A DNA stretch of 64,000 bases from Aquimarina spongiae (GTDB taxonomy: Bacteria > Bacteroidota > Bacteroidia > Flavobacteriales > Flavobacteriaceae). The position numbers and the translations under genes were made by a program. Below the pieces are notes generated by a model, which saw nothing but the letters and a program-made list of their open reading frames with translations, had not been told where the DNA came from and did no database searches. Shown piece by piece: positions 1 to 64,000 of this stretch; position 1 is the first letter of the stretch, and each line of letters starts with the position of its first letter. Location of the stretch: the NCBI RefSeq assembly GCF_900141785.1, contig NZ_FQYP01000005.1:62001-126000 (forward strand), given 5' to 3'.

Positions 1-11
1 AAAGCTAGTCG

Positions 12-899
12 TTATGCAAATTGCTTGGCAACTTTTTCTGCTTTTTTACTTTCTGAATAATCGTAAAATCCTTCTCCGCTTTTTACACCTAATTTACCAG
101 CCATTACCATATTAACTAATAACGGGCAAGGTGCATACTTTGGGTTTTTGAAGCCTTCGTACATTACATTAAGGATAGAAAGGCATACATCAAGACCAAT
201 AAAATCAGCTAATTGTAATGGGCCCATTGGGTGTGCCATTCCTAATTTCATCACCGTATCTATTTCAGTTACTCCGGCAACTCCATTGTATAACGTTTCG
301 ATAGATTCGTTGATCATTGGCATCAGGATTCTATTGGCTACAAATCCAGGGTAGTCATTTACTTCTACAGGGATTTTACCTAACTGCTTAGATACTTCCA
401 TGATAGTTTGTGTCACCTCGTCAGAAGTGTTGTATCCTCGGATGATCTCTACCAATTTCATGATAGGCACAGGGTTCATAAAGTGCATCCCAATCACCAT
501 TTCTGGGCGGTTAGTAACTGCTGCGATTTGAGTAATCGAGATAGAAGAAGTATTTGTCGCCAAAATAGTATCATCAGGACAAGCATCACTTAAGTCCTTG
601 AAAATCTTAAGTTTCAAATCTACGTTTTCAGTAGCCGCTTCAACTACCAATCCAGCGTATTCTACACCTTCTTTTATACTGGTGTAAGTAGAGATGTTTG
701 CCAGAGTGGCTTCTTTATCAGCTTCAGTAATTTTTTCTTTGGCGATCATACGATCCAAATTTTTGGTGATCGTTGCCAAACCTCTATCCAAAGCTTGTTG
801 TGAGATGTCAATAAGTTGTACTTTAAAACCTTTTTGAGCAAAAGTATGTGCAATACCGTTGCCCATAGTTCCTGCACCAATTACTGCTATATTTTTCAT
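12..899 (-). CDS. hbd: 3-hydroxybutyryl-CoA dehydrogenase
   Basis: NAD-dependent oxidation of (S)-3-hydroxyacyl-CoA to 3-ketoacyl-CoA in fatty-acid or butanoate metabolism, cytoplasmic. The 295-residue length is normal for the stand-alone family. The Rossmann dinucleotide motif GAGTMGNGIA lies at residues 8-17. The catalytic pair seen in this family is present as H139 (in MHFMNPVP) and E151 (in KLVEII), and NDYPGFVANR at 181-190 joins the two domains. The gene is monocistronic as far as visible; its 3' end is 11 bases from the window edge. PaaH-type 3-hydroxyadipyl-CoA dehydrogenase is an alternative within the same family; no phenylacetate genes are nearby. Confidence 0.93.
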   Translation of the reverse strand: MKNIAVIGAGTMGNGIAHTFAQKGFKVQLIDISQQALDRGLATITKNLDRMIAKEKITEADKEATLANISTYTSIKEGVEYAGLVVEAATENVDLKLKIFKDLSDACPDDTILATNTSSISITQIAAVTNRPEMVIGMHFMNPVPIMKLVEIIRGYNTSDEVTQTIMEVSKQLGKIPVEVNDYPGFVANRILMPMINESIETLYNGVAGVTEIDTVMKLGMAHPMGPLQLADFIGLDVCLSILNVMYEGFKNPKYAPCPLLVNMVMAGKLGVKSGEGFYDYSESKKAEKVAKQFA

Positions 900-1017
900 G
901 TGTTTATACTATTTTTATGGTCACATAGAACTTGCCAAATTATCATTTTCGATGCACAAAAACTTTGTTATGGCTTGTTTCATATGAATTATTTGAGTGT
1001 ATTGAAAGTTTAATTGT

Positions 1018-1983
1018 TTAGTGTTTGAAGCAATCGATAATTTTTAAAGCGACTTCCAAAGCTTTTTTACCTTGCTCTAGGGATACGATAGGAGTAGTGT
1101 CGTTTTTGATAGCATCTGCAAAAGTATCTAGCTCATCAAGGATGGCATTGTTTGACGGTATCGATGGGTTGTCAAAATAAATTTGCTTTCGCACTCCTTC
1201 GGCATTCTGCAAAATCATAGCAAAATCATCAGGTTGCTCGGGTGCGTCTTTCATTTTTACGACCTCGCATTTCTTTTCAAAGAAATCAACAGAGATGTAA
1301 GCATCCTTTTGAAAGAACCTTGATTTACGCATGTTTTTTAATGAAATACGACTGGCAGTCAGATTAGCAACACAACCATTTTCAAACTCGATTCTGGCGT
1401 TGGCAATATCTGGAGTCTCACTGATCACAGATACTCCGCTTGCGCTGATCTGTTTAACTTCAGAATGTACCACGCTCAAAATAGCATCGATATCATGAAT
1501 CATCAAGTCCAGCACAACAGGTACATCAGTTCCTCTTGGGTTGAACTCAGCTAATCGATGCGCTTCAATAAACATGGGGTTATCGATCTTTTGAGCTACA
1601 GCAGTATAAGCAGGATTAAATCGTTCTACATGTCCTACTTGTCCTTTGACATTGTTTTGATTGGCCAGTCGTATCAATTCTTCTGCTTCTGCAACGGTAT
1701 TGGTAATAGGCTTTTCAATAAAAACATGTTTACCAGCTTCAATAGCTTGTTTAGCAACGTCAAAATGAGCAAAAGTAGGAGTGACTATATCCACCACATC
1801 AACGGCTTCAATTAATTCCTCGATAGAATTAAAAAGATGATATCCGAATTCTTTAGCAATTGCATTGGCTTGTGAAGAACTGGTATCGTAAAAACCAGCA
1901 AGTTCATAATTCTCGGATTGTTCAAGAAGACGTAAATGGATTTTACCAAGGTGTCCCGCACCGAGTACTCCGGCTTTGAGCAT
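1018..1983 (-). CDS. Gfo/Idh/MocA family oxidoreductase
   Basis: A 321-residue NAD(P)-dependent sugar or cyclitol dehydrogenase-type protein. The N-terminal Rossmann fold starts with GAGHLGKIHLRLL, and the family motif EKP is in FIEKPITNT near residue 92. The C-terminal half has the alpha/beta substrate domain with HVERFNPAY and an MIHDID segment. Substrate cannot be told from sequence; close flavobacterial homologues are generally uncharacterised. It is transcribed toward the dehydrogenase at the left edge, with about 120 bases between them. The 229 bases to the divergent pcm hold only AT-rich promoter-like DNA. Confidence 0.88.
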   Translation of the reverse strand: MLKAGVLGAGHLGKIHLRLLEQSENYELAGFYDTSSSQANAIAKEFGYHLFNSIEELIEAVDVVDIVTPTFAHFDVAKQAIEAGKHVFIEKPITNTVAEAEELIRLANQNNVKGQVGHVERFNPAYTAVAQKIDNPMFIEAHRLAEFNPRGTDVPVVLDLMIHDIDAILSVVHSEVKQISASGVSVISETPDIANARIEFENGCVANLTASRISLKNMRKSRFFQKDAYISVDFFEKKCEVVKMKDAPEQPDDFAMILQNAEGVRKQIYFDNPSIPSNNAILDELDTFADAIKNDTTPIVSLEQGKKALEVALKIIDCFKH

Positions 1984-2212
1984 ATTTCAATATTTTACAC
2001 AAAAATAGTATTATTTATAAATTTTAAACCTTAAATATATCTAAAAAGCAAAATTTAGGAATAGATTAGAAAACTGCGTAAGAACTGCTTCGTTTTTGAT
2101 AAAAAGGTAATTGCTAGAATACTGTGATTTTTTTTAATAGTTTTTTGAAATAAAATATATTCCAACGAAATGTTTGTGTAATTTTATCGGGCTAAATAAC
2201 CCCTAGATAATA

Positions 2213-2854
2213 GTGAAAGATACCCTTAGACATGCAGGAAAAAGAAAACAACTTGTTGATGTTTTGATTCGCAAAGGCATCAAGAACAAGGCTGTTTTGG
2301 CTGCTATTAATAAAATACCTCGACATCTCTTTATGGATTCCGGCTTCGAAGATCATGCTTATCAGGATAAAGCCTTCCCGATTGCGGCAGATCAAACTAT
2401 TTCGCAGCCTTACACCGTAGCTTTTCAATCCGAATTATTGGAGGTTGGGAATGGAGATAGAGTACTAGAGATAGGAACAGGGTCGGGTTATCAAACCGCT
2501 GTACTTTGCGAATTGGGAGCAAAAGTATATAGTATCGAACGCCAAAAAGAATTATTTAAAAAGACCAAGCTCTTTTTGTCTAAATTAGGATATCGCCCAA
2601 AGCACTTGTCTTTTGGAGATGGATATAAAGGACTAGAAGAGTATGCTCCGTACAAAGGAATTATCGTAACGGCAGGAGCTCCTTATGTACCTAAACCCTT
2701 GTTAAGTCAATTGGCTATCAATGGTCGATTGGTAATACCTGTTGGAGAGGATGTACAGATTATGACTCTTTTTATTCGAAAAACGGAAACTCAATTCGAA
2801 AAACACGAATTTGGGGAGTTTAGATTTGTGCCTTTATTAGAGGATAAGAATTAA
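2213..2854 (+). CDS. pcm: protein-L-isoaspartate O-methyltransferase
   Basis: Repairs isoaspartyl residues in aged proteins by SAM-dependent methylation. The 213-residue length matches bacterial Pcm. Seen features: the N-terminal IPRHLFMD block, the substrate segment QTISQPYTVAFQSELL, SAM motif I VLEIGTGSGYQTAVL and the ITAGAP-like motif ivTAGAPYVPKPLL. The only sensible start is a GTG at 2213, since the next in-frame methionines fall inside conserved sequence. The stop codon abuts that of convergent smpB with no intervening base. Confidence 0.95.
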   Translation: MKDTLRHAGKRKQLVDVLIRKGIKNKAVLAAINKIPRHLFMDSGFEDHAYQDKAFPIAADQTISQPYTVAFQSELLEVGNGDRVLEIGTGSGYQTAVLCELGAKVYSIERQKELFKKTKLFLSKLGYRPKHLSFGDGYKGLEEYAPYKGIIVTAGAPYVPKPLLSQLAINGRLVIPVGEDVQIMTLFIRKTETQFEKHEFGEFRFVPLLEDKN

Positions 2855-3313
2855 CTATTTGTAATTCTTTTTAATTCGATCCAGAGCTCTTTTATTATCT
2901 CGATCCTTGATCGTTTCTCTTTTGTCGTACATTTTCTTACCTCTGGCTAAAACAATGTCGAGTTTAGCCAATCCTCTATCGTTAATGAACAAACGGGTAG
3001 GGATAATCGTTAATCCAGTATTTCTTACTTCTTTTTCAAGCTTTCGCAGTTCCTTTTTGTTGAGTAATAGTTTACGTTCGCTCTTAGGGTTATGATTGAA
3101 GTAAGTAGCGTGAGAGTATTCATCAATATGCATATTGATGACAAAGAGTTCTCCGTTGTTGAATTCGCAAAAACTCTCTGCAATACCTGCTTTTCCTTCT
3201 CGAATTGCTTTTATTTCGGTACCTGCAAGTTTGATACCCGCAGTATACTTATCGAGAAATTCATACTCGAATTTTGCTTTTCGATTTAATATGTTGATTT
3301 TATTCTGATTCAT
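2855..3313 (-). CDS. smpB: SsrA-binding protein SmpB
   Basis: Binds tmRNA and delivers it to stalled ribosomes for trans-translation. The chosen start at 3313 gives 152 residues beginning MNQNKINILNRKAKFEYEF, the usual family N-terminus; a start 30 bases upstream would add ten residues unlike the family. Conserved blocks GTEIKAIREGKAGIAESFC, HIDEYSHATYFNH and RKLLLNKKELRKLE are present, as is the basic C-terminal tail (DNKRALDRIKKNYK). No tmRNA gene is seen in this window. Confidence 0.97.
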   Translation of the reverse strand: MNQNKINILNRKAKFEYEFLDKYTAGIKLAGTEIKAIREGKAGIAESFCEFNNGELFVINMHIDEYSHATYFNHNPKSERKLLLNKKELRKLEKEVRNTGLTIIPTRLFINDRGLAKLDIVLARGKKMYDKRETIKDRDNKRALDRIKKNYK

Positions 3314-3332
3314 TGTTTTAAATACAGGCCTA

Positions 3333-3340
3333 CAAAAGTA
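3333..3340 (-). promoter_or_regulatory. -7 promoter element of smpB
   Basis: Minus-strand TACTTTTG fits the Bacteroidota -7 consensus TAnnTTTG and lies 19 bases before the smpB start, implying a short leader. No clear -33 TTTG partner was found. Confidence 0.4.
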
Positions 3341-3366
3341 CAAAGCTTTCTGAAAAGAAAGCTTTG
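3341..3366 (-). terminator. hairpin after the DUF3887-like gene
   Basis: Perfect 10-bp stem CAAAGCTTTC / GAAAGCTTTG around a 6-base loop, just past the stop of the upstream minus-strand gene. The following T-tract (CTTTTG) is short, so termination strength is uncertain; it also sits on top of the smpB promoter. Confidence 0.5.
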
Positions 3367-3395
3367 TTCATCAAAAAATGAATATTTAAAATTTT

Positions 3396-3752
3396 TTAAG
3401 GTTCTTGAAATTGGATGGTAGCTATTTTGTTATCCGTACTTAACTGAAGCTCCATGACTAAACTCATTTTCTCAAATTCTGCTTTATAGCTATTAATACC
3501 TTCTGCGGTTTCTATAAATGTTAGATTTTTTAGAGAACCGAACTGCTCATAACAACCATTAACAAAACGAGAGACTCCTTCTTTGGTCATCGCTTCTTGC
3601 ATTTCGGGGGTATATAAATTAAAAATGTTATCTACGTTTTGAGTATTAAAATTTTCTTGAAAGCTTTTGGTGACTTCTTGATAGTTAGTGCTATCCTGAG
3701 CCAAAAGAGCAGATGAACAAAGGAATACTAAAAGTAGTAAAGTGTATTTCAT
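3396..3752 (-). CDS. small secreted DUF3887-like protein
   Basis: A 118-residue protein when started at 3752 (MKYTLLLLVFLCSSALLAQ), which puts a clean signal peptide with an LLAQ cleavage site at the N-terminus; the longer reading frame to 3815 adds 21 residues ahead of it. The mature part (KSFQENFNTQNVDNIFNLYTPEMQEAM) resembles DUF3887/NTF2-like folds that sense or bind small ligands. No catalytic residues are recognisable. Probably periplasmic; function unknown. Confidence 0.65.
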   Translation of the reverse strand: MKYTLLLLVFLCSSALLAQDSTNYQEVTKSFQENFNTQNVDNIFNLYTPEMQEAMTKEGVSRFVNGCYEQFGSLKNLTFIETAEGINSYKAEFEKMSLVMELQLSTDNKIATIQFQEP

Positions 3753-3917
3753 AGCGATGATATTTGGGTTTAATGCATATGCAAAATAATTATCTTTTTT
3801 AAAAGAAGGAAACATACGTTCAAAAAAACTTGGGTTTTGGATAGAGCGCAGTTTAACAAAAATGTCACAATTATTGGTTTTTTAAAGTTTAATTTAGCCG
3901 TCCAAAATGCTATAGAA

Positions 3918-4670
3918 ATGAAAAAATATTTGATTGTTGTATTGGTAGGAACGCTTTCTTCTTTTACAATTTATAATCAGTTACAGGTTCAGGAAATTGT
4001 AGATAAAGCAATAGAAAATGCAGGAGGATCGAGATATGATCATGCGGTGATCCATTTTACTTTCCGCGGAAAACAATATAGTAGTAAACGAGATGGGGGA
4101 ACTTATCAGCTGGAACGCTTTGTAGAAGGCTCAGAAGGGGTGATCCATGATGTTGTAAGTAATAGCGGATTAGAAAGAACTATTGAAAATTGTAAAGTAA
4201 AGGTTGCAGATTCGTTGATCACCAAAATAAGCGACGGAGTAAACTCCGTACATTATTTTGCAGGACTTCCTTTTGGTTTGAATGCGGATGCAGTGAATAA
4301 AGAATTGGTTGGAGAATCAACTGTTCTTGGAAAACGGTACTACAAAATAAAAGTAACATTTGATCAAGAAGGTGGAGGGACAGATTTTGAAGATGAGTTT
4401 CTGTATTGGATTCATAAAGACAACTTTACTATCGATTATTTGGCATACAAATATGCAGTGAATGAAGGTGGTATTCGATTCAGAGAGGCATACAATCCAA
4501 GAGTTGTAAATGGTATTCGTTTTGTGGATTACAGCAATTACAAAACGGATGATTTAAAAACTCCTTTATCAGATCTGGATCAATTGTTTGAGAACAAAAA
4601 GTTGAAATTACTTTCTAAAATAGCTTTAGAAGATATTTATGTGTATATCGATAAGGTTGCTGCTAATTGA
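3918..4670 (+). CDS. DUF6503-like secreted protein
   Basis: A 250-residue protein, start at 3918 chosen because MKKYLIVVLVGTLSSFTIY is a hydrophobic export or anchor segment; an in-frame start at 3837 would bury it. The rest looks beta-rich, with DEFLYWIHKDNFTIDYLAY and EAYNPRVVNGIRFVDY, as in the DUF6503 family common in Flavobacteriia. No known activity. Its last 8 bases overlap the end of the convergent phosphatase gene. Confidence 0.65.
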   Translation: MKKYLIVVLVGTLSSFTIYNQLQVQEIVDKAIENAGGSRYDHAVIHFTFRGKQYSSKRDGGTYQLERFVEGSEGVIHDVVSNSGLERTIENCKVKVADSLITKISDGVNSVHYFAGLPFGLNADAVNKELVGESTVLGKRYYKIKVTFDQEGGGTDFEDEFLYWIHKDNFTIDYLAYKYAVNEGGIRFREAYNPRVVNGIRFVDYSNYKTDDLKTPLSDLDQLFENKKLKLLSKIALEDIYVYIDKVAAN

Positions 4671-5169
4671 TAGTTAGCATGTGATCGACAATCTCATCGT
4701 TTTTTAACGTTACTATAAATAGCTTTCCGTATACTTTTTCGTCTATTTTATCGTACTTTTTTGTACCCAGAATAGTATTAACAAAGGTAGGAGTAGAGTT
4801 GCTGTGCCCAACAATAACACTGGTTTTTCCTTTTGTTTTTTCCTGAAACTCGGGTTCGTTTAGTTTTTTGTGATCATAAATCAATAAAGGAGCATTTTGC
4901 GCTTTTATGATAGGTTCGGCAGTATGTCTTGTCCTTATAAAATCCGAAGAAAATACGAAATCAATTTTTACATCAGCTAGCACTTTTGCCCAATTTTGAG
5001 CACGTTCTTTACCTTCTTTTGTAAGTTCTGGGTCTCTGTTATTTGGATCGCTAAGCTCTTTTTCGGCATGACGAATGAAATAATAGGTAGTAGTTTCTGC
5101 AGTGTCGGATTTTTGTGCAATAGCAGAAAAAGACAATAGAAACACTAATAGACTTAGAGTAAATCTCAT
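4663..5169 (-). CDS. secreted histidine-phosphatase family protein
   Basis: A 168-residue member of the phosphoglycerate-mutase-like superfamily. A signal peptide (residues 1-18, ending SAIAQ) is followed by the RHAEK catalytic motif with R33, H34 and E36; the second catalytic histidine is H122 in VIVGHSNSTP, and arginines of FIRTRHTAEPI complete the phosphate pocket. Export suggests a periplasmic phosphatase; substrate unknown. It lies 32 bases behind a small membrane-protein gene and is probably the last gene of the thioesterase operon. Confidence 0.85.
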   Translation of the reverse strand: MRFTLSLLVFLLSFSAIAQKSDTAETTTYYFIRHAEKELSDPNNRDPELTKEGKERAQNWAKVLADVKIDFVFSSDFIRTRHTAEPIIKAQNAPLLIYDHKKLNEPEFQEKTKGKTSVIVGHSNSTPTFVNTILGTKKYDKIDEKVYGKLFIVTLKNDEIVDHMLTIN

Positions 5170-5201
5170 GGCTAGCTTGTTTTTTTGATAAATATAAATA
5201 A

Positions 5202-5378
5202 TTAATCCAACATCCCCATTTTCCAGATAACAACGATCATAGAAAGAATAGCAATGATGAAGAATCCTATATATATGTAGTAACTTCTCTTTTTGTGAGA
5301 AGAGCCAAGATCTCCGGATGATTTCATATGGCCAGGCTTTAGGTGGTTGTATGTGTATATAAGACTGCCAAAAACCAT
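5202..5378 (-). CDS. 58-residue single-pass membrane protein
   Basis: A short frame starting MVFGSLIYTYNHLKPGHM only 5 bases after the thioesterase stop, consistent with translational coupling. Residues about 33-53 (YYIYIGFFIIAILSMIVVIW) form one membrane helix, preceded by a basic HKKR patch, so the N-terminus is probably cytoplasmic. An internal ATG at 5327 would give 41 residues with the same helix. It is too short for most gene callers. Function unknown; coding status rests on the frame, spacing and a well-formed helix. Confidence 0.6.
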   Translation of the reverse strand: MVFGSLIYTYNHLKPGHMKSSGDLGSSHKKRSYYIYIGFFIIAILSMIVVIWKMGMLD

Positions 5379-5383
5379 AAGTG

Positions 5384-5866
5384 TTACACTTTTTGTGGTT
5401 TTACCTGTAAAATTCTTTCTTCAAAATTCTTTACCGATAATGGCATCACCACATTTTGGAATAATTCGGACAGTTCAGGTTGGTGATTCCACCTTTTTTG
5501 TTTCAATAAATTGAAGTGTACGAAGGTGCTCCACATCACAGCCTTAAGTTCTGTTTTTTCATTATTCCACATTCTAATTTCTACATGAAGCTGGTTCTCG
5601 GTAAAATGTATTAATTGAGAATCGATAACTACTTCTTCCATCACAAGAGCAGGTTTCAGATATGCGATTTGATTACTGCCCACTACCCAGCTTATTCCTT
5701 GATTTTTGGCAAGTTTAAAGATGTCAAGGTTGTAGTGTTTTTCGATTTGATCTTCTCGGGCATTGATCATGTAGTTGATGTAAGCCGCATTGTTAAGATG
5801 GTTAAAAGGATCGCAATCTTGAAATCTAATTTTTGCTTTACTTTCTAATACTTTTAGTAGTTCCAT
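5384..5866 (-). CDS. acyl-CoA thioesterase, hotdog fold (4HBT/YbgC type)
   Basis: A 160-residue hotdog thioesterase. The family motif appears as RFQDCDPFNHLNNAAYINYM, where the aspartate of QDCD is the expected active-site residue and FNHLNN replaces the usual GHVNN. Likely hydrolyses an acyl-CoA or aryl-CoA thioester in the cytoplasm. It heads a probable operon with the small membrane protein and the phosphatase. A TetR-type palindrome lies 16 bases upstream of its start, so it is probably repressed by the adjacent TetR protein and induced by an acyl or aromatic ligand (inference). Confidence 0.85.
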   Translation of the reverse strand: MELLKVLESKAKIRFQDCDPFNHLNNAAYINYMINAREDQIEKHYNLDIFKLAKNQGISWVVGSNQIAYLKPALVMEEVVIDSQLIHFTENQLHVEIRMWNNEKTELKAVMWSTFVHFNLLKQKRWNHQPELSELFQNVVMPLSVKNFEERILQVKPQKV

Positions 5867-5881
5867 AGTCTTGTTTGTTAT

Positions 5882-5901
5882 AATATACCAATCGGTATAT
5901 T
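5882..5901. promoter_or_regulatory. TetR-type operator upstream of the thioesterase
   Basis: Inverted repeat AATATACC-AATC-GGTATATT, 8-bp arms and a 4-base centre. It matches the palindrome at 6545-6568 in both arms and spacing, so both are probably bound by the TetR protein encoded between them. Confidence 0.75.
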
Positions 5902-5915
5902 TTTGGTTAAAAAAA

Positions 5916-6512
5916 TTATTTTTTTAGTTCAATTTGAATCATATTATCAATTTGATCCATAGTGTCTAGCATATATTCGTTATCATCCATGGTATGGGTC
6001 ATAAAAATAGCTCCGGTAATCATGCTGTATAGTCGTTTGGAATATCGCATGGCGTTTACCGTTTCTTTTATTTCACCTGCTGCTTTTCCTTTTTCTATGA
6101 GCTTTGCCAGGTTGTTTTGAATTTTATTAATTGAAAATCGAGCAGATTCAAAAAGGATATCATTTTGATATTTTGAATCTATAGACATGTTGATCACCGG
6201 GCATCCTCCAATTTCCTGAGTGTAATTGTAATAGTTTCTATAAAAATCGGTAACCAGATATAATTGTTCCAAAGGAGATTCGCTCAGGGATTGATGCTCT
6301 GCAATTCGTTTAAGCATCTTTTTTTCAGTCATTCTAAAAGCTGAAATAGCCAGCTCTTCCTTGTTTTTGAAGTTGCCATAAATGGCACCTTTGGTCAAGC
6401 CAGTAGCTTTGGTGATATCACTCAAACTTGTTGCAGCATACCCATTTTTATTAAAGATGGGAGCCACAGTTTCAATGATAAATTCTGCTGTTTGTTCGGC
6501 TTTGGTTAACAT
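5916..6512 (-). CDS. TetR/AcrR family transcriptional regulator
   Basis: A 198-residue regulator with the N-terminal TetR helix-turn-helix: FNKNGYAATSLSDITKATG then LTKGAIYGNFKNKEEL, residues about 20-53. The helical C-terminal domain would bind an inducer and dimerise. Palindromes flank the gene: one in front of its own start and one in front of the thioesterase operon 49 bases downstream. Autoregulation plus control of the thioesterase group is the simplest reading. Confidence 0.92.
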   Translation of the reverse strand: MLTKAEQTAEFIIETVAPIFNKNGYAATSLSDITKATGLTKGAIYGNFKNKEELAISAFRMTEKKMLKRIAEHQSLSESPLEQLYLVTDFYRNYYNYTQEIGGCPVINMSIDSKYQNDILFESARFSINKIQNNLAKLIEKGKAAGEIKETVNAMRYSKRLYSMITGAIFMTHTMDDNEYMLDTMDQIDNMIQIELKK

Positions 6513-6544
6513 TAGGATTTAGAATTAATAATTCAAAGATATAA

Positions 6545-6568
6545 AAAATATACCAATTGGTATATTTT
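6545..6568. promoter_or_regulatory. TetR-type autoregulatory operator
   Basis: Perfect 24-base palindrome with arms AAAATATACC and GGTATATTTT around AATT, 32 bases upstream of the tetR start. It shares the core ATATACC-N4-GGTATAT with the second site at 5882-5901. Confidence 0.8.
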
Positions 6569-6604
6569 GAGACGTTTTTTATTTTTAATTAAGAGTTTTG
6601 AGGT

Positions 6605-7246
6605 TTAATTGATTCCTGCGCTACTGTAAATAAGGTTGTGAATTTCGCTGTCTTTGATGCTTCTCGGAAGGTCACAAGCATCAGCTACGCGTTGTTCTTG
6701 ATATCCCGCAAGAATGTCAAATTTCTCCAGTGCTTCTTGTGCTTGTTCGCAGCCAATGTTTTTGTTGCGAACATGTTGTGTCTTTCTTTGTAGAGAATTA
6801 CTGCGATTTTCGAAATCTTTAAACTGGCACTTGATCACCTCTCGATCTTTAAAATAGAAACGTTCTTCCAGGGTTAACGTCACGTTTACTAGTTTGCGTT
6901 TGCCACTTTTTGTTTTTTCGTAGTCCTTATACCAAATATTATGTATAGCATATTGAAAAAACAGTTGGTTATCCCACACATAAAATTCATCTCTAAACTG
7001 AACATGTCCTTCTTTATAGATGTGGACGATATGTTTCAATTCGGTACCATTATAGTAGAAAGTTAACGTACCTTCTTCAGCAGTTTCTTCACAAGAATAA
7101 TTGGTATGATGTTGTCGTAAAGCATTAGAATCTACCAATTCACGAATTAACTGATACTTATTTCGGATATCAGATAGCGGACCCTTTCGGCTTTGACCAA
7201 AACAGAGACTAGAGGTGAGAAGAAGTAACAAAAAAGTTGGTTTCAT
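6605..7246 (-). CDS. secreted protein of unknown function
   Basis: A 213-residue protein with a signal peptide (MKPTFLLLLLTSSLCFGQ). I do not recognise a family. The mature part has alternating beta-rich stretches (GTLTFYYNGTELKHIVHIY, FRDEFYVWDNQLFFQYA), then charged sequence with three cysteines (in IKCQF, IGCEQ, ADACD). Probably periplasmic or secreted. No operon partner: 92 bases separate it from tetR, which is transcribed in the same direction. Confidence 0.7.
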   Translation of the reverse strand: MKPTFLLLLLTSSLCFGQSRKGPLSDIRNKYQLIRELVDSNALRQHHTNYSCEETAEEGTLTFYYNGTELKHIVHIYKEGHVQFRDEFYVWDNQLFFQYAIHNIWYKDYEKTKSGKRKLVNVTLTLEERFYFKDREVIKCQFKDFENRSNSLQRKTQHVRNKNIGCEQAQEALEKFDILAGYQEQRVADACDLPRSIKDSEIHNLIYSSAGIN

Positions 7247-7394
7247 TGCAGTTGCAATGTAGCTAAAAGCATCTTTTTTTCAAGATTTAGTTATTAACCG
7301 TGTAGGAATAAATTTGTTAATATCTACGGTAAAACCGTAATTTAGTGAGGTTTGTAAGAATATTCAACCTGTTTATTTTTTTTAAAATGGAAAA

Positions 7395-7433
7395 ATAAAA
7401 CAGTCTATAACTGAGTATTATAGACTGTTTTAT
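7395..7433 (-). terminator. clpB terminator
   Basis: 16-bp stem (core AAACAGTCTATAA / TTATAGACTGTTT) with a 7-base loop, 23 bases beyond the clpB stop, followed on the minus strand by a T-rich run. Confidence 0.8.
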
Positions 7434-7456
7434 GCTGTTTTTAACAGTTTTTTATG

Positions 7457-10057
7457 TTAACTAACCAGGTTTTCTTGGTTCCTAAAAACCAGATTATCGT
7501 CAAATTCATCCAGTAAAATGATACTATCTGTTGAGACTTTACCGGCTAAAATTTCTTTGGATAACTTATTCAGCACCTCTTTTTGAATGGTTCTTTTGAT
7601 AGGTCTTGCTCCAAATTCTGGTTGAAATCCTCTTTCTGAAAGATAAACGATAGCTTCTTCGGTAGCATCTAATGTAATGCTTTGTTGTTTCAACATTTCA
7701 GAAACATTTTCAAGCTGAAGTTTTACAATCTCTTTGATATTGGATTTGGTCAATGGTGAAAACATTACAATATCATCTATTCTATTCAGAAACTCTGGGC
7801 GAACTGTTTGTTTTAATAGTCCTAAAACTTCCACCTTGGCGGCTTCCATTGCCGTATCCATATCTTTGATTCCTTCTAACTTATCCTGAATAATATGACT
7901 ACCCATATTACTAGTCATGATGATAATCGTATTTCTGAAATCAGCGGTTCTACCTTTATTATCAGTAAGTCTACCTTCGTCAAGAACTTGCAATAGAATG
8001 TTAAAGGTATCCGGATGCGCTTTTTCGATCTCATCCAGCAGAACCACAGAGTAAGGTTTTCTTCGTACAGCTTCTGTAAGTTGTCCACCTTCATCATATC
8101 CCACATATCCAGGAGGCGCTCCGACCAATCTACTCACCGAATGACGCTCTTGATACTCACTCATATCAATTCGAGTCATGGCACTTTCATCGTTAAATAA
8201 GAATTCAGCCAGCGCTTTGGCTAATTCGGTTTTACCAACTCCGGTAGTACCCAGGAACAGGAATGAACCAATTGGTTTTTTCTGATCTTGTAATCCAGCT
8301 CTGCTTCTTCGTACAGCATCACTTACAGCTTGTATCGCTTCTTCTTGCCCTACAACACGTTTTTGAAGTTCTTCTTCAAGAACAAGTAACTTTTCTCTTT
8401 CGCTTTGTAGCATTCTAGTTACCGGGATACCTGTCCATTTGGCTACCACTTCGGCAATATCATCATTGGTTACCTCTTCCTTGATTAAAGAAGTACTGCT
8501 TTGTTGTTCTTCTAATTGTTGTTGAAGTTGCTCAAGCTCTTGTTGCGCTTCCTTAATTTTTCCGTATCGTATTTCGGCCACTTTACCGTAATCTCCATTT
8601 CGTTCTGCACGTTCTGCTTCCAGTTTATACTCTTCGATATCTTTTTTGGTATTCTGGATACTATCTACAACTTCTTTCTCGCTTTGCCACTTCGCAAAGA
8701 TTTCATTTCGCTCTTCTTTTAAATTTGCCAAATCACTATTCAAAGCACTTAGTTTAGTAGCATCGTTTTCTCTTTTAATGGCTTCAATTTCTATTTCCAG
8801 TTGCATCACCTTACGGTCTAGCACATCCAGTTCTTCTGGTTTAGAATTGATTTCCATTCTTAACTTAGAAGCGGCTTCATCCATCAAATCAATAGCCTTA
8901 TCCGGCAAAAATCTATTGGTAATATAACGCTGAGAAAGCTCTACCGCCGCAATGATTGCCTCATCTTTGATTCGAACTTTATGGTGCGTTTCATACTTTT
9001 CTTTGATTCCTCTTAAAATTGAGATGGCGCTTTCGGTATCTGGTTCATCTACGGTTACTTTTTGAAATCTTCTTTCTAGTGCTTTGTCCTTTTCAAAATA
9101 CTTTTGGTATTCGTCCAAGGTAGTAGCCCCAATAGCTCTCAGTTCCCCTCTGGCCAGTGCAGGTTTTAAGATGTTGGCAGCATCCATAGCACCCTGCCCA
9201 CCTCCGGCACCCACCAAGGTGTGGATTTCATCGATAAACAATACAATATCTCCGTTACTAGAGGTTACCTCTTTTACAACCGCTTTTAATCGTTCTTCAA
9301 ATTCTCCTTTAAACTTTGCTCCGGCGATAAGGGCTCCCATATCTAACGAGAAAATTCTTTTGTCTTTCAAGTTTTCTGGAATATCTCCTGCGATGATTCG
9401 ATGCGCTAGTCCTTCGGCGATTGCCGTTTTACCTACCCCAGGCTCTCCAATCAACATAGGGTTGTTTTTGGTTCTTCTGGAGAGGATCTGCAGGATTCTT
9501 CGGATTTCTTCATCTCGTCCAATTACGGGATCCAGTTTTCCGCTTTCAGCTAGTTCGTTTAGGTTTTTTGCGTATTTATTTAGCGATTGATATGTATCCT
9601 CAGCACTTTGCGAGGTTACACGTTCTCCTTGTCTGATCTCATTGATTGCCTCATTCAAATCTTTTTGAGTTACTCCCTGATCTTTGAGAATCTGAGCAAT
9701 TTTACTCTTCGATTTAAAAATGGCAATTACCAAATGTTCTATAGAAACATATTCATCATTCATTTTTTTGGCAACGATGCTGGCTTCATTTAGCGATGTG
9801 CCTGCTTCTCGAGATAGTTGTATATCTCCTCCTGTTACCTTTGGAAAACTTTCTAATGTGCTATCCAATACTTTTTGAAGTAAAGCAATATTGACATTCA
9901 ATTTCTTAAGCAAGAATGGAAGTACATTTTCATCTACCGTAAGAATAGCTTTGAAGATGTGTTCATTCTCGATTTGCTGATGTCCGAAACTTTGGGCAAG
10001 CTGTTGCGCTTGCTGTATCGCTTCTTGTGATTTTATAGTGAAATTATTAAAATTCAT
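7457..10057 (-). CDS. clpB: ClpB disaggregase chaperone
   Basis: Hexameric AAA+ disaggregase acting with DnaK on aggregated proteins. At 866 residues it is full length. Order: Clp N-domain (MNFNNFTIKSQEAIQQAQ), first AAA module with Walker A GEPGVGKTA near residue 207 and GAGGGQGAMDAANILKP, the coiled-coil middle domain rich in E/K/Q (about 400-540, which separates ClpB from ClpA/ClpC), then the second AAA module with GTTGVGKTE and the FQPEFGARPIKRTIQ sensor-2 end. Monocistronic with its own terminator. No CIRCE-type repeat was recognised upstream. Confidence 0.98.
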   Translation of the reverse strand: MNFNNFTIKSQEAIQQAQQLAQSFGHQQIENEHIFKAILTVDENVLPFLLKKLNVNIALLQKVLDSTLESFPKVTGGDIQLSREAGTSLNEASIVAKKMNDEYVSIEHLVIAIFKSKSKIAQILKDQGVTQKDLNEAINEIRQGERVTSQSAEDTYQSLNKYAKNLNELAESGKLDPVIGRDEEIRRILQILSRRTKNNPMLIGEPGVGKTAIAEGLAHRIIAGDIPENLKDKRIFSLDMGALIAGAKFKGEFEERLKAVVKEVTSSNGDIVLFIDEIHTLVGAGGGQGAMDAANILKPALARGELRAIGATTLDEYQKYFEKDKALERRFQKVTVDEPDTESAISILRGIKEKYETHHKVRIKDEAIIAAVELSQRYITNRFLPDKAIDLMDEAASKLRMEINSKPEELDVLDRKVMQLEIEIEAIKRENDATKLSALNSDLANLKEERNEIFAKWQSEKEVVDSIQNTKKDIEEYKLEAERAERNGDYGKVAEIRYGKIKEAQQELEQLQQQLEEQQSSTSLIKEEVTNDDIAEVVAKWTGIPVTRMLQSEREKLLVLEEELQKRVVGQEEAIQAVSDAVRRSRAGLQDQKKPIGSFLFLGTTGVGKTELAKALAEFLFNDESAMTRIDMSEYQERHSVSRLVGAPPGYVGYDEGGQLTEAVRRKPYSVVLLDEIEKAHPDTFNILLQVLDEGRLTDNKGRTADFRNTIIIMTSNMGSHIIQDKLEGIKDMDTAMEAAKVEVLGLLKQTVRPEFLNRIDDIVMFSPLTKSNIKEIVKLQLENVSEMLKQQSITLDATEEAIVYLSERGFQPEFGARPIKRTIQKEVLNKLSKEILAGKVSTDSIILLDEFDDNLVFRNQENLVS

Positions 10058-10228
10058 TGTTGTTTATTTTGAGTTCGTCTCCATAGAATCAAATTGTATT
10101 CCTATTTAGTTTTGATGTCAAAATGTCTTGTAAACTGTTGGTTTTGCTGACTTTTTGACGGTTTGTAATATTTTGTATTGTGTAGCGACCAAAAGGAATA
10201 CCCTATTTAAAGATAGGAATCATTTGCG

Positions 10229-10236
10229 TAAGTTTG
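10229..10236 (+). promoter_or_regulatory. -7 promoter element of the ytxJ-like gene
   Basis: TAAGTTTG fits TAnnTTTG and lies 20 bases before the start codon at 10257. Confidence 0.4.
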
Positions 10237-10256
10237 TAACAAATTAAAACAAAGAA

Positions 10257-10652
10257 ATGGGATTATTCGGAAAACTATTTGGATCTGGAGAAAAAGAAGG
10301 TAAGGAAGAAAAAGAAGCGTTGCCATGGCAGCAGATCACCAGACTGGATCAATTGGATGTTATTGCCAAAAGATCAAAAACGAAAACTCAGGTGATATTC
10401 AAACATTCTACACGATGTGGAATTAGTAGAATGGTAATTCGAAATTTTGAGAGTAGTTTTGATTTGTCTGCGGATCAAATTGATCTGTATTATTTGGACT
10501 TATTGAGCTTTAGAGATATTTCTGCTGAGATAGCAGCAAAGTTTCAGGTATTTCACGAATCACCTCAAATGATCGTGATAAAAAATGGAGTTGCAGTGCA
10601 TCATTCTTCTCACAGTATGATTACCCCGCACGTGATACATCAATTTGTATAG
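10257..10652 (+). CDS. ytxJ: YtxJ-like bacillithiol-system redox protein
   Basis: A 131-residue thioredoxin-fold protein of the DUF2847/YtxJ family, proposed as a monothiol bacilliredoxin that removes bacillithiol from proteins. The active-site segment is FKHSTRCGISRMVIRNFE with a single cysteine, and the cis-Pro region is HESPQMIVIKNG. Expanding the family role to this organism implies bacillithiol use, which is not testable here. A strongly charged linker (GEKEGKEEKEA) follows the first 10 residues. Single gene with promoter element and terminator. Confidence 0.85.
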   Translation: MGLFGKLFGSGEKEGKEEKEALPWQQITRLDQLDVIAKRSKTKTQVIFKHSTRCGISRMVIRNFESSFDLSADQIDLYYLDLLSFRDISAEIAAKFQVFHESPQMIVIKNGVAVHHSSHSMITPHVIHQFV

Positions 10653-10655
10653 TAT

Positions 10656-10689
10656 AAAAAAAGGGAGGTTATTCAACCTCCCTTTTTTA
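10656..10689. terminator. bidirectional terminator between the ytxJ-like and lipoprotein genes
   Basis: AAAAAAGGGAGGTT-ATTC-AACCTCCCTTTTTT: GC-rich stem with A/T tracts on both sides, between convergent genes. Confidence 0.92.
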
Positions 10690-10696
10690 TTTTGAT

Positions 10697-11884
10697 TTAT
10701 TGAAATCTATAACTCGTAATAATATTTTTCAATTTATTTTTCAGATCCTCACCAGAATCATAAACCATTTGTTCATTCGATGGGAATCTTACGGCCTGCA
10801 ATCCTAAGAATCTAACTAAATCATCATCCAAGGCTCTTTTGTCGCCGTTATAATTGGCATAGATATGTTCAAAAACATATTCGCTTGCCAGCGGGAACGC
10901 TTCCAGAAGCTGTTTTGTTCTTAGGTTTTTGTATTGCACATTACCGGTAACTCTGGCAGATTTGAATTGCGTAAACTCATAGTATTCACAAAACACTTTT
11001 ACCATCTTATCTACCTTAACCTTGTTTCCTTCTTCATCTTTAACTACTTCGCCATTTTCATCCAATAGGTATTCCCAACCATCTTTGATCAACTTTTCTT
11101 TTTGCAATTGTCGTTCTCTAACCTGCTCTGGAGAAATTTGAATATCTCTGAAAGTTACTTCCATTGCATAATCATAATTTACCTTGTTTTGAGGTTGACT
11201 GTGATATACGGTCCATAGATCATTAAGTCCGTAGGTTCCAAAATTAAGTAGATCCTCCTCTAATCTTTTTGGGATGATCACGTTGGTACTATTTTTCATA
11301 TTCACTTTTACAAAATCAATACCCTTATAATGTGCTTCCTCGATTAGATTCAGCGTATTCTTATAGTTAGGATTGATTTTATCTAGATATACCAAATCAT
11401 CATAGACTGCACGATAGTCTGCTTTTTGTCTTGCATTAGACAGCAGATTTTTTGCATTGTTATATAGGTAATCAGACAGTTTTTCTTTGGTAGATATGAT
11501 TTTTTGATCATAATTTTCCATTAAGAAGTTGGCATTACGACCTTGTTCTATAACATAAAGCGGTAATAATGGTTTTATCCTTTCCTGTCTTTTTCTCATG
11601 GACTCTAGGGTAGTATAAATTCGTTCCAGGTTCGCTGGATTCCCTTCTTTTTCCATGTAGCTCACAGCATTCTTATCCCGATCCACAACCTTTGCATAGG
11701 CTTGTTCCAACATTAAGATATAAGGCTGCTTACCTTTCTTTTCTTTGTTTGTTCGAAGCTTGTTTAAAGCAATATTAATTGCCTGGTCATAGTTTCCGGT
11801 ATTCAGTGCCTTTTCTGTTTCTTTGACACTACTACAAGAAGATACTATAACGAGCAAAGAGAATAAAAGTAGTAGTTTTTTCAT
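10697..11884 (-). CDS. lipoprotein with TPR-like helical repeats
   Basis: A 395-residue lipoprotein: signal LLLLFSLLVIVSSC with lipobox cysteine C17. The N-terminal third (ETEKALNTGNYDQAINIALNKL) looks like helical TPR-type repeats, and the middle and C-terminal parts mix helix and strand. No enzyme motif was seen. Likely an inner- or outer-membrane lipoprotein. A family name cannot be assigned; orthologues are probably restricted to Flavobacteriia. Confidence 0.75.
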   Translation of the reverse strand: MKKLLLLFSLLVIVSSCSSVKETEKALNTGNYDQAINIALNKLRTNKEKKGKQPYILMLEQAYAKVVDRDKNAVSYMEKEGNPANLERIYTTLESMRKRQERIKPLLPLYVIEQGRNANFLMENYDQKIISTKEKLSDYLYNNAKNLLSNARQKADYRAVYDDLVYLDKINPNYKNTLNLIEEAHYKGIDFVKVNMKNSTNVIIPKRLEEDLLNFGTYGLNDLWTVYHSQPQNKVNYDYAMEVTFRDIQISPEQVRERQLQKEKLIKDGWEYLLDENGEVVKDEEGNKVKVDKMVKVFCEYYEFTQFKSARVTGNVQYKNLRTKQLLEAFPLASEYVFEHIYANYNGDKRALDDDLVRFLGLQAVRFPSNEQMVYDSGEDLKNKLKNIITSYRFQ

Positions 11885-11942
11885 GTCGTTTGTTTTTTAG
11901 ATTTGGGATACAAAATCAATTTTGATGCCACAAAATAACAAA

Positions 11943-11971
11943 AAACCTCGAAACCTTTGTTTTCGAGGTTT
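11943..11971 (-). terminator. fahA terminator
   Basis: 11-bp stem AAACCTCGAAA / TTTCGAGGTTT with a 7-base loop, 21 bases after the fahA stop and followed by a T-run on the minus strand. Confidence 0.85.
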
Positions 11972-11991
11972 AAAAGATGTTTTTTGAGGTA

Positions 11992-13272
11992 TTATTTTTT
12001 AAAGATAGGCAGTAGTTTGGTGGATACTTCTCCAAATCCAATACGAACTCCTGATTTCTCACAATACCCTCGCATGATTACTGTGTCATTATCTTCGATA
12101 AACTTTCGACTTCCACCACTTTTAAGCTGTACTGGTTTTTCTCCTCGCCAACTTAATTCCAGCATCGATCCATAAGAATCAGGTGTTGGTCCGGATAAGG
12201 TACCACTTCCCATCATGTCTCCAGAGTTCACAGGACATCCATTAATGGTATGGTGTGCTAGCTGTTGAGACATATTCCAGTACATATACTTGAAATTACT
12301 CTCGGATACGATAGTTTCTTCTTCGTTTTCTGGTTGGATCGCCACTTCCAGATTGATATCAAAACTTTTCTTTCCTGTAGATTGAAGATAGGGTAGAGGC
12401 TCTTTTAACAGCTTAGGCCCATCAGTTCTATAAGGTTCTAATGCATCCAAAGTTACAATCCATGGCGAAATAGAAGAGGCAAAGTTTTTACCTAAGAAAG
12501 GACCTAGCGGCACATACTCCCATTTTTGAATATCTCTGGCACTCCAGTCGTTAAATAATACCAACCCAAAAATGTAATCTTCTGCTTCTTCAATAGGAAT
12601 AGGTTCTCCAAGCGCATTGGCATCTGTGGTGATAAACGCCATTTCAAGCTCAAAGTCCACTAAACGGGACGGCCCAAAAATAGGCTCTGTAGCTCCATTG
12701 GTTAGCTTTTGTCCTTGTGGTCGATGAATAGGAATTCCTGAAGGAATAATAGAACTACTACGACCATGATATCCTACCGGGAGATGCAACCAGTTTGGCA
12801 TTAATGCATTTTCCTTTCCTCTAAACATAGTACCTACGTTGGTAGCGTGTTCTATACTGCTGTAAAAATCGGTATAATCTCCTACACTAACCGGCAATTG
12901 CATTTCAATTTCATCCAAGGAAAAAAGAACCGCTTTTTTATGATCTTCATTATTTTTTAACGCATCATTTTTTGCGTCAAAGATTTCTGCAATTCTATTT
13001 CTTACCAGTCTCCATGTTTTTTTACCATCAGAAATAAAATCATTTAGTGAATCCTGAAGAAAAATATCATCGGTTAGGGGGATTCCATCAAAGTATCCCA
13101 ATTGATGTAGAGCACCAAGATCTATTGCTGTATCACCAATTCTTGTTCCTATAGTAATAATATCATCTCTTGTAAGAAACACTCCAAACGGTATGTTTTG
13201 TATAGGAAAGTCAGTATTTACTGTAGTTTCAATCCAGGTCTTTCTATCTGGATTATTTGCAGTTATTGGCAT
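11992..13272 (-). CDS. fahA: fumarylacetoacetase
   Basis: Last step of tyrosine and homogentisate breakdown, splitting fumarylacetoacetate to fumarate and acetoacetate. The 426-residue length is that of eukaryote-type FAH. N-terminal domain about 1-115, then the FAH barrel with YTDFYSSIEHATNVGTMFRG, the metal-site acidic stretch VDFELEMAFI, FNDWSARDIQKWEYVPLGPFLGKNF and the MGSGTLSGP motif near the C-terminus. Monocistronic here; other tyrosine catabolism genes are not in the window. Confidence 0.96.
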   Translation of the reverse strand: MPITANNPDRKTWIETTVNTDFPIQNIPFGVFLTRDDIITIGTRIGDTAIDLGALHQLGYFDGIPLTDDIFLQDSLNDFISDGKKTWRLVRNRIAEIFDAKNDALKNNEDHKKAVLFSLDEIEMQLPVSVGDYTDFYSSIEHATNVGTMFRGKENALMPNWLHLPVGYHGRSSSIIPSGIPIHRPQGQKLTNGATEPIFGPSRLVDFELEMAFITTDANALGEPIPIEEAEDYIFGLVLFNDWSARDIQKWEYVPLGPFLGKNFASSISPWIVTLDALEPYRTDGPKLLKEPLPYLQSTGKKSFDINLEVAIQPENEEETIVSESNFKYMYWNMSQQLAHHTINGCPVNSGDMMGSGTLSGPTPDSYGSMLELSWRGEKPVQLKSGGSRKFIEDNDTVIMRGYCEKSGVRIGFGEVSTKLLPIFKK

Positions 13273-13307
13273 CGTTGTTTTTTTATGTTATTGCTAATTC
13301 GAATAAT

Positions 13308-13315
13308 CAAATATA
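13308..13315 (-). promoter_or_regulatory. -7 promoter element of fahA
   Basis: Minus-strand TATATTTG fits TAnnTTTG, 35 bases before the fahA start. Just upstream, an 11-base palindrome AGAACGGTTCT (13323-13333) could be an operator. The 309-base gap 13273-13581 otherwise holds only AT-rich DNA and the glyA promoter. Confidence 0.4.
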
Positions 13316-13547
13316 TAATTTTAGAACGGTTCTCGGTTTTTAATTCTGTGAAAAATAATTAAAAGATTCTTAAGGAATGATAACCCTCAATATTATGGTG
13401 TTTTTTTGATAAATGTTCAATGATTGTATCCTCAAAAATTGTGTTTTAAAAGGGATTATTTCTGTATGAAGATAGAACTCTCAAACTGTGAACAAATTGT
13501 TCATATTTATTAAGGATTGTTTAGGTAATTGTAAAGAAAGGATTCCC

Positions 13548-13555
13548 TATTTTTG
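13548..13555 (+). promoter_or_regulatory. -7 promoter element of glyA
   Basis: TATTTTTG fits TAnnTTTG, 26 bases before the start codon; a TTG at 13529-13531 with 16-base spacing is a possible -33 element. Confidence 0.5.
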
Positions 13556-13581
13556 CTTTTTTATTAACAAACTAGGAATAC

Positions 13582-14856
13582 ATGCAACGCGACGAACAAA
13601 TTTTTGATTTGATTCAAGACGAAAAAGAACGTCAGATCAACGGATTAGAGCTTATAGCTTCTGAGAACTTTGTGAGTGAACAAGTAATGGAGGCTGCCGG
13701 ATCAGTATTAACCAATAAGTACGCCGAAGGATACCCAGGTAAAAGATATTACGGTGGGTGTGCTGTGGTGGATGTTGTCGAACAAATTGCTATCGATCGT
13801 GCCAAAGAATTATTCGGTGCGGCCTATGCTAATGTTCAACCTCATTCTGGATCTCAAGCCAATACAGCAGTATATCATGCTTGTTTGAAACCTGGAGATA
13901 AAATACTAGGTTTTGATCTTTCTCATGGAGGGCATTTAACACATGGTTCTCCAGTGAATTTTTCAGGAAAATTATACAATCCTGTTTTTTACGGAGTAGA
14001 GAAAGAAACCGGACGTTTAAATTATGATAAGATCCAGGAGATTGCTGAAGCAGAGCAACCGCAATTAATCATTGCAGGAGCTTCTGCGTATTCCAGAGAA
14101 ATAGATTATAAAAGATTCAGAGAAATAGCAGATAGTGTAGGTGCCATTCTTATGGCGGATATTGCACACCCCGCAGGTTTGATCGCTAAAGGAGTGATAT
14201 CAGACCCTGTTCCTTATTGTCATGTAGTAACTACAACTACGCATAAAACACTTCGTGGACCAAGAGGAGGGTTGATCTTAATGGGAGAAGATTTTGAAAA
14301 CCCATTCGGAATTACTTTGAAAAGTGGTAAAAAGCGAATGATGTCTTCGATGTTTGATAGTGCTGTTTTTCCTGGTAATCAAGGAGGTCCACTAGAACAT
14401 ATCATTGCGGCAAAAGCAATCGCATTTGGAGAAGCATTGACTGATGAGTTCTTACACTATATTGTACAGGTGAAGAAAAATGCTGCTGTTATGGCAGAAG
14501 CATTCGTGAAAAAAGGATATGAGGTAATTTCTGGAGGTACAGACAATCATATGATGTTGATTGACCTAAGAAATAAAAACGTGACCGGAAAGCAAGCTGA
14601 AGAAGCTTTGGGTGTTGCGGAAATTACAGTGAACAAAAACATGGTTCCGTTTGATGATAAATCACCATTTGTTACTTCTGGAATTCGTATAGGAGTTTCT
14701 GCAGTTACTACCAGAGGTCTAAAAGAAGACGATATGCTTCAGATTGTTGAATTAATCGATAAAGTAATCGTTAACGTAGAAAATGAAGAAGAATTACACA
14801 AGATAGCTGACGAGGTGAATGCGATGATGGCCGATAAGCCATTGTTTGTAAGCTAA
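13582..14856 (+). CDS. glyA: serine hydroxymethyltransferase
   Basis: PLP enzyme interconverting serine and glycine with tetrahydrofolate, the main one-carbon source. 424 residues, full length. The PLP lysine is K222 in [16 protein letters not shown]; other blocks are [24 protein letters not shown] and [11 protein letters not shown]. Single gene with its own promoter element and terminator. Confidence 0.98.
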
Positions 14857-14874
14857 TCAGTAAGATTACAAAAT

Positions 14875-14912
14875 AAAAAAACCAGTACCGAGACTTCGAT
14901 ACTGGTTTTTTT
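14875..14912. terminator. bidirectional terminator after glyA
   Basis: 12-bp stem AAAAAACCAGTA / TACTGGTTTTTT with a 13-base loop between convergent glyA and the AhpD-like gene. Confidence 0.88.
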
Positions 14913-14939
14913 ATTTTGAAAAATTACGCAAAACAATTT

Positions 14940-15545
14940 TTAAGAATGTTCCCAGTTATCTGGATCTGCACTGTCATTTGGGGATAAGCCAATGATATCA
15001 CCTTCGGTATTTACTCCAAGGCCTACCACTGTTCGGTTTACATAATTAAAATAGCTAACCACCTGGTTGATTTCCAAAATCTCCCCATCCGTCAAATTTT
15101 GATCTCGTAGCGCATGAATATCTGATTCGGTAATAGTATGATGCGCTAGTGTAAGCTTTTTGGCGTATGCTAATCCAGCAAGGAATTGATATTTAAAATG
15201 TGCTTCTACATCGTCATTGAGAAGACAAGTTTTAATCTCCTGAAATTTATGGTCGTCTTGTAATAATCGTTTCAAACCTTCGGCATGATGGTCTACACAG
15301 TAACTACATCGATTCAGCGAACTTACATATACACCCAGCGTTTCCAAATACCATTTGGGCAGCGTATTATTAGAATTATGGAGTACGTTTTTATACAGTC
15401 CCATATGACCTATTAAAGAGTGAGGTCTTAAGCTATGTATAGATAATACATTATCGATGTTGTTATTCGGGCCTTTTACACGATCGTAGATCTTTTTTAA
15501 TTGCCCGGTGGCTTGATCGTACGGAATTTCTTTTATCCAACTCAT
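14940..15545 (-). CDS. AhpD-like peroxidase-related (carboxymuconolactone decarboxylase fold) protein
   Basis: A 201-residue all-helical protein of the AhpD/CMD superfamily. The redox motif is seen as SLNRCSYCVDHHAEGLKRLL, i.e. CxxC followed by the catalytic histidine, as in alkylhydroperoxidase-like enzymes. Likely reduces peroxides or acts as a thiol-disulfide partner in the cytoplasm; the physiological donor is unknown. It ends a probable operon with lspA, 5 bases upstream. Confidence 0.85.
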   Translation of the reverse strand: MSWIKEIPYDQATGQLKKIYDRVKGPNNNIDNVLSIHSLRPHSLIGHMGLYKNVLHNSNNTLPKWYLETLGVYVSSLNRCSYCVDHHAEGLKRLLQDDHKFQEIKTCLLNDDVEAHFKYQFLAGLAYAKKLTLAHHTITESDIHALRDQNLTDGEILEINQVVSYFNYVNRTVVGLGVNTEGDIIGLSPNDSADPDNWEHS

Positions 15546-15550
15546 GCTTT

Positions 15551-16063
15551 TTACTTTTTAAATAAGATTTCGTCTTTGTTTACCAAAACACTGAACAATA
15601 CCAGAATAGAACCAACCATAATCGAAACATCCGCAAGATTGAAAATCTCGGTTTTGATAAGTCCGAGATCCAGAATTAGGAAATCGGTAACAGAGTTATG
15701 TACAATACGATCAAATAGATTCCCAATACCACCACCTATAATAAAGGCAAAACCTACAACGGTTTCTTTTTTGTATTTTGTTTGTATCAGTATATGGCGA
15801 AGTAAAAAGACCAAAACCAAAGTAGGAATGATTTGTAAGAAAATTATTTTTAATAGTGGAGATAAATCAGATCCAACACTCCATGCCGCACCTTCGTTTT
15901 CGACTTTAGTCAATACAAAACTATCTTTTATTACATGAATTCTTTCTTCCTTTGCTATCGTTTGTCGCACTACGTTTTTTAAAACCTGATCACAACTTAC
16001 ATTGAGCAGCACTAAAGCTAATATGAAAGTAATTCTTAGTTTTTTAGCAATTTTTATGGACAT
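15551..16063 (-). CDS. lspA: lipoprotein signal peptidase LspA
   Basis: Aspartyl peptidase of the inner membrane that cleaves prolipoproteins before the lipidated cysteine. Start at 16063 gives 170 residues; the frame could extend 11 residues upstream. Family motifs: DQVLKNVVR in the first block, NEGAAW, GGGIGNLFDR and FNLADVSI, the last two carrying the catalytic aspartates. Four hydrophobic helices are seen. The first helix ends in LLNVSCDQ, which itself resembles a lipobox. It sits between an NTF2-like secreted protein and the AhpD-like gene in one direction. Confidence 0.93.
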   Translation of the reverse strand: MSIKIAKKLRITFILALVLLNVSCDQVLKNVVRQTIAKEERIHVIKDSFVLTKVENEGAAWSVGSDLSPLLKIIFLQIIPTLVLVFLLRHILIQTKYKKETVVGFAFIIGGGIGNLFDRIVHNSVTDFLILDLGLIKTEIFNLADVSIMVGSILVLFSVLVNKDEILFKK

Positions 16064-16108
16064 ATTAAAAGGGTGATTTATATTAAAATTAGGCAAGAGT
16101 AGCTTTAT

Positions 16109-16645
16109 TTACTGTTTCCAATAGTCTTTGAAATCTGTAATAGGAAAAGCTTCTTCATATTTTTCGCTGTTGATGGTTCTGTTCTCGTTCGAGTCGTAAT
16201 CCAGGGTAATTTTCCAATTTTTGCCTTCTAACTTTAATAAAAGATGAAATTGTCCATAAGATGTTTTTTCTTCATTGTTTTTATTGGTGTAGTACACGCG
16301 ATAAATACCCCGGTCCGAGATTAGCGAATCCGATAGGATTCTTTCAAAAAGTCTGAAGCTGATTTTTGCAGGTTTTCTATCGGGTTCGCTCCATCTTTTC
16401 TGATATCCGTCCAAATATTGGGAAACTGTTTTTATCTCTCCGCCATTTCCTGAAATTCGTATCATTTCTTTGCTGTGGATGGAAGCAAAAAGGTCATAAT
16501 CCAATGTTTCAAAAGCTTTGGAAAAGTTCTCGTAAATATCTGCATTGATTTTATCGTGTATGGTTGCTTTTTGAGCAATACCTTGTTGCATTCCGCAGAT
16601 TACAAGTGATAGCAATATAAAGTTCGGAATATATTTAGATATCAT
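16109..16645 (-). CDS. secreted NTF2-like (DUF4440-type) protein
   Basis: A 178-residue protein with signal peptide MISKYIPNFILLSLVICGMQ ending near GIAQ. The following NADIYENFSKAFETLDYDLFASIHSKEMIRIS and LLLKLEGKNWKITLDYD fit the SnoaL/DUF4440 fold, which holds small ligands or acts in stress proteins; no activity can be assigned. It lies 5 bases after the GNAT gene and 45 before lspA, so co-transcription is likely. Confidence 0.7.
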   Translation of the reverse strand: MISKYIPNFILLSLVICGMQQGIAQKATIHDKINADIYENFSKAFETLDYDLFASIHSKEMIRISGNGGEIKTVSQYLDGYQKRWSEPDRKPAKISFRLFERILSDSLISDRGIYRVYYTNKNNEEKTSYGQFHLLLKLEGKNWKITLDYDSNENRTINSEKYEEAFPITDFKDYWKQ

Positions 16646-16650
16646 GAGGA

Positions 16651-17187
16651 TTAAGATTTTGACTTTTTATACAATACACAAGATAACAATTCTGGATAGT
16701 TCTCCAGTTTAGGATGCAAAAAGGTTTCCATTCTTTCCATTCCTATTTTTTTCATGATCAATTCTGATTTCATATTAATTTCTGGTGCAACAGAATATAT
16801 AGTATCCAAACCAATTTGATGATAACCATAATCCAGGCACGCTTTAGCGCCTTCTGTAGCATAACCTTGATTCCAAATACTTTTTTTTAAGCGCCATCCG
16901 ATATCTACAAAGGTTCCAAGTTTTGTTAAGTAGGTTTGTTCGGATAGCCCTATAAACCCTATGAATTCCTGATTTTCCAAGATGTCAACAGCAAAATAAC
17001 AAAACTTAAGTTCTTTATACATGCTTTGCATTCTTTTGATAAAATCCTCGGTATCATCTTTTGAGGGTTTAAAAGGGAAAAACTCCATGACGTCATCGTC
17101 ATTGTTAATATGATACAAAGCGTCAAGATCATCCATTGACCATTCTCGAAAACCTAGTCGTTCCGAAGAGAAAATGTAAGTGTTCAT
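16651..17187 (-). CDS. GNAT family N-acetyltransferase (RimJ/RimL type)
   Basis: A 178-residue acetyl-CoA-dependent acetyltransferase. It starts with the typical SERLGFREWSMDDLDALYHI block; FIGFIGLSEQ and GWRLKKSIWNQGYATEGAKACLDYG form the acetyl-CoA-binding motif A region; ending ENYPELLSCVLYKKS is also family-like. Substrate may be a protein N-terminus or a small amine; sequence does not decide. First gene of the four-gene run ending with the AhpD-like protein. Confidence 0.88.
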   Translation of the reverse strand: MNTYIFSSERLGFREWSMDDLDALYHINNDDDVMEFFPFKPSKDDTEDFIKRMQSMYKELKFCYFAVDILENQEFIGFIGLSEQTYLTKLGTFVDIGWRLKKSIWNQGYATEGAKACLDYGYHQIGLDTIYSVAPEINMKSELIMKKIGMERMETFLHPKLENYPELLSCVLYKKSKS

Positions 17188-17274
17188 AAGGTTGTTGCTA
17201 AAGTGAAGACTAAAATATGTTTTTCTTTCAAAAATGCTTTCTTTGTATGCGAAACATTATATGTATTTTGTGAT

Positions 17275-17853
17275 ATGCACCCATTACAGCAACATTTATC
17301 CAAAGAAGTTGATCTTACCAGCGCTGAGTTTGAGAAGGTTTTAGGCTATTTCGAACCCATTTCTTTTCAAAAGAAAGATCAAGTGATGCATTCTGGCCAA
17401 TACATCAATCACCAATACTACGTGATAAGTGGATGTTTGCGTACCTATTTGTTGGATCGGGATGCAAAAGAGCATACTTTGCAATTTGCTGTCGAAAATT
17501 GGTGGTCTAGTGATTATATAGCTTATTACACTGGAGCTAAATCTATCTTGAATATAGAATGTATAGAAGATACAGAGCTACTACGCGTAAATAAGAAGGA
17601 TATTTTATTGCTGTTTGAAGAAGTACCTAAATTAGAACGTTTCTTCCGCAGACAACTAGAAAATGCTTTTGTAGCCTTTCAAAAAAGAATACTTTCCAAT
17701 TTAAATAATACTGCCGAAGAGCGTTATGATGCTTTTTTACAAAGTTATCCAAATATCGAGCAGCGCGTAAAAAATTATCAGATCGCCTCTTATCTTGGAA
17801 TTACTCCAGAAAGCTTAAGTAGGATTCGAAAACAAGTCAAAAAGAACTCTTAG
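17275..17853 (+). CDS. Crp/Fnr family transcriptional regulator
   Basis: 192 residues from the start at 17275; an upstream in-frame start at 17203 would add a cysteine-containing tail unlike the family. The N-terminal cyclic-nucleotide-type beta-barrel contains the ISFQKKDQVMHSGQYINHQYYVISG stretch split by loops, and the C-terminal HTH is YQIASYLGITPESLSRIRKQ. Divergent from the GNAT gene. This sub-type in Bacteroidota usually lacks cAMP-binding arginine; target unknown. Confidence 0.87.
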   Translation: MHPLQQHLSKEVDLTSAEFEKVLGYFEPISFQKKDQVMHSGQYINHQYYVISGCLRTYLLDRDAKEHTLQFAVENWWSSDYIAYYTGAKSILNIECIEDTELLRVNKKDILLLFEEVPKLERFFRRQLENAFVAFQKRILSNLNNTAEERYDAFLQSYPNIEQRVKNYQIASYLGITPESLSRIRKQVKKNS

Positions 17854-17978
17854 GCGTGTACGTACCTTTCTTATCATATATCAATTTTTAGCAAGCCGGT
17901 CGGTTATACTTTTGAAATCAAATAGTATCTCAGAATTAGAGATGTACTTTAAAATGTTTGATTTTAAAATTTATGATT

Positions 17979-18845
17979 ATGAAACAAAATATGATATGGA
18001 TGAGTATTGTGGTATTAATATTTACCAATGTAAGTGCTCAGAAAGTAAAAAAGATTTGGGAGGTAAACGGTTTGGAAGCGCCAGAATCTGTTGTTTTTGA
18101 TAAGGAAAACCAGGTGTATTATGTGTCGAACGTAGCTGGACAACCTGCCGAGAAAAACGGATTGGGATATATTTCCATAGTAACCACCGATGGTAACATC
18201 AAAACAAAAAAATGGATTGAAGGATTAAACGCTCCAAAAGGCCTTGGGTTGTATAATAACCATTTGTATATCGCCGATATCGATGTGGTGGTAATAGTAG
18301 ACATCAGTAAAGGGGAAATTCTAGACCGACTCCCAGCAGAAAAAGCTACTTTTCTAAACGATATTGAAATAGATACTAAGGGTACAGTGTATGTTACGGA
18401 TACCTTTGGAGGGAATGCGATTTACAGCATCAAGGATAAGAAAATTGAACTTTGGTTAAAAGATGAAAAATTAGATTATCCCAACGGACTCAAAATTGTA
18501 AATAATCAACTATATGTAGCAAGTTGGGGAGTGGTCACTAACCCAAAAACTTTTGAAACAGAAGTCCCAGGAAAATTAATGTCAGTAGATCTGTCGACCA
18601 AGCAAATCAAGGACATCACTGTGCCCAAAGGGAATTACGATGGTTTGGTAAAACATGATTCCCAATTTCTAATTTCAGATTGGATAGCAGGAGGAGTGTA
18701 TGCGATTGATCAAAAAGGAGAAATAATTAAAGTTTTGGATTCAAATCCGGGTGCTGCAGATATTTTCTTGAATAAAGAAGAAAAGCTGTTACTCGTACCA
18801 CAGATGCTAGATGGAAAGATGACAGTGTACCAATTATCAGAATAG
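17979..18845 (+). CDS. SMP-30/NHL-type beta-propeller protein, exported
   Basis: 288 residues from the start at 17979; signal peptide IWMSIVVLIFTNVSAQ. Repeated blades such as VYYVSNVAG, LYIADIDVVVIVDIS, VYVTDTFGGNAIYSI and QFLISDWIAGGVYAID indicate a six-bladed propeller of the SMP-30/gluconolactonase or NHL class. Could be a lactonase or a binding protein; metal ligands are not obvious by eye. Follows the Crp-type regulator by 125 bases on the same strand, which may control it. Confidence 0.75.
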   Translation: MKQNMIWMSIVVLIFTNVSAQKVKKIWEVNGLEAPESVVFDKENQVYYVSNVAGQPAEKNGLGYISIVTTDGNIKTKKWIEGLNAPKGLGLYNNHLYIADIDVVVIVDISKGEILDRLPAEKATFLNDIEIDTKGTVYVTDTFGGNAIYSIKDKKIELWLKDEKLDYPNGLKIVNNQLYVASWGVVTNPKTFETEVPGKLMSVDLSTKQIKDITVPKGNYDGLVKHDSQFLISDWIAGGVYAIDQKGEIIKVLDSNPGAADIFLNKEEKLLLVPQMLDGKMTVYQLSE

Positions 18846-18865
18846 AAATAAGAGGATTGTGTAAT

Positions 18866-18901
18866 AAAAAAGCGCTTTCAAAAAATTGAAAGCGCTTTTT
18901 T
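18866..18901. terminator. bidirectional terminator
   Basis: 16-bp stem AAAAAAGCGCTTTCAA / TTGAAAGCGCTTTTTT around AAAA, between the convergent propeller and beta-helix genes. Confidence 0.93.
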
Positions 18902-18919
18902 ATGCATTGTATTTGATAG

Positions 18920-20476
18920 TTAATTTCCATCCTCAAAAACGGTACTTTCGTACGCACCAATATCCGGGGCCGCAGGATTTCGCGTTGTACCCAAAATATC
19001 GGTTCCCGAAGTAGGAGTACTGGCTCTACCATTAGCAGCAGAATTGTCACCAATATTCAGCATGTTATCAAATGGTGCTTTGAAGTCGGGATCTTCATTA
19101 AAGATGATATTCTCAAAAAGGGATGTGTTATCAAAATCGTATAATGGATCATCTACAAAACGATCATTAAAGTCATTAAATCGAATCAAGCTATTTTGAA
19201 AATTGTAATTAAAAGCAGTTCCATCTACACGACTAAATAAAAGTTCTAAATCCTGATTTCCGTAAATAATACAATTCGTGAAATTAGCAGCCAATAAGTC
19301 CGCGACTACAACTTCGGTATCGCTAATTTGCAGATTATTATCAATCAAAACAGATGGCAGTTGTCTAAATCCAGTTCCTATGCTCGAGTAATTCGTAAAA
19401 GTACAATGATTAAAATTATAGGTGCCCCCTAAGGAACAATTTAAAGCCACCTGTCCAGCATTATTGATGACAACATTCTCCCCGAGAATATTGGCAGTTC
19501 TGGCCAATAAACCAACGTTTGAAGAATTATATATCTGCGTATTCGTTATGGTCAGAGTAGGGTCAGGACCTCCATCATTAGAATCCATCAATATACCTGC
19601 TGTAGCATTCTTTATGGTTGCATGATTAATGGTATGCCCTGTACTTCCTGCTGTTAACCAAATGGTACCCCACTGTCCAGGGATATCACTAAAACCGGGT
19701 TCTAATCGATCTCCTTCAAAAATGACTTCATTTTCCATACGTTCGGGATCTGTACTCAACTCTCCATTAACTTGTAATGTGGCATTATTGGCTACAATCA
19801 ATCCAGAATTAGCATGAAAATGGATTCTCGCACCAGGATCTATCACCAGAGTTTCACCACTAGGTACCGCAGCATATCCATAAATTACATAAGGTTTTTC
19901 GTTGGTGAAATTGAGTTGATCATTGTCCAGAAAGAACCCTTCTATACGGATCTCATTATTTTCATTGTCTACTCCTAATAGTAAAGTCTCTACTTCTCCG
20001 GTCATCGCATCCCGAGACGGGAATAGAAAAATGGCATCTTTGACCAAGGTGACCAAATCTACATCTTGCGGACTACCTCCTGCATCAAAAATAATACGAT
20101 CAGTATATAAAAACTCCAGATCATTAGTTTGTGAGGTAATATCCGTAGTGGTTTCCACAAAGATGAAAATACTGTCTTTCGCCAAAACTTGAATATCTTC
20201 AAAAGACTTTCCAGGTATACCATCTACATTAAGTCTGTAATTAGAACTCTCTCCACGTTCTAGTGCTATGGTTGGAATGGTAAAGTCATCATTTGTTCTA
20301 TTATATACTCTAAAACTATAAGTACTCGAACTGATATTTGTAAAAACGGTATCCAGAAAAAGAGTATCTACCGAAAATTCTAGATTCCCTATACTTGGTC
20401 CTGATTCGAAATCCTTACGGCAGGAACTCCAGAAAATAATCACTATAAGTAAGAAAAGTGCTGATAAATAGCGCAT
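18920..20476 (-). CDS. surface-type lipoprotein with right-handed beta-helix
   Basis: 518 residues from the start at 20476, where MRYLSALFLLIVIIFWSSC gives a lipobox with C19; the longer frame to 20515 adds 13 residues. The central part carries repeated short strands (INHATIKNATAGILMDSN, ITNTQIYNSSNVGLLA, ALNCSLGGTYNFNHCTFTNY) typical of a parallel beta-helix. The C-terminal segment SGTDILGTTRNPAAPDIGAYE is the common end of such proteins. No polysaccharide-lyase catalytic set was recognised; it may bind glycans. Confidence 0.82.
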   Translation of the reverse strand: MRYLSALFLLIVIIFWSSCRKDFESGPSIGNLEFSVDTLFLDTVFTNISSSTYSFRVYNRTNDDFTIPTIALERGESSNYRLNVDGIPGKSFEDIQVLAKDSIFIFVETTTDITSQTNDLEFLYTDRIIFDAGGSPQDVDLVTLVKDAIFLFPSRDAMTGEVETLLLGVDNENNEIRIEGFFLDNDQLNFTNEKPYVIYGYAAVPSGETLVIDPGARIHFHANSGLIVANNATLQVNGELSTDPERMENEVIFEGDRLEPGFSDIPGQWGTIWLTAGSTGHTINHATIKNATAGILMDSNDGGPDPTLTITNTQIYNSSNVGLLARTANILGENVVINNAGQVALNCSLGGTYNFNHCTFTNYSSIGTGFRQLPSVLIDNNLQISDTEVVVADLLAANFTNCIIYGNQDLELLFSRVDGTAFNYNFQNSLIRFNDFNDRFVDDPLYDFDNTSLFENIIFNEDPDFKAPFDNMLNIGDNSAANGRASTPTSGTDILGTTRNPAAPDIGAYESTVFEDGN

Positions 20477-20646
20477 TATGTTTTGGTTTTTTAGAGCAGA
20501 GATATCTCTTTGCAAATCAAGTCTTACTTTGATCGAAATATCAATATCTAATTTGAGTTAAATGTATAACTTTTTATGTAGTCTTAATATTGCTTTTTGG
20601 CAAAAATTTCAGAATCCCTGTACTTCTGTAAGAAATAAAACATTCG

Positions 20647-20654
20647 TACATTTG
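20647..20654 (+). promoter_or_regulatory. -7 promoter element of lpdA
   Basis: TACATTTG fits TAnnTTTG, 36 bases before the start codon. Confidence 0.4.
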
Positions 20655-20690
20655 TTGTTCACTATTAATACGACAACATAATAATCTATT

Positions 20691-22097
20691 ATGAGTACAT
20701 ATGATGTAGCCGTGATTGGCTCTGGACCTGGTGGATATGTAGCCGCTATTCGATGCGCACAACTAGGTATGAAAACTGCAATAATCGAAAAATATTCAAC
20801 ACTTGGCGGAACTTGTCTTAACGTAGGGTGTATCCCTAGTAAGGCATTACTCGATTCTTCTCATCACTATGAGCATGCAGTAAAGCATTTTGCTGATCAT
20901 GGAATTGAAATTCCTGGAGAAGTAAAAATCAATCTCGAAAAAATGATCGCTCGTAAGCAAGCAGTAGTAGATCAAACTACAGGAGGAGTGGATTTCTTGA
21001 TGAAGAAAAATAATATCGAGGTCTATGAAGGTGTTGGTGCTTTTAAAGATGCTACTCATATCGATATCGCAAAGGCAGACGGAACAACAGAAACCATCGA
21101 AGCGAAAAATACAATCATCGCCACAGGTTCAAAACCATCTACGTTACCGTTTATCAAAATAGATAAAAAGAGAGTGATTACTTCTACAGAAGCGTTAAAG
21201 CTGAAAGAAGTGCCAAAGCACATGGTGATAATAGGTGGTGGTGTTATAGGATTGGAGCTAGGACAGGTATATCGCCGATTGGGAGCCGAGGTTTCTGTGG
21301 TAGAATATATGGATAGGATTATTCCAGGAATGGACAAAGCTTTATCCAGAGAATTACAGAAAGTATTGAAAAAGCAAGGTGTGAAATTCTACACTTCGCA
21401 TAAGGTTACCGAAGTAAAAGCTACTGCTAAACAAGTAACTGTTACTGCAGATGACAAAAAAGGAAATCCGGTACAGTTCAAAGGTGATTATTGTTTGGTG
21501 TCAGTAGGGCGTCGTCCTTACACAGATGGATTAAATGCTGAAGCTGCCGGAGTAAAAATTAATGAAAGAGGACAGGTTGAGGTAAACGATCATTTGCAAA
21601 CCAATGTGCCTAATATTTATGCTATTGGAGATGTGGTAAAAGGAGCAATGTTGGCCCATAAAGCTGAAGAAGAAGGAGTTTTTGTGGCAGAAACATTAGC
21701 CGGACAAAAGCCGCATATTGACTATAATTTGATACCTGGAGTGGTTTATACTTGGCCAGAAGTTGCTGCAGTTGGTAAAACTGAAGAAGAATTAAAAGAA
21801 GCTGGAGTAGCCTACAAATCAGGTCAGTTTTCGTTTAGAGCGTTAGGAAGATCCAGAGCAAGTGCTGATCTAGATGGATTTGTTAAGATTTTGGCCGATG
21901 AAAAGACAGATGAGGTACTAGGAGTACACATGATAGGAGCACGTTGTGCAGATATCATTGCCGAAGCAGTAACCGCTATGGAGTTTAGAGCATCTGCCGA
22001 AGATATTTCACGTATGTCGCATGCACACCCTACTTTTACAGAAGCGGTAAAAGAAGCCGCCTTAGCAGCAACGGATAACAGACCTTTGCACATGTAA
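20691..22097 (+). CDS. lpdA: dihydrolipoyl dehydrogenase
   Basis: E3 subunit of 2-oxoacid dehydrogenase complexes and the glycine cleavage system; reoxidises dihydrolipoamide with NAD+. 468 residues. FAD motif GSGPGGYVAAI, redox disulfide C42/C47 in GGTCLNVGCIPSKALL, NAD motif IIGGGVIGLELG, and the C-terminal His-Glu pair in MSHAHPTFTEAVKEAAL. Monocistronic, away from E1/E2 genes, as is usual for a shared E3. Confidence 0.97.
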   Translation: MSTYDVAVIGSGPGGYVAAIRCAQLGMKTAIIEKYSTLGGTCLNVGCIPSKALLDSSHHYEHAVKHFADHGIEIPGEVKINLEKMIARKQAVVDQTTGGVDFLMKKNNIEVYEGVGAFKDATHIDIAKADGTTETIEAKNTIIATGSKPSTLPFIKIDKKRVITSTEALKLKEVPKHMVIIGGGVIGLELGQVYRRLGAEVSVVEYMDRIIPGMDKALSRELQKVLKKQGVKFYTSHKVTEVKATAKQVTVTADDKKGNPVQFKGDYCLVSVGRRPYTDGLNAEAAGVKINERGQVEVNDHLQTNVPNIYAIGDVVKGAMLAHKAEEEGVFVAETLAGQKPHIDYNLIPGVVYTWPEVAAVGKTEEELKEAGVAYKSGQFSFRALGRSRASADLDGFVKILADEKTDEVLGVHMIGARCADIIAEAVTAMEFRASAEDISRMSHAHPTFTEAVKEAALAATDNRPLHM

Positions 22098-22115
22098 AGG
22101 AATAAGAACATAAAT

Positions 22116-22148
22116 AAAAAAGGCGAGCTTAAGAAACTCGCCTTTTTT
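22116..22148. terminator. bidirectional terminator after lpdA
   Basis: 12-bp stem AAAAAAGGCGAG / CTCGCCTTTTTT with a 9-base loop, between convergent lpdA and the LytTR regulator. Confidence 0.93.
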
Positions 22149-22159
22149 ATTTGATGAAG

Positions 22160-22870
22160 TTATAGCTGTTCGAGTGTTTTTAGAACCTCGGTCTTATAGT
22201 TCCTGCTGATAGGGAGTGATTTGTTGCCTACAACAACTTCTTCATTAGAAAAGGAATCGATCTTGGATATAGCCACAACAAAAGAACGGTGGATACGAAT
22301 AAAGTCTTTAGTAGGGAGTTTGGACTGCATATTACTGATGGTCTCTCGGGTTGTGATCACTCCAGAAGTACAATGTATTTTTAAGTAATCACTATAGCTT
22401 TCGATATATAAAATATCAGAAAAATCTATTCGTTTCATACGTCGGTCTGACCGTACAAAAATATAATCTGTATGCAATGAATTCTTTTGGATATTCTTAG
22501 TAGGTTGTTGATACACTTCAAAGTAATTGTTCAGTGATTTCAATAAGCGTTCAAAAGAGATTGGTTTTAATAAATAATCTACGGCATGCAGATCAAAACC
22601 ATCGATAGCATATTCTCTGTAGGCAGTAGTAAAAATGATTTTGATGTTTTTATTAATGGATCTGGCAAATGAAATACCAGAAATACCAGGCATGTGTATA
22701 TCCAAAAAAATCAAATCCACAGCTTGTTCATTAATACAGCTAAAGGCATCCATAGCATTGGCGCAAATTGCAATAATTTCGATACGATCTATTTTACTCA
22801 AATGATCTTTGATGATATCCCGTGCCGTAGGTTCATCGTCTACTATGATGCAAGAAACTTTAGTATTCAT
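22160..22870 (-). CDS. LytTR-family response regulator
   Basis: 236 residues: receiver domain with acidic pocket DDE at 11-13 and phospho-acceptor D57 in LIFLDIHMPG, then a LytTR DNA-binding domain (YIFVRSDRRMKRIDFSDI, FIRIHRSFVVAISKID). Regulates transcription in response to the cognate LytS-type kinase, whose gene overlaps its start by 11 bases upstream. Such pairs in Bacteroidota are usually of unknown signal. Confidence 0.92.
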   Translation of the reverse strand: MNTKVSCIIVDDEPTARDIIKDHLSKIDRIEIIAICANAMDAFSCINEQAVDLIFLDIHMPGISGISFARSINKNIKIIFTTAYREYAIDGFDLHAVDYLLKPISFERLLKSLNNYFEVYQQPTKNIQKNSLHTDYIFVRSDRRMKRIDFSDILYIESYSDYLKIHCTSGVITTRETISNMQSKLPTKDFIRIHRSFVVAISKIDSFSNEEVVVGNKSLPISRNYKTEVLKTLEQL

Positions 22871-23939
22871 TAACCGAAGATTTTGAAATGTTCAATTGTA
22901 ATTTGGAAGTATACCACTCACAATCTTTATGCGTTTCTAATTGATAGTTATTTTTGGATAGAAGCTCAAGGCGTTTTTGAACATTGCTTAAGCCAATTCC
23001 TGGTGGATGTTCTGCTTCGTCATTTTGAATCGAATTTTTGATATGAAAATACAATTCGTCACCAGTAAGTGTAAGTTTGATATAGATATATAATTTATCA
23101 TTTCGTATTTGTCCGTGTTTAAAACTGTTCTCTACAAAAGGGATAAGTAACATAGGAGGGACTTCTATGGTGCTATTCACTACAGGTAGGTCTACTTCAA
23201 TAGCCAAGCTATCTCTGAAACGCATTTTTTCTAGAGCGACATAATCTTTGATGTGCTCTATTTCCTCTTGTAAAGGAACCATAGGTTTATCACTTTGATA
23301 CAGCAAGTAATCCAGAAGATTTGAGAGTTTTAGAATAAGTTCTGGTGTTTCTTCAGATTTTTTGATAGCAAATCCATACATCGTATTTAATGTATTAAAA
23401 AGAAAATGAGGATGAATCTGCATTTTTAAGTACTGAAGTTCTTGTTCTTTCAACTTTAATTGTGTCTCCAGAATTTTATGAGTTAGCTGTTGATTTGTCG
23501 TAATGGATTTGTAGTTGCGATAAGCTAGGTTTAAAGCACTAGCGATAAAAACCACAAAGTATACTGCAATAAAAAGGAATAGGGGACTCCTTGTCATGGG
23601 AGCCATATCGGCAACTTTTGTTTCCGTAAGAAATATCAGCCCATAAAAGAAGGAAATCACAATAAAGTAAGCAGAAACTATGATGGTGTATATACAGTAT
23701 AATACAAAGAGCAAATACTTCTGCTGAAACAGATATTTAGGAATCAGCAGTTCGATCACTGTATATGTTGTTCCCATGGTTACTGGCATCAAAAACAAAG
23801 AAAATGAAAACACATAATGAATGTCATTAGTATTGTATCCAAAGAAATAGGTATAACAAAATAACACAATCGTCCAAAAGGCAACGTGTAATATTATTTG
23901 CGCGATTTTTTTGAAAATAAATTCTTTTGAGATCATCAC
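22860..23939 (-). CDS. LytS-type sensor histidine kinase
   Basis: 359 residues. The N-terminal third carries about four membrane helices with no extracellular sensor domain, then a short coiled region (LTHKILETQLKLKEQELQ) and the His_kinase block QIHPHFLFNTLNTMYGF with the phospho-accepting histidine, followed by a HATPase with PPMLLIPFVENSFKHG and GIGLSNVQKRLELL. Overlaps the LytTR gene by 11 bases, so the two are translationally linked. Confidence 0.92.
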   Translation of the reverse strand: MMISKEFIFKKIAQIILHVAFWTIVLFCYTYFFGYNTNDIHYVFSFSLFLMPVTMGTTYTVIELLIPKYLFQQKYLLFVLYCIYTIIVSAYFIVISFFYGLIFLTETKVADMAPMTRSPLFLFIAVYFVVFIASALNLAYRNYKSITTNQQLTHKILETQLKLKEQELQYLKMQIHPHFLFNTLNTMYGFAIKKSEETPELILKLSNLLDYLLYQSDKPMVPLQEEIEHIKDYVALEKMRFRDSLAIEVDLPVVNSTIEVPPMLLIPFVENSFKHGQIRNDKLYIYIKLTLTGDELYFHIKNSIQNDEAEHPPGIGLSNVQKRLELLSKNNYQLETHKDCEWYTSKLQLNISKSSVNEY

Positions 23940-24152
23940 ATTACGGATACGGTTCTAATATCCGTATATTTTTTAAAACAACATGATTAATGAGGTGAAT
24001 TACTGAATTGCCCCCTTTTTTGACATTTTGAACAACATTTGTAACTGGATCTGCTATACGCAATGCTAATTTGGTCATTGATCGAAATTCAAAATGTTGA
24101 GATCTCTTTGATCTTAGTTTTGTTTCCGAATCAATACCAAAATCATTGTTCA

Positions 24153-25598
24153 ATGCGAATTTTAGAGATTACTTTTTTACTAAGTGTTATAGCTTTTTTT
24201 ATCAGCGTTTTTCTGAAGAACTCATCAATCAAAAAATGGATATTGTACAGCGCGACACTATTTCTGGTACTGCACTTACTCATAGAGGAGAGCAGATGGC
24301 AAATGTATTTGGGATATGTCTCATTTGTAATTGGAGTACTTTTTTATGTTCGTCCCAGGATCAACCGATGGATAAGAGGAATAGGATCGGGTTTTGGGAT
24401 GTTGCTATCCATTGTAGCATTTGTTTTAGGGGTGGTCATGCCAGTAATCGAGTTTCCAAAGCCAACCGGAGATTATACCGTAGGAGTAGATACTTTGTAT
24501 TTTGAAGATCAATCCAGACCCGAATTGATTACAGAGGTTAATGATGATAAAAGAAAATTAACCGTTCATATCTGGTATCCTTCTTCAAAAAAGATTACCA
24601 AGCCCGAACGATATCTGGATGATGGATATGCCGAAGTATTTGCACAAAGTAAAGGTATGCCTACGTTTATGGCTTCTCATTTTAACCTTACCAAAACGCA
24701 TACCCAACGACTTTTACCCATAATCAAAAACAAGCGCTTACCAGTAGTGGTGTTGTCTCATGGCTTAACATGGAGCGCTAAAATGTATACTACCCTTGTT
24801 GAAGAAATGGTAAGCAAGGGGTATATGGTAGTTGGTATTGATCATATGTATGAATCATTTTTGACAGAGTATGAAGGAGAACGAATCCGATGGAGTGAAG
24901 AGAACATCAGAAAAATGAATGAGGGTATTGATTTTAAATTTGTAAATGAAACCAATGAACTTTTCAAACAAGAAAAAGACACCACTAGAAAATATGAATT
25001 GTTGAGCAAGGTGATCCATCATCTACCATATTTTGAAAGTTTGGATCGATGGTCGAACGATATTTCTTTTGTACTGGATCAAATTGAACGGCTTAATAAC
25101 AATCCGGATAGTGTGTTTTTTCAAAAATTTGATGTGGATAACATTGGTCTTATGGGGCATTCCTGGGGTGGAGCAGCGGTTGTTCAAAATGCTGCTGTAG
25201 ACTCAAGAGTTAAAGGAGTGATTAATTTGGATGGAGCACAATGGGGAAGAGCTATTGATACAACTCTGAAGGTGCCATTGCTGGTTATGCATGCCGATAG
25301 AAATTATAAAGAATTCTTTACTCCTAATTTTTACATCTACGATCGTATTACTAGAGAGGATTACTACTTAGCTACTATTGCATCCAGTGCGCATACTAAT
25401 TTTGGAGATCTTTCGTATTGGACCAAAATTAATGCCTTAACCGAAACAGGAACTATTGCGCCCAAACGGATGAGCAACGTTACCAATCAATTGGTTTTGG
25501 CATTTTTTGATAAACATCTTCAAAATAAATCGATAGCATTCGCCAAGGAATTTTCTTCAGAACAGTATCCTGAAATAGAAATGATCAAGAAAAAATAA
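24153..25598 (+). CDS. membrane-anchored alpha/beta hydrolase (PAF-acetylhydrolase-like)
   Basis: 481 residues from the start at 24153 (MRILEITFLLSVIAFFIS); a longer frame starting at 24063 would place 30 unrelated residues before the first helix. About four N-terminal membrane helices, then an alpha/beta hydrolase with LTVHIWYPSS, oxyanion segment VVVLSHGLTWSAKMY, nucleophile S337 in MGHSWGGAAVV, the acidic region VMHADRNYKEF and a histidine in SSAHTNFGD. Likely an ester hydrolase facing the periplasm. Forms an apparent operon with the next two genes (gaps 51 and 12 bases). Confidence 0.82.
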   Translation: MRILEITFLLSVIAFFISVFLKNSSIKKWILYSATLFLVLHLLIEESRWQMYLGYVSFVIGVLFYVRPRINRWIRGIGSGFGMLLSIVAFVLGVVMPVIEFPKPTGDYTVGVDTLYFEDQSRPELITEVNDDKRKLTVHIWYPSSKKITKPERYLDDGYAEVFAQSKGMPTFMASHFNLTKTHTQRLLPIIKNKRLPVVVLSHGLTWSAKMYTTLVEEMVSKGYMVVGIDHMYESFLTEYEGERIRWSEENIRKMNEGIDFKFVNETNELFKQEKDTTRKYELLSKVIHHLPYFESLDRWSNDISFVLDQIERLNNNPDSVFFQKFDVDNIGLMGHSWGGAAVVQNAAVDSRVKGVINLDGAQWGRAIDTTLKVPLLVMHADRNYKEFFTPNFYIYDRITREDYYLATIASSAHTNFGDLSYWTKINALTETGTIAPKRMSNVTNQLVLAFFDKHLQNKSIAFAKEFSSEQYPEIEMIKKK

Positions 25599-25649
25599 TC
25601 TTCGAGCATTATCGCTCACATATTATTTATAAATTAAACACCAGTAATT

Positions 25650-26063
25650 ATGATATCACTATTTTTTATTCAATCTCAAGATCAACCGGCATCATTCCCT
25701 GTCTTTCAACTCCTACATGAAGGAGGTCCATTTTTTATGGTACCAATTTTGATGGTTCTTTTAGTAATACTGTTTTTGATTATAAAGAGTATATGGGTAT
25801 TCTATCGAGAAAAGCGTTGGTCTTCAAAATACATAAAACTGATTAACTCCTTAGGACTGCTAATCTTGGTTTGGGGTATTTTGGGGCAACTTATTGGGCT
25901 TATTGAAGCGTTTGATCGTATAGAAATGTTAGGAGATATTTCTGCCAGCATGCTTGCAGGAGGATTAAAAGTATCAGCATTACCTACTTTATTCGGCTGT
26001 TTTGTATTTGTGGTTTCCAGAGCAGCGACAACAGTATTCACCTGGGTACAAAAAGAAGAATAA
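25650..26063 (+). CDS. MotA/TolQ/ExbB-like membrane protein
   Basis: 137 residues with three hydrophobic helices. HEGGPFFMVPILMVLLVILFL resembles the first helix of MotA/TolQ/ExbB proton-channel proteins, and the segment LGLLILVWGILGQLIGLIEAFD followed by SMLAGGLKVSALPTLFG resembles their TM2/TM3 region. It lacks the large cytoplasmic loop and has no ExbD/TolR partner nearby, so energy coupling is uncertain. It lies between two hydrolase genes with short gaps. Confidence 0.7.
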   Translation: MISLFFIQSQDQPASFPVFQLLHEGGPFFMVPILMVLLVILFLIIKSIWVFYREKRWSSKYIKLINSLGLLILVWGILGQLIGLIEAFDRIEMLGDISASMLAGGLKVSALPTLFGCFVFVVSRAATTVFTWVQKEE

Positions 26064-26075
26064 AACACAAATATC

Positions 26076-27392
26076 ATGCAAAAAACGATCACTACTCTGT
26101 TATTATTTGTTACAGTTATCACACAGTCACAAATAGTCAACACACAAAAACTCGATAGTTTTCTTACTCATTTATCGCAAAAAAATAAGGCAATGGGAAG
26201 TTTGTCCATTCACAAGGCAGGTAATGAAGTATATGCTCGGTCTATAGGTTATGCCGATGTAGCTGAAAAATTGTTAGCCAATAGTGAAACAAAATACAGA
26301 ATAGGCTCTATCACCAAAACGTTTACGGCTGCGCTAATCATGCAATTGATAGACGAAGGTAAGTTAACTCTCGATACTCCGCTTAGTACGTATTTTCCGC
26401 AAATGCCAAATGCCGACAAAATTACTATTGAGCACCTTTTAAGGCATCGTAGTGGTCTTTTTAATATAACAGGAGATAAAGATTTTAGGCAGTGGATGCT
26501 AAGACCTAATACCAGAGCCGAGATGTTGGACCGAATGGTAGAAAAAGAAATACAATTCAAACCCAACAAAAAAGCAAAATACTCGAACACGAATTATCTA
26601 CTACTGGGGTATATTTTGGAGGATATTGAAAACAAGAGTTATGCAGAGATTTTGAAATCACGAATAGTGATGCCTTGTGACTTGAAAAATACAAGCTACG
26701 GTGGCAAAATTGATGTAGCCAATAACGAAGCGAATTCCTATGTGCTACATGCCGATTGGGTGGCACAACCAGAAACAGACATGAGTGTTCCGGCGGCGGC
26801 AGGTGCTATTATATCAACACCAAAAGATGTTGCCATTTTTTATGACCGTTTGTTCAAAGGAAAATTAATCTCTGATAAATCATTGGACGAGATGAAACGA
26901 TTGGTAGATAGATTTGGTTTGGGCTTAATGGAATTTCCGTATACAGATGGAGAAAATTATGGGCATTCTGGAGGAATAGATGGTTTTCAATCTATTGCGA
27001 TTTATATTCCCGAAAACGAGTTGATCATTACATATTTGTCTAATGGAGTTGTCCTAGGGCTAACTGATATATTAATGGGAGTAGCCAAAATATACTTTGG
27101 AGCTCCATACGAGTTCCCAGAGTTCAAACCTCCTTTAGCCTTAAAAACCGAAGAGTTAGATTCGTATTTAGGGGTGTATAAGGCAAATAAATTTCCACAT
27201 CAAATAAAAATCACCAAGGAAGATACACTATTGATTGTTAATGCTAAGAATGGTCCCACATTTCCGGTAGAATCCTACGAAAAAGATGTGTTTAAATCTG
27301 ACCAGACAGGAGTGCAAATTGAATTTTTTCCAGAGCAGGACAAAATGGTATTACACCTCGGCGCCAAAACCACAGAATTAATAAGAGAGTAA
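26076..27392 (+). CDS. serine hydrolase, class C beta-lactamase family
   Basis: 438 residues with signal peptide (TITTLLLFVTVITQSQ). Penicillin-binding/AmpC-type motifs: S78-x-x-K81 in GSITKTFTA, Y169-S-N171 in KAKYSNTNYLLLG, and HSGG in YGHSGGIDGF in place of KTG. Such proteins include esterases, D-amino-peptidases and carboxypeptidases; real beta-lactamase activity is unlikely to be inferred from this. The last 100 residues form a small beta domain (LDSYLGVYKANKFP). End of the three-gene operon. Confidence 0.9.
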   Translation: MQKTITTLLLFVTVITQSQIVNTQKLDSFLTHLSQKNKAMGSLSIHKAGNEVYARSIGYADVAEKLLANSETKYRIGSITKTFTAALIMQLIDEGKLTLDTPLSTYFPQMPNADKITIEHLLRHRSGLFNITGDKDFRQWMLRPNTRAEMLDRMVEKEIQFKPNKKAKYSNTNYLLLGYILEDIENKSYAEILKSRIVMPCDLKNTSYGGKIDVANNEANSYVLHADWVAQPETDMSVPAAAGAIISTPKDVAIFYDRLFKGKLISDKSLDEMKRLVDRFGLGLMEFPYTDGENYGHSGGIDGFQSIAIYIPENELIITYLSNGVVLGLTDILMGVAKIYFGAPYEFPEFKPPLALKTEELDSYLGVYKANKFPHQIKITKEDTLLIVNAKNGPTFPVESYEKDVFKSDQTGVQIEFFPEQDKMVLHLGAKTTELIRE

Positions 27393-27443
27393 TATAAGAT
27401 GTGAAGCTCTAATTGAAGGAAATAAATTAGAGCTTCAATTTTT

Positions 27444-27683
27444 TTAGTTTTTGTGAGACCCGTCACAATAAGGAGGGTTTTTGGTTTGTTTACAGGTACA
27501 TAAATATGCTTCTTTAGCTTCTTCAACCTTAAAAATTACTGGATCGGTGCCGTCTTCCTTTTTATGGTTTCCGTTGCAAAAAGGTTGGTCAGAACTAAAA
27601 CCACAACTACACCAGGCATAATTTTTATCGGCTTCTAATTGACAGGGAATAGGAGCATCTCCTGCTTTTCTTACATTTTTCAT
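27444..27683 (-). CDS. double-CDGSH iron-sulfur protein
   Basis: 79 residues with two CDGSH [2Fe-2S] motifs: CSCGFSSDQPFCNGNH (C25, C27, C36, H40) and CTCKQTKNPPYCDGSH (C62, C64, C73, H77). Each should bind one cluster by three Cys and one His. The first has N in place of the canonical D and S of CDGSH. Bacterial two-motif members are small cytosolic redox proteins of uncertain role. Stands alone, convergent to the serine hydrolase. Confidence 0.92.
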   Translation of the reverse strand: MKNVRKAGDAPIPCQLEADKNYAWCSCGFSSDQPFCNGNHKKEDGTDPVIFKVEEAKEAYLCTCKQTKNPPYCDGSHKN

Positions 27684-27852
27684 AGCTAAACGATTTTTTG
27701 TGTACTTAAATTTATTGATTCTCGGTTTAAGAATCGTTTTAAATTGGAAATCTTCAATAATTGCTCTTTTGTGAGAATTTTGTAATCGTGCTGGTATAAT
27801 TTGTGGTATTTTTATTCAAAATAAAGTTCTTTACATAAAATTCTTCATCAAC

Positions 27853-28027
27853 CAATATAGGTTTTACTTAATTGTAGATTAATAGGGAATCATGTGCAAA
27901 TCATGAGCTGTCGCGCAACTGTAAGTAACTATATAGTTTTTATCAGTATAAAATCCACTGTTCGCCATAATAATCGAATGGGAAGGAAGATAAAAATGTT
28001 ACAAGTCAGGAGACCTGCCTACTATTG
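27853..28027 (+). promoter_or_regulatory. cobalamin riboswitch upstream of metE
   Basis: Read directly: closing helix P1 CAATATAGG (27853-27861) with CCTACTATTG (28018-28027), the conserved segment AATAGGGAATCATGTGCAAA, the core GCTGTCGCGCAACTGTAAGT, GAATGGGAAGG, and the B12 box AGTCAGGAGACCTGCC. Order and spacing match the cobalamin (AdoCbl) class. It would switch off metE, the B12-independent methionine synthase, when cobalamin is available. The 27684-28203 gap holds this, its promoter region (TATAATTTG near 27795) and the expression platform. Confidence 0.95.
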
Positions 28028-28074
28028 AATTGACTACGCTTTCGCGATTTGAAGCTGAGGTTAAGTTTGATGTC

Positions 28075-28125
28075 TGCCATATCACTTTGTATAAGTGATA
28101 TGTTTCTGTATGGCATTATTTTATT
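28075..28125 (+). terminator. riboswitch expression-platform hairpin
   Basis: Outer TGCCATA (28075-28081) pairs with TATGGCA (28109-28115); inside, ATATCACTT pairs with AAGTGATAT. A U-rich stretch TTATTTTATT follows. Probable transcription terminator controlled by the cobalamin aptamer 48 bases upstream; it ends about 80 bases before metE. Confidence 0.6.
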
Positions 28126-28203
28126 CTCTGTAAAAATCTGAAAGACCTAGCGAGTTTACCTAAAGGATTTTAAAAATTAATAGTAATTTTTAAAACAGTA
28201 ACT

Positions 28204-30522
28204 ATGCTTACACACAATCTGGGCTACCCGCGTATTGGTAGCAAAAGAGAGCTTAAAAAAGCTCTAGAACAGTATTGGGCTGGAAAAACAACCCAAAAAA
28301 ACTTATTTCAAGTCGGGAAAAAGATACGGCAAGACAATTGGTTGTTACAAAAAGAAGCAAACATTGACTTGATTCCGTCTAATGATTTTTCGTTTTATGA
28401 TCAGGTACTAGACATGACACTTCTGGTAGGAGCTATTCCCGAGAGATATCAGGAGTTAATTACCGAGGAGATTCCTATTACGGATCTGTATTTTGCCATG
28501 GCTAGAGGGTATCAAAAAGGGATATTTGATCTTACCGCCATGGAAATGACAAAATGGTTTGACACTAACTATCACTATATAGTTCCGGAGTTTTATAGAG
28601 ATCAAGAATTTAAGTTGTTTTCTACCAAAATTATCGATGAATTTTACGAAGCAAAACAATTGGGAATTATTACCAAACCTGTTTTGATCGGTCCTATTTC
28701 TTATTTGCTTTTGGGAAAAGAAAAGGAAAGTGGTTTTCACCGAATCGAATTGATTAAAAATCTATTACCAGTTTACAAAAAAATCATCAAACAAGTCGTT
28801 GGGTTGGGAGCAGTTTGTATTCAGTTTGATGAGCCTTTCTTAGGTTTGGATATTTCTCCAGAAATAAAAGCGGTGTATAAAGAGGTTTATCATGAGATGA
28901 AAGCTGAATTTCCTGATATTAAATTTATGATCACCACATATTTTGAAGGAGTAGCACATCATTTAGATGTGATAGTTAATGATCTGCAATGTGATATTTT
29001 ACATATAGATTTGATTAGTAATCCCGAACAATTGGAAGTTGTTTTGGAGAAACTTCCTAAAAACATCCAACTTTCTTTGGGTGTTATTGATGGAAGAAAT
29101 ATTTGGAAAAATGATTATCATCAATCGTTACAAGCGATTTCAACAGCAATAGACCTAAGGGGAGAAGATCAAATTTTGATAGCGCCTTCATGCTCTTTGT
29201 TGCACGTACCTTGTGATTTGGATTTGGAAATGAAAAATGAAGAATTATCTTCAGAAATAAAGCAGTGGCTATCATTTGCGAAACAGAAATTAGATGAGTT
29301 GTCAGCCTTAAAGCAGATTACACTATATCCTGAAGACCAAAATGCAAAGGTGTCTTTAAAGTATAATGCTGCTTGTATAGAAAATAGATCTATTTCAGAA
29401 TTAATTCACAACCCAACAGTAAAAGAACGGGTTTCAAAATTATCCAAAAAAGATAGTAGTAGAGGTTCTGAGTTTCCGAATAGAAAAAGAAAACAAAAGG
29501 CATTACTTAATTTACCGTTATTTCCAACTACAACGATTGGCTCTTTTCCTCAAACAAAAGAAATCCGCAAAAAAAGATCTGAATATAAAGGTGAAATAAT
29601 TTCTCAATCAGAGTACACAAATTATATCAAAGATGAAATAAAAAAAGTAATCACCATACAGGAAAAGTTAGGCCTGGATGTATTGGTTCATGGAGAAGCA
29701 GAACGGAATGATATGGTCGAATATTTTGGAGAACAGTTAAACGGTTTCGCATTTACAAAGTTTGGTTGGGTACAAAGCTATGGGTCCAGATGTGTGAAAC
29801 CACCTATTATATATGGTGATGTGAGTAGAAAACAAGCAATGACTGTTTTTTGGTCTACCTATGCGCAATCTCTTACTCCATTACCCGTAAAGGGGATGTT
29901 GACCGGGCCTGTAACCATGCTACAATGGTCTTTTGTCAGGGACGATCAATCGCTATCAAAGACATGCTTAGAAATAGCCATGGCCATAAGAGATGAGGTA
30001 CAGGACCTTGAACAATCCGGCATAAAAATTATACAGATTGATGAACCTGCCATGCGAGAGGGGTTACCATTATTAAAAGAGAATTGGTCTCAGTATTTGG
30101 ATTGGGCAATCAACGCTTTTAAAATTGCTTCGTGTGTGGTTAAAGATCAAACTCAAATTCACACTCATATGTGTTATTCAGAGTTTAATGATATTATTGA
30201 TCATATTGCACTGATGGATGCTGATGTAATTACCATTGAGTGTTCGAGATCGCAGATGGAATTATTGGATGTATTTGCGAGTTTTAAATACCCGAATGAT
30301 ATAGGTCCAGGAGTATATGATATTCATTCTCCAAGGATTCCAAGTCCTGAAGAAATTGTTGTTCTATTAAACAAGGCCAAACAATATATACCTGAAGATC
30401 AGATATGGGTAAATCCAGACTGCGGACTAAAAACCCGAAATTGGCAAGAAACTGAGAAAGCTTTAGACGCCATGGTTGCTGCAGCAAAACAGTTAAGAAC
30501 TGAATTGCTACAGATGGTCTGA
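28204..30522 (+). CDS. metE: cobalamin-independent methionine synthase
   Basis: Transfers a methyl group from 5-methyltetrahydropteroyl-triglutamate to homocysteine using zinc. 772 residues, full length. N-terminal half starts HNLGYPRIGSKRELKKALEQ; catalytic C-terminal barrel has LFPTTTIGSFPQTKEIRK, HTHMCYSEF with His and Cys zinc ligands, and WVNPDCGLKTR with the second Cys ligand. Regulated by the cobalamin riboswitch in its long leader, implying that the organism also has a B12-dependent MetH elsewhere (inference). Confidence 0.97.
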   Translation: MLTHNLGYPRIGSKRELKKALEQYWAGKTTQKNLFQVGKKIRQDNWLLQKEANIDLIPSNDFSFYDQVLDMTLLVGAIPERYQELITEEIPITDLYFAMARGYQKGIFDLTAMEMTKWFDTNYHYIVPEFYRDQEFKLFSTKIIDEFYEAKQLGIITKPVLIGPISYLLLGKEKESGFHRIELIKNLLPVYKKIIKQVVGLGAVCIQFDEPFLGLDISPEIKAVYKEVYHEMKAEFPDIKFMITTYFEGVAHHLDVIVNDLQCDILHIDLISNPEQLEVVLEKLPKNIQLSLGVIDGRNIWKNDYHQSLQAISTAIDLRGEDQILIAPSCSLLHVPCDLDLEMKNEELSSEIKQWLSFAKQKLDELSALKQITLYPEDQNAKVSLKYNAACIENRSISELIHNPTVKERVSKLSKKDSSRGSEFPNRKRKQKALLNLPLFPTTTIGSFPQTKEIRKKRSEYKGEIISQSEYTNYIKDEIKKVITIQEKLGLDVLVHGEAERNDMVEYFGEQLNGFAFTKFGWVQSYGSRCVKPPIIYGDVSRKQAMTVFWSTYAQSLTPLPVKGMLTGPVTMLQWSFVRDDQSLSKTCLEIAMAIRDEVQDLEQSGIKIIQIDEPAMREGLPLLKENWSQYLDWAINAFKIASCVVKDQTQIHTHMCYSEFNDIIDHIALMDADVITIECSRSQMELLDVFASFKYPNDIGPGVYDIHSPRIPSPEEIVVLLNKAKQYIPEDQIWVNPDCGLKTRNWQETEKALDAMVAAAKQLRTELLQMV

Positions 30523-30552
30523 TAGTGCTATGTTTCAAATGAAATAAGGAAA

Positions 30553-30576
30553 AGCCCCTGCTTTTAGGCGGGGGTT
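30553..30576. terminator. terminator after metE
   Basis: AGCCCCTGC / GCGGGGGTT, nine pairs including G-U wobbles, loop TTTTAG, followed by ATTTTATT. It overlaps the stop codon of the convergent DUF3179 gene. Confidence 0.8.
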
Positions 30577-31942
30577 ATTTTATTAGAGTAACTTCAGGAA
30601 AAGCTGCCTTATAACCAAACCAAAACGCATTGTGTGTAGGAACTCTTTTTAAAACCTCTTGCGTTTTCGTATTGATTAATTCTTCTTCTTCCAACTTCCA
30701 GGAGTTACCTTTACTATCGGTTGCTGTAGACTGTCCATCATATGCTACAAATTCAATAGTCTTGTTGAAATATACCCGATGTGCTCCACTTTTATCCGTA
30801 AATACAATAAAGTTTTTTTGATTGATGATACCGGTATGTATAGGATTCTTTCGTAGATATTTAGAAGAAATGGCAATGTTTTCTTCAGTCTCTCCAGGTA
30901 GTCGTATGGCCAGAATCTCTTGCTTGTTTTTTAATCGCTTGTCTTTTTCAGGAATATTAAACATTAACTCATCTGTAGAAAAGTAGTCTTTGTAGGCTAT
31001 CCCTTCGTCATAATTACGATCATGTCCAGTTTTAAGAGACAATACTTTAGTTTCTGGATGCCTCTTTTTCCATTCGCCCCAAGTGGTGGTGACCACACTA
31101 AGGTATTCGAGTTCAATCCCTTTATCTACCAAAGGTCCAATAACTGGCTTTCCCCATAAGGTGTTCCATAAAGATTGTGTTTTTTTATCATACATTAATT
31201 TGTTCGAACGATATAAAAAACCACTGGTACCCATTTGGTATTGCACGCCATTTTGTTCAGTTTTATAAAGAATAACAGTGCCGCACAGTGTACAATACAC
31301 CCCAGCTACCGGAACTCCTCCAACCTGGTCTGTAAACATTTCGTGCCAAGCCAAAATTCGTTTGGGATAAGCCCGTGTATCTCCATTGATCGATATCCCA
31401 AATACAATATGATCATCTTCCAAATATCTGGCCTGATTGGCGTTGATCATATTGGGATTTCGCAATGGAGGAATCCCATCCTGAATAACACCACCCCAAC
31501 GTACTTCGTCTAATCGGATTTTGGATTGACCTTGGCGACTCAAAAAATACTTAGCAAATCTGGAATCTATCGCTCTGTGTAAAGCAGCTTTAAAAAAGTA
31601 ATATCCTTCATTATACGTAGCATCTTTGTTCCAAAGATACTCGTACCATTGGTTGAAATCGTAGGTATAATTTTTACCTGTCTTTTTTTGCAAGATATTC
31701 AGAAGCTTACTGGAGGTAGAAGGGCTTTTTAAAAAATAAAGACTTTCTATGGCCAAAGCTTCAAAATCTTCAGACCAATTATCGTTAATGTATATCAACG
31801 CTTTTTGATGTGTATTACGATCTCTGGTGGCAAAAAAATCTAAAAAATAATCATAATCCTGTTTGGGAAAATGATTGCCATTTTGAGCTTCCAAGGTTCC
31901 TAATTGCATACACGCCAAAAGGATAAACACAATCTTTTTCAT
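30575..31942 (-). CDS. DUF3179 domain protein, exported
   Basis: 455 residues with signal peptide (IVFILLACMQLGTLEAQ). The DUF3179 core is clear: FGISINGDTRAYPKRILAWHEM, then VPVAGVYCTLCGTVILYKT with a CTLC pair, and SGFLYRSNKLMYDKKTQSLWN. The N-terminal 120 residues are helical. The family is widespread and uncharacterised; the CxxC suggests metal or heme-related chemistry but this is inference. Likely periplasmic. Confidence 0.88.
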   Translation of the reverse strand: MKKIVFILLACMQLGTLEAQNGNHFPKQDYDYFLDFFATRDRNTHQKALIYINDNWSEDFEALAIESLYFLKSPSTSSKLLNILQKKTGKNYTYDFNQWYEYLWNKDATYNEGYYFFKAALHRAIDSRFAKYFLSRQGQSKIRLDEVRWGGVIQDGIPPLRNPNMINANQARYLEDDHIVFGISINGDTRAYPKRILAWHEMFTDQVGGVPVAGVYCTLCGTVILYKTEQNGVQYQMGTSGFLYRSNKLMYDKKTQSLWNTLWGKPVIGPLVDKGIELEYLSVVTTTWGEWKKRHPETKVLSLKTGHDRNYDEGIAYKDYFSTDELMFNIPEKDKRLKNKQEILAIRLPGETEENIAISSKYLRKNPIHTGIINQKNFIVFTDKSGAHRVYFNKTIEFVAYDGQSTATDSKGNSWKLEEEELINTKTQEVLKRVPTHNAFWFGYKAAFPEVTLIK

Positions 31943-32010
31943 AGACTTACTTTTTAGGTAAGTCGTTATGGATAGTGGATATCAACAGATTTTAAGGAAA
32001 CTTTAGAGAA

Positions 32011-33777
32011 TTAAATTCGCGCTTGGTAGGTATACAAGTCAAAATACCTGCCTTCGGCTTTGATTAATTCATCATGAGTTCCACGCTCCGCAATGTTTCC
32101 AGATTCAATGACAAGTATCTGATCTGCTTTTTTGATGGTGCTTAATCTGTGGGCAATCACAAAAGTGGTACGCCCTTTCATGAGTTCGGCAAGACTTTTT
32201 TGTATCAAGGCTTCGCTTTCGGTATCCAGATTCGATGTGGCTTCGTCTAGAATAATAATTTTTGGATCAGCTAATATCGCTCTGGCTATAGCGATACGTT
32301 GGCGTTGTCCTCCGGATAATTTCACCCCTCGTTCTCCTATTAGTGTATCTAACCCATCTTCAAAACGATCCGTAAATTCATTTACGTAAGCCGCCTTTAC
32401 TGCAGATTGTAATTGTGCTTCGGTAGCATCAGGACGAGGGAACAGAATGTTTTCACGAATAGTACCTTCAAACAAAAATTCATCTTGGAGTACCACTCCC
32501 AGATTCTTACGATAACTCTTGAGTTTTACTTTAGAGATATCATGGCTATCTATGGTAATGACCCCGGATTTTGGATTGAGAAAAGTAGCCGCCAATCCTG
32601 CAATGGTAGATTTTCCTGAACCTGAGCTTCCCACCAAAGCAGTTACCGAACCAGACTGAGCCCTAAAGCTTATGTTGTGCAATACTTCTTTTCCTTCTTC
32701 ATAGGCAAAACTCACATTGTCGAAAATAATATCTCCATCGATTTGATCCAAAACAATATTTCTATCCTCAATCTCTTCTTCGGGAGTCATGTTCATCAAT
32801 TCTTCGGTCCTGTCGAGACCAGCAAGAGCTTCGGTTAATTGACTTCCAATATTGCTCATTTGCACAATGGGAGCGATCATAAAGGCAAGCACCATAGTAA
32901 AAAACAGAAAATCACCCGTGGTCATACTGTCTTGCATCATAAAATAACCACCGATCCCCATGATTCCTGTAGAGGCAATACCTGCCAAAAGGAAGGTAGA
33001 AGAACTTGTCATTAATGCAGTGGCAGTCAAACTCTTTTTTACATTCTGAAACAATCGATCAACTCCTCTTTCAAAAATCTTATTCTCTTGTTCTTCGGCA
33101 TTAAATCCTTTGATGACTCTTACACCTGCTAGCGTTTCGGTAAGTCTACCTTTTACTTCAGCATTAATTTCACCTCTAGCTCTAAAAATAGGTCGAATAT
33201 ATTTGAAGGCTTTAAGAGCGATTATACCAAATAGAGTAACAGGAACAAGTACAAATAGGGTCATCCAGGGATTGATATAAATTAAAAGAATCAAAGAAAC
33301 AATGGCTGTAAACGTACCGCCAACCAGTTGCACTAATCCTGTACCGATCAAATTTCGGACTCCTTCAACATCACTCATAATTCGCGATACAAGAGAACCG
33401 GATTTTGTGTTGTCAAAAAAACTAATAGGAAGTGAAAGCACCTTTTTTTGAACCTGTGCACGCAATTCTGAGATGAGGTATTGGGCTTGTACACTCAAAA
33501 TTCGGGTTAAAAGAAAGGATGTGGTCGCTTGAATCAATATGGCAAGCCCCACGACGATCAATAACTCATATAATTCACCCATATCTTTACTAGGGATTAC
33601 TTCATCCAGTAAAGCTTTACTTTTCCAGGGTAAAATCAGACCAGCTATTCTATTAAAAATGATTAAAACCAATCCAATAAAGACCAAATTACGTCTTGGC
33701 CAAATAATGGTTTTAAATGCGGTGATCATACTCACCTTAGGTTTCTTTTTGCTCTTTGTTTTATCTTTTGTATTCAT
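32011..33777 (-). CDS. ABC exporter, fused membrane and ATPase (MsbA/MDR type)
   Basis: 588-residue half-transporter that works as a homodimer in the inner membrane. Six membrane helices in residues about 20-320, then the nucleotide-binding domain with Walker A GSSGSGKST, signature LSGGQRQRIAIARAIL, Walker B IIILDEATS and H-loop IAHRLSTIKK. Closest to lipid or multidrug exporters; substrate unknown. Monocistronic. It differs from the C39 exporter at 56.8-59 kb, having no peptidase domain. Confidence 0.93.
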   Translation of the reverse strand: MNTKDKTKSKKKPKVSMITAFKTIIWPRRNLVFIGLVLIIFNRIAGLILPWKSKALLDEVIPSKDMGELYELLIVVGLAILIQATTSFLLTRILSVQAQYLISELRAQVQKKVLSLPISFFDNTKSGSLVSRIMSDVEGVRNLIGTGLVQLVGGTFTAIVSLILLIYINPWMTLFVLVPVTLFGIIALKAFKYIRPIFRARGEINAEVKGRLTETLAGVRVIKGFNAEEQENKIFERGVDRLFQNVKKSLTATALMTSSSTFLLAGIASTGIMGIGGYFMMQDSMTTGDFLFFTMVLAFMIAPIVQMSNIGSQLTEALAGLDRTEELMNMTPEEEIEDRNIVLDQIDGDIIFDNVSFAYEEGKEVLHNISFRAQSGSVTALVGSSGSGKSTIAGLAATFLNPKSGVITIDSHDISKVKLKSYRKNLGVVLQDEFLFEGTIRENILFPRPDATEAQLQSAVKAAYVNEFTDRFEDGLDTLIGERGVKLSGGQRQRIAIARAILADPKIIILDEATSNLDTESEALIQKSLAELMKGRTTFVIAHRLSTIKKADQILVIESGNIAERGTHDELIKAEGRYFDLYTYQARI

Positions 33778-33789
33778 TGGTGTTTTTTA

Positions 33790-33965
33790 GTTTGAAATTG
33801 AGAAATAGCAACCTATAGCGATTATTATTTCCATACCCTTTATGACCGGCAACAAGAATTGCGATGTTGGGAAATACTTTTTTAAGTTTTGTAATAAATC
33901 ATTTGGTAATATTAGCATCCACAGATTCGCTTTCCTTGATCGTAAACGTCGATCAAATACGCTCC
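33790..33965 (-). pseudogene. possible decayed gene fragment
   Basis: The 248-base gap 33778-34025 has no intact gene, but one minus frame reads protein-like: ESVDANITK, a stop, FITKLKKVFPNIAILVAGHKG. A preceding frame reads KKIIFGAYLIDVYDQGK. Together these suggest a frameshifted and interrupted remnant, but the pieces are short and no family is recognised. Chance open frames in AT-rich DNA are an equal explanation. Confidence 0.2.
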
Positions 33966-34025
33966 AAAAATGATCTTTTTTTATAGGAAATCAGTTGAAT
34001 GCATAGCAATACAAATAAGCGTGGC

Positions 34026-34592
34026 TTACTCATAGGATTGATCCTCATATGGTCGGGTGGTTTTCTTCTTTTTGATTAATCGTAGAACTAAGATATAAAT
34101 CCCAACGGGAATTCCGACCCAAATGAGTTCACTTAACAATACTTTAATGCCCCAAATTCCAAAAAAGTTACTGGCTCCAATAGGCGATACCATGATCGGG
34201 CGCCAAGGAAAGAAATATCGGGCATCATCAAATGGTGAGAAAAAAGCAATGCCCAATCCACCTGTAGTCATGGCATCCAAAACTCCATGAGAAGCTGTGC
34301 ATAGCGTAAAGTATAGGATTAAGAGTAACCCGATACGTGAGAAAAAGTGTCTTCGATAAAAAATGATGGTAACCAAAAATCCTAGCAAGACTGCAAAAAC
34401 CAGTGAATGCGAAAACCCTCGATGCCCCCAAAAATCTTCATAAGCAATGCCAAATTTAAATCCAACTACATCCGCATCTGGTAACATAGCACATAAGATG
34501 CCAAGGATCCAGAATTTTGTATTGATCATGGATTTGGGAAAGGTCTTTCCAATGCCATATGCCAAGAAACCATGGGTAAATATAGAAGCCAT
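34026..34592 (-). CDS. YdjM/DUF457-like membrane-bound metal-dependent hydrolase
   Basis: 188 residues from the ATG at 34592 (MASIFTHGFLAYGIGKTF). Histidines and aspartates on membrane helices fit the YdjM family: MASIFTHG, MLPDADVVGF, WGHRGFSHSLVFAV and ASHGVLDAMTTGG. About five hydrophobic helices. YdjM in enterics is SOS-regulated and of unknown activity; the hydrolase label is by fold only. It follows the helicase gene in the same direction. Confidence 0.85.
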   Translation of the reverse strand: MASIFTHGFLAYGIGKTFPKSMINTKFWILGILCAMLPDADVVGFKFGIAYEDFWGHRGFSHSLVFAVLLGFLVTIIFYRRHFFSRIGLLLILYFTLCTASHGVLDAMTTGGLGIAFFSPFDDARYFFPWRPIMVSPIGASNFFGIWGIKVLLSELIWVGIPVGIYILVLRLIKKKKTTRPYEDQSYE

Positions 34593-34628
34593 AAATAGCA
34601 ATTGTTTTTAAGCGCTTAATATCTTGAT

Positions 34629-35990
34629 TTATCGCTTCTTTCGTTTTTTATTCTTTTGATTAAACGTCTTATCCCCACGAGTTTTGGGTTTTTTGTACTT
34701 CTTTTTGATCTCTCGTTTGTACTTTCCACCCAGATTTACCTTTTTGTTTTTTTCCTTTTTTTCATGAAAGGCTGCACCAGCTTCATCATCGTTAGGGCGT
34801 TTATGGGGATTATAGATTTCCTTGATTTTGGGTTGCTCTTCTGGGGTAAGTTCTTCAGAAATTTCTACAGCTTCCGGAAAAGAAAGCTGTTCTATCTTCA
34901 TTTCCATTAGTGCTTCAATGGCTTCGAGAGATTCTTCCTCTTGCGAAGTTACCATGATGATGGCGTTTCCTTTCTTTTGCGCTCTACCCGTTCTACCGAT
35001 ACGGTGCATATAATTCTCAGGGTAAGCAGGAGTATCTACATTGATTACATGAGAGATATCGTCGATATCCAATCCTCTGGCCATAACATCAGTGGCGATC
35101 AAAATACGATGTTCTCCACTTTCGAATTGTTCTATGCTTCGAAGACGATAGTTTTGAGTTTTGTTAGAATGAATAACAGCGCATTGGTTAGGGAATGTTC
35201 TTTCGAATCGCTCAAACAAACGATCTGCCATACGCTTGTTGGCTACAAACAGCAGGGTTTTTTGAAACGCTTCGTTGTCTTCGAGAAGATATTCCAGTAG
35301 ATTTACTTTGGTATAAAAGTTTGCCGTGCTATAGACATACTGTTTGATGTTCTCCAGCGGTGTTCCACTTTTGGCAATCGATATTTTTTTAGGATTGATA
35401 AAAATATCTTTGATGATTTCTTCGACCTGTTCCGTCATTGTTGCCGAGAACATGATGTTTTGCCGCTGCTGTGGCAGGATATCAAAAATATTCATCAGCT
35501 GATGCCTAAATCCTAGGTCCATCATCACATCTACCTCGTCGATTACTAATTTTTGTATGGATTTTAATTGCAATGCCCGACTTACTGCAAGATCATACAA
35601 ACGACCTGGGGTTGCTACAATAATATCTAACCCTTGAGTAACGATTTGTTTTTGTGTGTTGATATTGGTTCCTCCGTATACACCAGCGATGCGAACGTTG
35701 ATATAGGTGGATAACTTTTCAATTTCATCTACTACTTGTACTACTAGCTCACGGGTAGGAACGAGCACTAAAACTCTTGGGTTTTGTTGAACCGAATATT
35801 TAAGCATTCGCAAAATAGGAAGCATGTAGGCATAGGTTTTACCCGTACCGGTTTGCGCTATCCCCACCACATCTTTACCAGACATGACTACTGGAAATGC
35901 TTTTTCCTGAATTGGAGTAGGAGTAGTGAACCCTAAATCGTCTAGAGCGTTTAAAAGTTGAGTACTTAAATTAAGATCTTGAAAAGTCAA
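34629..35990 (-). CDS. DEAD-box RNA helicase (RhlE-like) with DEVD motif II
   Basis: 453 residues. Q motif FTTPTPIQEKAFP, Walker A AQTGTGKT, motif Ib TPGR, motif II D151-E-V-D154 (not DEAD), motif III SAT, and HRIGRTGR. The C-terminal tail of about 60 residues is highly basic (KYKREIKKKYKKPKTR), a nonspecific RNA-binding tail. Roles in the family are ribosome assembly and cold adaptation. 36 bases upstream of the YdjM-like gene. Confidence 0.95.
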   Translation of the reverse strand: MTFQDLNLSTQLLNALDDLGFTTPTPIQEKAFPVVMSGKDVVGIAQTGTGKTYAYMLPILRMLKYSVQQNPRVLVLVPTRELVVQVVDEIEKLSTYINVRIAGVYGGTNINTQKQIVTQGLDIIVATPGRLYDLAVSRALQLKSIQKLVIDEVDVMMDLGFRHQLMNIFDILPQQRQNIMFSATMTEQVEEIIKDIFINPKKISIAKSGTPLENIKQYVYSTANFYTKVNLLEYLLEDNEAFQKTLLFVANKRMADRLFERFERTFPNQCAVIHSNKTQNYRLRSIEQFESGEHRILIATDVMARGLDIDDISHVINVDTPAYPENYMHRIGRTGRAQKKGNAIIMVTSQEEESLEAIEALMEMKIEQLSFPEAVEISEELTPEEQPKIKEIYNPHKRPNDDEAGAAFHEKKEKNKKVNLGGKYKREIKKKYKKPKTRGDKTFNQKNKKRKKR

Positions 35991-36075
35991 TGGTATTTAT
36001 TTTGATGCTACAAAGGTAGCCTTATTTTGTGACTGTATGCATTTTGGTTAATTTTGAAATCAAAATCACACAAAT

Positions 36076-36612
36076 ATGAAAAAGATTCTTGCTTTTGCCG
36101 GGTCTAACAGCAGCACATCGATCAATCACAAATTAGTAAAGTATGTAGCCTCGGAGATTGAGGAACATGAGATTATGGTCTTGAATTTAAACAGTTACAC
36201 TATGCCCATGTATAGCGAAGATGAAGAGAAAAAAGGGTTTCCTGCCATGGCTATGGGTTTGAAAAAGGAAATTTCGGAAGCGGATGCTTTGATCATCTCA
36301 GTTAATGAACACAACGGAAGTTTTGGTGCTTTTTTCAAAAATATTGTAGACTGGTTATCTCGATTGGACCGTAATTTTTTAGAAGGTAAAAAAATATTAT
36401 TGATGAGTACTTCTCCAGGAAAAAGAGGAGGGTTAGGCTCCTTAGAATACGCTAAAGGTATTTTCCCGCGTTTTGGAGGTGAGATTATCGAGAGTTTCAG
36501 TTTCCCTTCTTTTTATGATAATTTTTCTATGGAATCTGATACGGTATCAGACGAGACACTTTTGTTGGGATTAAAACAAGTTATAAGTACTTTTGCACAT
36601 CAAATTAAATGA
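36076..36612 (+). CDS. NADPH-dependent FMN reductase family protein
   Basis: 178-residue flavodoxin-like protein that reduces FMN or quinones with NAD(P)H. The phosphate-binding loop is FAGSNSSTSINHKLV; ALIISVNEHNGSFGAFFKNIVDWLSR is the usual FMN-site stretch, with EHNGS in place of the common EYNGS; then LLMSTSPGKRGG. It overlaps nothing but ends only 4 bases before the proposed pabB start, so the two are co-transcribed. Confidence 0.9.
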   Translation: MKKILAFAGSNSSTSINHKLVKYVASEIEEHEIMVLNLNSYTMPMYSEDEEKKGFPAMAMGLKKEISEADALIISVNEHNGSFGAFFKNIVDWLSRLDRNFLEGKKILLMSTSPGKRGGLGSLEYAKGIFPRFGGEIIESFSFPSFYDNFSMESDTVSDETLLLGLKQVISTFAHQIK

Positions 36613-36616
36613 TGCC

Positions 36617-37927
36617 GTGCGAAGTACCCAAAAATATGCTTTAACAGATCCCGTTTCCTTCAAAAATCAAATGTTACAATGGGCACAGATATTTGATGAA
36701 GTCATTTTGTTGGATTCTAATTCGTATCAGCAACTGTATTCTAGTTATGATGCTGTTTTGGCTGTTGAGGCCTTTACGGCAATAAAAACGGATCACATAA
36801 ACGCTTTTGCAGAGTTACAAGAATACCAGGAGAAAACTGCTGATTGGATTTTTGGATATTTATCTTATGATTTGAAGAATGATGTTGAACATTTGATTTC
36901 TCAAAACAAAGATGATCTACTATTCCCAGATCTGTATTTTTTTCAACCCAAGAAATTGTTGTTGCTGAAAGGTAACGAATTAGAGATGCACTATCTGCGT
37001 ATGGTGGATGATGAGATGGATGATGATTTTCAGGAAATCCAGGAGCTACCGGATACAATTCAATTGTTGGAAAAAGAAGATAGCGATTGTGGTAAAGTGA
37101 AAATTAGCCTGGGGATGACCAAAGATGTGTATAAGAAAAAGGTGGGGCTGATGCTGGATCATATACATCGGGGAGATATTTATGAAGCCAATTTTTGCCA
37201 GGAGTTTTTTGCTAAAGATAGTTGTATAGAGCCTTTACAAACCTACCATCATCTCAACACCATTTCGCAACCACCTTTTGCTACATTTTTGAAGTTCGAC
37301 AATCAATATTTGTTGTCTGCATCTCCAGAACGATATATTCGAAAAGAAGGAAAGAAAATCATTTCGCAACCTATAAAAGGAACTGCCAAACGAGCCGAAG
37401 ATAAGACAGAGGATGAAAAGCTTGCAGCGCAATTAAAAGCAGATACAAAAGAACGTTCAGAAAATATTATGATCGTGGATCTGGTGCGTAACGATTTGTC
37501 CAGAACTGCGGTCAAAGGCTCGGTTAAGGTAGAAGAACTTTGTGGAGTATATAGCTTCAAGCAAGTACATCAAATGATTTCGACGGTTGTCTCTGAGGTC
37601 AAAGAAACAACCTCTCCAGTAGAGGTGATCAAGACTACATTCCCTATGGGGAGTATGACCGGAGCCCCTAAAATTTCTGCTATGCAGATCATTGAAAATC
37701 TGGAAGAATCTAAACGCGGATTGTATAGTGGTGCGGTGGGATATTTTACTCCCAAGGGAGACTTCGACTTTAATGTAGTGATACGTAGTATTTTGTATAA
37801 TGCGGCAGAGAATTATATATCCTACACCGTTGGGGGAGCAATCACAGCCAAATCCGATCCAGATAAGGAGTACGAAGAATGCTTGCTAAAAGCAAAAGCA
37901 ATGCGCGAAGTACTTGAAGGTGTTTAA
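36617..37927 (+). CDS. pabB: aminodeoxychorismate synthase component I
   Basis: 436 residues; converts chorismate plus ammonia to aminodeoxychorismate for folate. The start is set at a GTG (36617), giving MRSTQKYALTDPVSFKNQML, which fits the family better than a TTG at 36593 that would overlap the previous gene. Catalytic blocks: IYEANFCQEF, ASPERYIRK, ISQPIKGTAKR, NIMIVDLVRNDLSR, FPMGSMTGAPK and YTVGGAITAKSDPDKEYEE. Family members may also act on isochorismate; no pabA or pabC is in view. Confidence 0.9.
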   Translation: MRSTQKYALTDPVSFKNQMLQWAQIFDEVILLDSNSYQQLYSSYDAVLAVEAFTAIKTDHINAFAELQEYQEKTADWIFGYLSYDLKNDVEHLISQNKDDLLFPDLYFFQPKKLLLLKGNELEMHYLRMVDDEMDDDFQEIQELPDTIQLLEKEDSDCGKVKISLGMTKDVYKKKVGLMLDHIHRGDIYEANFCQEFFAKDSCIEPLQTYHHLNTISQPPFATFLKFDNQYLLSASPERYIRKEGKKIISQPIKGTAKRAEDKTEDEKLAAQLKADTKERSENIMIVDLVRNDLSRTAVKGSVKVEELCGVYSFKQVHQMISTVVSEVKETTSPVEVIKTTFPMGSMTGAPKISAMQIIENLEESKRGLYSGAVGYFTPKGDFDFNVVIRSILYNAAENYISYTVGGAITAKSDPDKEYEECLLKAKAMREVLEGV

Positions 37928-37951
37928 CTGATTTTTGGAATATTGCTCTAG

Positions 37952-38650
37952 TCAAATAAGATTTTTTCTAAAGCTCTTCCTTACATTAATAATAGTTTCC
38001 TTTACATCATTTGCGGTGATTTCCATGATGGTAGCAATTTCATCAAAATTAAGTTTGCCAAATACAAATAGATCAATGATTTTGGAAGTTTTCATCGGTA
38101 ACCAACTGTAGAATTTACCTAATAATTTCTGTTTCCTAAAATCCGTAGAGGGCTCTGCGTCAATGATACGAAGGATTTCAGAGTCCAGGTCATCATAGAT
38201 GAAGTTTTGCTTGTTTTCAGAAGATTGATGGTAGCATATGTCATTCAGATCTTCTTTCATGATTAGTTCGTTACCTTCTGTAGTATACACTTCTTCAAGT
38301 TTCTCCAATTCGTTTTTCAGGAAATGATTCGTGCTAATACTTCGCTGATGCCAACCTTCTCTTAGATACAATTCATCAATAAGTTCGTCGGCAATTTTGA
38401 AGAGATGTAATTCCAGTGATAAGGTATCCATATGGATATCAAATTCATCCTGGTGTAGTTTTACAATAGCATCGTCGATAATACCGTTAGAACAATACAT
38501 GTTTTGCGGCAAAATACCAACGCTTTCAGCAATGTATAATCGGTGTTTTACATATGGATGTAAGTGAGGAACAATAGAAAGTAATTTTTTACTAAATTCC
38601 CTTTGATCATCAGCCCTATAAAATTTCTGCAATTCATCTGTCCTTGTCAT
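37952..38650 (-). CDS. sigma-70-like regulatory protein
   Basis: 232 residues from the start at 38650 (MTRTDELQKFYRADDQREF). The C-terminus KTSKIIDLFVFGKLNFDEIATIMEITANDVKETIINVRKSFRK reads as a sigma region-4-like helix-turn-helix. The N-terminal 170 residues are helical and acidic, with no convincing region-2 core. Similar flavobacterial proteins are annotated as sigma factors, but function is unproven. Convergent with pabB and divergent from tilS. Confidence 0.6.
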   Translation of the reverse strand: MTRTDELQKFYRADDQREFSKKLLSIVPHLHPYVKHRLYIAESVGILPQNMYCSNGIIDDAIVKLHQDEFDIHMDTLSLELHLFKIADELIDELYLREGWHQRSISTNHFLKNELEKLEEVYTTEGNELIMKEDLNDICYHQSSENKQNFIYDDLDSEILRIIDAEPSTDFRKQKLLGKFYSWLPMKTSKIIDLFVFGKLNFDEIATIMEITANDVKETIINVRKSFRKNLI

Positions 38651-38809
38651 TGGTCCTTGATTTAAGAGTTGTTGTTTTAAAAATAACGAAAACAAACCAA
38701 TTTTGATGTTAAAAACTTGAAAATCAATGGATAAATCAATGTTTTGAGTGTAATGTTATTGGTAAATCAAAATTGTATATTTGAAAAACCGTAAAAAAAG
38801 ACAAATATC

Positions 38810-40126
38810 TTGTTAGCACAGGAATTTAAAGAGCATATTTCTACACAACTCCCTTTTTTGCTGGGGAGCAGAATATTGATTGCCTGTAGCGGAGGATTGG
38901 ATAGTATGGTGCTTATAAAATTATGTATTGAAACCTCTTTTGAAACAGGAGTTGCACATTGTAATTTTAAGCTTCGAAATGAAGAGAGTGACGGGGATGA
39001 AGCTTTTGTAAAAGCATATGCTCAGCAATTACACATTCCCTGTTTTACAACTTCATTTGATACCGAAAAGTACGCGGCTACTCATAATTTATCAATACAA
39101 ATGGCAGCTCGCGAGCTAAGATATCGTTGGTTTAATGAAATGGCAGAACTCCATCAATACGATTATATTCTTACTGCGCATCACATGGATGATAATCTCG
39201 AAACCTTTTTGATCAACTTGTCAAGAGGAACGGGAATAGAAGGGCTTGCCGGTATTCCAGAAGTAAATGGGAAATATATAAGGCCTTTACTTAATTTTTC
39301 GAGGGAGGATTTGCTAAAGTTTGCCAAGAAACGAAAGTTACAATGGAGAGAGGATAGTAGTAATAAGAGTACCAAATACCTTAGAAATAAATTGAGGCAT
39401 GATGTGATCCCAGAGTTGAAAACTATTAACCCAAGCCTACTTAAAAATTTTCAAACTACTGTGGCCAATATACAAGCCAGTGCTAACTTTATCAAATCAC
39501 AAGTTCTCTTGCTAAAAAAAGAGCTGTTCCTCTTGGGGGAAAATGGTGTTATTAAAATTCCGATTAATCGATTACAGAATTATGGTAATTCAAAGAGTAG
39601 CTTATTTTTCTTATTAAAGGATTATGGGTTTACAGCTTGGAGTGATATCGAACAAATGGTAACTGCACAATCCGGGAAACAGATTTTTTCTGCAACCCAT
39701 CGTTTGGTAAAGGATCGAGAACATTTATTATTAAGTCCAATAATCGAAGAATTACCAGATCATGTGTATTCAATTCCTGAAGAAGAAACCATGTTAATGT
39801 TTCCTTCTGGAACGATGCGTTTTAAGGAGGTTGAGGAGATGGAAAGTGCAAATTTGAAGACGATTTTTGTAGATAAAGAAAAGTTAAAGTACCCTTTGAG
39901 TGTAAGAAAATGGAAAGAAGGCGACTACTTTTATCCACTGGGAATGAAAGGGAAAAAGAAATTAAGTAAATATTTTAAAGACGAAAAATTATCTTTGTTA
40001 GCCAAAGAACGAGTATGGTTGTTGTGTTCTGGAAAAGAAGTCGTTTGGATCATCAATTACAGAGCAGACAATCGATATAAAATTATGCCCCAAACTAATC
40101 AAATACTAAAAATAACTATAACCTAA
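38810..40126 (+). CDS. tilS: tRNA(Ile)-lysidine synthase
   Basis: 438 residues; adds lysine to C34 of tRNA-Ile(CAU) so it reads AUA. PP-loop ILIACSGGLDSMVLIKL, then HHMDDNLETFLINLSRGTGIEGLAGIP and the C-terminal TilS domain (LSVRKWKEGDYFYPLGMKG, KKLSKYFKDEKLS). The start is TTG at 38810, since no earlier ATG or GTG keeps the N-terminal LAQEFKEH block. Its stop overlaps the start of the DsbD-like gene by one base. Confidence 0.95.
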   Translation: MLAQEFKEHISTQLPFLLGSRILIACSGGLDSMVLIKLCIETSFETGVAHCNFKLRNEESDGDEAFVKAYAQQLHIPCFTTSFDTEKYAATHNLSIQMAARELRYRWFNEMAELHQYDYILTAHHMDDNLETFLINLSRGTGIEGLAGIPEVNGKYIRPLLNFSREDLLKFAKKRKLQWREDSSNKSTKYLRNKLRHDVIPELKTINPSLLKNFQTTVANIQASANFIKSQVLLLKKELFLLGENGVIKIPINRLQNYGNSKSSLFFLLKDYGFTAWSDIEQMVTAQSGKQIFSATHRLVKDREHLLLSPIIEELPDHVYSIPEEETMLMFPSGTMRFKEVEEMESANLKTIFVDKEKLKYPLSVRKWKEGDYFYPLGMKGKKKLSKYFKDEKLSLLAKERVWLLCSGKEVVWIINYRADNRYKIMPQTNQILKITIT

Positions 40127-42102
40127 TGCGCTATCTACTACTATTTATAACCCTATTGTCTACATCTGTTTTTTCTCAAACCCTCGATCCAATTGAATGG
40201 AATGCAGGAATTGAAAAAGAAACAGAGGATACGTATGTCTTAAAATTTACGGCCAAACTGGATAAAGGATGGCATCTATATTCAATACACGAGGTAGAAA
40301 CCGATGAAATAGCTCCAGTACCCACAGAGTTTACCTTCTACCCAACACCAGACACCTACGAGTTAGTTGGAGAGACTATAGAGCCTAAGGGAATTGAAAA
40401 GTTTGATAAGATTTTTGAGATGGATATAAAGTACTTTGAAGAGAAAGTAACTTTTACCCAAAAAATAAAACGCATTAATCCCAATTTAAAAAGCGTTAAG
40501 GCGGAGGTTTTCTTTTCCATATGTGATGACGAGCGTTGTTTGGCTCCCGAAACGGTAGAATTTGATATTAGTTTTTCGGGTGCAGCTTCAGAGAACAAAG
40601 GAGATGCTTCTGCAATAACTGATAATGATCGTAATAAGTCTGATGCGTTACATATTGATATACAAGGGAAAGAAAAATTTCCATCAGAAGAGGTAGAAAA
40701 GAAAAGTTATTTCAACATCTTTATTTTAGGTTTTTTAGGTGGTTTGATTGCACTGCTTACACCTTGTGTATTTCCTATGATACCGCTCACGGTATCGTTT
40801 TTTACTAAGAGTGCCAATAACAAGAAAAAAGGAATGTTTAATGCTATTTTGTATGGCTTTTTCATTTTTGCAATATATGTGCTGTTAAGTTTGCCATTCC
40901 ATTTATTGGATTCTGTAGATCCAGAGATTTTGAATAATATCTCTACGAATGTGACGCTTAATATCTTATTTTTTGTCATATTTATTGTTTTCGCAATTTC
41001 CTTTTTCGGGTATTTTGAGATTACTTTACCTGCATCTTGGAGCAATAAGCTAGATAGTAAGGCAACGAGTATAGGAGGAATTGTAGGTGTATTTTTTATG
41101 GCACTTACATTAGCTTTGGTTTCCTTTTCTTGTACAGGACCGATTTTAGGATCGTTGTTAGGAGGATCTCTAAGTACCGATGGTGGAGCGATGCAGTTAA
41201 GTTTTGGTATGGGAGGTTTTGGATTGGCCTTGGCATTGCCATTTGGGCTATTTGCCTTGTTTCCAAATTGGTTAAACTCTCTACCAAAAAGTGGAGGGTG
41301 GTTGAATACGGTTAAAGTGGTACTTGGATTCATTGAGCTAGCCTTAGCTTTCAAATTCTTGTCTAATGCCGATCTTGTAGAGCATTGGGGACTATTGAAA
41401 CGAGAAATATTTATCGGTATCTGGATTGTTATCGGAATAGGGATGGTTCTCTATTTGTTTGGAAAAATCCGTTTTCCGCATGATGGCCCTTTACAAAAAT
41501 TAAGTACAGCAAGAAAAACACTGGGAGTAGTCACCTTGGCCTTTGTGATTTATTTATTACCTGGCCTTACCAATACAGCTTATGCAAATCTAAAGTTGTT
41601 AAGTGGTTTCCCGCCTCCGTTATTTTATAGTGTTTATGAAAAAGAAGCGCATGGCCCACTTGGATTAAATGCATATACCGATTTTGAAGAAGGGGTGAAA
41701 GCCGCCAAAGCTCAAAACAAACCGATTATGTTGGATTTTACGGGATGGGCGTGTGTAAATTGTAGAAAGATGGAAGAGCAGGTTTGGAGTCACCCAGAAA
41801 TCATTGAGATATTAAAAGATAGATATACATTGATTTCATTATATGTAGATGATCGCAAAAAACTATCGGACAATGAGCGATTTAAGTTTCTGAAACCTGA
41901 TGGAAGAGTTAAAAATATAAAAACTATTGGGGACAAATGGGCAACTTTTCAGACCCTTAATTTTCAGAATAATTCACAACCCTATTATGTTCTTTTGGAT
42001 AGTAATATGAATATGCTAAACCGCACCACAGCGTATACTCCCGATGTCAAAGAGTATCTAAAATGGTTAAAGACGGGATTAAAGAATCATAATTCTAAAT
42101 AA
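40126..42102 (+). CDS. dsbD: DsbD-like thiol:disulfide interchange protein
   Basis: 658 residues. Signal peptide (LLFITLLSTSVFSQ), an N-terminal periplasmic domain with a C-x5-C pair (FFSICDDERCLAPE), eight-helix transmembrane domain beginning FLGGLIALLTPCVFPMIPL with a second half at LVSFSCTGP, and a C-terminal thioredoxin domain with WACVNC in GWACVNCRKMEE. Moves electrons from the cytoplasm to periplasmic thiols. Overlaps tilS by one base. Usual flavobacterial form. Confidence 0.92.
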   Translation: MRYLLLFITLLSTSVFSQTLDPIEWNAGIEKETEDTYVLKFTAKLDKGWHLYSIHEVETDEIAPVPTEFTFYPTPDTYELVGETIEPKGIEKFDKIFEMDIKYFEEKVTFTQKIKRINPNLKSVKAEVFFSICDDERCLAPETVEFDISFSGAASENKGDASAITDNDRNKSDALHIDIQGKEKFPSEEVEKKSYFNIFILGFLGGLIALLTPCVFPMIPLTVSFFTKSANNKKKGMFNAILYGFFIFAIYVLLSLPFHLLDSVDPEILNNISTNVTLNILFFVIFIVFAISFFGYFEITLPASWSNKLDSKATSIGGIVGVFFMALTLALVSFSCTGPILGSLLGGSLSTDGGAMQLSFGMGGFGLALALPFGLFALFPNWLNSLPKSGGWLNTVKVVLGFIELALAFKFLSNADLVEHWGLLKREIFIGIWIVIGIGMVLYLFGKIRFPHDGPLQKLSTARKTLGVVTLAFVIYLLPGLTNTAYANLKLLSGFPPPLFYSVYEKEAHGPLGLNAYTDFEEGVKAAKAQNKPIMLDFTGWACVNCRKMEEQVWSHPEIIEILKDRYTLISLYVDDRKKLSDNERFKFLKPDGRVKNIKTIGDKWATFQTLNFQNNSQPYYVLLDSNMNMLNRTTAYTPDVKEYLKWLKTGLKNHNSK

Positions 42103-42200
42103 TCGTTTTTGATGTTGTTATAATTTTTTATTATAGTCATCATGTAAGTACGTTTGTTTTTTTCGACTTACTTAGTGTTCAAACCTTAATACATTGAAGA

Positions 42201-42845
42201 ATGCTAAGTGAAAAATTAGAACTTTCCAGATGTTTTCCGTTTATCGAAAAAGAGCTTGAAGATGAAATGCTTTCTTTTGGGCAATTAAAAAGTATTCCCA
42301 AAGGAGAGTATGTTGTAAAACAAGGAAGCTACCTTAACTTTCTTCCAATCATATTAGACGGTTTGATTAAAATGTATGCCGAAGAGGAGGAAGTAGAATT
42401 TTTGCTATACTACATTCATCCAGGACAATGCTGTATTTTGAGTTTTAATCATTTGTTTGGACAAGAACCTGTTCGTTTCTCAGCGGTTACAGAAAAAGAA
42501 ACCAAGGTGTTATGCCTACCCATTAAAAATGTAAAAGAATGGTTTTTTAAATATCCATCATTCACGCAAATCATACTAAAAGACTTTCAACGTAATTACG
42601 AGGATCTATTGAATACTACAAAACAAGTAGTGTGTTATAAAATAGAAGATAGATTGGTGAATTACCTTACTGAAAAAGCGAAGCTTCAAAATTGCAATAT
42701 GATACAAATGTCTCATCAGCAGATAGCTTCAGATTTAGGAACTTCAAGAGAAGTAGTTTCGAGGCTTACCAAAAAATTACAAGCTACGGATTTACTGATT
42801 CAGCATAAAAGACATATCGAACTAAAACAATTGCAAGTAAGCTAA
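42201..42845 (+). CDS. Crp/Fnr family transcriptional regulator
   Basis: 214 residues: cyclic-nucleotide-type barrel with FLPIILDGLIKMYAEEEEVE and FLLYYIHPGQCCILSFNHLFG, then a winged helix with MSHQQIASDLGTSREVVSRLTKKLQ, a good Crp/Fnr recognition helix. No Fnr cysteine cluster at the N-terminus. It precedes the large surface lipoprotein, with two terminator hairpins between them. Confidence 0.92.
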   Translation: MLSEKLELSRCFPFIEKELEDEMLSFGQLKSIPKGEYVVKQGSYLNFLPIILDGLIKMYAEEEEVEFLLYYIHPGQCCILSFNHLFGQEPVRFSAVTEKETKVLCLPIKNVKEWFFKYPSFTQIILKDFQRNYEDLLNTTKQVVCYKIEDRLVNYLTEKAKLQNCNMIQMSHQQIASDLGTSREVVSRLTKKLQATDLLIQHKRHIELKQLQVS

Positions 42846-42868
42846 AATAATAGTTTTTCTACCCTTTG

Positions 42869-42897
42869 CTTTTAGGTGCCAAATTGGTGCCTAAAAG
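42869..42897 (+). terminator. terminator after the Crp-type regulator
   Basis: CTTTTAGG-TGCC-AAATT-GGTG-CCTAAAAG hairpin (12 pairs with two wobbles), followed by TGTATGTATTTTTG. Confidence 0.7.
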
Positions 42898-42962
42898 TGT
42901 ATGTATTTTTGTTTGTAATCATTTGATTATCAATCAATTAAATAACAAATTTTTAACAATTT

Positions 42963-42987
42963 ACGGTGACTTTTGTCACCGTTTTTT
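42963..42987 (+). terminator. second intrinsic terminator before the surface lipoprotein
   Basis: ACGGTGAC-TTTT-GTCACCGT followed by TTTTT: ideal stem and U-tract, 57 bases ahead of the next start. Confidence 0.8.
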
Positions 42988-43002
42988 GGTTTTGATTGCG
43001 AT

Positions 43003-43010
43003 TAATTTTG
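43003..43010 (+). promoter_or_regulatory. -7 promoter element of the surface lipoprotein
   Basis: TAATTTTG fits TAnnTTTG, 34 bases before the start and just downstream of the second terminator; this explains independent transcription of the gene. Confidence 0.45.
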
Positions 43011-43044
43011 TCTCAAGTAAAATGAACAAATAAAAGTATATATC

Positions 43045-45348
43045 ATGAAAAAAATTAATCTTTACTTTTTTATTGCTTTAATAGCATTCGCATCGTGTAG
43101 CGATGACGACGATGTAGTGACACCTCCGGATAATCCGGATCCTGTCGAAAACAATGTTGTAATCAACGAAATTAGATTTCTAGGTACCGACTTGGTAGAA
43201 ATTTTTAACCGAGGAGATCAGGAAGCAGACCTTAGTGATTACTGGTTATGTTTAGGACCTGGTACTTACCAAAGAATTGGAGAAATCACTCCAGAAAGTG
43301 GAAGTGTTGTAATTCCTGCAGGGGGATATTTGGTATTACCTTACAATTTACCTGATACGGATGCAGGTTTAGGATTGTATTCTTCAAACGAATTCACCAA
43401 TGCTGATGCACTTGTAGACTTCGTGCAGTATGGATCTGGTGGAAGCGCTAGAGAAGATGTGGCTGTCGCCGCTGGTTTATGGGCAGCAGGAGAGTTTGTT
43501 CCTGCCACAACAGATGCCGATAACAGTATTATCTTTGATGGAGAAGGTAATGGTGCTGCAAATTGGGCAGAAACTACTACTGTGACATTTGGAGCAGAAA
43601 ACGTATTAACAATGCCTGTTAATGATGTACGTTCTATCGTGTTTAACGAGGTAAATTATGGGGAAGACAAATTAATCGAGTTATGGAATAATGGTACGGT
43701 ATCAGTAGATTTGGCACCATACTGGTTATGTCTTGGTCCTGGTCAATATTTACAGATTGAAAACGCAACTGTGGTAAGCGGTAATAGAGAACTTGCACCA
43801 GGTGAATTTTTGGTAGTAAACTGGGATATGTTAAGTAATAATGAAGGACTGGGATTATATTCTACTAATACCTTTGCTAGTGCTGATGCTATCATTGATT
43901 TCGTGCAATGGGGATCCGGAGGAAATCCTAGAGAAAATGTTGCGGTTGAAGCCGGAATCTGGACTGCAGGAGACTTTATTCCAGAGGTAAGATTACCAAG
44001 TTTTAGTATCGCGTACGATGGAGAAGGAGATGCTTCTACAGATTGGGAAGAGAGAGTTAATCCAACTTTTGGACAAGGTAATGCTACTACGGTAACCAAT
44101 AGAACATTTGCTGTTACCATCAGAAATACTGTAAATTACTTATATGCTGCTCCATTTGCAGAAAACGCACCTGTAGGAGCTTTGAACGGAACATTAACCA
44201 AAACATTTAAAGCTGTTCCAGGAGCAAAATTAAATTTTGCAACAATGTCTGCGGCTACGAATGATTGGTTTTTTGGACCAAGAGGAGTAGGGATAGATTT
44301 ATTTAACGGACAAACAGCTGTAACCGGAGATATTACAGATCAAGTTTTACTTTGGGATCTAGGTACAGAAGAAGAAGAAGCAGCCTTTATCGCTACGGTA
44401 CAATCAGGACCAAACATGGGGAACCCAGATGATGACAATACCGTTAGAATCATACAAGAAGATGTAAGTGCTGATATTCGAGTAGAACTAGCATATGATG
44501 AGCCGACTAGAGAATTTACATTGACCATTACGAACTTACAAGGTGCTGGAAATGGAATCGTTATTACTCCTGGATTAGTTGTACTACATGCTCAAAATAA
44601 CCCTTTATTTACTCTAGGGCAGCCTGATAGAGGAGTAGGTCTTGAAGCAATTGCAGAAGACGGTCTTCCTGCCGAATTAAATGACTGGTTCAATGAATTA
44701 GGTACGCAAGGAACACCACTTAGGTTATCTTCTTCATTAACACCTTTATCTCCTTCATTTATCTATGCTTTTAATACAGACAGAGATCCATGGTTTACCC
44801 AAGGAGAAGCAGCAAAAGCATCTAGCGGATTAGAAGAGATTGCAGAAGATGGTGATAGAAGTGTAGCATACAATTATCTAAAAGATTTTGGGATCCCTAC
44901 AGCTTTACCAACCGAGGCAGGACCGATTATGCCAGGTGGGGTACATACCTTCACAATAGAGGTTCCAGAAGGACAAGATTATAAATTAGGCTTCGGTACT
45001 ATGTTCGTTCAATCAAACGATTGGTTTATCAGTACAAACAATGTTGGATTGGTATTGTTTAATCCAGATGGATCAGCTTTCTCTGGAGTGAGCGAAAGTT
45101 CAAATACGTACTTATATGATGCAGGTACAGAAGATGATGAGCCGGTAGGTTTTGGGCCAAATCAGGTAATGAGACAAACTGCGCTTAATACAGGACCGGC
45201 AGATGCTGATACCTCTGTAAGAAGAGTTTCATCTCTAGAAGATGTTCAATTCGGAAAAGGAGTGATCAATAGTGGGCCTGGAGTAACATGGTTTGGAGAT
45301 CCAAGAGGAGGATATAACCTTATTGAAGTTGAAATCACGCCACAATAG
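43045..45348 (+). CDS. surface lipoprotein with two lamin-tail and two spondin-type domains
   Basis: 767 residues. Signal peptide with lipobox C18 followed by SDDDD, the acidic export signal of surface lipoproteins in Bacteroidota. Two lamin-tail-like repeats (VVINEIRFLGTDLVEIFN and SIVFNEVNYGEDKLIELWN, each with YWLCLGPG) occupy about 37-190 and 195-350. Two spondin_N-type modules follow: one with TVRIIQEDVSADIRVELAYD, the second with LVVLHAQNNPLFTLG, GLEAIAEDG, GTMFVQSNDWF and LYDAGTE. Likely adhesin, matrix or cell-surface ligand-binding protein; exact role unknown. Confidence 0.85.
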   Translation: MKKINLYFFIALIAFASCSDDDDVVTPPDNPDPVENNVVINEIRFLGTDLVEIFNRGDQEADLSDYWLCLGPGTYQRIGEITPESGSVVIPAGGYLVLPYNLPDTDAGLGLYSSNEFTNADALVDFVQYGSGGSAREDVAVAAGLWAAGEFVPATTDADNSIIFDGEGNGAANWAETTTVTFGAENVLTMPVNDVRSIVFNEVNYGEDKLIELWNNGTVSVDLAPYWLCLGPGQYLQIENATVVSGNRELAPGEFLVVNWDMLSNNEGLGLYSTNTFASADAIIDFVQWGSGGNPRENVAVEAGIWTAGDFIPEVRLPSFSIAYDGEGDASTDWEERVNPTFGQGNATTVTNRTFAVTIRNTVNYLYAAPFAENAPVGALNGTLTKTFKAVPGAKLNFATMSAATNDWFFGPRGVGIDLFNGQTAVTGDITDQVLLWDLGTEEEEAAFIATVQSGPNMGNPDDDNTVRIIQEDVSADIRVELAYDEPTREFTLTITNLQGAGNGIVITPGLVVLHAQNNPLFTLGQPDRGVGLEAIAEDGLPAELNDWFNELGTQGTPLRLSSSLTPLSPSFIYAFNTDRDPWFTQGEAAKASSGLEEIAEDGDRSVAYNYLKDFGIPTALPTEAGPIMPGGVHTFTIEVPEGQDYKLGFGTMFVQSNDWFISTNNVGLVLFNPDGSAFSGVSESSNTYLYDAGTEDDEPVGFGPNQVMRQTALNTGPADADTSVRRVSSLEDVQFGKGVINSGPGVTWFGDPRGGYNLIEVEITPQ

Positions 45349-45409
45349 TGCTTACCCCAAAGCCAAAATATCTATATAAGGGGATATAGATATAATAATA
45401 GATCGCGGG

Positions 45410-45441
45410 AAAAACCTTTGGCATATTAGCCAAAGGTTTTT
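45410..45441 (+). terminator. terminator after the surface lipoprotein
   Basis: AAAAACCTTTGGC-ATATTA-GCCAAAGGTTTTT, 13-bp stem with a T-tract. Confidence 0.93.
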
Positions 45442-45563
45442 ATTTATGATAATATCTCAGGGATAACTAGATAATATCGCTGAACCTGTGTTAAAATCTC
45501 CTTAAAGATATCTTTATGGCTACACCATTTTTTTATCTTCAGCGACAAACTAAATTAACATCA

Positions 45564-47405
45564 ATGCAAGTCTTAAAAATTAACTATTTTACGTTATTCG
45601 TACTATTTATTTCCTTTATAGGGTTTTCTCAACAGGATAATGCATACGAAGTAAAAGATCACTACACAAAGAAAGAGGTTGATATCGTAATGCGAGATGG
45701 TACCAAGTTACATACAACCATTTATTCCCCAAAAGATACTTCAAAAAAGTATCCTATTCTAATGCAACGAACTCCATATAGTTCTAGACCATATGGAGAG
45801 GGACAATTTAGATCTCAGATTGGTCCCAACAAGTATATGATGCAAGAAGGTAATATCATTGTTTATCAGGATGTAAGAGGTCGTTGGATGAGTGAAGGAG
45901 TTTATGATAACATGCGGGCTTATATCCCTAATAAAAAAGGAAAACAATTCGACGAAGCCAGTGATACTTACGATACTATAGATTGGCTAGTGAAAAATGT
46001 TGCTAATAACAATGGAAATGTTGGAGTATGGGGGATTTCGTACCCAGGGTTTTACGCGACGTATTCCTTGTTAGATTCACACCCAGCGTTAAAGGCGGTT
46101 TCACCTCAGGCGTGTATTGGAGATTTCTTTTTTGATGATTTTCATCACAATGGAGCATATCTTTTAAGTTATTGGAGAGCGACTGCAGTATTTGGTTATG
46201 AAAAAACACAACCTACAGACAAAGGGTGGTATAGTTTTCCAGATCTAAAAAGCAAAGATCAATATCAGTTTTTCTTAGATGCCGGTCCTTTAAGTAATCT
46301 GGATCAATATTATAAAGAGGATAATGTGTTTTGGACACAATTAAAAGAACATCCTAATTATGATGAGTTTTGGCAAAAAAGAGGAATCATCCAACATCTT
46401 GAAAATATTAAACCTGCTGTAATGGTAGTAGGAGGACTTTTTGATGCTGAAGACTTATATGGTCCATTCGAGACCTATGAAAACATAGAAAAAAGAAGTG
46501 ATAATTATAATATTATGGTTTTTGGTCCTTGGAGTCATGGAGATTGGGCCAGAAGTAAAGACCGTCAGGCTATAGGAAATGTATATTTTGGAGATAAAAT
46601 TTCTGAAAATTACCAAAAGAATGTGGAGACCAGATTTTTTAATCGTTTCCTGAAAGATGACACCGAAAAAGAAGCTTTACCAGAAATACAGATCTTTGAT
46701 ACGGGAGCGAAGAAATGGGATGCTTTTGAAACCTGGCCACCAAAAAATGTTGAAAAGAAAACATTTTATCTGGCAGATGGTCTTACCGAAGCAAAAGGGG
46801 ATGGCGCTTCAGAATTTATAAGTGATCCTAAAAAACCAGTACCATACTCAGAGGATGTGAAGATGGTATTTACGCCAAGAAAATATATGACCGACGATCA
46901 AAGATTTGCTGCTCGTCGTCCAGATGTTCTGGTATTCGAAACACCTGTGTTGACAGGGGATGTTACTTTGTCTGGAGAAATATTAGCCAAATTAAAAGTG
47001 GCTACTACAGGAACGGATGCAGACTGGGTAGTAAAATTAGTGGATGTATTTCCTAATGACGCCGAAGATACTCAAGAAACCCAGAAATATTTAAAAATGG
47101 GGAACTATCATATGATGGTTCGTAGTGAGGTAATGAGAGGTCGTTTTAGAAACGATTTCAGTAAACCGGAACCTTTTACTGCGAATGAAAAGACAGCTGT
47201 AAATATTAAATTACAGGATGTGCATCATACCTTTAAGAAAGGGCATAAGATTCAGATTCAGGTTCAGAGTACTTGGTTTCCATTAATTGATTTGAACCCT
47301 CAGACTTTTGTGCCAAATATATTTAAAGCAAAAGCATCAGACTTCAAAAAACAGACGCATAAGGTATTTCATGATTCTGCTATCGAAGTTTCAATTTTAA
47401 AATAA
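45564..47405 (+). CDS. CocE/NonD family hydrolase, exported
   Basis: 613 residues from the start at 45564, whose first 24 residues form a signal peptide (YFTLFVLFISFIGFSQQ). CocE fold: N-terminal alpha/beta hydrolase (VDIVMRDGTKLHTTIYSP, QDVRGRWMSEG, nucleophile in GVWGISYPGF), helical cap, HGDWA near the catalytic histidine, and a C-terminal jelly-roll (PDVLVFETPVL). Hydrolyses acyl esters or X-Pro-type peptides. 17 bases separate it from the next gene, so the two probably form an operon. Confidence 0.9.
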   Translation: MQVLKINYFTLFVLFISFIGFSQQDNAYEVKDHYTKKEVDIVMRDGTKLHTTIYSPKDTSKKYPILMQRTPYSSRPYGEGQFRSQIGPNKYMMQEGNIIVYQDVRGRWMSEGVYDNMRAYIPNKKGKQFDEASDTYDTIDWLVKNVANNNGNVGVWGISYPGFYATYSLLDSHPALKAVSPQACIGDFFFDDFHHNGAYLLSYWRATAVFGYEKTQPTDKGWYSFPDLKSKDQYQFFLDAGPLSNLDQYYKEDNVFWTQLKEHPNYDEFWQKRGIIQHLENIKPAVMVVGGLFDAEDLYGPFETYENIEKRSDNYNIMVFGPWSHGDWARSKDRQAIGNVYFGDKISENYQKNVETRFFNRFLKDDTEKEALPEIQIFDTGAKKWDAFETWPPKNVEKKTFYLADGLTEAKGDGASEFISDPKKPVPYSEDVKMVFTPRKYMTDDQRFAARRPDVLVFETPVLTGDVTLSGEILAKLKVATTGTDADWVVKLVDVFPNDAEDTQETQKYLKMGNYHMMVRSEVMRGRFRNDFSKPEPFTANEKTAVNIKLQDVHHTFKKGHKIQIQVQSTWFPLIDLNPQTFVPNIFKAKASDFKKQTHKVFHDSAIEVSILK

Positions 47406-47422
47406 ACCATTACCCTAAATAC

Positions 47423-49279
47423 ATGTGTAACATGCAAAATATTTTAAGAACAAGTACTCTTGTAATGTTTGTAGCGTTTGCTTTAGCAAGTTGTAAACAA
47501 GAAAATAAGGAGACCGCTACCGAAGTTTCGAGTGCTGAAAGTATAGAAGAGCATTCCAAAAATTTGAATGATTGGTTTGAAGCTCAATTTCAGGAAGAAG
47601 TAAAATTATCTCCAATGACTCAAACCTACTTAGGAGTTAAAACGGAAGATTATGGTAAATGGGATGACATTTCTTCAAAGAGAGAAGCAGAAGACTTAGA
47701 ACGAGTAAAAAGACGCTTAGCATATCTTAATGATTCTGTAGATGTGTCTTTGCTTAATGATGCTACCCAGTTGAGCTATACTTTGATGAAACAAGATCTT
47801 GAAGATGAAATTGAAGATTTTCAATATCGTTTCTATGATTATCCGGTAAATCAAATGCACGGTATGCAAGCCGAAATACCTGCGTTTATGATAAATATGC
47901 ACCGGATTTCAGCAAAGAGTGATGCAGAAGCTTATATTTCCAGATTGAATGGGATCGATGCGCTGTTTACGCAACTCGTAGAAAACATGAAAATACGAGA
48001 GAAAAATGGAATTTTACCTCCAAAGTTTGTATTCACAAAAGTTTTGGATGATAGTAAAAATATTATCACGGGTAAGCCCTTTGATGAATCTAAAGAAGAA
48101 AGTACATTATTGGCTGATTTTAAAGGTAAAATAACTTCGCTAGAATTATCAGATGAAGAAAATCAAGAACTCATAGCAAATGCAAGAAAAGCATTGTTAG
48201 ATGGCGTAAAACCAGGGTATGAAAAACTGATTACTTTGTTAGAAAAACAACAACAAAGAGCAACTACAGACGATGGAGCCTGGAAGTTTCCGAAAGGAGA
48301 TAAATTCTATAATATAGCATTAAAAAGGACAACAACTACTAGTATGACAGCAGACCAAATTCATGATTTGGGTCTAAAAGAAGTAGAGCGTATACATAGT
48401 GAGATGCGAGATATTATGAAGCAGGTAAAATACGAGGGGACCTTGCAAGATTTCTTTAAGTATATGAAAGAGGATAAGAAGTTCTATTATCCTAATACTG
48501 AAGAAGGAAAAGCGGCCTATCTAAAAAAGGCTGTAGGACTAATCGATAACCTGAAATCAAGATTGGACGAGTTGTTCATCACAAAACCCAAAGCGGATAT
48601 CGTCGTAAAAGCTGTAGAGCCTTTTAGAGAAAAAAGTGCTGGTAAAGCATTTTATCAACGGGGTACACCTGATGGATCTAGACCAGGAACCTATTATGCA
48701 AACCTTTATGATATGGAAGCCATGCCTATATATCAAATGGAAGCTTTGGCATATCATGAAGGAATCCCAGGACATCATATGCAAATATCGATAGCGCAAG
48801 AGTTACAGGATATACCAAAGTTTAGAAAGTTTGGTGGATATACTGCCTACATAGAAGGTTGGGGGCTTTACAATGAGCTCTTACCAAAAGAAATAGGCCT
48901 TTACAGTGATCCGTATTCGGATTTTGGTCGATTGGCAATGGAACTTTGGAGAGCATGTAGATTAGTTGTAGACACTGGGATTCACGCTAAAAAATGGACG
49001 AGAGAAGAAGGGATAAAGTACTATGCCACAAATACTCCTAACGCAGAAAGCGATGCTATTAAAATGGTAGAAAGGCATATTGTAATGCCTAGCCAGGCTA
49101 CGGCATATAAAATAGGAATGAATAAAATTCTGGAATTGAGAGAAAATGCAAAGAAGGAATTAGGAGAGCAATTTGATATTCGGGAGTTTCACGATGTTGT
49201 GCTCACAAATGGAGCAGTTCCGCTTAATGTGCTAGATAATTTGGTAGATGAATGGGTAAAGAGTAAAGAAACAAAATAA
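47423..49279 (+). CDS. DUF885 zinc-peptidase-like lipoprotein
   Basis: 618 residues; lipobox C24 in FVAFALASCKQEN. Start may be the second methionine (47432). DUF885 features: VKLSPMTQTYLGV, QMHGMQAEIPAF, the zinc motif HEGIPGHHMQIS, then YTAYIEGWGLYNELLPKEIG and MPSQATAYKIGMNKILELRENAKK. The HExxx-HH arrangement suggests a metallopeptidase acting on peptides outside the cytoplasm. Likely co-transcribed with the CocE-type gene, pairing two peptide hydrolases. Confidence 0.9.
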   Translation: MCNMQNILRTSTLVMFVAFALASCKQENKETATEVSSAESIEEHSKNLNDWFEAQFQEEVKLSPMTQTYLGVKTEDYGKWDDISSKREAEDLERVKRRLAYLNDSVDVSLLNDATQLSYTLMKQDLEDEIEDFQYRFYDYPVNQMHGMQAEIPAFMINMHRISAKSDAEAYISRLNGIDALFTQLVENMKIREKNGILPPKFVFTKVLDDSKNIITGKPFDESKEESTLLADFKGKITSLELSDEENQELIANARKALLDGVKPGYEKLITLLEKQQQRATTDDGAWKFPKGDKFYNIALKRTTTTSMTADQIHDLGLKEVERIHSEMRDIMKQVKYEGTLQDFFKYMKEDKKFYYPNTEEGKAAYLKKAVGLIDNLKSRLDELFITKPKADIVVKAVEPFREKSAGKAFYQRGTPDGSRPGTYYANLYDMEAMPIYQMEALAYHEGIPGHHMQISIAQELQDIPKFRKFGGYTAYIEGWGLYNELLPKEIGLYSDPYSDFGRLAMELWRACRLVVDTGIHAKKWTREEGIKYYATNTPNAESDAIKMVERHIVMPSQATAYKIGMNKILELRENAKKELGEQFDIREFHDVVLTNGAVPLNVLDNLVDEWVKSKETK

Positions 49280-49633
49280 GAATACACAAAAGAGCGAAAT
49301 GCTTTGTTGAGAAAGTAGATTGTTTTCATAAACAATCTACTTTTTTTATGCGAAGTTTTTTTGAAACCAAGCGTAAAGTAATTTTAATAATAATACTTCT
49401 AATTGATCCACGATATGTAGTGGTAAAATGTCTCCTATAATTCAAATATAATTGTGAAAGCTTTGTCTTGGTTTTTTAAAAATAAACAATTGAAAGTTAG
49501 TAGTTTATTTTTTCTTGTCTATTCATTGTCTGTCTCCTTTAAAAACTAGTTACTACAGGTCTACTTAATGTATACTTCTATTTAGGGATGTGTATCCATG
49601 TGCTCTTTATATTTATAAAAACAATATATACCA
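49280..49633. other. 354-base intergenic region before the NRPS-AONS gene
   Basis: Holds the terminator of the peptidase operon (49312-49347) and AT-rich leader DNA. One short frame from a GTG at 49454 to 49549 would encode 31 residues (VKALSWFFKNKQLKVSSLFF then a short hydrophobic tail); its reality is doubtful. A TATATTTA at 49608-49615 is a weak -7 candidate. Nothing else is recognised. Confidence 0.5.
49312..49347 (+). terminator. terminator of the CocE/DUF885 operon
   Basis: 14-bp stem AAAGTAGATTGTTT / AAACAATCTACTTT with loop TCAT, followed by TTTT. Confidence 0.92.
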
Positions 49634-52600
49634 ATGGATAAATTAACTCAATTTTTAAACGAATTATCGACCAATACAGACCAATTGGATCGTTTTAATT
49701 CAGGCTCGAATAAGACCGAAATGATCAGTAATCGACAGCGTATGTTGGACGCAGCAGGAGTGCAACATAAAGAAGAGATAGTTGACATGAATCTAGAGAA
49801 TTTACAAAACTTAATGAACAAAAACCTTGCTCAAAAAACAGACAACAATTTGGAAACAACAATTTGTGGTTTGATCGTAAAGCAAATGCTCAAGTATCCA
49901 GAACGAATTGCAATTATTGATAGAGAGACAAAAATCAGTTATAAGGAGCTAATGATACGAGCAGCTGAGGTTGCCGGAGAACTCATTAACCGAAAGGTAA
50001 CACCAGGATCACTGGTCGGCGTGTGTATGAACCGGACTTGGGAACTGGTTGCTGCTTTAATTGGTGTAATGCAGGCTGGATGTGCATATGTACCTTTGGA
50101 TCCAGCATATCCTCAGAATCGCGTTAAATACATGTTGGAGCATTCTCGTGCCGTGGCAACTATTGTAGATAATGAGGTTTCTGCCGAACTATGCAGTAGT
50201 GTGCAAGAACAATTACGGATCAATAAATTAAGCGGACATATCGATCATTCGGTAAGAGCATCAGGAAACGATTTGGCCTATGTTATCTACACTTCTGGTT
50301 CAACAGGGAAACCAAAAGGTGTAGCGGTAGAACATAAAGGTTTTGTTTGTCTTCGTCAATCTATGCGAGAACTATTTAGTGATGAGGAGTTGAAAGGAGT
50401 TTTTGCAGGGGCTTCGGTTTGTTTTGATACCTCGGTAATGGAAATTATGGGGACCTTATCACTGGGTGGAACTATCATTTTAGCCAAAAATGCATTGGAG
50501 TTGACCAAGCTTCCAGCTATAGATCAGATTAAAGTTTGTGTAATGGTTGCCTCGGCGATGCAAGCTTTACTAACAACAGAAAAATTACCTAAGGGCTTGA
50601 AATGTTTAGTATTTGGAGGTGAGGCACTCAAACCCTCACTAGTCGCACAAGTTTATAAGCAAAAACCAGATGTACGTGTTTTGAATGCATATGGACCTAC
50701 CGAGGATACAGTCTATTCTACCATCGCTGAAGTTTCTCCTGGAACTGAAGTAGTAACTATTGGTAAGTCTGTCCCTAACTCACGTGCTTATATTTTGGAT
50801 GAAGCTTTGCAACCTGTTGCTACTGGAGTAGCAGGAGAATTGTACCTAGCGGGAACCAAACTTGCACGAGGTTATTTGTATGATGAAGTTAAGACCAAAG
50901 AGCGATTTATTGACATAGTACCTAATGATCTGATTTCAGCTAATCGCTTATACAAAACGGGCGATTTGTGTTGCTGGACAGAAAATGGAGAAATCGAGTT
51001 CCTTGGAAGAGTTGATCAACAAGTAAAGATCAGGGGGTATAGAATTGAATTAGAAGAAATCGAGTCCATACTCGAGTCTATGGAAGGTATTGATGCAGCT
51101 GCTACGGCAGCCGTCGATGGAGGTTTTGGTCAGAAAATATTAGTGGCCTATATTGTAAGCAAAGATAAGTCGGTAACTGAGAACGAAATTAAATCGTATG
51201 TGTCACGACGATTACCAAAATATATGGTTCCTCAAGTCATAAAATACCTAAAGGCTTTACCACTGTTACCAAATGATAAGCTAGACCGCAAAAAATTAAT
51301 GAGTTTAGAAGAGAAATCTTGTGTCAAAAAAGATTCCGAAAATCAGACTGTCGTGCAAAATTTGATAGTTTCAAAAGATGAACAACAAGGAAAGATATTG
51401 TCAATTGTTCAGAATGAAGTAGCGTCTCTACTCAATTTGGATGATCCGGAACAAGTATCACCAGAGGATGCATTCGATAATCTAGGGCTCGATTCTTTAA
51501 CTACGTTGGAGTTTAGCTGTAGACTTACCAATTTACTGGGGCGAGAGTTATCCGCTCATGCTATTTTTGAGCATTCTACTCCAAATGCATTAGTGAATTA
51601 TATTACTAATATGATGAGAAGTGGTGATGCAAATAGCTCTACAAATGGGACGAAAACTGTATTCACTGATACACTAGCTAGTTTTCAAACACATATTCGG
51701 TCAAGTCACCCTACATTTCAAGCTGCCAAAGCGCCCGCTTGGGACGCGACAGATAAAAGTAAGCTGGTTCAAGAAGTCCTGCATATGGTAAATAATGATC
51801 GTAGAAATCCTTATAGCAAAGTATTACGAACAGGAAGTGCTACCAAAGGTATTGTGGGAGATGCTTATAATGACGAAGAGCAAGAGGCTATTATATGGAC
51901 AACGAACCTGTATCTCGGTTTGAATCGCGATCAGAAAGTTATGGAGGAAGCTTCTAATGCATTAGCGCGTTTTGGTACCGGAATGGGAACCTCTGCTGCG
52001 GCTTCAGGAATGACTAATCAACACTTAGAGTTCGAAACTGAGTTTGCCGATTTGGTAGGTAAACCTAGTGCATGTTTGTTTCCTACAGGATATACCGCTA
52101 ATGTTGGTGCAATAGCAGGATTATTAGGAAGAAATGACGTGGTAATTATCGATCAACTCTGTCACGCATCTATTGTAGATGGTGCACGTCTTTGTGGAGC
52201 TACGGTTCGAACGTTTCAACATAATAGTGCGTCTGACCTAGAGGAGGTGCTTAAATCTGAAATGTCCCCATATCGTACAATTTTAGTAGTATTTGAAGGT
52301 GTATATAGCATGGGAGAAGGGGCCGCACCAGTTGCAGAGATTGTTCGAACAGCAAAGAAATATAATGCACTCGTTCTGGTGGATGAAGCGCATTCTTTTG
52401 GTTTTTATGGTGAAAATGGAGCAGGTATTTGTGCAGCTCAAGGTGTTACTGAAGAGGTAGATTTTATTATGACGACACTCAGTAAAGCCTTAGGGAGTCT
52501 CGGAGGAGTAGTAGCTGCCAGTCAGGAACACGTTGATCTTTTGAAGTCATCCTCTAGAGCTTATATCTTTCAGGCCTCAATTAGTCCGGCTGATATGGCT

Positions 52601-53344
52601 GCTGCACTTACTGCATTAAGACGCCTTCGCTCTGATGATGCTTTGCGAGAACGATTATGGGATACTACTCGTTACATGCGGAAACAATTTGAAGATGCTG
52701 GGTATGATTTGGGAACTGGAGATGGTCCTATCGTTACTCCACACTTTAGTGACAAAGATAAACTGTATGCTATTGTACAAAACATGTATCAGCAAGGTGT
52801 TCAAACTTCTGCGGTAACGTATCCGATTGTCGAGAGCGGACGTGGGCGTTTGAGACTCATCTGTTCGGCAGCTCATACCCGCGAAGATGTAGATAGAACC
52901 CTGGCAGCTCTTATCGAGGCAGAACGCAAAGTAGATGAACAACTTACCATTGAGCAAAATGAAATAAAAGATTCGAATATATCAATATCTGATATCGAAG
53001 CTTGGGCCAAAGGATTTTCCTTGTATCTAAAACGATCCATGGCAGTAGTTGCTGCCCCAACTCCAAACCTGGCCATATCTGTTAAGGCCTCTGAAGCATC
53101 TAAGCCAGTTACAATCTTAGTTAAAGATGAAAAGATTACAATAAATACAGATGTAGGTTGTGATTTGCCTTCTTGTTCATTGATCATTACTGATAATGAT
53201 GCAGTTTCGACATTACAATCGTCTGATGTACAGGGATTACTTCATTGTATTTGCAAAGGAACCTGTATTTTGAAAGGACAAGTCGAACCGTTTATTTGGT
53301 TTATAGGAAGAATGGTAGATCATAGAAATAGTACGCAGAACTAG
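49634..53344 (+). CDS. NRPS-like fusion: adenylation, carrier, alpha-oxoamine synthase, SCP2-like end
   Basis: 1236 residues. An N-terminal extension (1-75) precedes an adenylation domain (about 76-560): [11 protein letters not shown] 219-229, FDTSVMEI (D265), NAYGPTE 351-357, YKTGDL 440, [15 protein letters not shown] 458, lysine K549. A carrier domain follows with phosphopantetheine Ser621 in LGLDSLT. Residues about 735-1095 are a PLP alpha-oxoamine synthase with [14 protein letters not shown]844, [17 protein letters not shown] (D917, H920) and lysine K951 in TLSKALG. The last 120 residues resemble an SCP2 fold. Expected chemistry: load an amino or other acid on the carrier, then condense it with an amino acid with loss of CO2 to release an aminoketone. 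Product unknown. The activating phosphopantetheinyl transferase is not in the window. Confidence 0.93.
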
Positions 53345-53383
53345 ATCAATTAAAAGATTAGTGGTATTAAATATTTATAAGTG

Positions 53384-53422
53384 GGTTAAAAGCCTTTCTC
53401 TTTGAAAGAAAGGCTTTTAACC
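53384..53422 (+). terminator. terminator after the NRPS-AONS gene
   Basis: 15-bp stem GGTTAAAAGCCTTTC / GAAAGGCTTTTAACC with a 9-base loop; following DNA is A-rich rather than T-rich, so strength is uncertain. Confidence 0.7.
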
Positions 53423-53551
53423 AAATTAAAATTCTGTTTTTATGGTAAAACCACAAAAAAATGAAAGAATAATACTACAAAATTATAAATAATTGTAAAA
53501 TTTGTGTATTTTGTGGACTAAATATGCTTTTTATCATGTTTAACCCCCAAA

Positions 53552-55537
53552 ATGAACACAATGAAGAAGATAACTTATCTACTAATCTTGTTATGCCTTG
53601 CATGCCAATCTGGTTTCGCCCAAAACCAATGGTCTGCGGTAGACCTTTCCGAAATAGGGAGTGTAAAAGATTCCGTACTCTACGACACAGCAGTCAATAA
53701 TTTACAAGAGTTTGTAACTCAAGACCAATTGGATAGAGCACAGCCTCTCGCAGATCAGCTGATTCAGTTAGGTTTTGATATCGACTATAAAAGAGGACTC
53801 GCTATGGTGTACCGACAAAAAGGACTGATTAGCGATAAACTATATAGAACTACAGAATCCGAAACCAACTTCGAAAAAGCGTCTAAATACTTTAAAGATA
53901 TAAATGACCTTAACGGTTTAGCCTCGGTTCGTAATGATAGATTTATTATTGAGCAGAGTAAAGGAAACTTGGAGAAGGCTGCTGATTATCTAATGGAAGC
54001 GAAGTTATGCAGAGAACAGCTTAAAGATAGCATCGGATTATCTAGTATTTACAACAACTTGGCTATTGTATATAAGGATCTGAAAGATGTTGCTTCTTCG
54101 GAGGAGTACTACTTAAAATCTATAGCTCTTAGGAAAAAATTAGGCTTGGGAGGGCTTGGTTTGGTATTGAATAATTTAGCACTATTATACACTGAAAATG
54201 GTAAGCTTTCTGAAGCTAAAAAATTACTTTCAGAATCGCTCCAAATCAATAAAAAAGAAAAAGATCTTAAACATGAGGCTCAATCGTATAGTATTATGGC
54301 CAAAGCTGCTATGTATAGCAAAGAATATACAACAGCAAAAAAGTACTATGATACTACACTATGCGTTGGAACGCGAGCTGACTATAAGTTGATCGTAACT
54401 AATGCCAAGCAACAGTTGGGTATCATTGCTTTGGAGCAGGGAGATTTTGTAAAATCAGAAGCTTTATTAAAAGAAGCAAGAGCCAATTTTGAAAAAGCTA
54501 ACATTACTGCATTAATCTTAAAAAACTATAAATATTCCTTCAAACTGGATTCTACCAAGGGGAACTTGCTAGGTGCCTTGGGGTGGCAAAAGAAATATCT
54601 GGAACTTTCGGATAAGAGAATGTATGATATCGCTGCAAAGAAGATCGAAAAAACAAAGGCGCACTACAAGGCAGAGTTAGAACAGCTTAAACTAATTGAA
54701 GAACAGGAAAAAAGAGAACGAGAAACTGCGGCCCAACTTTTTCAATTTCGTTTGATCGCATACATCGCTAGTGCAGTAGTATTGGTGGTTCTTATCTTTT
54801 TGATAATGATTGTAAGAACAAGAAACGAAAGAAAAAGACTCATAGCCAAGTTGGATAATTCTAATCAGGTAAAAAATAAACTATTTTCGATTATTTCTCA
54901 TGACCTTAAGAATGAGATTAGTGGTCTGGAAGGAACCTTAAATCTTTTGAAGGAAAATTCTATTAGTGATAAAGAATTTAAAGAAGTGGTTCCGCTTTTG
55001 GCAAGTGGCGCCCATCAAACTTCTATTTTATTGCATAATCTATTGAATTGGTCAAAGTCTCAATTAAAGGAATTAAATGCTAATCCTACTACTTTTGATA
55101 TTTCTGAAGTGATTTCGGATAAGTTTACGTTTTTTGAGCAAAAAGCCAAGCAAAAGAATATTCAGTTGATCAATAACTTGAATCCAACAAAGATTTATGC
55201 CGATCGGGATATGTTTGGTATTGTAGCCCAAAATCTTATTGCCAATGCTATCAAGTTCTGTAATCCGGGAGATTCGATTTCCTTACTTTCAGAAGATAAA
55301 GACAATCATTACGAGATTCGATTTAAGGATACAGGCGTTGGGATTAATCCTCAATTTATTGATAAGTTGTTTGCCGAAGACACTTTTACCACACCTGGGA
55401 CACAAAATGAAACTGGTACCGGTTTGGGATTACGTATTTGCAAGGAATTAATAGAGTTAAATCGAGGTAAGATCGATGTAACCAGTGCTCCCGGAGCAGG
55501 AAGTACATTTCTGATTTCATTACCTAAAGCTGCATAA
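53552..55537 (+). CDS. TPR-type sensor histidine kinase
   Basis: 661 residues (start may be the methionine at 53561). Signal peptide (ILLCLACQSGFAQ), then TPR repeats in the periplasm (LNGLASVRNDRFIIEQSKGN, SSIYNNLAIVYKDLKDVASS, LVLNNLALLYTENGKLSEAK), one membrane helix (LIAYIASAVVLVVLIFLIMI), HisKA with H450 in IISHDLKNEISGLEG, and HATPase with AQNLIANAIKFC, DTGVGIN and GTGLGLRICKEL. No response regulator gene is adjacent. Transcribed like the NRPS-AONS gene, 207 bases behind it. Confidence 0.92.
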   Translation: MNTMKKITYLLILLCLACQSGFAQNQWSAVDLSEIGSVKDSVLYDTAVNNLQEFVTQDQLDRAQPLADQLIQLGFDIDYKRGLAMVYRQKGLISDKLYRTTESETNFEKASKYFKDINDLNGLASVRNDRFIIEQSKGNLEKAADYLMEAKLCREQLKDSIGLSSIYNNLAIVYKDLKDVASSEEYYLKSIALRKKLGLGGLGLVLNNLALLYTENGKLSEAKKLLSESLQINKKEKDLKHEAQSYSIMAKAAMYSKEYTTAKKYYDTTLCVGTRADYKLIVTNAKQQLGIIALEQGDFVKSEALLKEARANFEKANITALILKNYKYSFKLDSTKGNLLGALGWQKKYLELSDKRMYDIAAKKIEKTKAHYKAELEQLKLIEEQEKRERETAAQLFQFRLIAYIASAVVLVVLIFLIMIVRTRNERKRLIAKLDNSNQVKNKLFSIISHDLKNEISGLEGTLNLLKENSISDKEFKEVVPLLASGAHQTSILLHNLLNWSKSQLKELNANPTTFDISEVISDKFTFFEQKAKQKNIQLINNLNPTKIYADRDMFGIVAQNLIANAIKFCNPGDSISLLSEDKDNHYEIRFKDTGVGINPQFIDKLFAEDTFTTPGTQNETGTGLGLRICKELIELNRGKIDVTSAPGAGSTFLISLPKAA

Positions 55538-55554
55538 CTATTGCGCGGGAGAAA

Positions 55555-56847
55555 TTATTTATCCATTAAGTTTCTGAATTGATAGAAAAAGCGTTCTATC
55601 AATCGCAGATCCTCGGTAACAATTTCTACAACACCTCTCATTTCTTGCCTAAAAGGAATCTCCTTGTCATAAGTAGTAATGAGTTTGTCCGGCAGCGCAA
55701 CATCAATAAGATATAAACCATCTTTGTCTGGCAATAGTGAAATATAACTCACTTCACCTTTTAAGGTTCCAAATTCGTCGTCTGGAAAATTTTCCAATCG
55801 AATATTGGCCGTTTGTCCGATTTTGATTTTTCCAGAGTTTTGCGAAGGAGCTTTTATCCTAGCCAAATAGGATGATTCTTCTATAGGAACTACCACAAAA
55901 ACGACATCCCCAGCGGTTACGGTTTGGTTGGGATTACGGTAATTTAGAAATGAAACACGACCATCCATATCTGATTTCAGAACATATTGCAACTCCCAAT
56001 CTCTTATACTTGTTTTTAATTGATCAAAAGATTGAAGTACTTTCTTGAATAAATTAATTTCTTCCTTTTGTTTGTTGATTTCCGTTCCTTTGGAATTTTT
56101 GGTGGCATTACTAATGTTCTCAGTGATTTGTGATATTTGAACGTCATTGTTTTCATAGTCACGTTTTGCTCTCAAATAATCCAATTCTTTGTTTTCATAG
56201 GTTTGCTGAGAAATCACCCCTTTGTCATAAAGATCTTTTTGTCTCCCCAAATCTTCCTTTTTTAAGTTGAGCTCTTTACCACCTATTTTCTTTTGTGCTT
56301 TAAGGCTTTCCAATCTTCTATAGGATTCTGATAGGGCTGCCGCATTGGCAATAACTTCATAATTAAAGGGTTGATACTTCTTATTTAATCTATATTCAGA
56401 ATAACTATTTTCAAACAAGGCAAAATTGGTCTCGATATCCCCAAGAAAAAGTATTGGTAATTGATCCACAGGGAAATAGAATGACTGATTGTCTAATTTT
56501 GTAGTATCAATAATAGATTTTAAGTAAAAAACATCCTGGTAATTGGCTGTACTTCGTAATATAGCCAGAGGGGTATCCTTTGGAACAATTTGATTGTCCT
56601 CTACCAATATGGATTCTATTTTTCCATTGATCTTGGCATACTCTTTTTGAGGCGGGATTTGAGTGGTTACAATGGCCTCTGCGGGAATCACATCAGGATA
56701 CTTGATTAACCAGGATAAAAACAACAAAAGTATCACCAATCCCAGTATCAATAGATTTCCCCATCGAATCATCCAATGAGGAACTCGAGTTAAAATTTCT
56801 TGTACTTCTTCGCTTCTTAATTGTATGTCGTCTAAGTCTTCTGGCAT
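55555..56847 (-). CDS. HlyD-family membrane-fusion adaptor
   Basis: 430 residues: a short cytoplasmic start, one membrane helix near 30-48 (LLILGLVILLLFLSWLI), a barrel-lipoyl half (KINGKIESILVEDNQIVPKDTPL), a long coiled-coil (about 165-275, with KDLYDKGVISQQTYENKELDYL), and the second lipoyl/beta-barrel half ending IRLENFPDDEFGTLKGEVSYISLLP. Links the inner-membrane ABC exporter to an outer-membrane channel. One base separates it from the exporter gene, so it is co-transcribed with it. Confidence 0.92.
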   Translation of the reverse strand: MPEDLDDIQLRSEEVQEILTRVPHWMIRWGNLLILGLVILLLFLSWLIKYPDVIPAEAIVTTQIPPQKEYAKINGKIESILVEDNQIVPKDTPLAILRSTANYQDVFYLKSIIDTTKLDNQSFYFPVDQLPILFLGDIETNFALFENSYSEYRLNKKYQPFNYEVIANAAALSESYRRLESLKAQKKIGGKELNLKKEDLGRQKDLYDKGVISQQTYENKELDYLRAKRDYENNDVQISQITENISNATKNSKGTEINKQKEEINLFKKVLQSFDQLKTSIRDWELQYVLKSDMDGRVSFLNYRNPNQTVTAGDVVFVVVPIEESSYLARIKAPSQNSGKIKIGQTANIRLENFPDDEFGTLKGEVSYISLLPDKDGLYLIDVALPDKLITTYDKEIPFRQEMRGVVEIVTEDLRLIERFFYQFRNLMDK

Positions 56848-56848
56848 C

Positions 56849-59053
56849 TTACTTTCCGAGTTCTAATTGATTTTTAACTAAATGATAATAGTTTCCTTTG
56901 TTTTTGATCAGTTCTTCATGGTTTCCAACTTCTACTATTTGTCCTTTATCCAGAACCACAATTTGGTGCGCATTCTTTACGGTACTCAATCGATGGGCAA
57001 TGACCATTACAGTTTTGTTTTCGAAAAAGGCATCGAGGTTTTCCATAATTACCTTTTCATTATTGGCATCTAGAGCAGAAGTAGCTTCGTCAAAGAATAA
57101 AAACTTGGGGTTTTTGTACACCGCACGAGCAATAAATAAACGCTGCTTTTGCCCAGTACTTAATCCAACACCTTCCATACCGATTTTGGTATTATAGGAT
57201 AGGGGAAGAGACTCTATAAATTCTTGAATATTGGCCACTTTTACCGCATGCGCAAGTTTTTTCTTATCTACATAATCTTCTCCTACTGCAATATTATTGG
57301 CAATAGTATCATTAAATATATATCCTTCCTGCATCACCACTCCAAAATGATCTCTCCAAGATTTTTGTGAAACTTGTTTTAAATCATACGGACCGATAAA
57401 AATCTGCCCTTCATCAGGTTCATAGAATTTTAGTAATAGTTTCATCAGAGTCGTTTTTCCACTACCACTAACTCCCACGACCGCAGTGATCTTGTTAGCA
57501 GGGATCGAAAGGCTTAGTTTTTCTAAAACAGGTTTATCTGATCCAACATATCTAAAATCTACTCCTTTTACCTCAAAACTTGAGTTTTCGGGAATTTCTC
57601 TAATCTTTTCATCACCAACTTGTTCTTCATCTTCCTTGTTATGGATTTCTCCCAAACGTTCTAAAGAGATTTGGGCATCTTGTAGTTCTCGTAAAAAATT
57701 AATCAATTGGGCTATAGGAGCATTTAACTGACCTACAATAGCCGTAATAGCCAACATCATCCCCAAGGTAATTTCTCCATCGATGACGAGTTTGGCAGAA
57801 AATACGGTAATAATGATGTTTTTAAGTTCATTGATGAACGATGATCCAACACTTTGGTATTGCTCAAGAGCCAGATTTTCTATAGAAATTTTAAATAATT
57901 TGGCTTGTACAAACTCCCAATTCCATCGTTTTCTTTTTTCGGCATTGTGCAGTTTTATTTCCTGCATTCCATTAACGAGTTCAATCACTTTACTTTGTTC
58001 TTCACTAATTTGTGAAAATCGCTTGTAATCTAGTTTTTTTCGTTTTTTAAAGAAGATTAGTATCCAGGCAAAGTAAAACACACTACCAACTGCAAAAATC
58101 CCAAAGATAGTTAAGCTATAATAGATAAGTACAATGCTGAATACAATGAGGTTTACCATCGAAAACAACACGTTTAATGAAGACATGGTAAGTATCTGTT
58201 CAATTCTTTTATGATCGTTGATACGTTGCAACAAATCCCCGGTCATTTTTACATCAAAATAGGAGATAGGTAAATTCATCAACTTGATAAAAAAGTCAGA
58301 AATTAGTGAAATGTTAATACGAGTACTTAGATGTAATAAGATCCAACTTCGTAACACTTCAATTAAGGTTCGACCAATAAATAAGGATAACATTGCGATC
58401 AAAACTAGATACACAAAGTTGAGGTCTTGATTTTTGATACCGACATCAACTATACTTTGTGTTAAAAAAGGAGTGATAAGCTGTAATAAACTTCCGGCAG
58501 TTAATCCTAAAGCTAATTGGAAAAGAAACGCCTTGTATTTGAAAATGTATTTGGATATGAATTTGAAACCAAATTTTTCATCATTTTCATCGATATTATC
58601 ACTGTAAAAATTTGGTGTTGGCTCTACCAGCAGGGCTACTCCTTCTTCGGTAGTTTCATCTGCATTGTTTCCAATCCAGGCACGGATAAATTCTTCTTTT
58701 GTATAAGTAATTAAACCATGGGCGGGATCTGAGACATAGATAGTCATTCCACCATTTCTATGGTTTTTGATTTTGTATACTACAACATAATGTACTTTGT
58801 TCCAATGTACAATGCAGGGCAGGGGAACTTCATCTAGTTTATTTAAAGATAACTTCACGCCAAGAGATCTAAACCCAATTGCTTCTACTGCTTCACTAAG
58901 TCCTAACAATGAACTTCCTTCACGAGTGGTTTCGCTTAAAGTTCTTAGTTTTTCGGTATTAAGAATTCTTCCATAATGCTTAGCAATTATCTTAATACAA
59001 GTGGGTCCGCAGTCTTTGGATTCGGCTTGTTTGTAAAAGGGAAACTTTGGCAT
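56849..59053 (-). CDS. C39-peptidase-containing ABC exporter
   Basis: 734 residues. N-terminal C39 cysteine peptidase: catalytic C15 in SKDCGPTCI, H88 in VHYVVVY and D109 in YVSDPAHG. A membrane domain of about six helices follows (170-450), then the ATPase with Walker A GVSGSGKTT, signature LSTGQKQRLFIARA and Walker B FLFFDEATSALD. Such proteins cut double-glycine leaders from peptides and export the product. No leader peptide gene was seen nearby. Works with the HlyD adaptor gene that follows. Confidence 0.95.
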   Translation of the reverse strand: MPKFPFYKQAESKDCGPTCIKIIAKHYGRILNTEKLRTLSETTREGSSLLGLSEAVEAIGFRSLGVKLSLNKLDEVPLPCIVHWNKVHYVVVYKIKNHRNGGMTIYVSDPAHGLITYTKEEFIRAWIGNNADETTEEGVALLVEPTPNFYSDNIDENDEKFGFKFISKYIFKYKAFLFQLALGLTAGSLLQLITPFLTQSIVDVGIKNQDLNFVYLVLIAMLSLFIGRTLIEVLRSWILLHLSTRINISLISDFFIKLMNLPISYFDVKMTGDLLQRINDHKRIEQILTMSSLNVLFSMVNLIVFSIVLIYYSLTIFGIFAVGSVFYFAWILIFFKKRKKLDYKRFSQISEEQSKVIELVNGMQEIKLHNAEKRKRWNWEFVQAKLFKISIENLALEQYQSVGSSFINELKNIIITVFSAKLVIDGEITLGMMLAITAIVGQLNAPIAQLINFLRELQDAQISLERLGEIHNKEDEEQVGDEKIREIPENSSFEVKGVDFRYVGSDKPVLEKLSLSIPANKITAVVGVSGSGKTTLMKLLLKFYEPDEGQIFIGPYDLKQVSQKSWRDHFGVVMQEGYIFNDTIANNIAVGEDYVDKKKLAHAVKVANIQEFIESLPLSYNTKIGMEGVGLSTGQKQRLFIARAVYKNPKFLFFDEATSALDANNEKVIMENLDAFFENKTVMVIAHRLSTVKNAHQIVVLDKGQIVEVGNHEELIKNKGNYYHLVKNQLELGK

Positions 59054-59190
59054 TAAGTACTTTTAAATTAAATTGATTTTGTGTAATTCATGATCTACAA
59101 AGTAAAGTAAATCTTTTTGATTTTACTATCTTAATGAGAATAGTGGGACAAAAGTCAGGACTAATGAATAATATATCTCCTATAAAATGA

Positions 59191-59217
59191 ATAAAGAGCG
59201 CAAAAAGCGCTCTTTAT
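59191..59217 (-). terminator. hairpin after the amylase gene
   Basis: 11-bp stem ATAAAGAGCGC / GCGCTCTTTAT with loop AAAAA, 36 bases past the amylase stop; weak T-tract on the minus strand. The rest of the 199-base gap shows nothing recognisable. Confidence 0.7.
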
Positions 59218-59252
59218 AGTATTAGCTAACTATTAAAAAAAGAATCTAAGTA

Positions 59253-60704
59253 TTATTCTTTTGTAATGGACCAAACTGTATAACTTCCTGGAGGAGCACT
59301 CAAAGTAGCATTTCCTTGAGCATCAGCGGTAGGCGTAGCTCTAGAGTTATCAGTATAATCTACTAATTGTTTACCTGCCCAGTTGGTTTGCACAGTACGT
59401 TGTTTTGTCTGTCCACTAATATTCATGTAAAGAATCAATCCTGGATTATCTCCACTACCACTTCTTTTCATGATGTACTCATCTTTGTTGGCTTCAATAA
59501 TTTCTACGTCACCAACGGCTAATGTGTTGTAAATTTCGATCAAGGTATTTAGCTGACCTTTGAATGCTTGGTAATCCAAATAGAAAACCGTAGGGTATCC
59601 ATCATGAGTTAGAATATAAGAATATGCTAACAGTTTTTTACCATAACTAATCCTATTGTCTGGATTTGGATCCTTCTCTGTATCATGATTTGCGGTAAAA
59701 GTAACGGCATTGCTAGGATCCAATTTTCTTAACATATTGCCTGCGTCTCCCAAAGCGGTAAGATCATTGGCTCTATCCAAGGTTTCATCCAGTCTGTAAA
59801 AGCAAGCAAAGTCAAATGCTGCAGATCCAGAAGCATCAACCCAATCTTTTAAGACTTGCTGGTTGCCATCAAAATTTTCTCCTACTGAGAACCCTCCAAC
59901 CTTATCGTTCCACGCTGTTACCCATTTTGGAGCAAAACTCTTTACGTAGTCAAAACGCCATCCGTCAAAACCAAGTGATCTATAGAATTCTGCTACAGAA
60001 TCATCTCTACCCCATAACCATTCTTGTACATACGGTACAGCATGACTAAGATCTGTTTCTGGGAAAAATAGAGCTTCTTCATCAGCATCGACAACCCCAT
60101 TGGGATGAAAATGATCAAAATTTCTATTGAATTTACCAGAGGCATTTCCATTTTCTTCATTGAATAATGTAAACACTTCTGCGCCACCTCTAAATGGGTT
60201 TGCTTGTAATCCTCCACCAGAATTATGACCCATAACAACGTCTGCAATAACCTCAATGTCATTGGCATGTGCTTTTTGGATTAGGTCTTCTAATTCTTGT
60301 CTTGAACCAAAACGAGTTTCTACATTTTCAGAACCTCTTTGGCTGAATTCTCCTACATCAAAGTAGTCCATTGGGTCGTATCCCATAGAAAATTCTCCTG
60401 AAGCTCCTTTACTAGGAGAAGGTAACCAGATTCTATTTACACCCGCGTTGGCCCACTCTTCAATTTCTGAAGCAACCTGATCATACCATCCTCCAATGGG
60501 TTCTACATCCCAATAGAAAGCTTGCATAAATACTCCGGCATCTTCTTTTTGAAATTGAGAGAGATCCATTTTTAAAGATTGACTGGTAATGATCGGTTCT
60601 CCTGTGTTGGGGTTATCATCATCTTCACTACAGCCTGTGAAACCAAGAACCATTCCTCCGATTAGGAGGATGGTTTTGGCTGATATGTTTTTAATTTTTT
60701 TCAT
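59253..60704 (-). CDS. surface alpha-amylase lipoprotein (GH13)
   Basis: 483 residues, lipobox C25 followed by SEDDD, so probably displayed on the cell surface. GH13 catalytic set: DGWRFDYVKSF with nucleophile D252, GENFDG with acid/base E276, and TFTANHDTEKD with H340-D341. Also FMQAFYWDV, IEVIADVVMGHN (region I), and a C-terminal beta domain. Cleaves alpha-1,4-glucans. Gene order follows the susE-like gene in a starch utilisation locus. Confidence 0.95.
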   Translation of the reverse strand: MKKIKNISAKTILLIGGMVLGFTGCSEDDDNPNTGEPIITSQSLKMDLSQFQKEDAGVFMQAFYWDVEPIGGWYDQVASEIEEWANAGVNRIWLPSPSKGASGEFSMGYDPMDYFDVGEFSQRGSENVETRFGSRQELEDLIQKAHANDIEVIADVVMGHNSGGGLQANPFRGGAEVFTLFNEENGNASGKFNRNFDHFHPNGVVDADEEALFFPETDLSHAVPYVQEWLWGRDDSVAEFYRSLGFDGWRFDYVKSFAPKWVTAWNDKVGGFSVGENFDGNQQVLKDWVDASGSAAFDFACFYRLDETLDRANDLTALGDAGNMLRKLDPSNAVTFTANHDTEKDPNPDNRISYGKKLLAYSYILTHDGYPTVFYLDYQAFKGQLNTLIEIYNTLAVGDVEIIEANKDEYIMKRSGSGDNPGLILYMNISGQTKQRTVQTNWAGKQLVDYTDNSRATPTADAQGNATLSAPPGSYTVWSITKE

Positions 60705-60728
60705 TTCAACGGTTTAAATTTCTAAAAT

Positions 60729-61877
60729 TTAATTTCTAGGAACGAAGATGTAACGTCCATCTAAGTCATTGAACCAGATGTCATACGTTCCAGCGATAAC
60801 TGGAGTATCAGGAGGATTTCCTTCTGTAGTCGCTTGTCCTGTAAGTGGAGTAGAACCACCCCAGTTTCCTGGCCAGTCATTACTATGTCTAAACTTAAGT
60901 GCACCATCGAAAAGTGTTACATTTTCGGCGTACCAAATGTGAGGATTGAAAGGAGATTGGATCAAGTCTGTATCATCTCCACCCCATCCGGTATCATCTC
61001 CTGTTCTTGCAGAACCAATGAAACCGATAGTTGTATATTCTGTTGCTCCAGTAATATCAATAGCATTTAATTCGTGAGTAAGCTCATCGATATTCACGAT
61101 TAACTCATAGTATCCAGAGGATCCGATAGTAAACGCTCCAGGATCACCACCAAGAATATCACTGCTGGTAAATCCACCACCATCAAGACCCCATTGTGGT
61201 TGCCAAGCTCCTTTGTTTTCTAATAACTTGAATTCGTTTTCACCGTCATTAAATTCAAAGAAACCTCTGAAATAGAAAATGTTTGAGTTATCAGGATCTC
61301 TAAATAAGTAAGTATTAGTAGCTCCGTTATTCCAGTCATCGTTGTTAGCAACACCATCTTTATTGGTGTCAACAGTATTTCCTACTAAAAATAAGTTCCT
61401 TGTAACAATTATCGTAGAATAAGGTGTTACGGTTAAAGCTACTGGATTAGAGGTGATTGAAGCTCCTCCATTAGTTCCTAATGAAGAAACAACTCTTAGT
61501 TCAAAAGAAGCTTCATTATCTGGTTCTAATTCTAAAAGGATTGCCAAACTGTTTAGCTCACCGATAGTCCAAGAGTAGAAACGATCTGTAGTTACAGCTA
61601 CTTCTAATGGGTTGGCAAAATCTGTTCCTGCAGCAGCAGCTTGAATGGTATAACTAATCGGTGTATTTACATTATACTGAGCGTCTTCCCATACTAAAGT
61701 GAATCCTTGTAAGTTCTCATTCTCTTTGGTTAAGGCAATAGTAGAATTTGCAGATACTATAAGTGGTCCTTCGGTTTGTTCTTGTTCAAGAACAAATGTT
61801 GGGTCTTCATCTTCGATACATGCATTGAAGCATAATGCAGCTACAAATGCAAAGAGTAAAATTGATATCTTTTTCAT
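60729..61877 (-). CDS. SusE/SusF-type starch-binding lipoprotein
   Basis: 382 residues from the start at 61877 (MKKISILLFAFVAALCFNAC, lipobox C20, then IEDED). N-terminal SusE domain (about 25-140, with GFTLVWEDAQYNVNTPISYTI), followed by two repeated starch-binding-like modules rich in Trp, Gly and Asn: NEFKLLENKGAWQPQWGLDG and LKFRHSNDWPGNWGGS. Holds starch at the surface beside SusCD. Directly between susD and the amylase. Confidence 0.88.
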   Translation of the reverse strand: MKKISILLFAFVAALCFNACIEDEDPTFVLEQEQTEGPLIVSANSTIALTKENENLQGFTLVWEDAQYNVNTPISYTIQAAAAGTDFANPLEVAVTTDRFYSWTIGELNSLAILLELEPDNEASFELRVVSSLGTNGGASITSNPVALTVTPYSTIIVTRNLFLVGNTVDTNKDGVANNDDWNNGATNTYLFRDPDNSNIFYFRGFFEFNDGENEFKLLENKGAWQPQWGLDGGGFTSSDILGGDPGAFTIGSSGYYELIVNIDELTHELNAIDITGATEYTTIGFIGSARTGDDTGWGGDDTDLIQSPFNPHIWYAENVTLFDGALKFRHSNDWPGNWGGSTPLTGQATTEGNPPDTPVIAGTYDIWFNDLDGRYIFVPRN

Positions 61878-61910
61878 GACTGTATAATTTGAATTTTTCA
61901 TAGTTTAATT

Positions 61911-63575
61911 TTAGAATCCAGGGTTTTGTCCTAAGTTAGGATTTGCAGACCTGCTCGATTCTGGAACAGGGAATAATCTTAAGTTTTCAGAGATAGATGA
62001 TCCATTTTGTGGGCCACCTTTATAAGACCAGTTATAGGTTCCACCCGTGTAAAGGCCAAAACGTATAAGGTCTTGTCTTCTGTGTCCTTCCCAATGTAAT
62101 TCTCTTGCACGCTCGTCAATAAGGAAATCAAGTGTTAAATCAGCATCAGCAATGTTTCCTGAAGCATCTCCGAAGGCTCTTTCTCTTAGTTGATTTACCA
62201 ATCCTAGCGCAGTAGTACGATCACCACCGCCACCTCTTAGTTGTGCTTCTGCATACATTAAGAATACATCCGCCAATCTAAATAATGGGAAATCAGTATC
62301 CACAAAAGTAGCATCCTTTCCAGGCTCTCCTGTAGAAGTAATGTTAGAAAACTTAGCTAATAAATATCCTCCGGAAGTGTCAGAAATATCTGCAATTTCA
62401 ATTGGGCGTTCTTCATCGGTAACCACATTTCCGTCATCATCCAATTCTATGTCTCTAGAAACTACTGTATTTCGGCCATCATTGTTAAAAAGAGCATCAT
62501 TAACGAATAACTCTCCAAATTGTCTTCTTATACGATATAAGTTTCCAAATCCACCAACACCCAGTGATTCTGGAGTAGGTTGAAACCCTGCTCTTGCATT
62601 CTGTTGTCCCTGAATAAGAATACCAGCACCTCCAAAGTTTCTAACCGATGTACCATCGGCGATTACAGGGAAAATAACTTCATTTTGAGCACCATTAGTA
62701 TCGTTATCTGCGTTAAAGTTGTTCAGATATACAGGATTTAATGAATATCCACTATTGATAATTTCTTGACATGTCGTCAAACAATCTGCAAAACGTTGGT
62801 TTTCTGCACCAAGATAAACTCCTGCATTTAAGTATAACTTTGCAAGAATCATTTTAGCCACTCCTTTATTCGCTCTTCCGTATTGAGAAGTATTCCCTGG
62901 AGCAGCGTCTAATAGATCAGCATCTACAGCTAGCAGCTCAGATTCGATATAATTGAATAATTCTTGTCCAGCGATTTCCGGTACTCTTGTAAATCCAACG
63001 GCATCATCTTCTGTAGCAAAAGGTGCTCTTCTGAAAAGATCTAATAAATGATAATTAGCCAATGCTCTTAATACCCTAGCTTCGGCTCTGTAGGCTCTTA
63101 TTTCATTTCTTAACTCACCAGATACTCCTCTTTCATCAAGTTTGGCATCTGTAGTTTGACGTAAAAACTCATTAGCTAAAGAAATCTGGAAAGTTGCTCT
63201 GGCCCAAAAACCAAGAACTACTACATTATTAGCATCCCAGCTATTTCTTTGTACCTGACGAATTCCTGGGTCATTTTCAAAAGTCCAGATCGTTTCGTCA
63301 GTAGATAAGTTTTGAAGGTTAAACAACCCTCTTATATATTGTCCGGTTCCTGCATCAATCCCTGCAATGTTAGACTGTCCAGGACCATCTAAACCTACTA
63401 CAGAAAGGTTTGCATACACACCGGCGATAGCACGATCATAAGCGTCAGGAGTACTAAATACATCCTCTGCTAGTAAATCATCATCATCTTCTAATTCGAT
63501 ATTCAAATCGTCTTCACAAGAAGCGAACATACCGATGAAAAGAAATGCGTATAAAAATATCTTATAAAATTTCAT
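61911..63575 (-). CDS. susD: SusD/RagB-family nutrient-binding lipoprotein
   Basis: 554 residues. Lipobox C20 in MFASCEDD. TPR-type helical SusD core: RAIAGVYANLSVV, EIRAYRAEARVLRALANYHLLDLF, GVAKMILAKLYLNAGVY and the C-terminal FLIDERARELHWEGHRRQDLIRFG, a signature of the family. Caps the SusC channel and binds glycan. Lies 12 bases after susC. Confidence 0.95.
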   Translation of the reverse strand: MKFYKIFLYAFLFIGMFASCEDDLNIELEDDDDLLAEDVFSTPDAYDRAIAGVYANLSVVGLDGPGQSNIAGIDAGTGQYIRGLFNLQNLSTDETIWTFENDPGIRQVQRNSWDANNVVVLGFWARATFQISLANEFLRQTTDAKLDERGVSGELRNEIRAYRAEARVLRALANYHLLDLFRRAPFATEDDAVGFTRVPEIAGQELFNYIESELLAVDADLLDAAPGNTSQYGRANKGVAKMILAKLYLNAGVYLGAENQRFADCLTTCQEIINSGYSLNPVYLNNFNADNDTNGAQNEVIFPVIADGTSVRNFGGAGILIQGQQNARAGFQPTPESLGVGGFGNLYRIRRQFGELFVNDALFNNDGRNTVVSRDIELDDDGNVVTDEERPIEIADISDTSGGYLLAKFSNITSTGEPGKDATFVDTDFPLFRLADVFLMYAEAQLRGGGGDRTTALGLVNQLRERAFGDASGNIADADLTLDFLIDERARELHWEGHRRQDLIRFGLYTGGTYNWSYKGGPQNGSSISENLRLFPVPESSRSANPNLGQNPGF

Positions 63576-63587
63576 TTCCTTAATTTT

Positions 63588-64000
63588 TTAGTATTTATAG
63601 TTAATTCCTAACAAGTACGTACGTCCTCTAGGGAAGATCGTATTATCGACACCATTGTTCTGTATTTCTGGGTCTAGACCAGAGTAGTCTGTGATTACAA
63701 ATGCATTTTGTACACCTGCCCAAAAACGAAGACTAGAAACACCTTTCATAACATCTCTAAGCGTATATCCCAGAGTGATGTTATCCATTCTTAAGAAAGA
63801 AGCATCTTCTACATAAAAATCTGATAGGATTACATCTGATGTGTTTTGGAAATTAGTGTCTAACACACTCACTGGAGTATTGTTGAATACATTTCTAAAT
63901 ACATTTCCTAATTGCGCGTTTGAGGAAGCTACGTTATTGTAAATTTCGTTTCCTAAACTCGCTCTCATATTGAAACTAAGGTCAAAGTTTTTGTAGTTAA
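63588..64000 (-). CDS. susC: SusC-type TonB-dependent receptor, C-terminal part (cut by window edge)
   Basis: The frame stays open to the right edge; only about 137 C-terminal residues are visible. FDLSFNMRASLGNEIYNN, DASFLRMDNITLGYTLRDV, LRFWAGVQNAFVITDYSGLDPEI and the ending FPRGRTYLLGINYKY are typical of the last strands of a SusC barrel. Imports oligosaccharides with SusD. Plug domain and start lie outside. Confidence 0.93.
   Translation of the reverse strand, partial: NYKNFDLSFNMRASLGNEIYNNVASSNAQLGNVFRNVFNNTPVSVLDTNFQNTSDVILSDFYVEDASFLRMDNITLGYTLRDVMKGVSSLRFWAGVQNAFVITDYSGLDPEIQNNGVDNTIFPRGRTYLLGINYKY

Follow-up and report, generated by a model that had tools for sequence, protein, structure and literature searches.

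A lone gene of Aquimarina encodes a fusion of amino acid adenylation, carrier and α-oxoamine synthase domains with a predicted SCP2-fold tail

Introduction

Could one bacterial protein, working alone, take an amino acid through activation and attachment to its own carrier domain to release as an aminoketone? The question is raised by one gene within a 64,000-nucleotide stretch of the Aquimarina spongiae genome (contig NZ_FQYP01000005.1; hereafter the window), in which a preliminary description had recognized an adenylation (A) domain, a peptidyl carrier protein (PCP) domain and an α-oxoamine synthase (AONS) domain. If the reading that we develop here is true, one protein of 1236 residues would suffice to turn two amino acids into an aminoketone, with chain release by AONS, and its C-terminal tail would place a lipid-carrier fold in an enzyme resembling nonribosomal peptide synthetases (NRPSs).

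Results

The gene (Table 1) is one uninterrupted frame that opens with ATG, and profile searches find in its product an A, a PCP and an AONS domain, in this order, followed by an SCP2-fold domain recognized from a predicted model. Four Pfam matches lie above their curated cut-offs: AMP-binding (residues 84–415, E 5.2e-72), AMP-binding_C (residues 475–549), PP-binding (PF00550, E 8.8e-13) and Aminotran_1_2 (residues 753–1093, E 3.4e-46). The domain order given in the preliminary description was confirmed by the Pfam search, and Pfam, NCBIfam and the individual residues bear out, well above chance level, its statement that all core adenylation motifs, a carrier serine and a complete PLP site are present in one frame. 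Its three-domain anatomy was nevertheless incomplete, as it mentioned neither the SCP2-fold C terminus, nor the N-terminal extension, nor a conserved stretch of ~90 aa between PCP and AONS. Condensation (C), thioesterase (TE) and reductase (R) families are missing among the seven families that Pfam lists in the fusion protein, and a TE or R domain hidden at the C terminus is ruled out by the SCP2-like predicted model. Given that TE, C and R domains are absent, AONS is the only plausible release step, which supports the earlier proposal to that effect.

Table 1. Coordinates of the fusion gene, its domains and its flanking elements, in window positions
Feature	Position	Strand	Basis
Complete gene, A-PCP-AONS-SCP2 fusion, 1236 aa	49634..53344	+	Pfam, NCBIfam
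Variable N-terminal extension, residues 1-75	49634..49858	+	no family match above noise
Adenylation domain, residues 84-549	49883..51280	+	Pfam, NCBIfam
PCP domain, residues 592-657; phosphopantetheine Ser621, codon 51494-51496	51407..51604	+	Pfam, alignment
Conserved PCP-to-AONS-core stretch, residues 661-750, includes [10 protein letters not shown]	51614..51883	+	26-copy alignment
AONS domain, residues 751-1100; PLP Lys951, codon 52484-52486	51884..52933	+	Pfam, NCBIfam, structures by sequence
C-terminal SCP2-fold domain, residues 1116-1236	52979..53341	+	predicted model; no Pfam SCP2 match
Site GTCTAC-N5-GTATAC at -75, candidate regulator site	49559..49575	+	upstream-region comparison
Second, degenerate site copy at -117	49517..49533	+	upstream-region comparison
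Strong hairpin after stop codon, without clear T tract	53384..53422	+	read from sequence

A frame artefact is ruled out by the single open frame and by 26 homologous copies of 1175–1268 aa. Foreign base composition was likewise rejected: GC (0.404) and GC3 (0.297) fall inside the range of the 16 other window ORFs (0.347–0.407 and 0.232–0.334, respectively). When the window copy is compared with the other 25, AONS is the best-conserved part (mean identity 87%), followed by the A domain (71%), the PCP-AONS stretch (69%), PCP (58%), the SCP2-fold tail (48%) and the N terminus (39%). The PCP of the window protein has a Pfam carrier match, and Ser621 is kept in 26/26 copies. The N-terminal extension, if every frame is taken to start at its first ATG, ranges from 14 to 90 aa and is only 14–45 aa long in half of the copies (13/26); this piece gave nothing but noise in Pfam at E values up to 10.

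The A domain scores 387.6 bits against the NCBIfam model for amino acid adenylation domains (TIGR01733, cut-off 317.4), while the fatty-acyl-CoA ligase models among the best 25 of 122 families score far below their cut-offs. The motifs A3 (YTSGSTG, 219–225), PKG (227–229), A5 (YGPTE, 353–357), A7 (TGD, 442–444) and the A10 lysine (Lys549) are the same in all 26 copies. Counting from these core motifs, and assuming the usual residue scheme, we placed the specificity code at D265, T266, M269, V303, V326, G328, A352, V360, Y361 and K549. We take Asp265 to be the position that binds the α-amino group, and it is an Asp in every copy. Together with the TIGR01733 score, this residue supports an amino acid as the predicted substrate class. 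The code D-T-M-V-V-G-A-V-Y-K is found in 14 copies, including all 12 from Aquimarina, and the other 12 carry one to four changes: T266P and Y361F in all four copies of a genus labeled g95, A352F and Y361F in Kordia G1177 and G1174, and M269 to L or F together with V to I changes in the other Kordia copies. Since code positions vary in 12/26 copies, the substrate may vary as well. To our knowledge the code has no close match among known codes; the pocket is presumably uncharged, and we assume, with low confidence, a loose likeness to codes for aliphatic residues.

In the AONS domain, His844, Asp917, His920, Lys951 and Arg1074 are the same in all copies, and we take them to be the PLP lysine (Lys951) and the aspartate, stacking histidine and carboxylate-binding arginine of fold-type I AONS enzymes. 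This residue set, along with the fold-type I domain match, places the domain in the AONS family (BioF/Kbl/SPT/ALAS). Within the best 25 of 122 NCBIfam families, the serine palmitoyltransferase (SPT), bioF, Kbl and ALAS models score 257–333 bits, each under its own cut-off (SPT 333.1 versus 500; bioF 323.4 versus 426.45); despite these scores, the equivalog matches span most of the domain. Among solved structures, bacterial SPTs (3a2b, 237 bits; 8guh; 2w8j) are nearest in sequence; they differ from the window protein in being stand-alone enzymes. In place of the GSRFLNG stretch of SPT the window protein has TSAAASG, a difference that may have adapted the acyl pocket to an aminoacyl group bound to a carrier. 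Across the 26 copies, residues 785–793 (51986–52012) read (T/I)SA(A/S)A(S/T)GM at this place. The genome holds three stand-alone AONS-type genes besides the fusion, which need therefore not be a housekeeping enzyme.

The last ~120 residues adopt an SCP2 (sterol carrier protein) fold in the predicted model. Pfam SCP2 did not match any of three C-terminal sequences at E values up to 10, a range in which the HMMER filters discard most matches above about 0.1. The tail shares about 9–15% identity with its best matches, the SCP2 domains of sterol carrier protein 2 and UbiJ, and differs from known SCP2 domains in lacking a Pfam SCP2 match and in being fused to an NRPS-like enzyme. When AONS and the tail were modeled together with AF2, the result was poor (mean pLDDT 64.5) and was set aside. 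As a modeled feature, the SCP2 fold points to a ligand that is hydrophobic at one step or another, be it a hydrophobic product or a lipid, as both would fit; a lipid-carrier fold would be unexpected with a small polar product, and to that extent it speaks against a diaminoketone.

To see the gene in its surroundings, we compared about 14–24 kb around each of the 26 copies, from three genera, and found no neighbor common to all. Around the 12 Aquimarina copies, a single family of immediate neighbors recurs, in two copies (c39, 156–158 aa; upstream in G418, where the member has no Pfam match, and downstream in G419); the remaining immediate neighbors differ, and some copies have genes in common at a distance of a few kb. 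Eight of the ten Kordia copies lie in the same syntenic block, seven of them directly after a gene that is of PCMT type in G1178, and that of G1177 one gene further. The other two, G1171 and G1172, are found at a different place in the genome, both behind a large gene (a helicase in G1171). Three of the four g95 copies have a common gene of 143–144 aa one or two places away. Pfam assigned unrelated functions to the immediate neighbors scanned (20 of 42, around 14 copies; four had no match), among them penicillin amidase, transposase, alanine symporter, alginate lyase, aldehyde dehydrogenase and a TonB receptor. At one locus (L031, the G452 copy), a DDE transposase gene (12617–13858) lies directly upstream of the fusion, 407 bp away.

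In the window itself, the gene is separated by 354 bp from the preceding gene and by 207 bp from the next. By Pfam its neighbors encode a DUF885 protein, a TPR histidine kinase, an HlyD/peptidase-ABC exporter pair and an alpha-amylase; a biosynthetic cluster in the window is ruled out, as these genes have no partners around the other copies. In the exporter pair (55555–59053, minus strand), an HlyD-type adaptor stands beside a C39-peptidase ABC exporter of the type that cleaves and exports peptides. The window also contains a Cobalamin riboswitch (27842–28037, plus strand, 96 bits) 167 bp upstream of a metE-type gene for B12-independent methionine synthase (28204–30522), a classic pairing, and a 767-aa protein (43045–45348, plus strand) with two stretches of Lamin Tail Domain and three of spondin domain.

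Comparison of 16 upstream regions revealed GTNNAC-N5-GTNNAC sites in seven, all from Aquimarina and five of them with two copies. Sites like that of the window occur at -72 to -75 in 6/16 regions and at -114 to -118 in 5/16; one region (L017) has its sole site at -101. As such sites are limited to 7/16 regions and are absent upstream of 10 further copies, they are not general. A genome scan allowing up to one mismatch returned two matches, namely the exact site of the fusion and a mismatched one inside a coding frame, against none for the control, which consisted of the backward pattern only. The sites suggest a regulation of its own in a subset of Aquimarina, and no more. Upstream of two Kordia copies (L010, L013), and more weakly of a third (L014), another conserved stretch, roughly GGACTTCCCxATAATCCATxTGAC, was seen by eye. 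Downstream of the gene, positions 53371–53450 fold at -23.4 kcal/mol; the hairpin, which a terminator scan did not report, possibly marks the transcript end.

The fusion is present in 12 of the 66 genomes of Aquimarina, in 10 of the 11 of a second genus (g179, taken as Kordia) and in 4 of the 6 of the third (g95). The near-ubiquity in one genus versus the patchiness in another suggests a dispensable ecological trait. The genome-wide search proposed in the preliminary description thus finds the same A-PCP-AONS order again, in 26 copies from three genera; the solitary and patchy nature of the gene had been missed. One source organism of the A-CP-AOS proteins discussed below is another marine member of the same phylum. 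A contig search returned three loci, all from close relatives (two Aquimarina records and one Kordia record). Six of the 397 genomes drawn from the family passed the threshold and five carry the fusion, as the sixth (G021) passed through its A part only (query 53–558), and the window's own genome is the sole carrier among 395 drawn from the phylum. With PCP to the end of AONS as query (residues 580–1099), 31 of 395 genomes drawn from the class match at E <= 1e-70, and the 30 matches besides the window's own sit in frames of 395–444 aa, which are stand-alone AONS genes. Other phyla were covered by tblastn against plasmids: 3 of 2774 matching records, all from Thioclava, have a single place that spans 80% or more of the query. 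One of these three (H1) carries separate genes, as does record H8, and records H15 and H4, unannotated there, have no ORF long enough for the fusion; one record matches at 60–80% identity.

In one copy (G179), two TAA codons are flagged in the match; its open frame has 1175 aa, and the match extends 15 bases past the frame start, so that the stops should lie outside the frame. With regard to a possible horizontal transfer, the G1171 and G1172 copies in the midpoint-rooted tree group with those of Aquimarina and g95, on a branch supported at 100/98 against the other eight Kordia copies. A tree that unites all Kordia copies in one clade is not rejected (p-AU 0.159), however, nor is one that does so for the Aquimarina copies (p-AU 0.322).

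Discussion

Based on these results, we consider it probable, with moderate confidence, that the gene encodes a self-contained enzyme which activates an amino acid, loads it, condenses it through AONS and releases it as a diaminoketone. The A domain would adenylate an α-amino acid, whose side chain is most likely uncharged and aliphatic, and load it onto the phosphopantetheine arm of Ser621, which would be supplied by a phosphopantetheinyl transferase from elsewhere in the genome; the genome has three genes of that type. In the AONS domain, probably a homodimer, a second small amino acid would be bound to PLP, and the adduct would attack the aminoacyl thioester with loss of CO2 (decarboxylative Claisen condensation), releasing a 1,3-diamino-2-ketone, such that the condensation would stand in for the TE or R domain found in ordinary NRPSs. 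For the SCP2-fold tail, the most likely role would be to hold or pass on a product or intermediate of hydrophobic nature. Once free, the aminoketone may react with itself to give a dihydropyrazine and then oxidize, which makes a pyrazine chemically plausible. The conserved catalytic residues, the conservation of AONS, the amino-acid-type A domain and the SCP2 fold count in favor of this reading, as do, by analogy, the BioWF and PigH precedents and the lack of a partner gene common to all copies; we infer the substrates, the product, the role of SCP2 and the cyclization, and the chemistry is borrowed from known families.

The same architecture might instead serve lipid synthesis, in which a fatty, hydroxy- or beta-amino fatty acid would be loaded and the product, a sphingoid-like or capnine-like amino-ketone lipid, would be bound by the SCP2 domain. 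The kinship of AONS with bacterial SPT and the sterol/lipid-carrier type of the C-terminal fold point that way, and SPT, ACP and acyl-ligase genes form trios in Rhodobacteria, according to the part of PMC9386255 drawn on here. Such loading is at odds, however, with an A domain that passes the amino acid cut-off and stays far under those of fatty-acyl ligases, with Asp265 at the presumed α-amino-binding position in every copy and with the separate AONS-type genes of the genome, and we hold it to be unlikely, if worth keeping in mind.

Still less probable is that A-PCP works in trans with other NRPS proteins, in which case the chain released by AONS would be a longer one handed to Ser621 by another protein. 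Frames of 1054–3138 aa with A-domain matches, presumably NRPS genes, do exist on contigs C23 and C27, but the fusion is on a different contig (C8) of this draft genome, lacks a C domain, has no NRPS among the 20 immediate neighbors scanned around 14 other copies and shares no partner across all copies. Carrier-independent activity is common among stand-alone AONS enzymes, and A and PCP are less conserved than AONS, as would be expected if AONS acted on free acyl-CoA only and A-PCP were a vestigial or regulatory appendage; the retention of the tested A-domain core residues and of Ser621 in 26/26 copies makes this very improbable. The self-contained diaminoketone synthase, which we favor, could be taken further, to a new class of one-gene, independently regulated systems in which A-PCP-AONS-SCP2 alone would make a hydrophobic diaminoketone or derived pyrazine as a diffusible signal or defense compound, SCP2 would carry it to the membrane, and the gene, equipped with a promoter site of its own, would have spread in marine Flavobacteriaceae as a single-gene cassette; we regard this extension as speculative and rather doubtful. 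Expressing a lone gene that has no partners is simple, so that the question of the product is directly testable.

Known assembly lines resemble the window protein in part. Pyrazine and pyrazinone NRPSs of the AusA type have the layout A-T...R, and thus a terminal reductase, whereas Pfam finds no reductase domain in the window protein. In the prodigiosin pathway, PigI is a separate A-domain protein beside PigH. PigH has two carriers, no A domain and a large-cluster setting, whereas the window protein has its own A domain and is encoded by a lone gene. As in the window protein, the carriers of PigH are followed by AONS in cis, and PigH uses serine; according to the survey of PLP domains in assembly lines by Milano et al. 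2013 (PMC3870968), no other protein of the AONS group had then been characterized experimentally. In BioWF of Corynebacterium amycolatum, experiments have shown an adenylating domain that is naturally fused to AONS and yields aminoketones; BioWF is a di-domain enzyme that uses a BioW-type adenylating domain, a CoA thioester and pimelate, with no carrier domain described in the sections of PMC9544090 considered here. The AONS enzymes of PMC12134224 and PMC8895605 are not described as fused to A domains in the corresponding sections of those papers.

Searches of the open-access literature yielded, among the papers listed, no characterized A-PCP-AONS enzyme, no A-CP-AOS protein with an assigned product, no account of AONS in Aquimarina and none of SCP2 in NRPSs; as far as these searches reach, the patchy, lone-gene distribution and the SCP2 tail are undescribed. 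The closest known counterparts are the A-CP-PLP2 (AOS) proteins of Microscilla marina (A1ZVW4) and Blastopirellula marina (A3ZWL3), which Table 2 of PMC3870968 lists with the same A-CP-AOS order in one chain and no assigned product, next to an A-CP-Luc-PLP2 protein from Nocardia. For the entry from the marine member of the same phylum, that table predicts an A domain for a generic amino acid, and for the A-CP-AOS entries it lists no SCP2-type tail, unlike the window protein; the comparison is by listing. An A domain feeding AONS is indeed rare, as the preliminary description had it, but because it is already catalogued in that table the A-PCP-AONS layout is not new. The window protein is a variant of the known, uncharacterized A-CP-AOS type, to which it adds the SCP2 tail and the lone-gene distribution.
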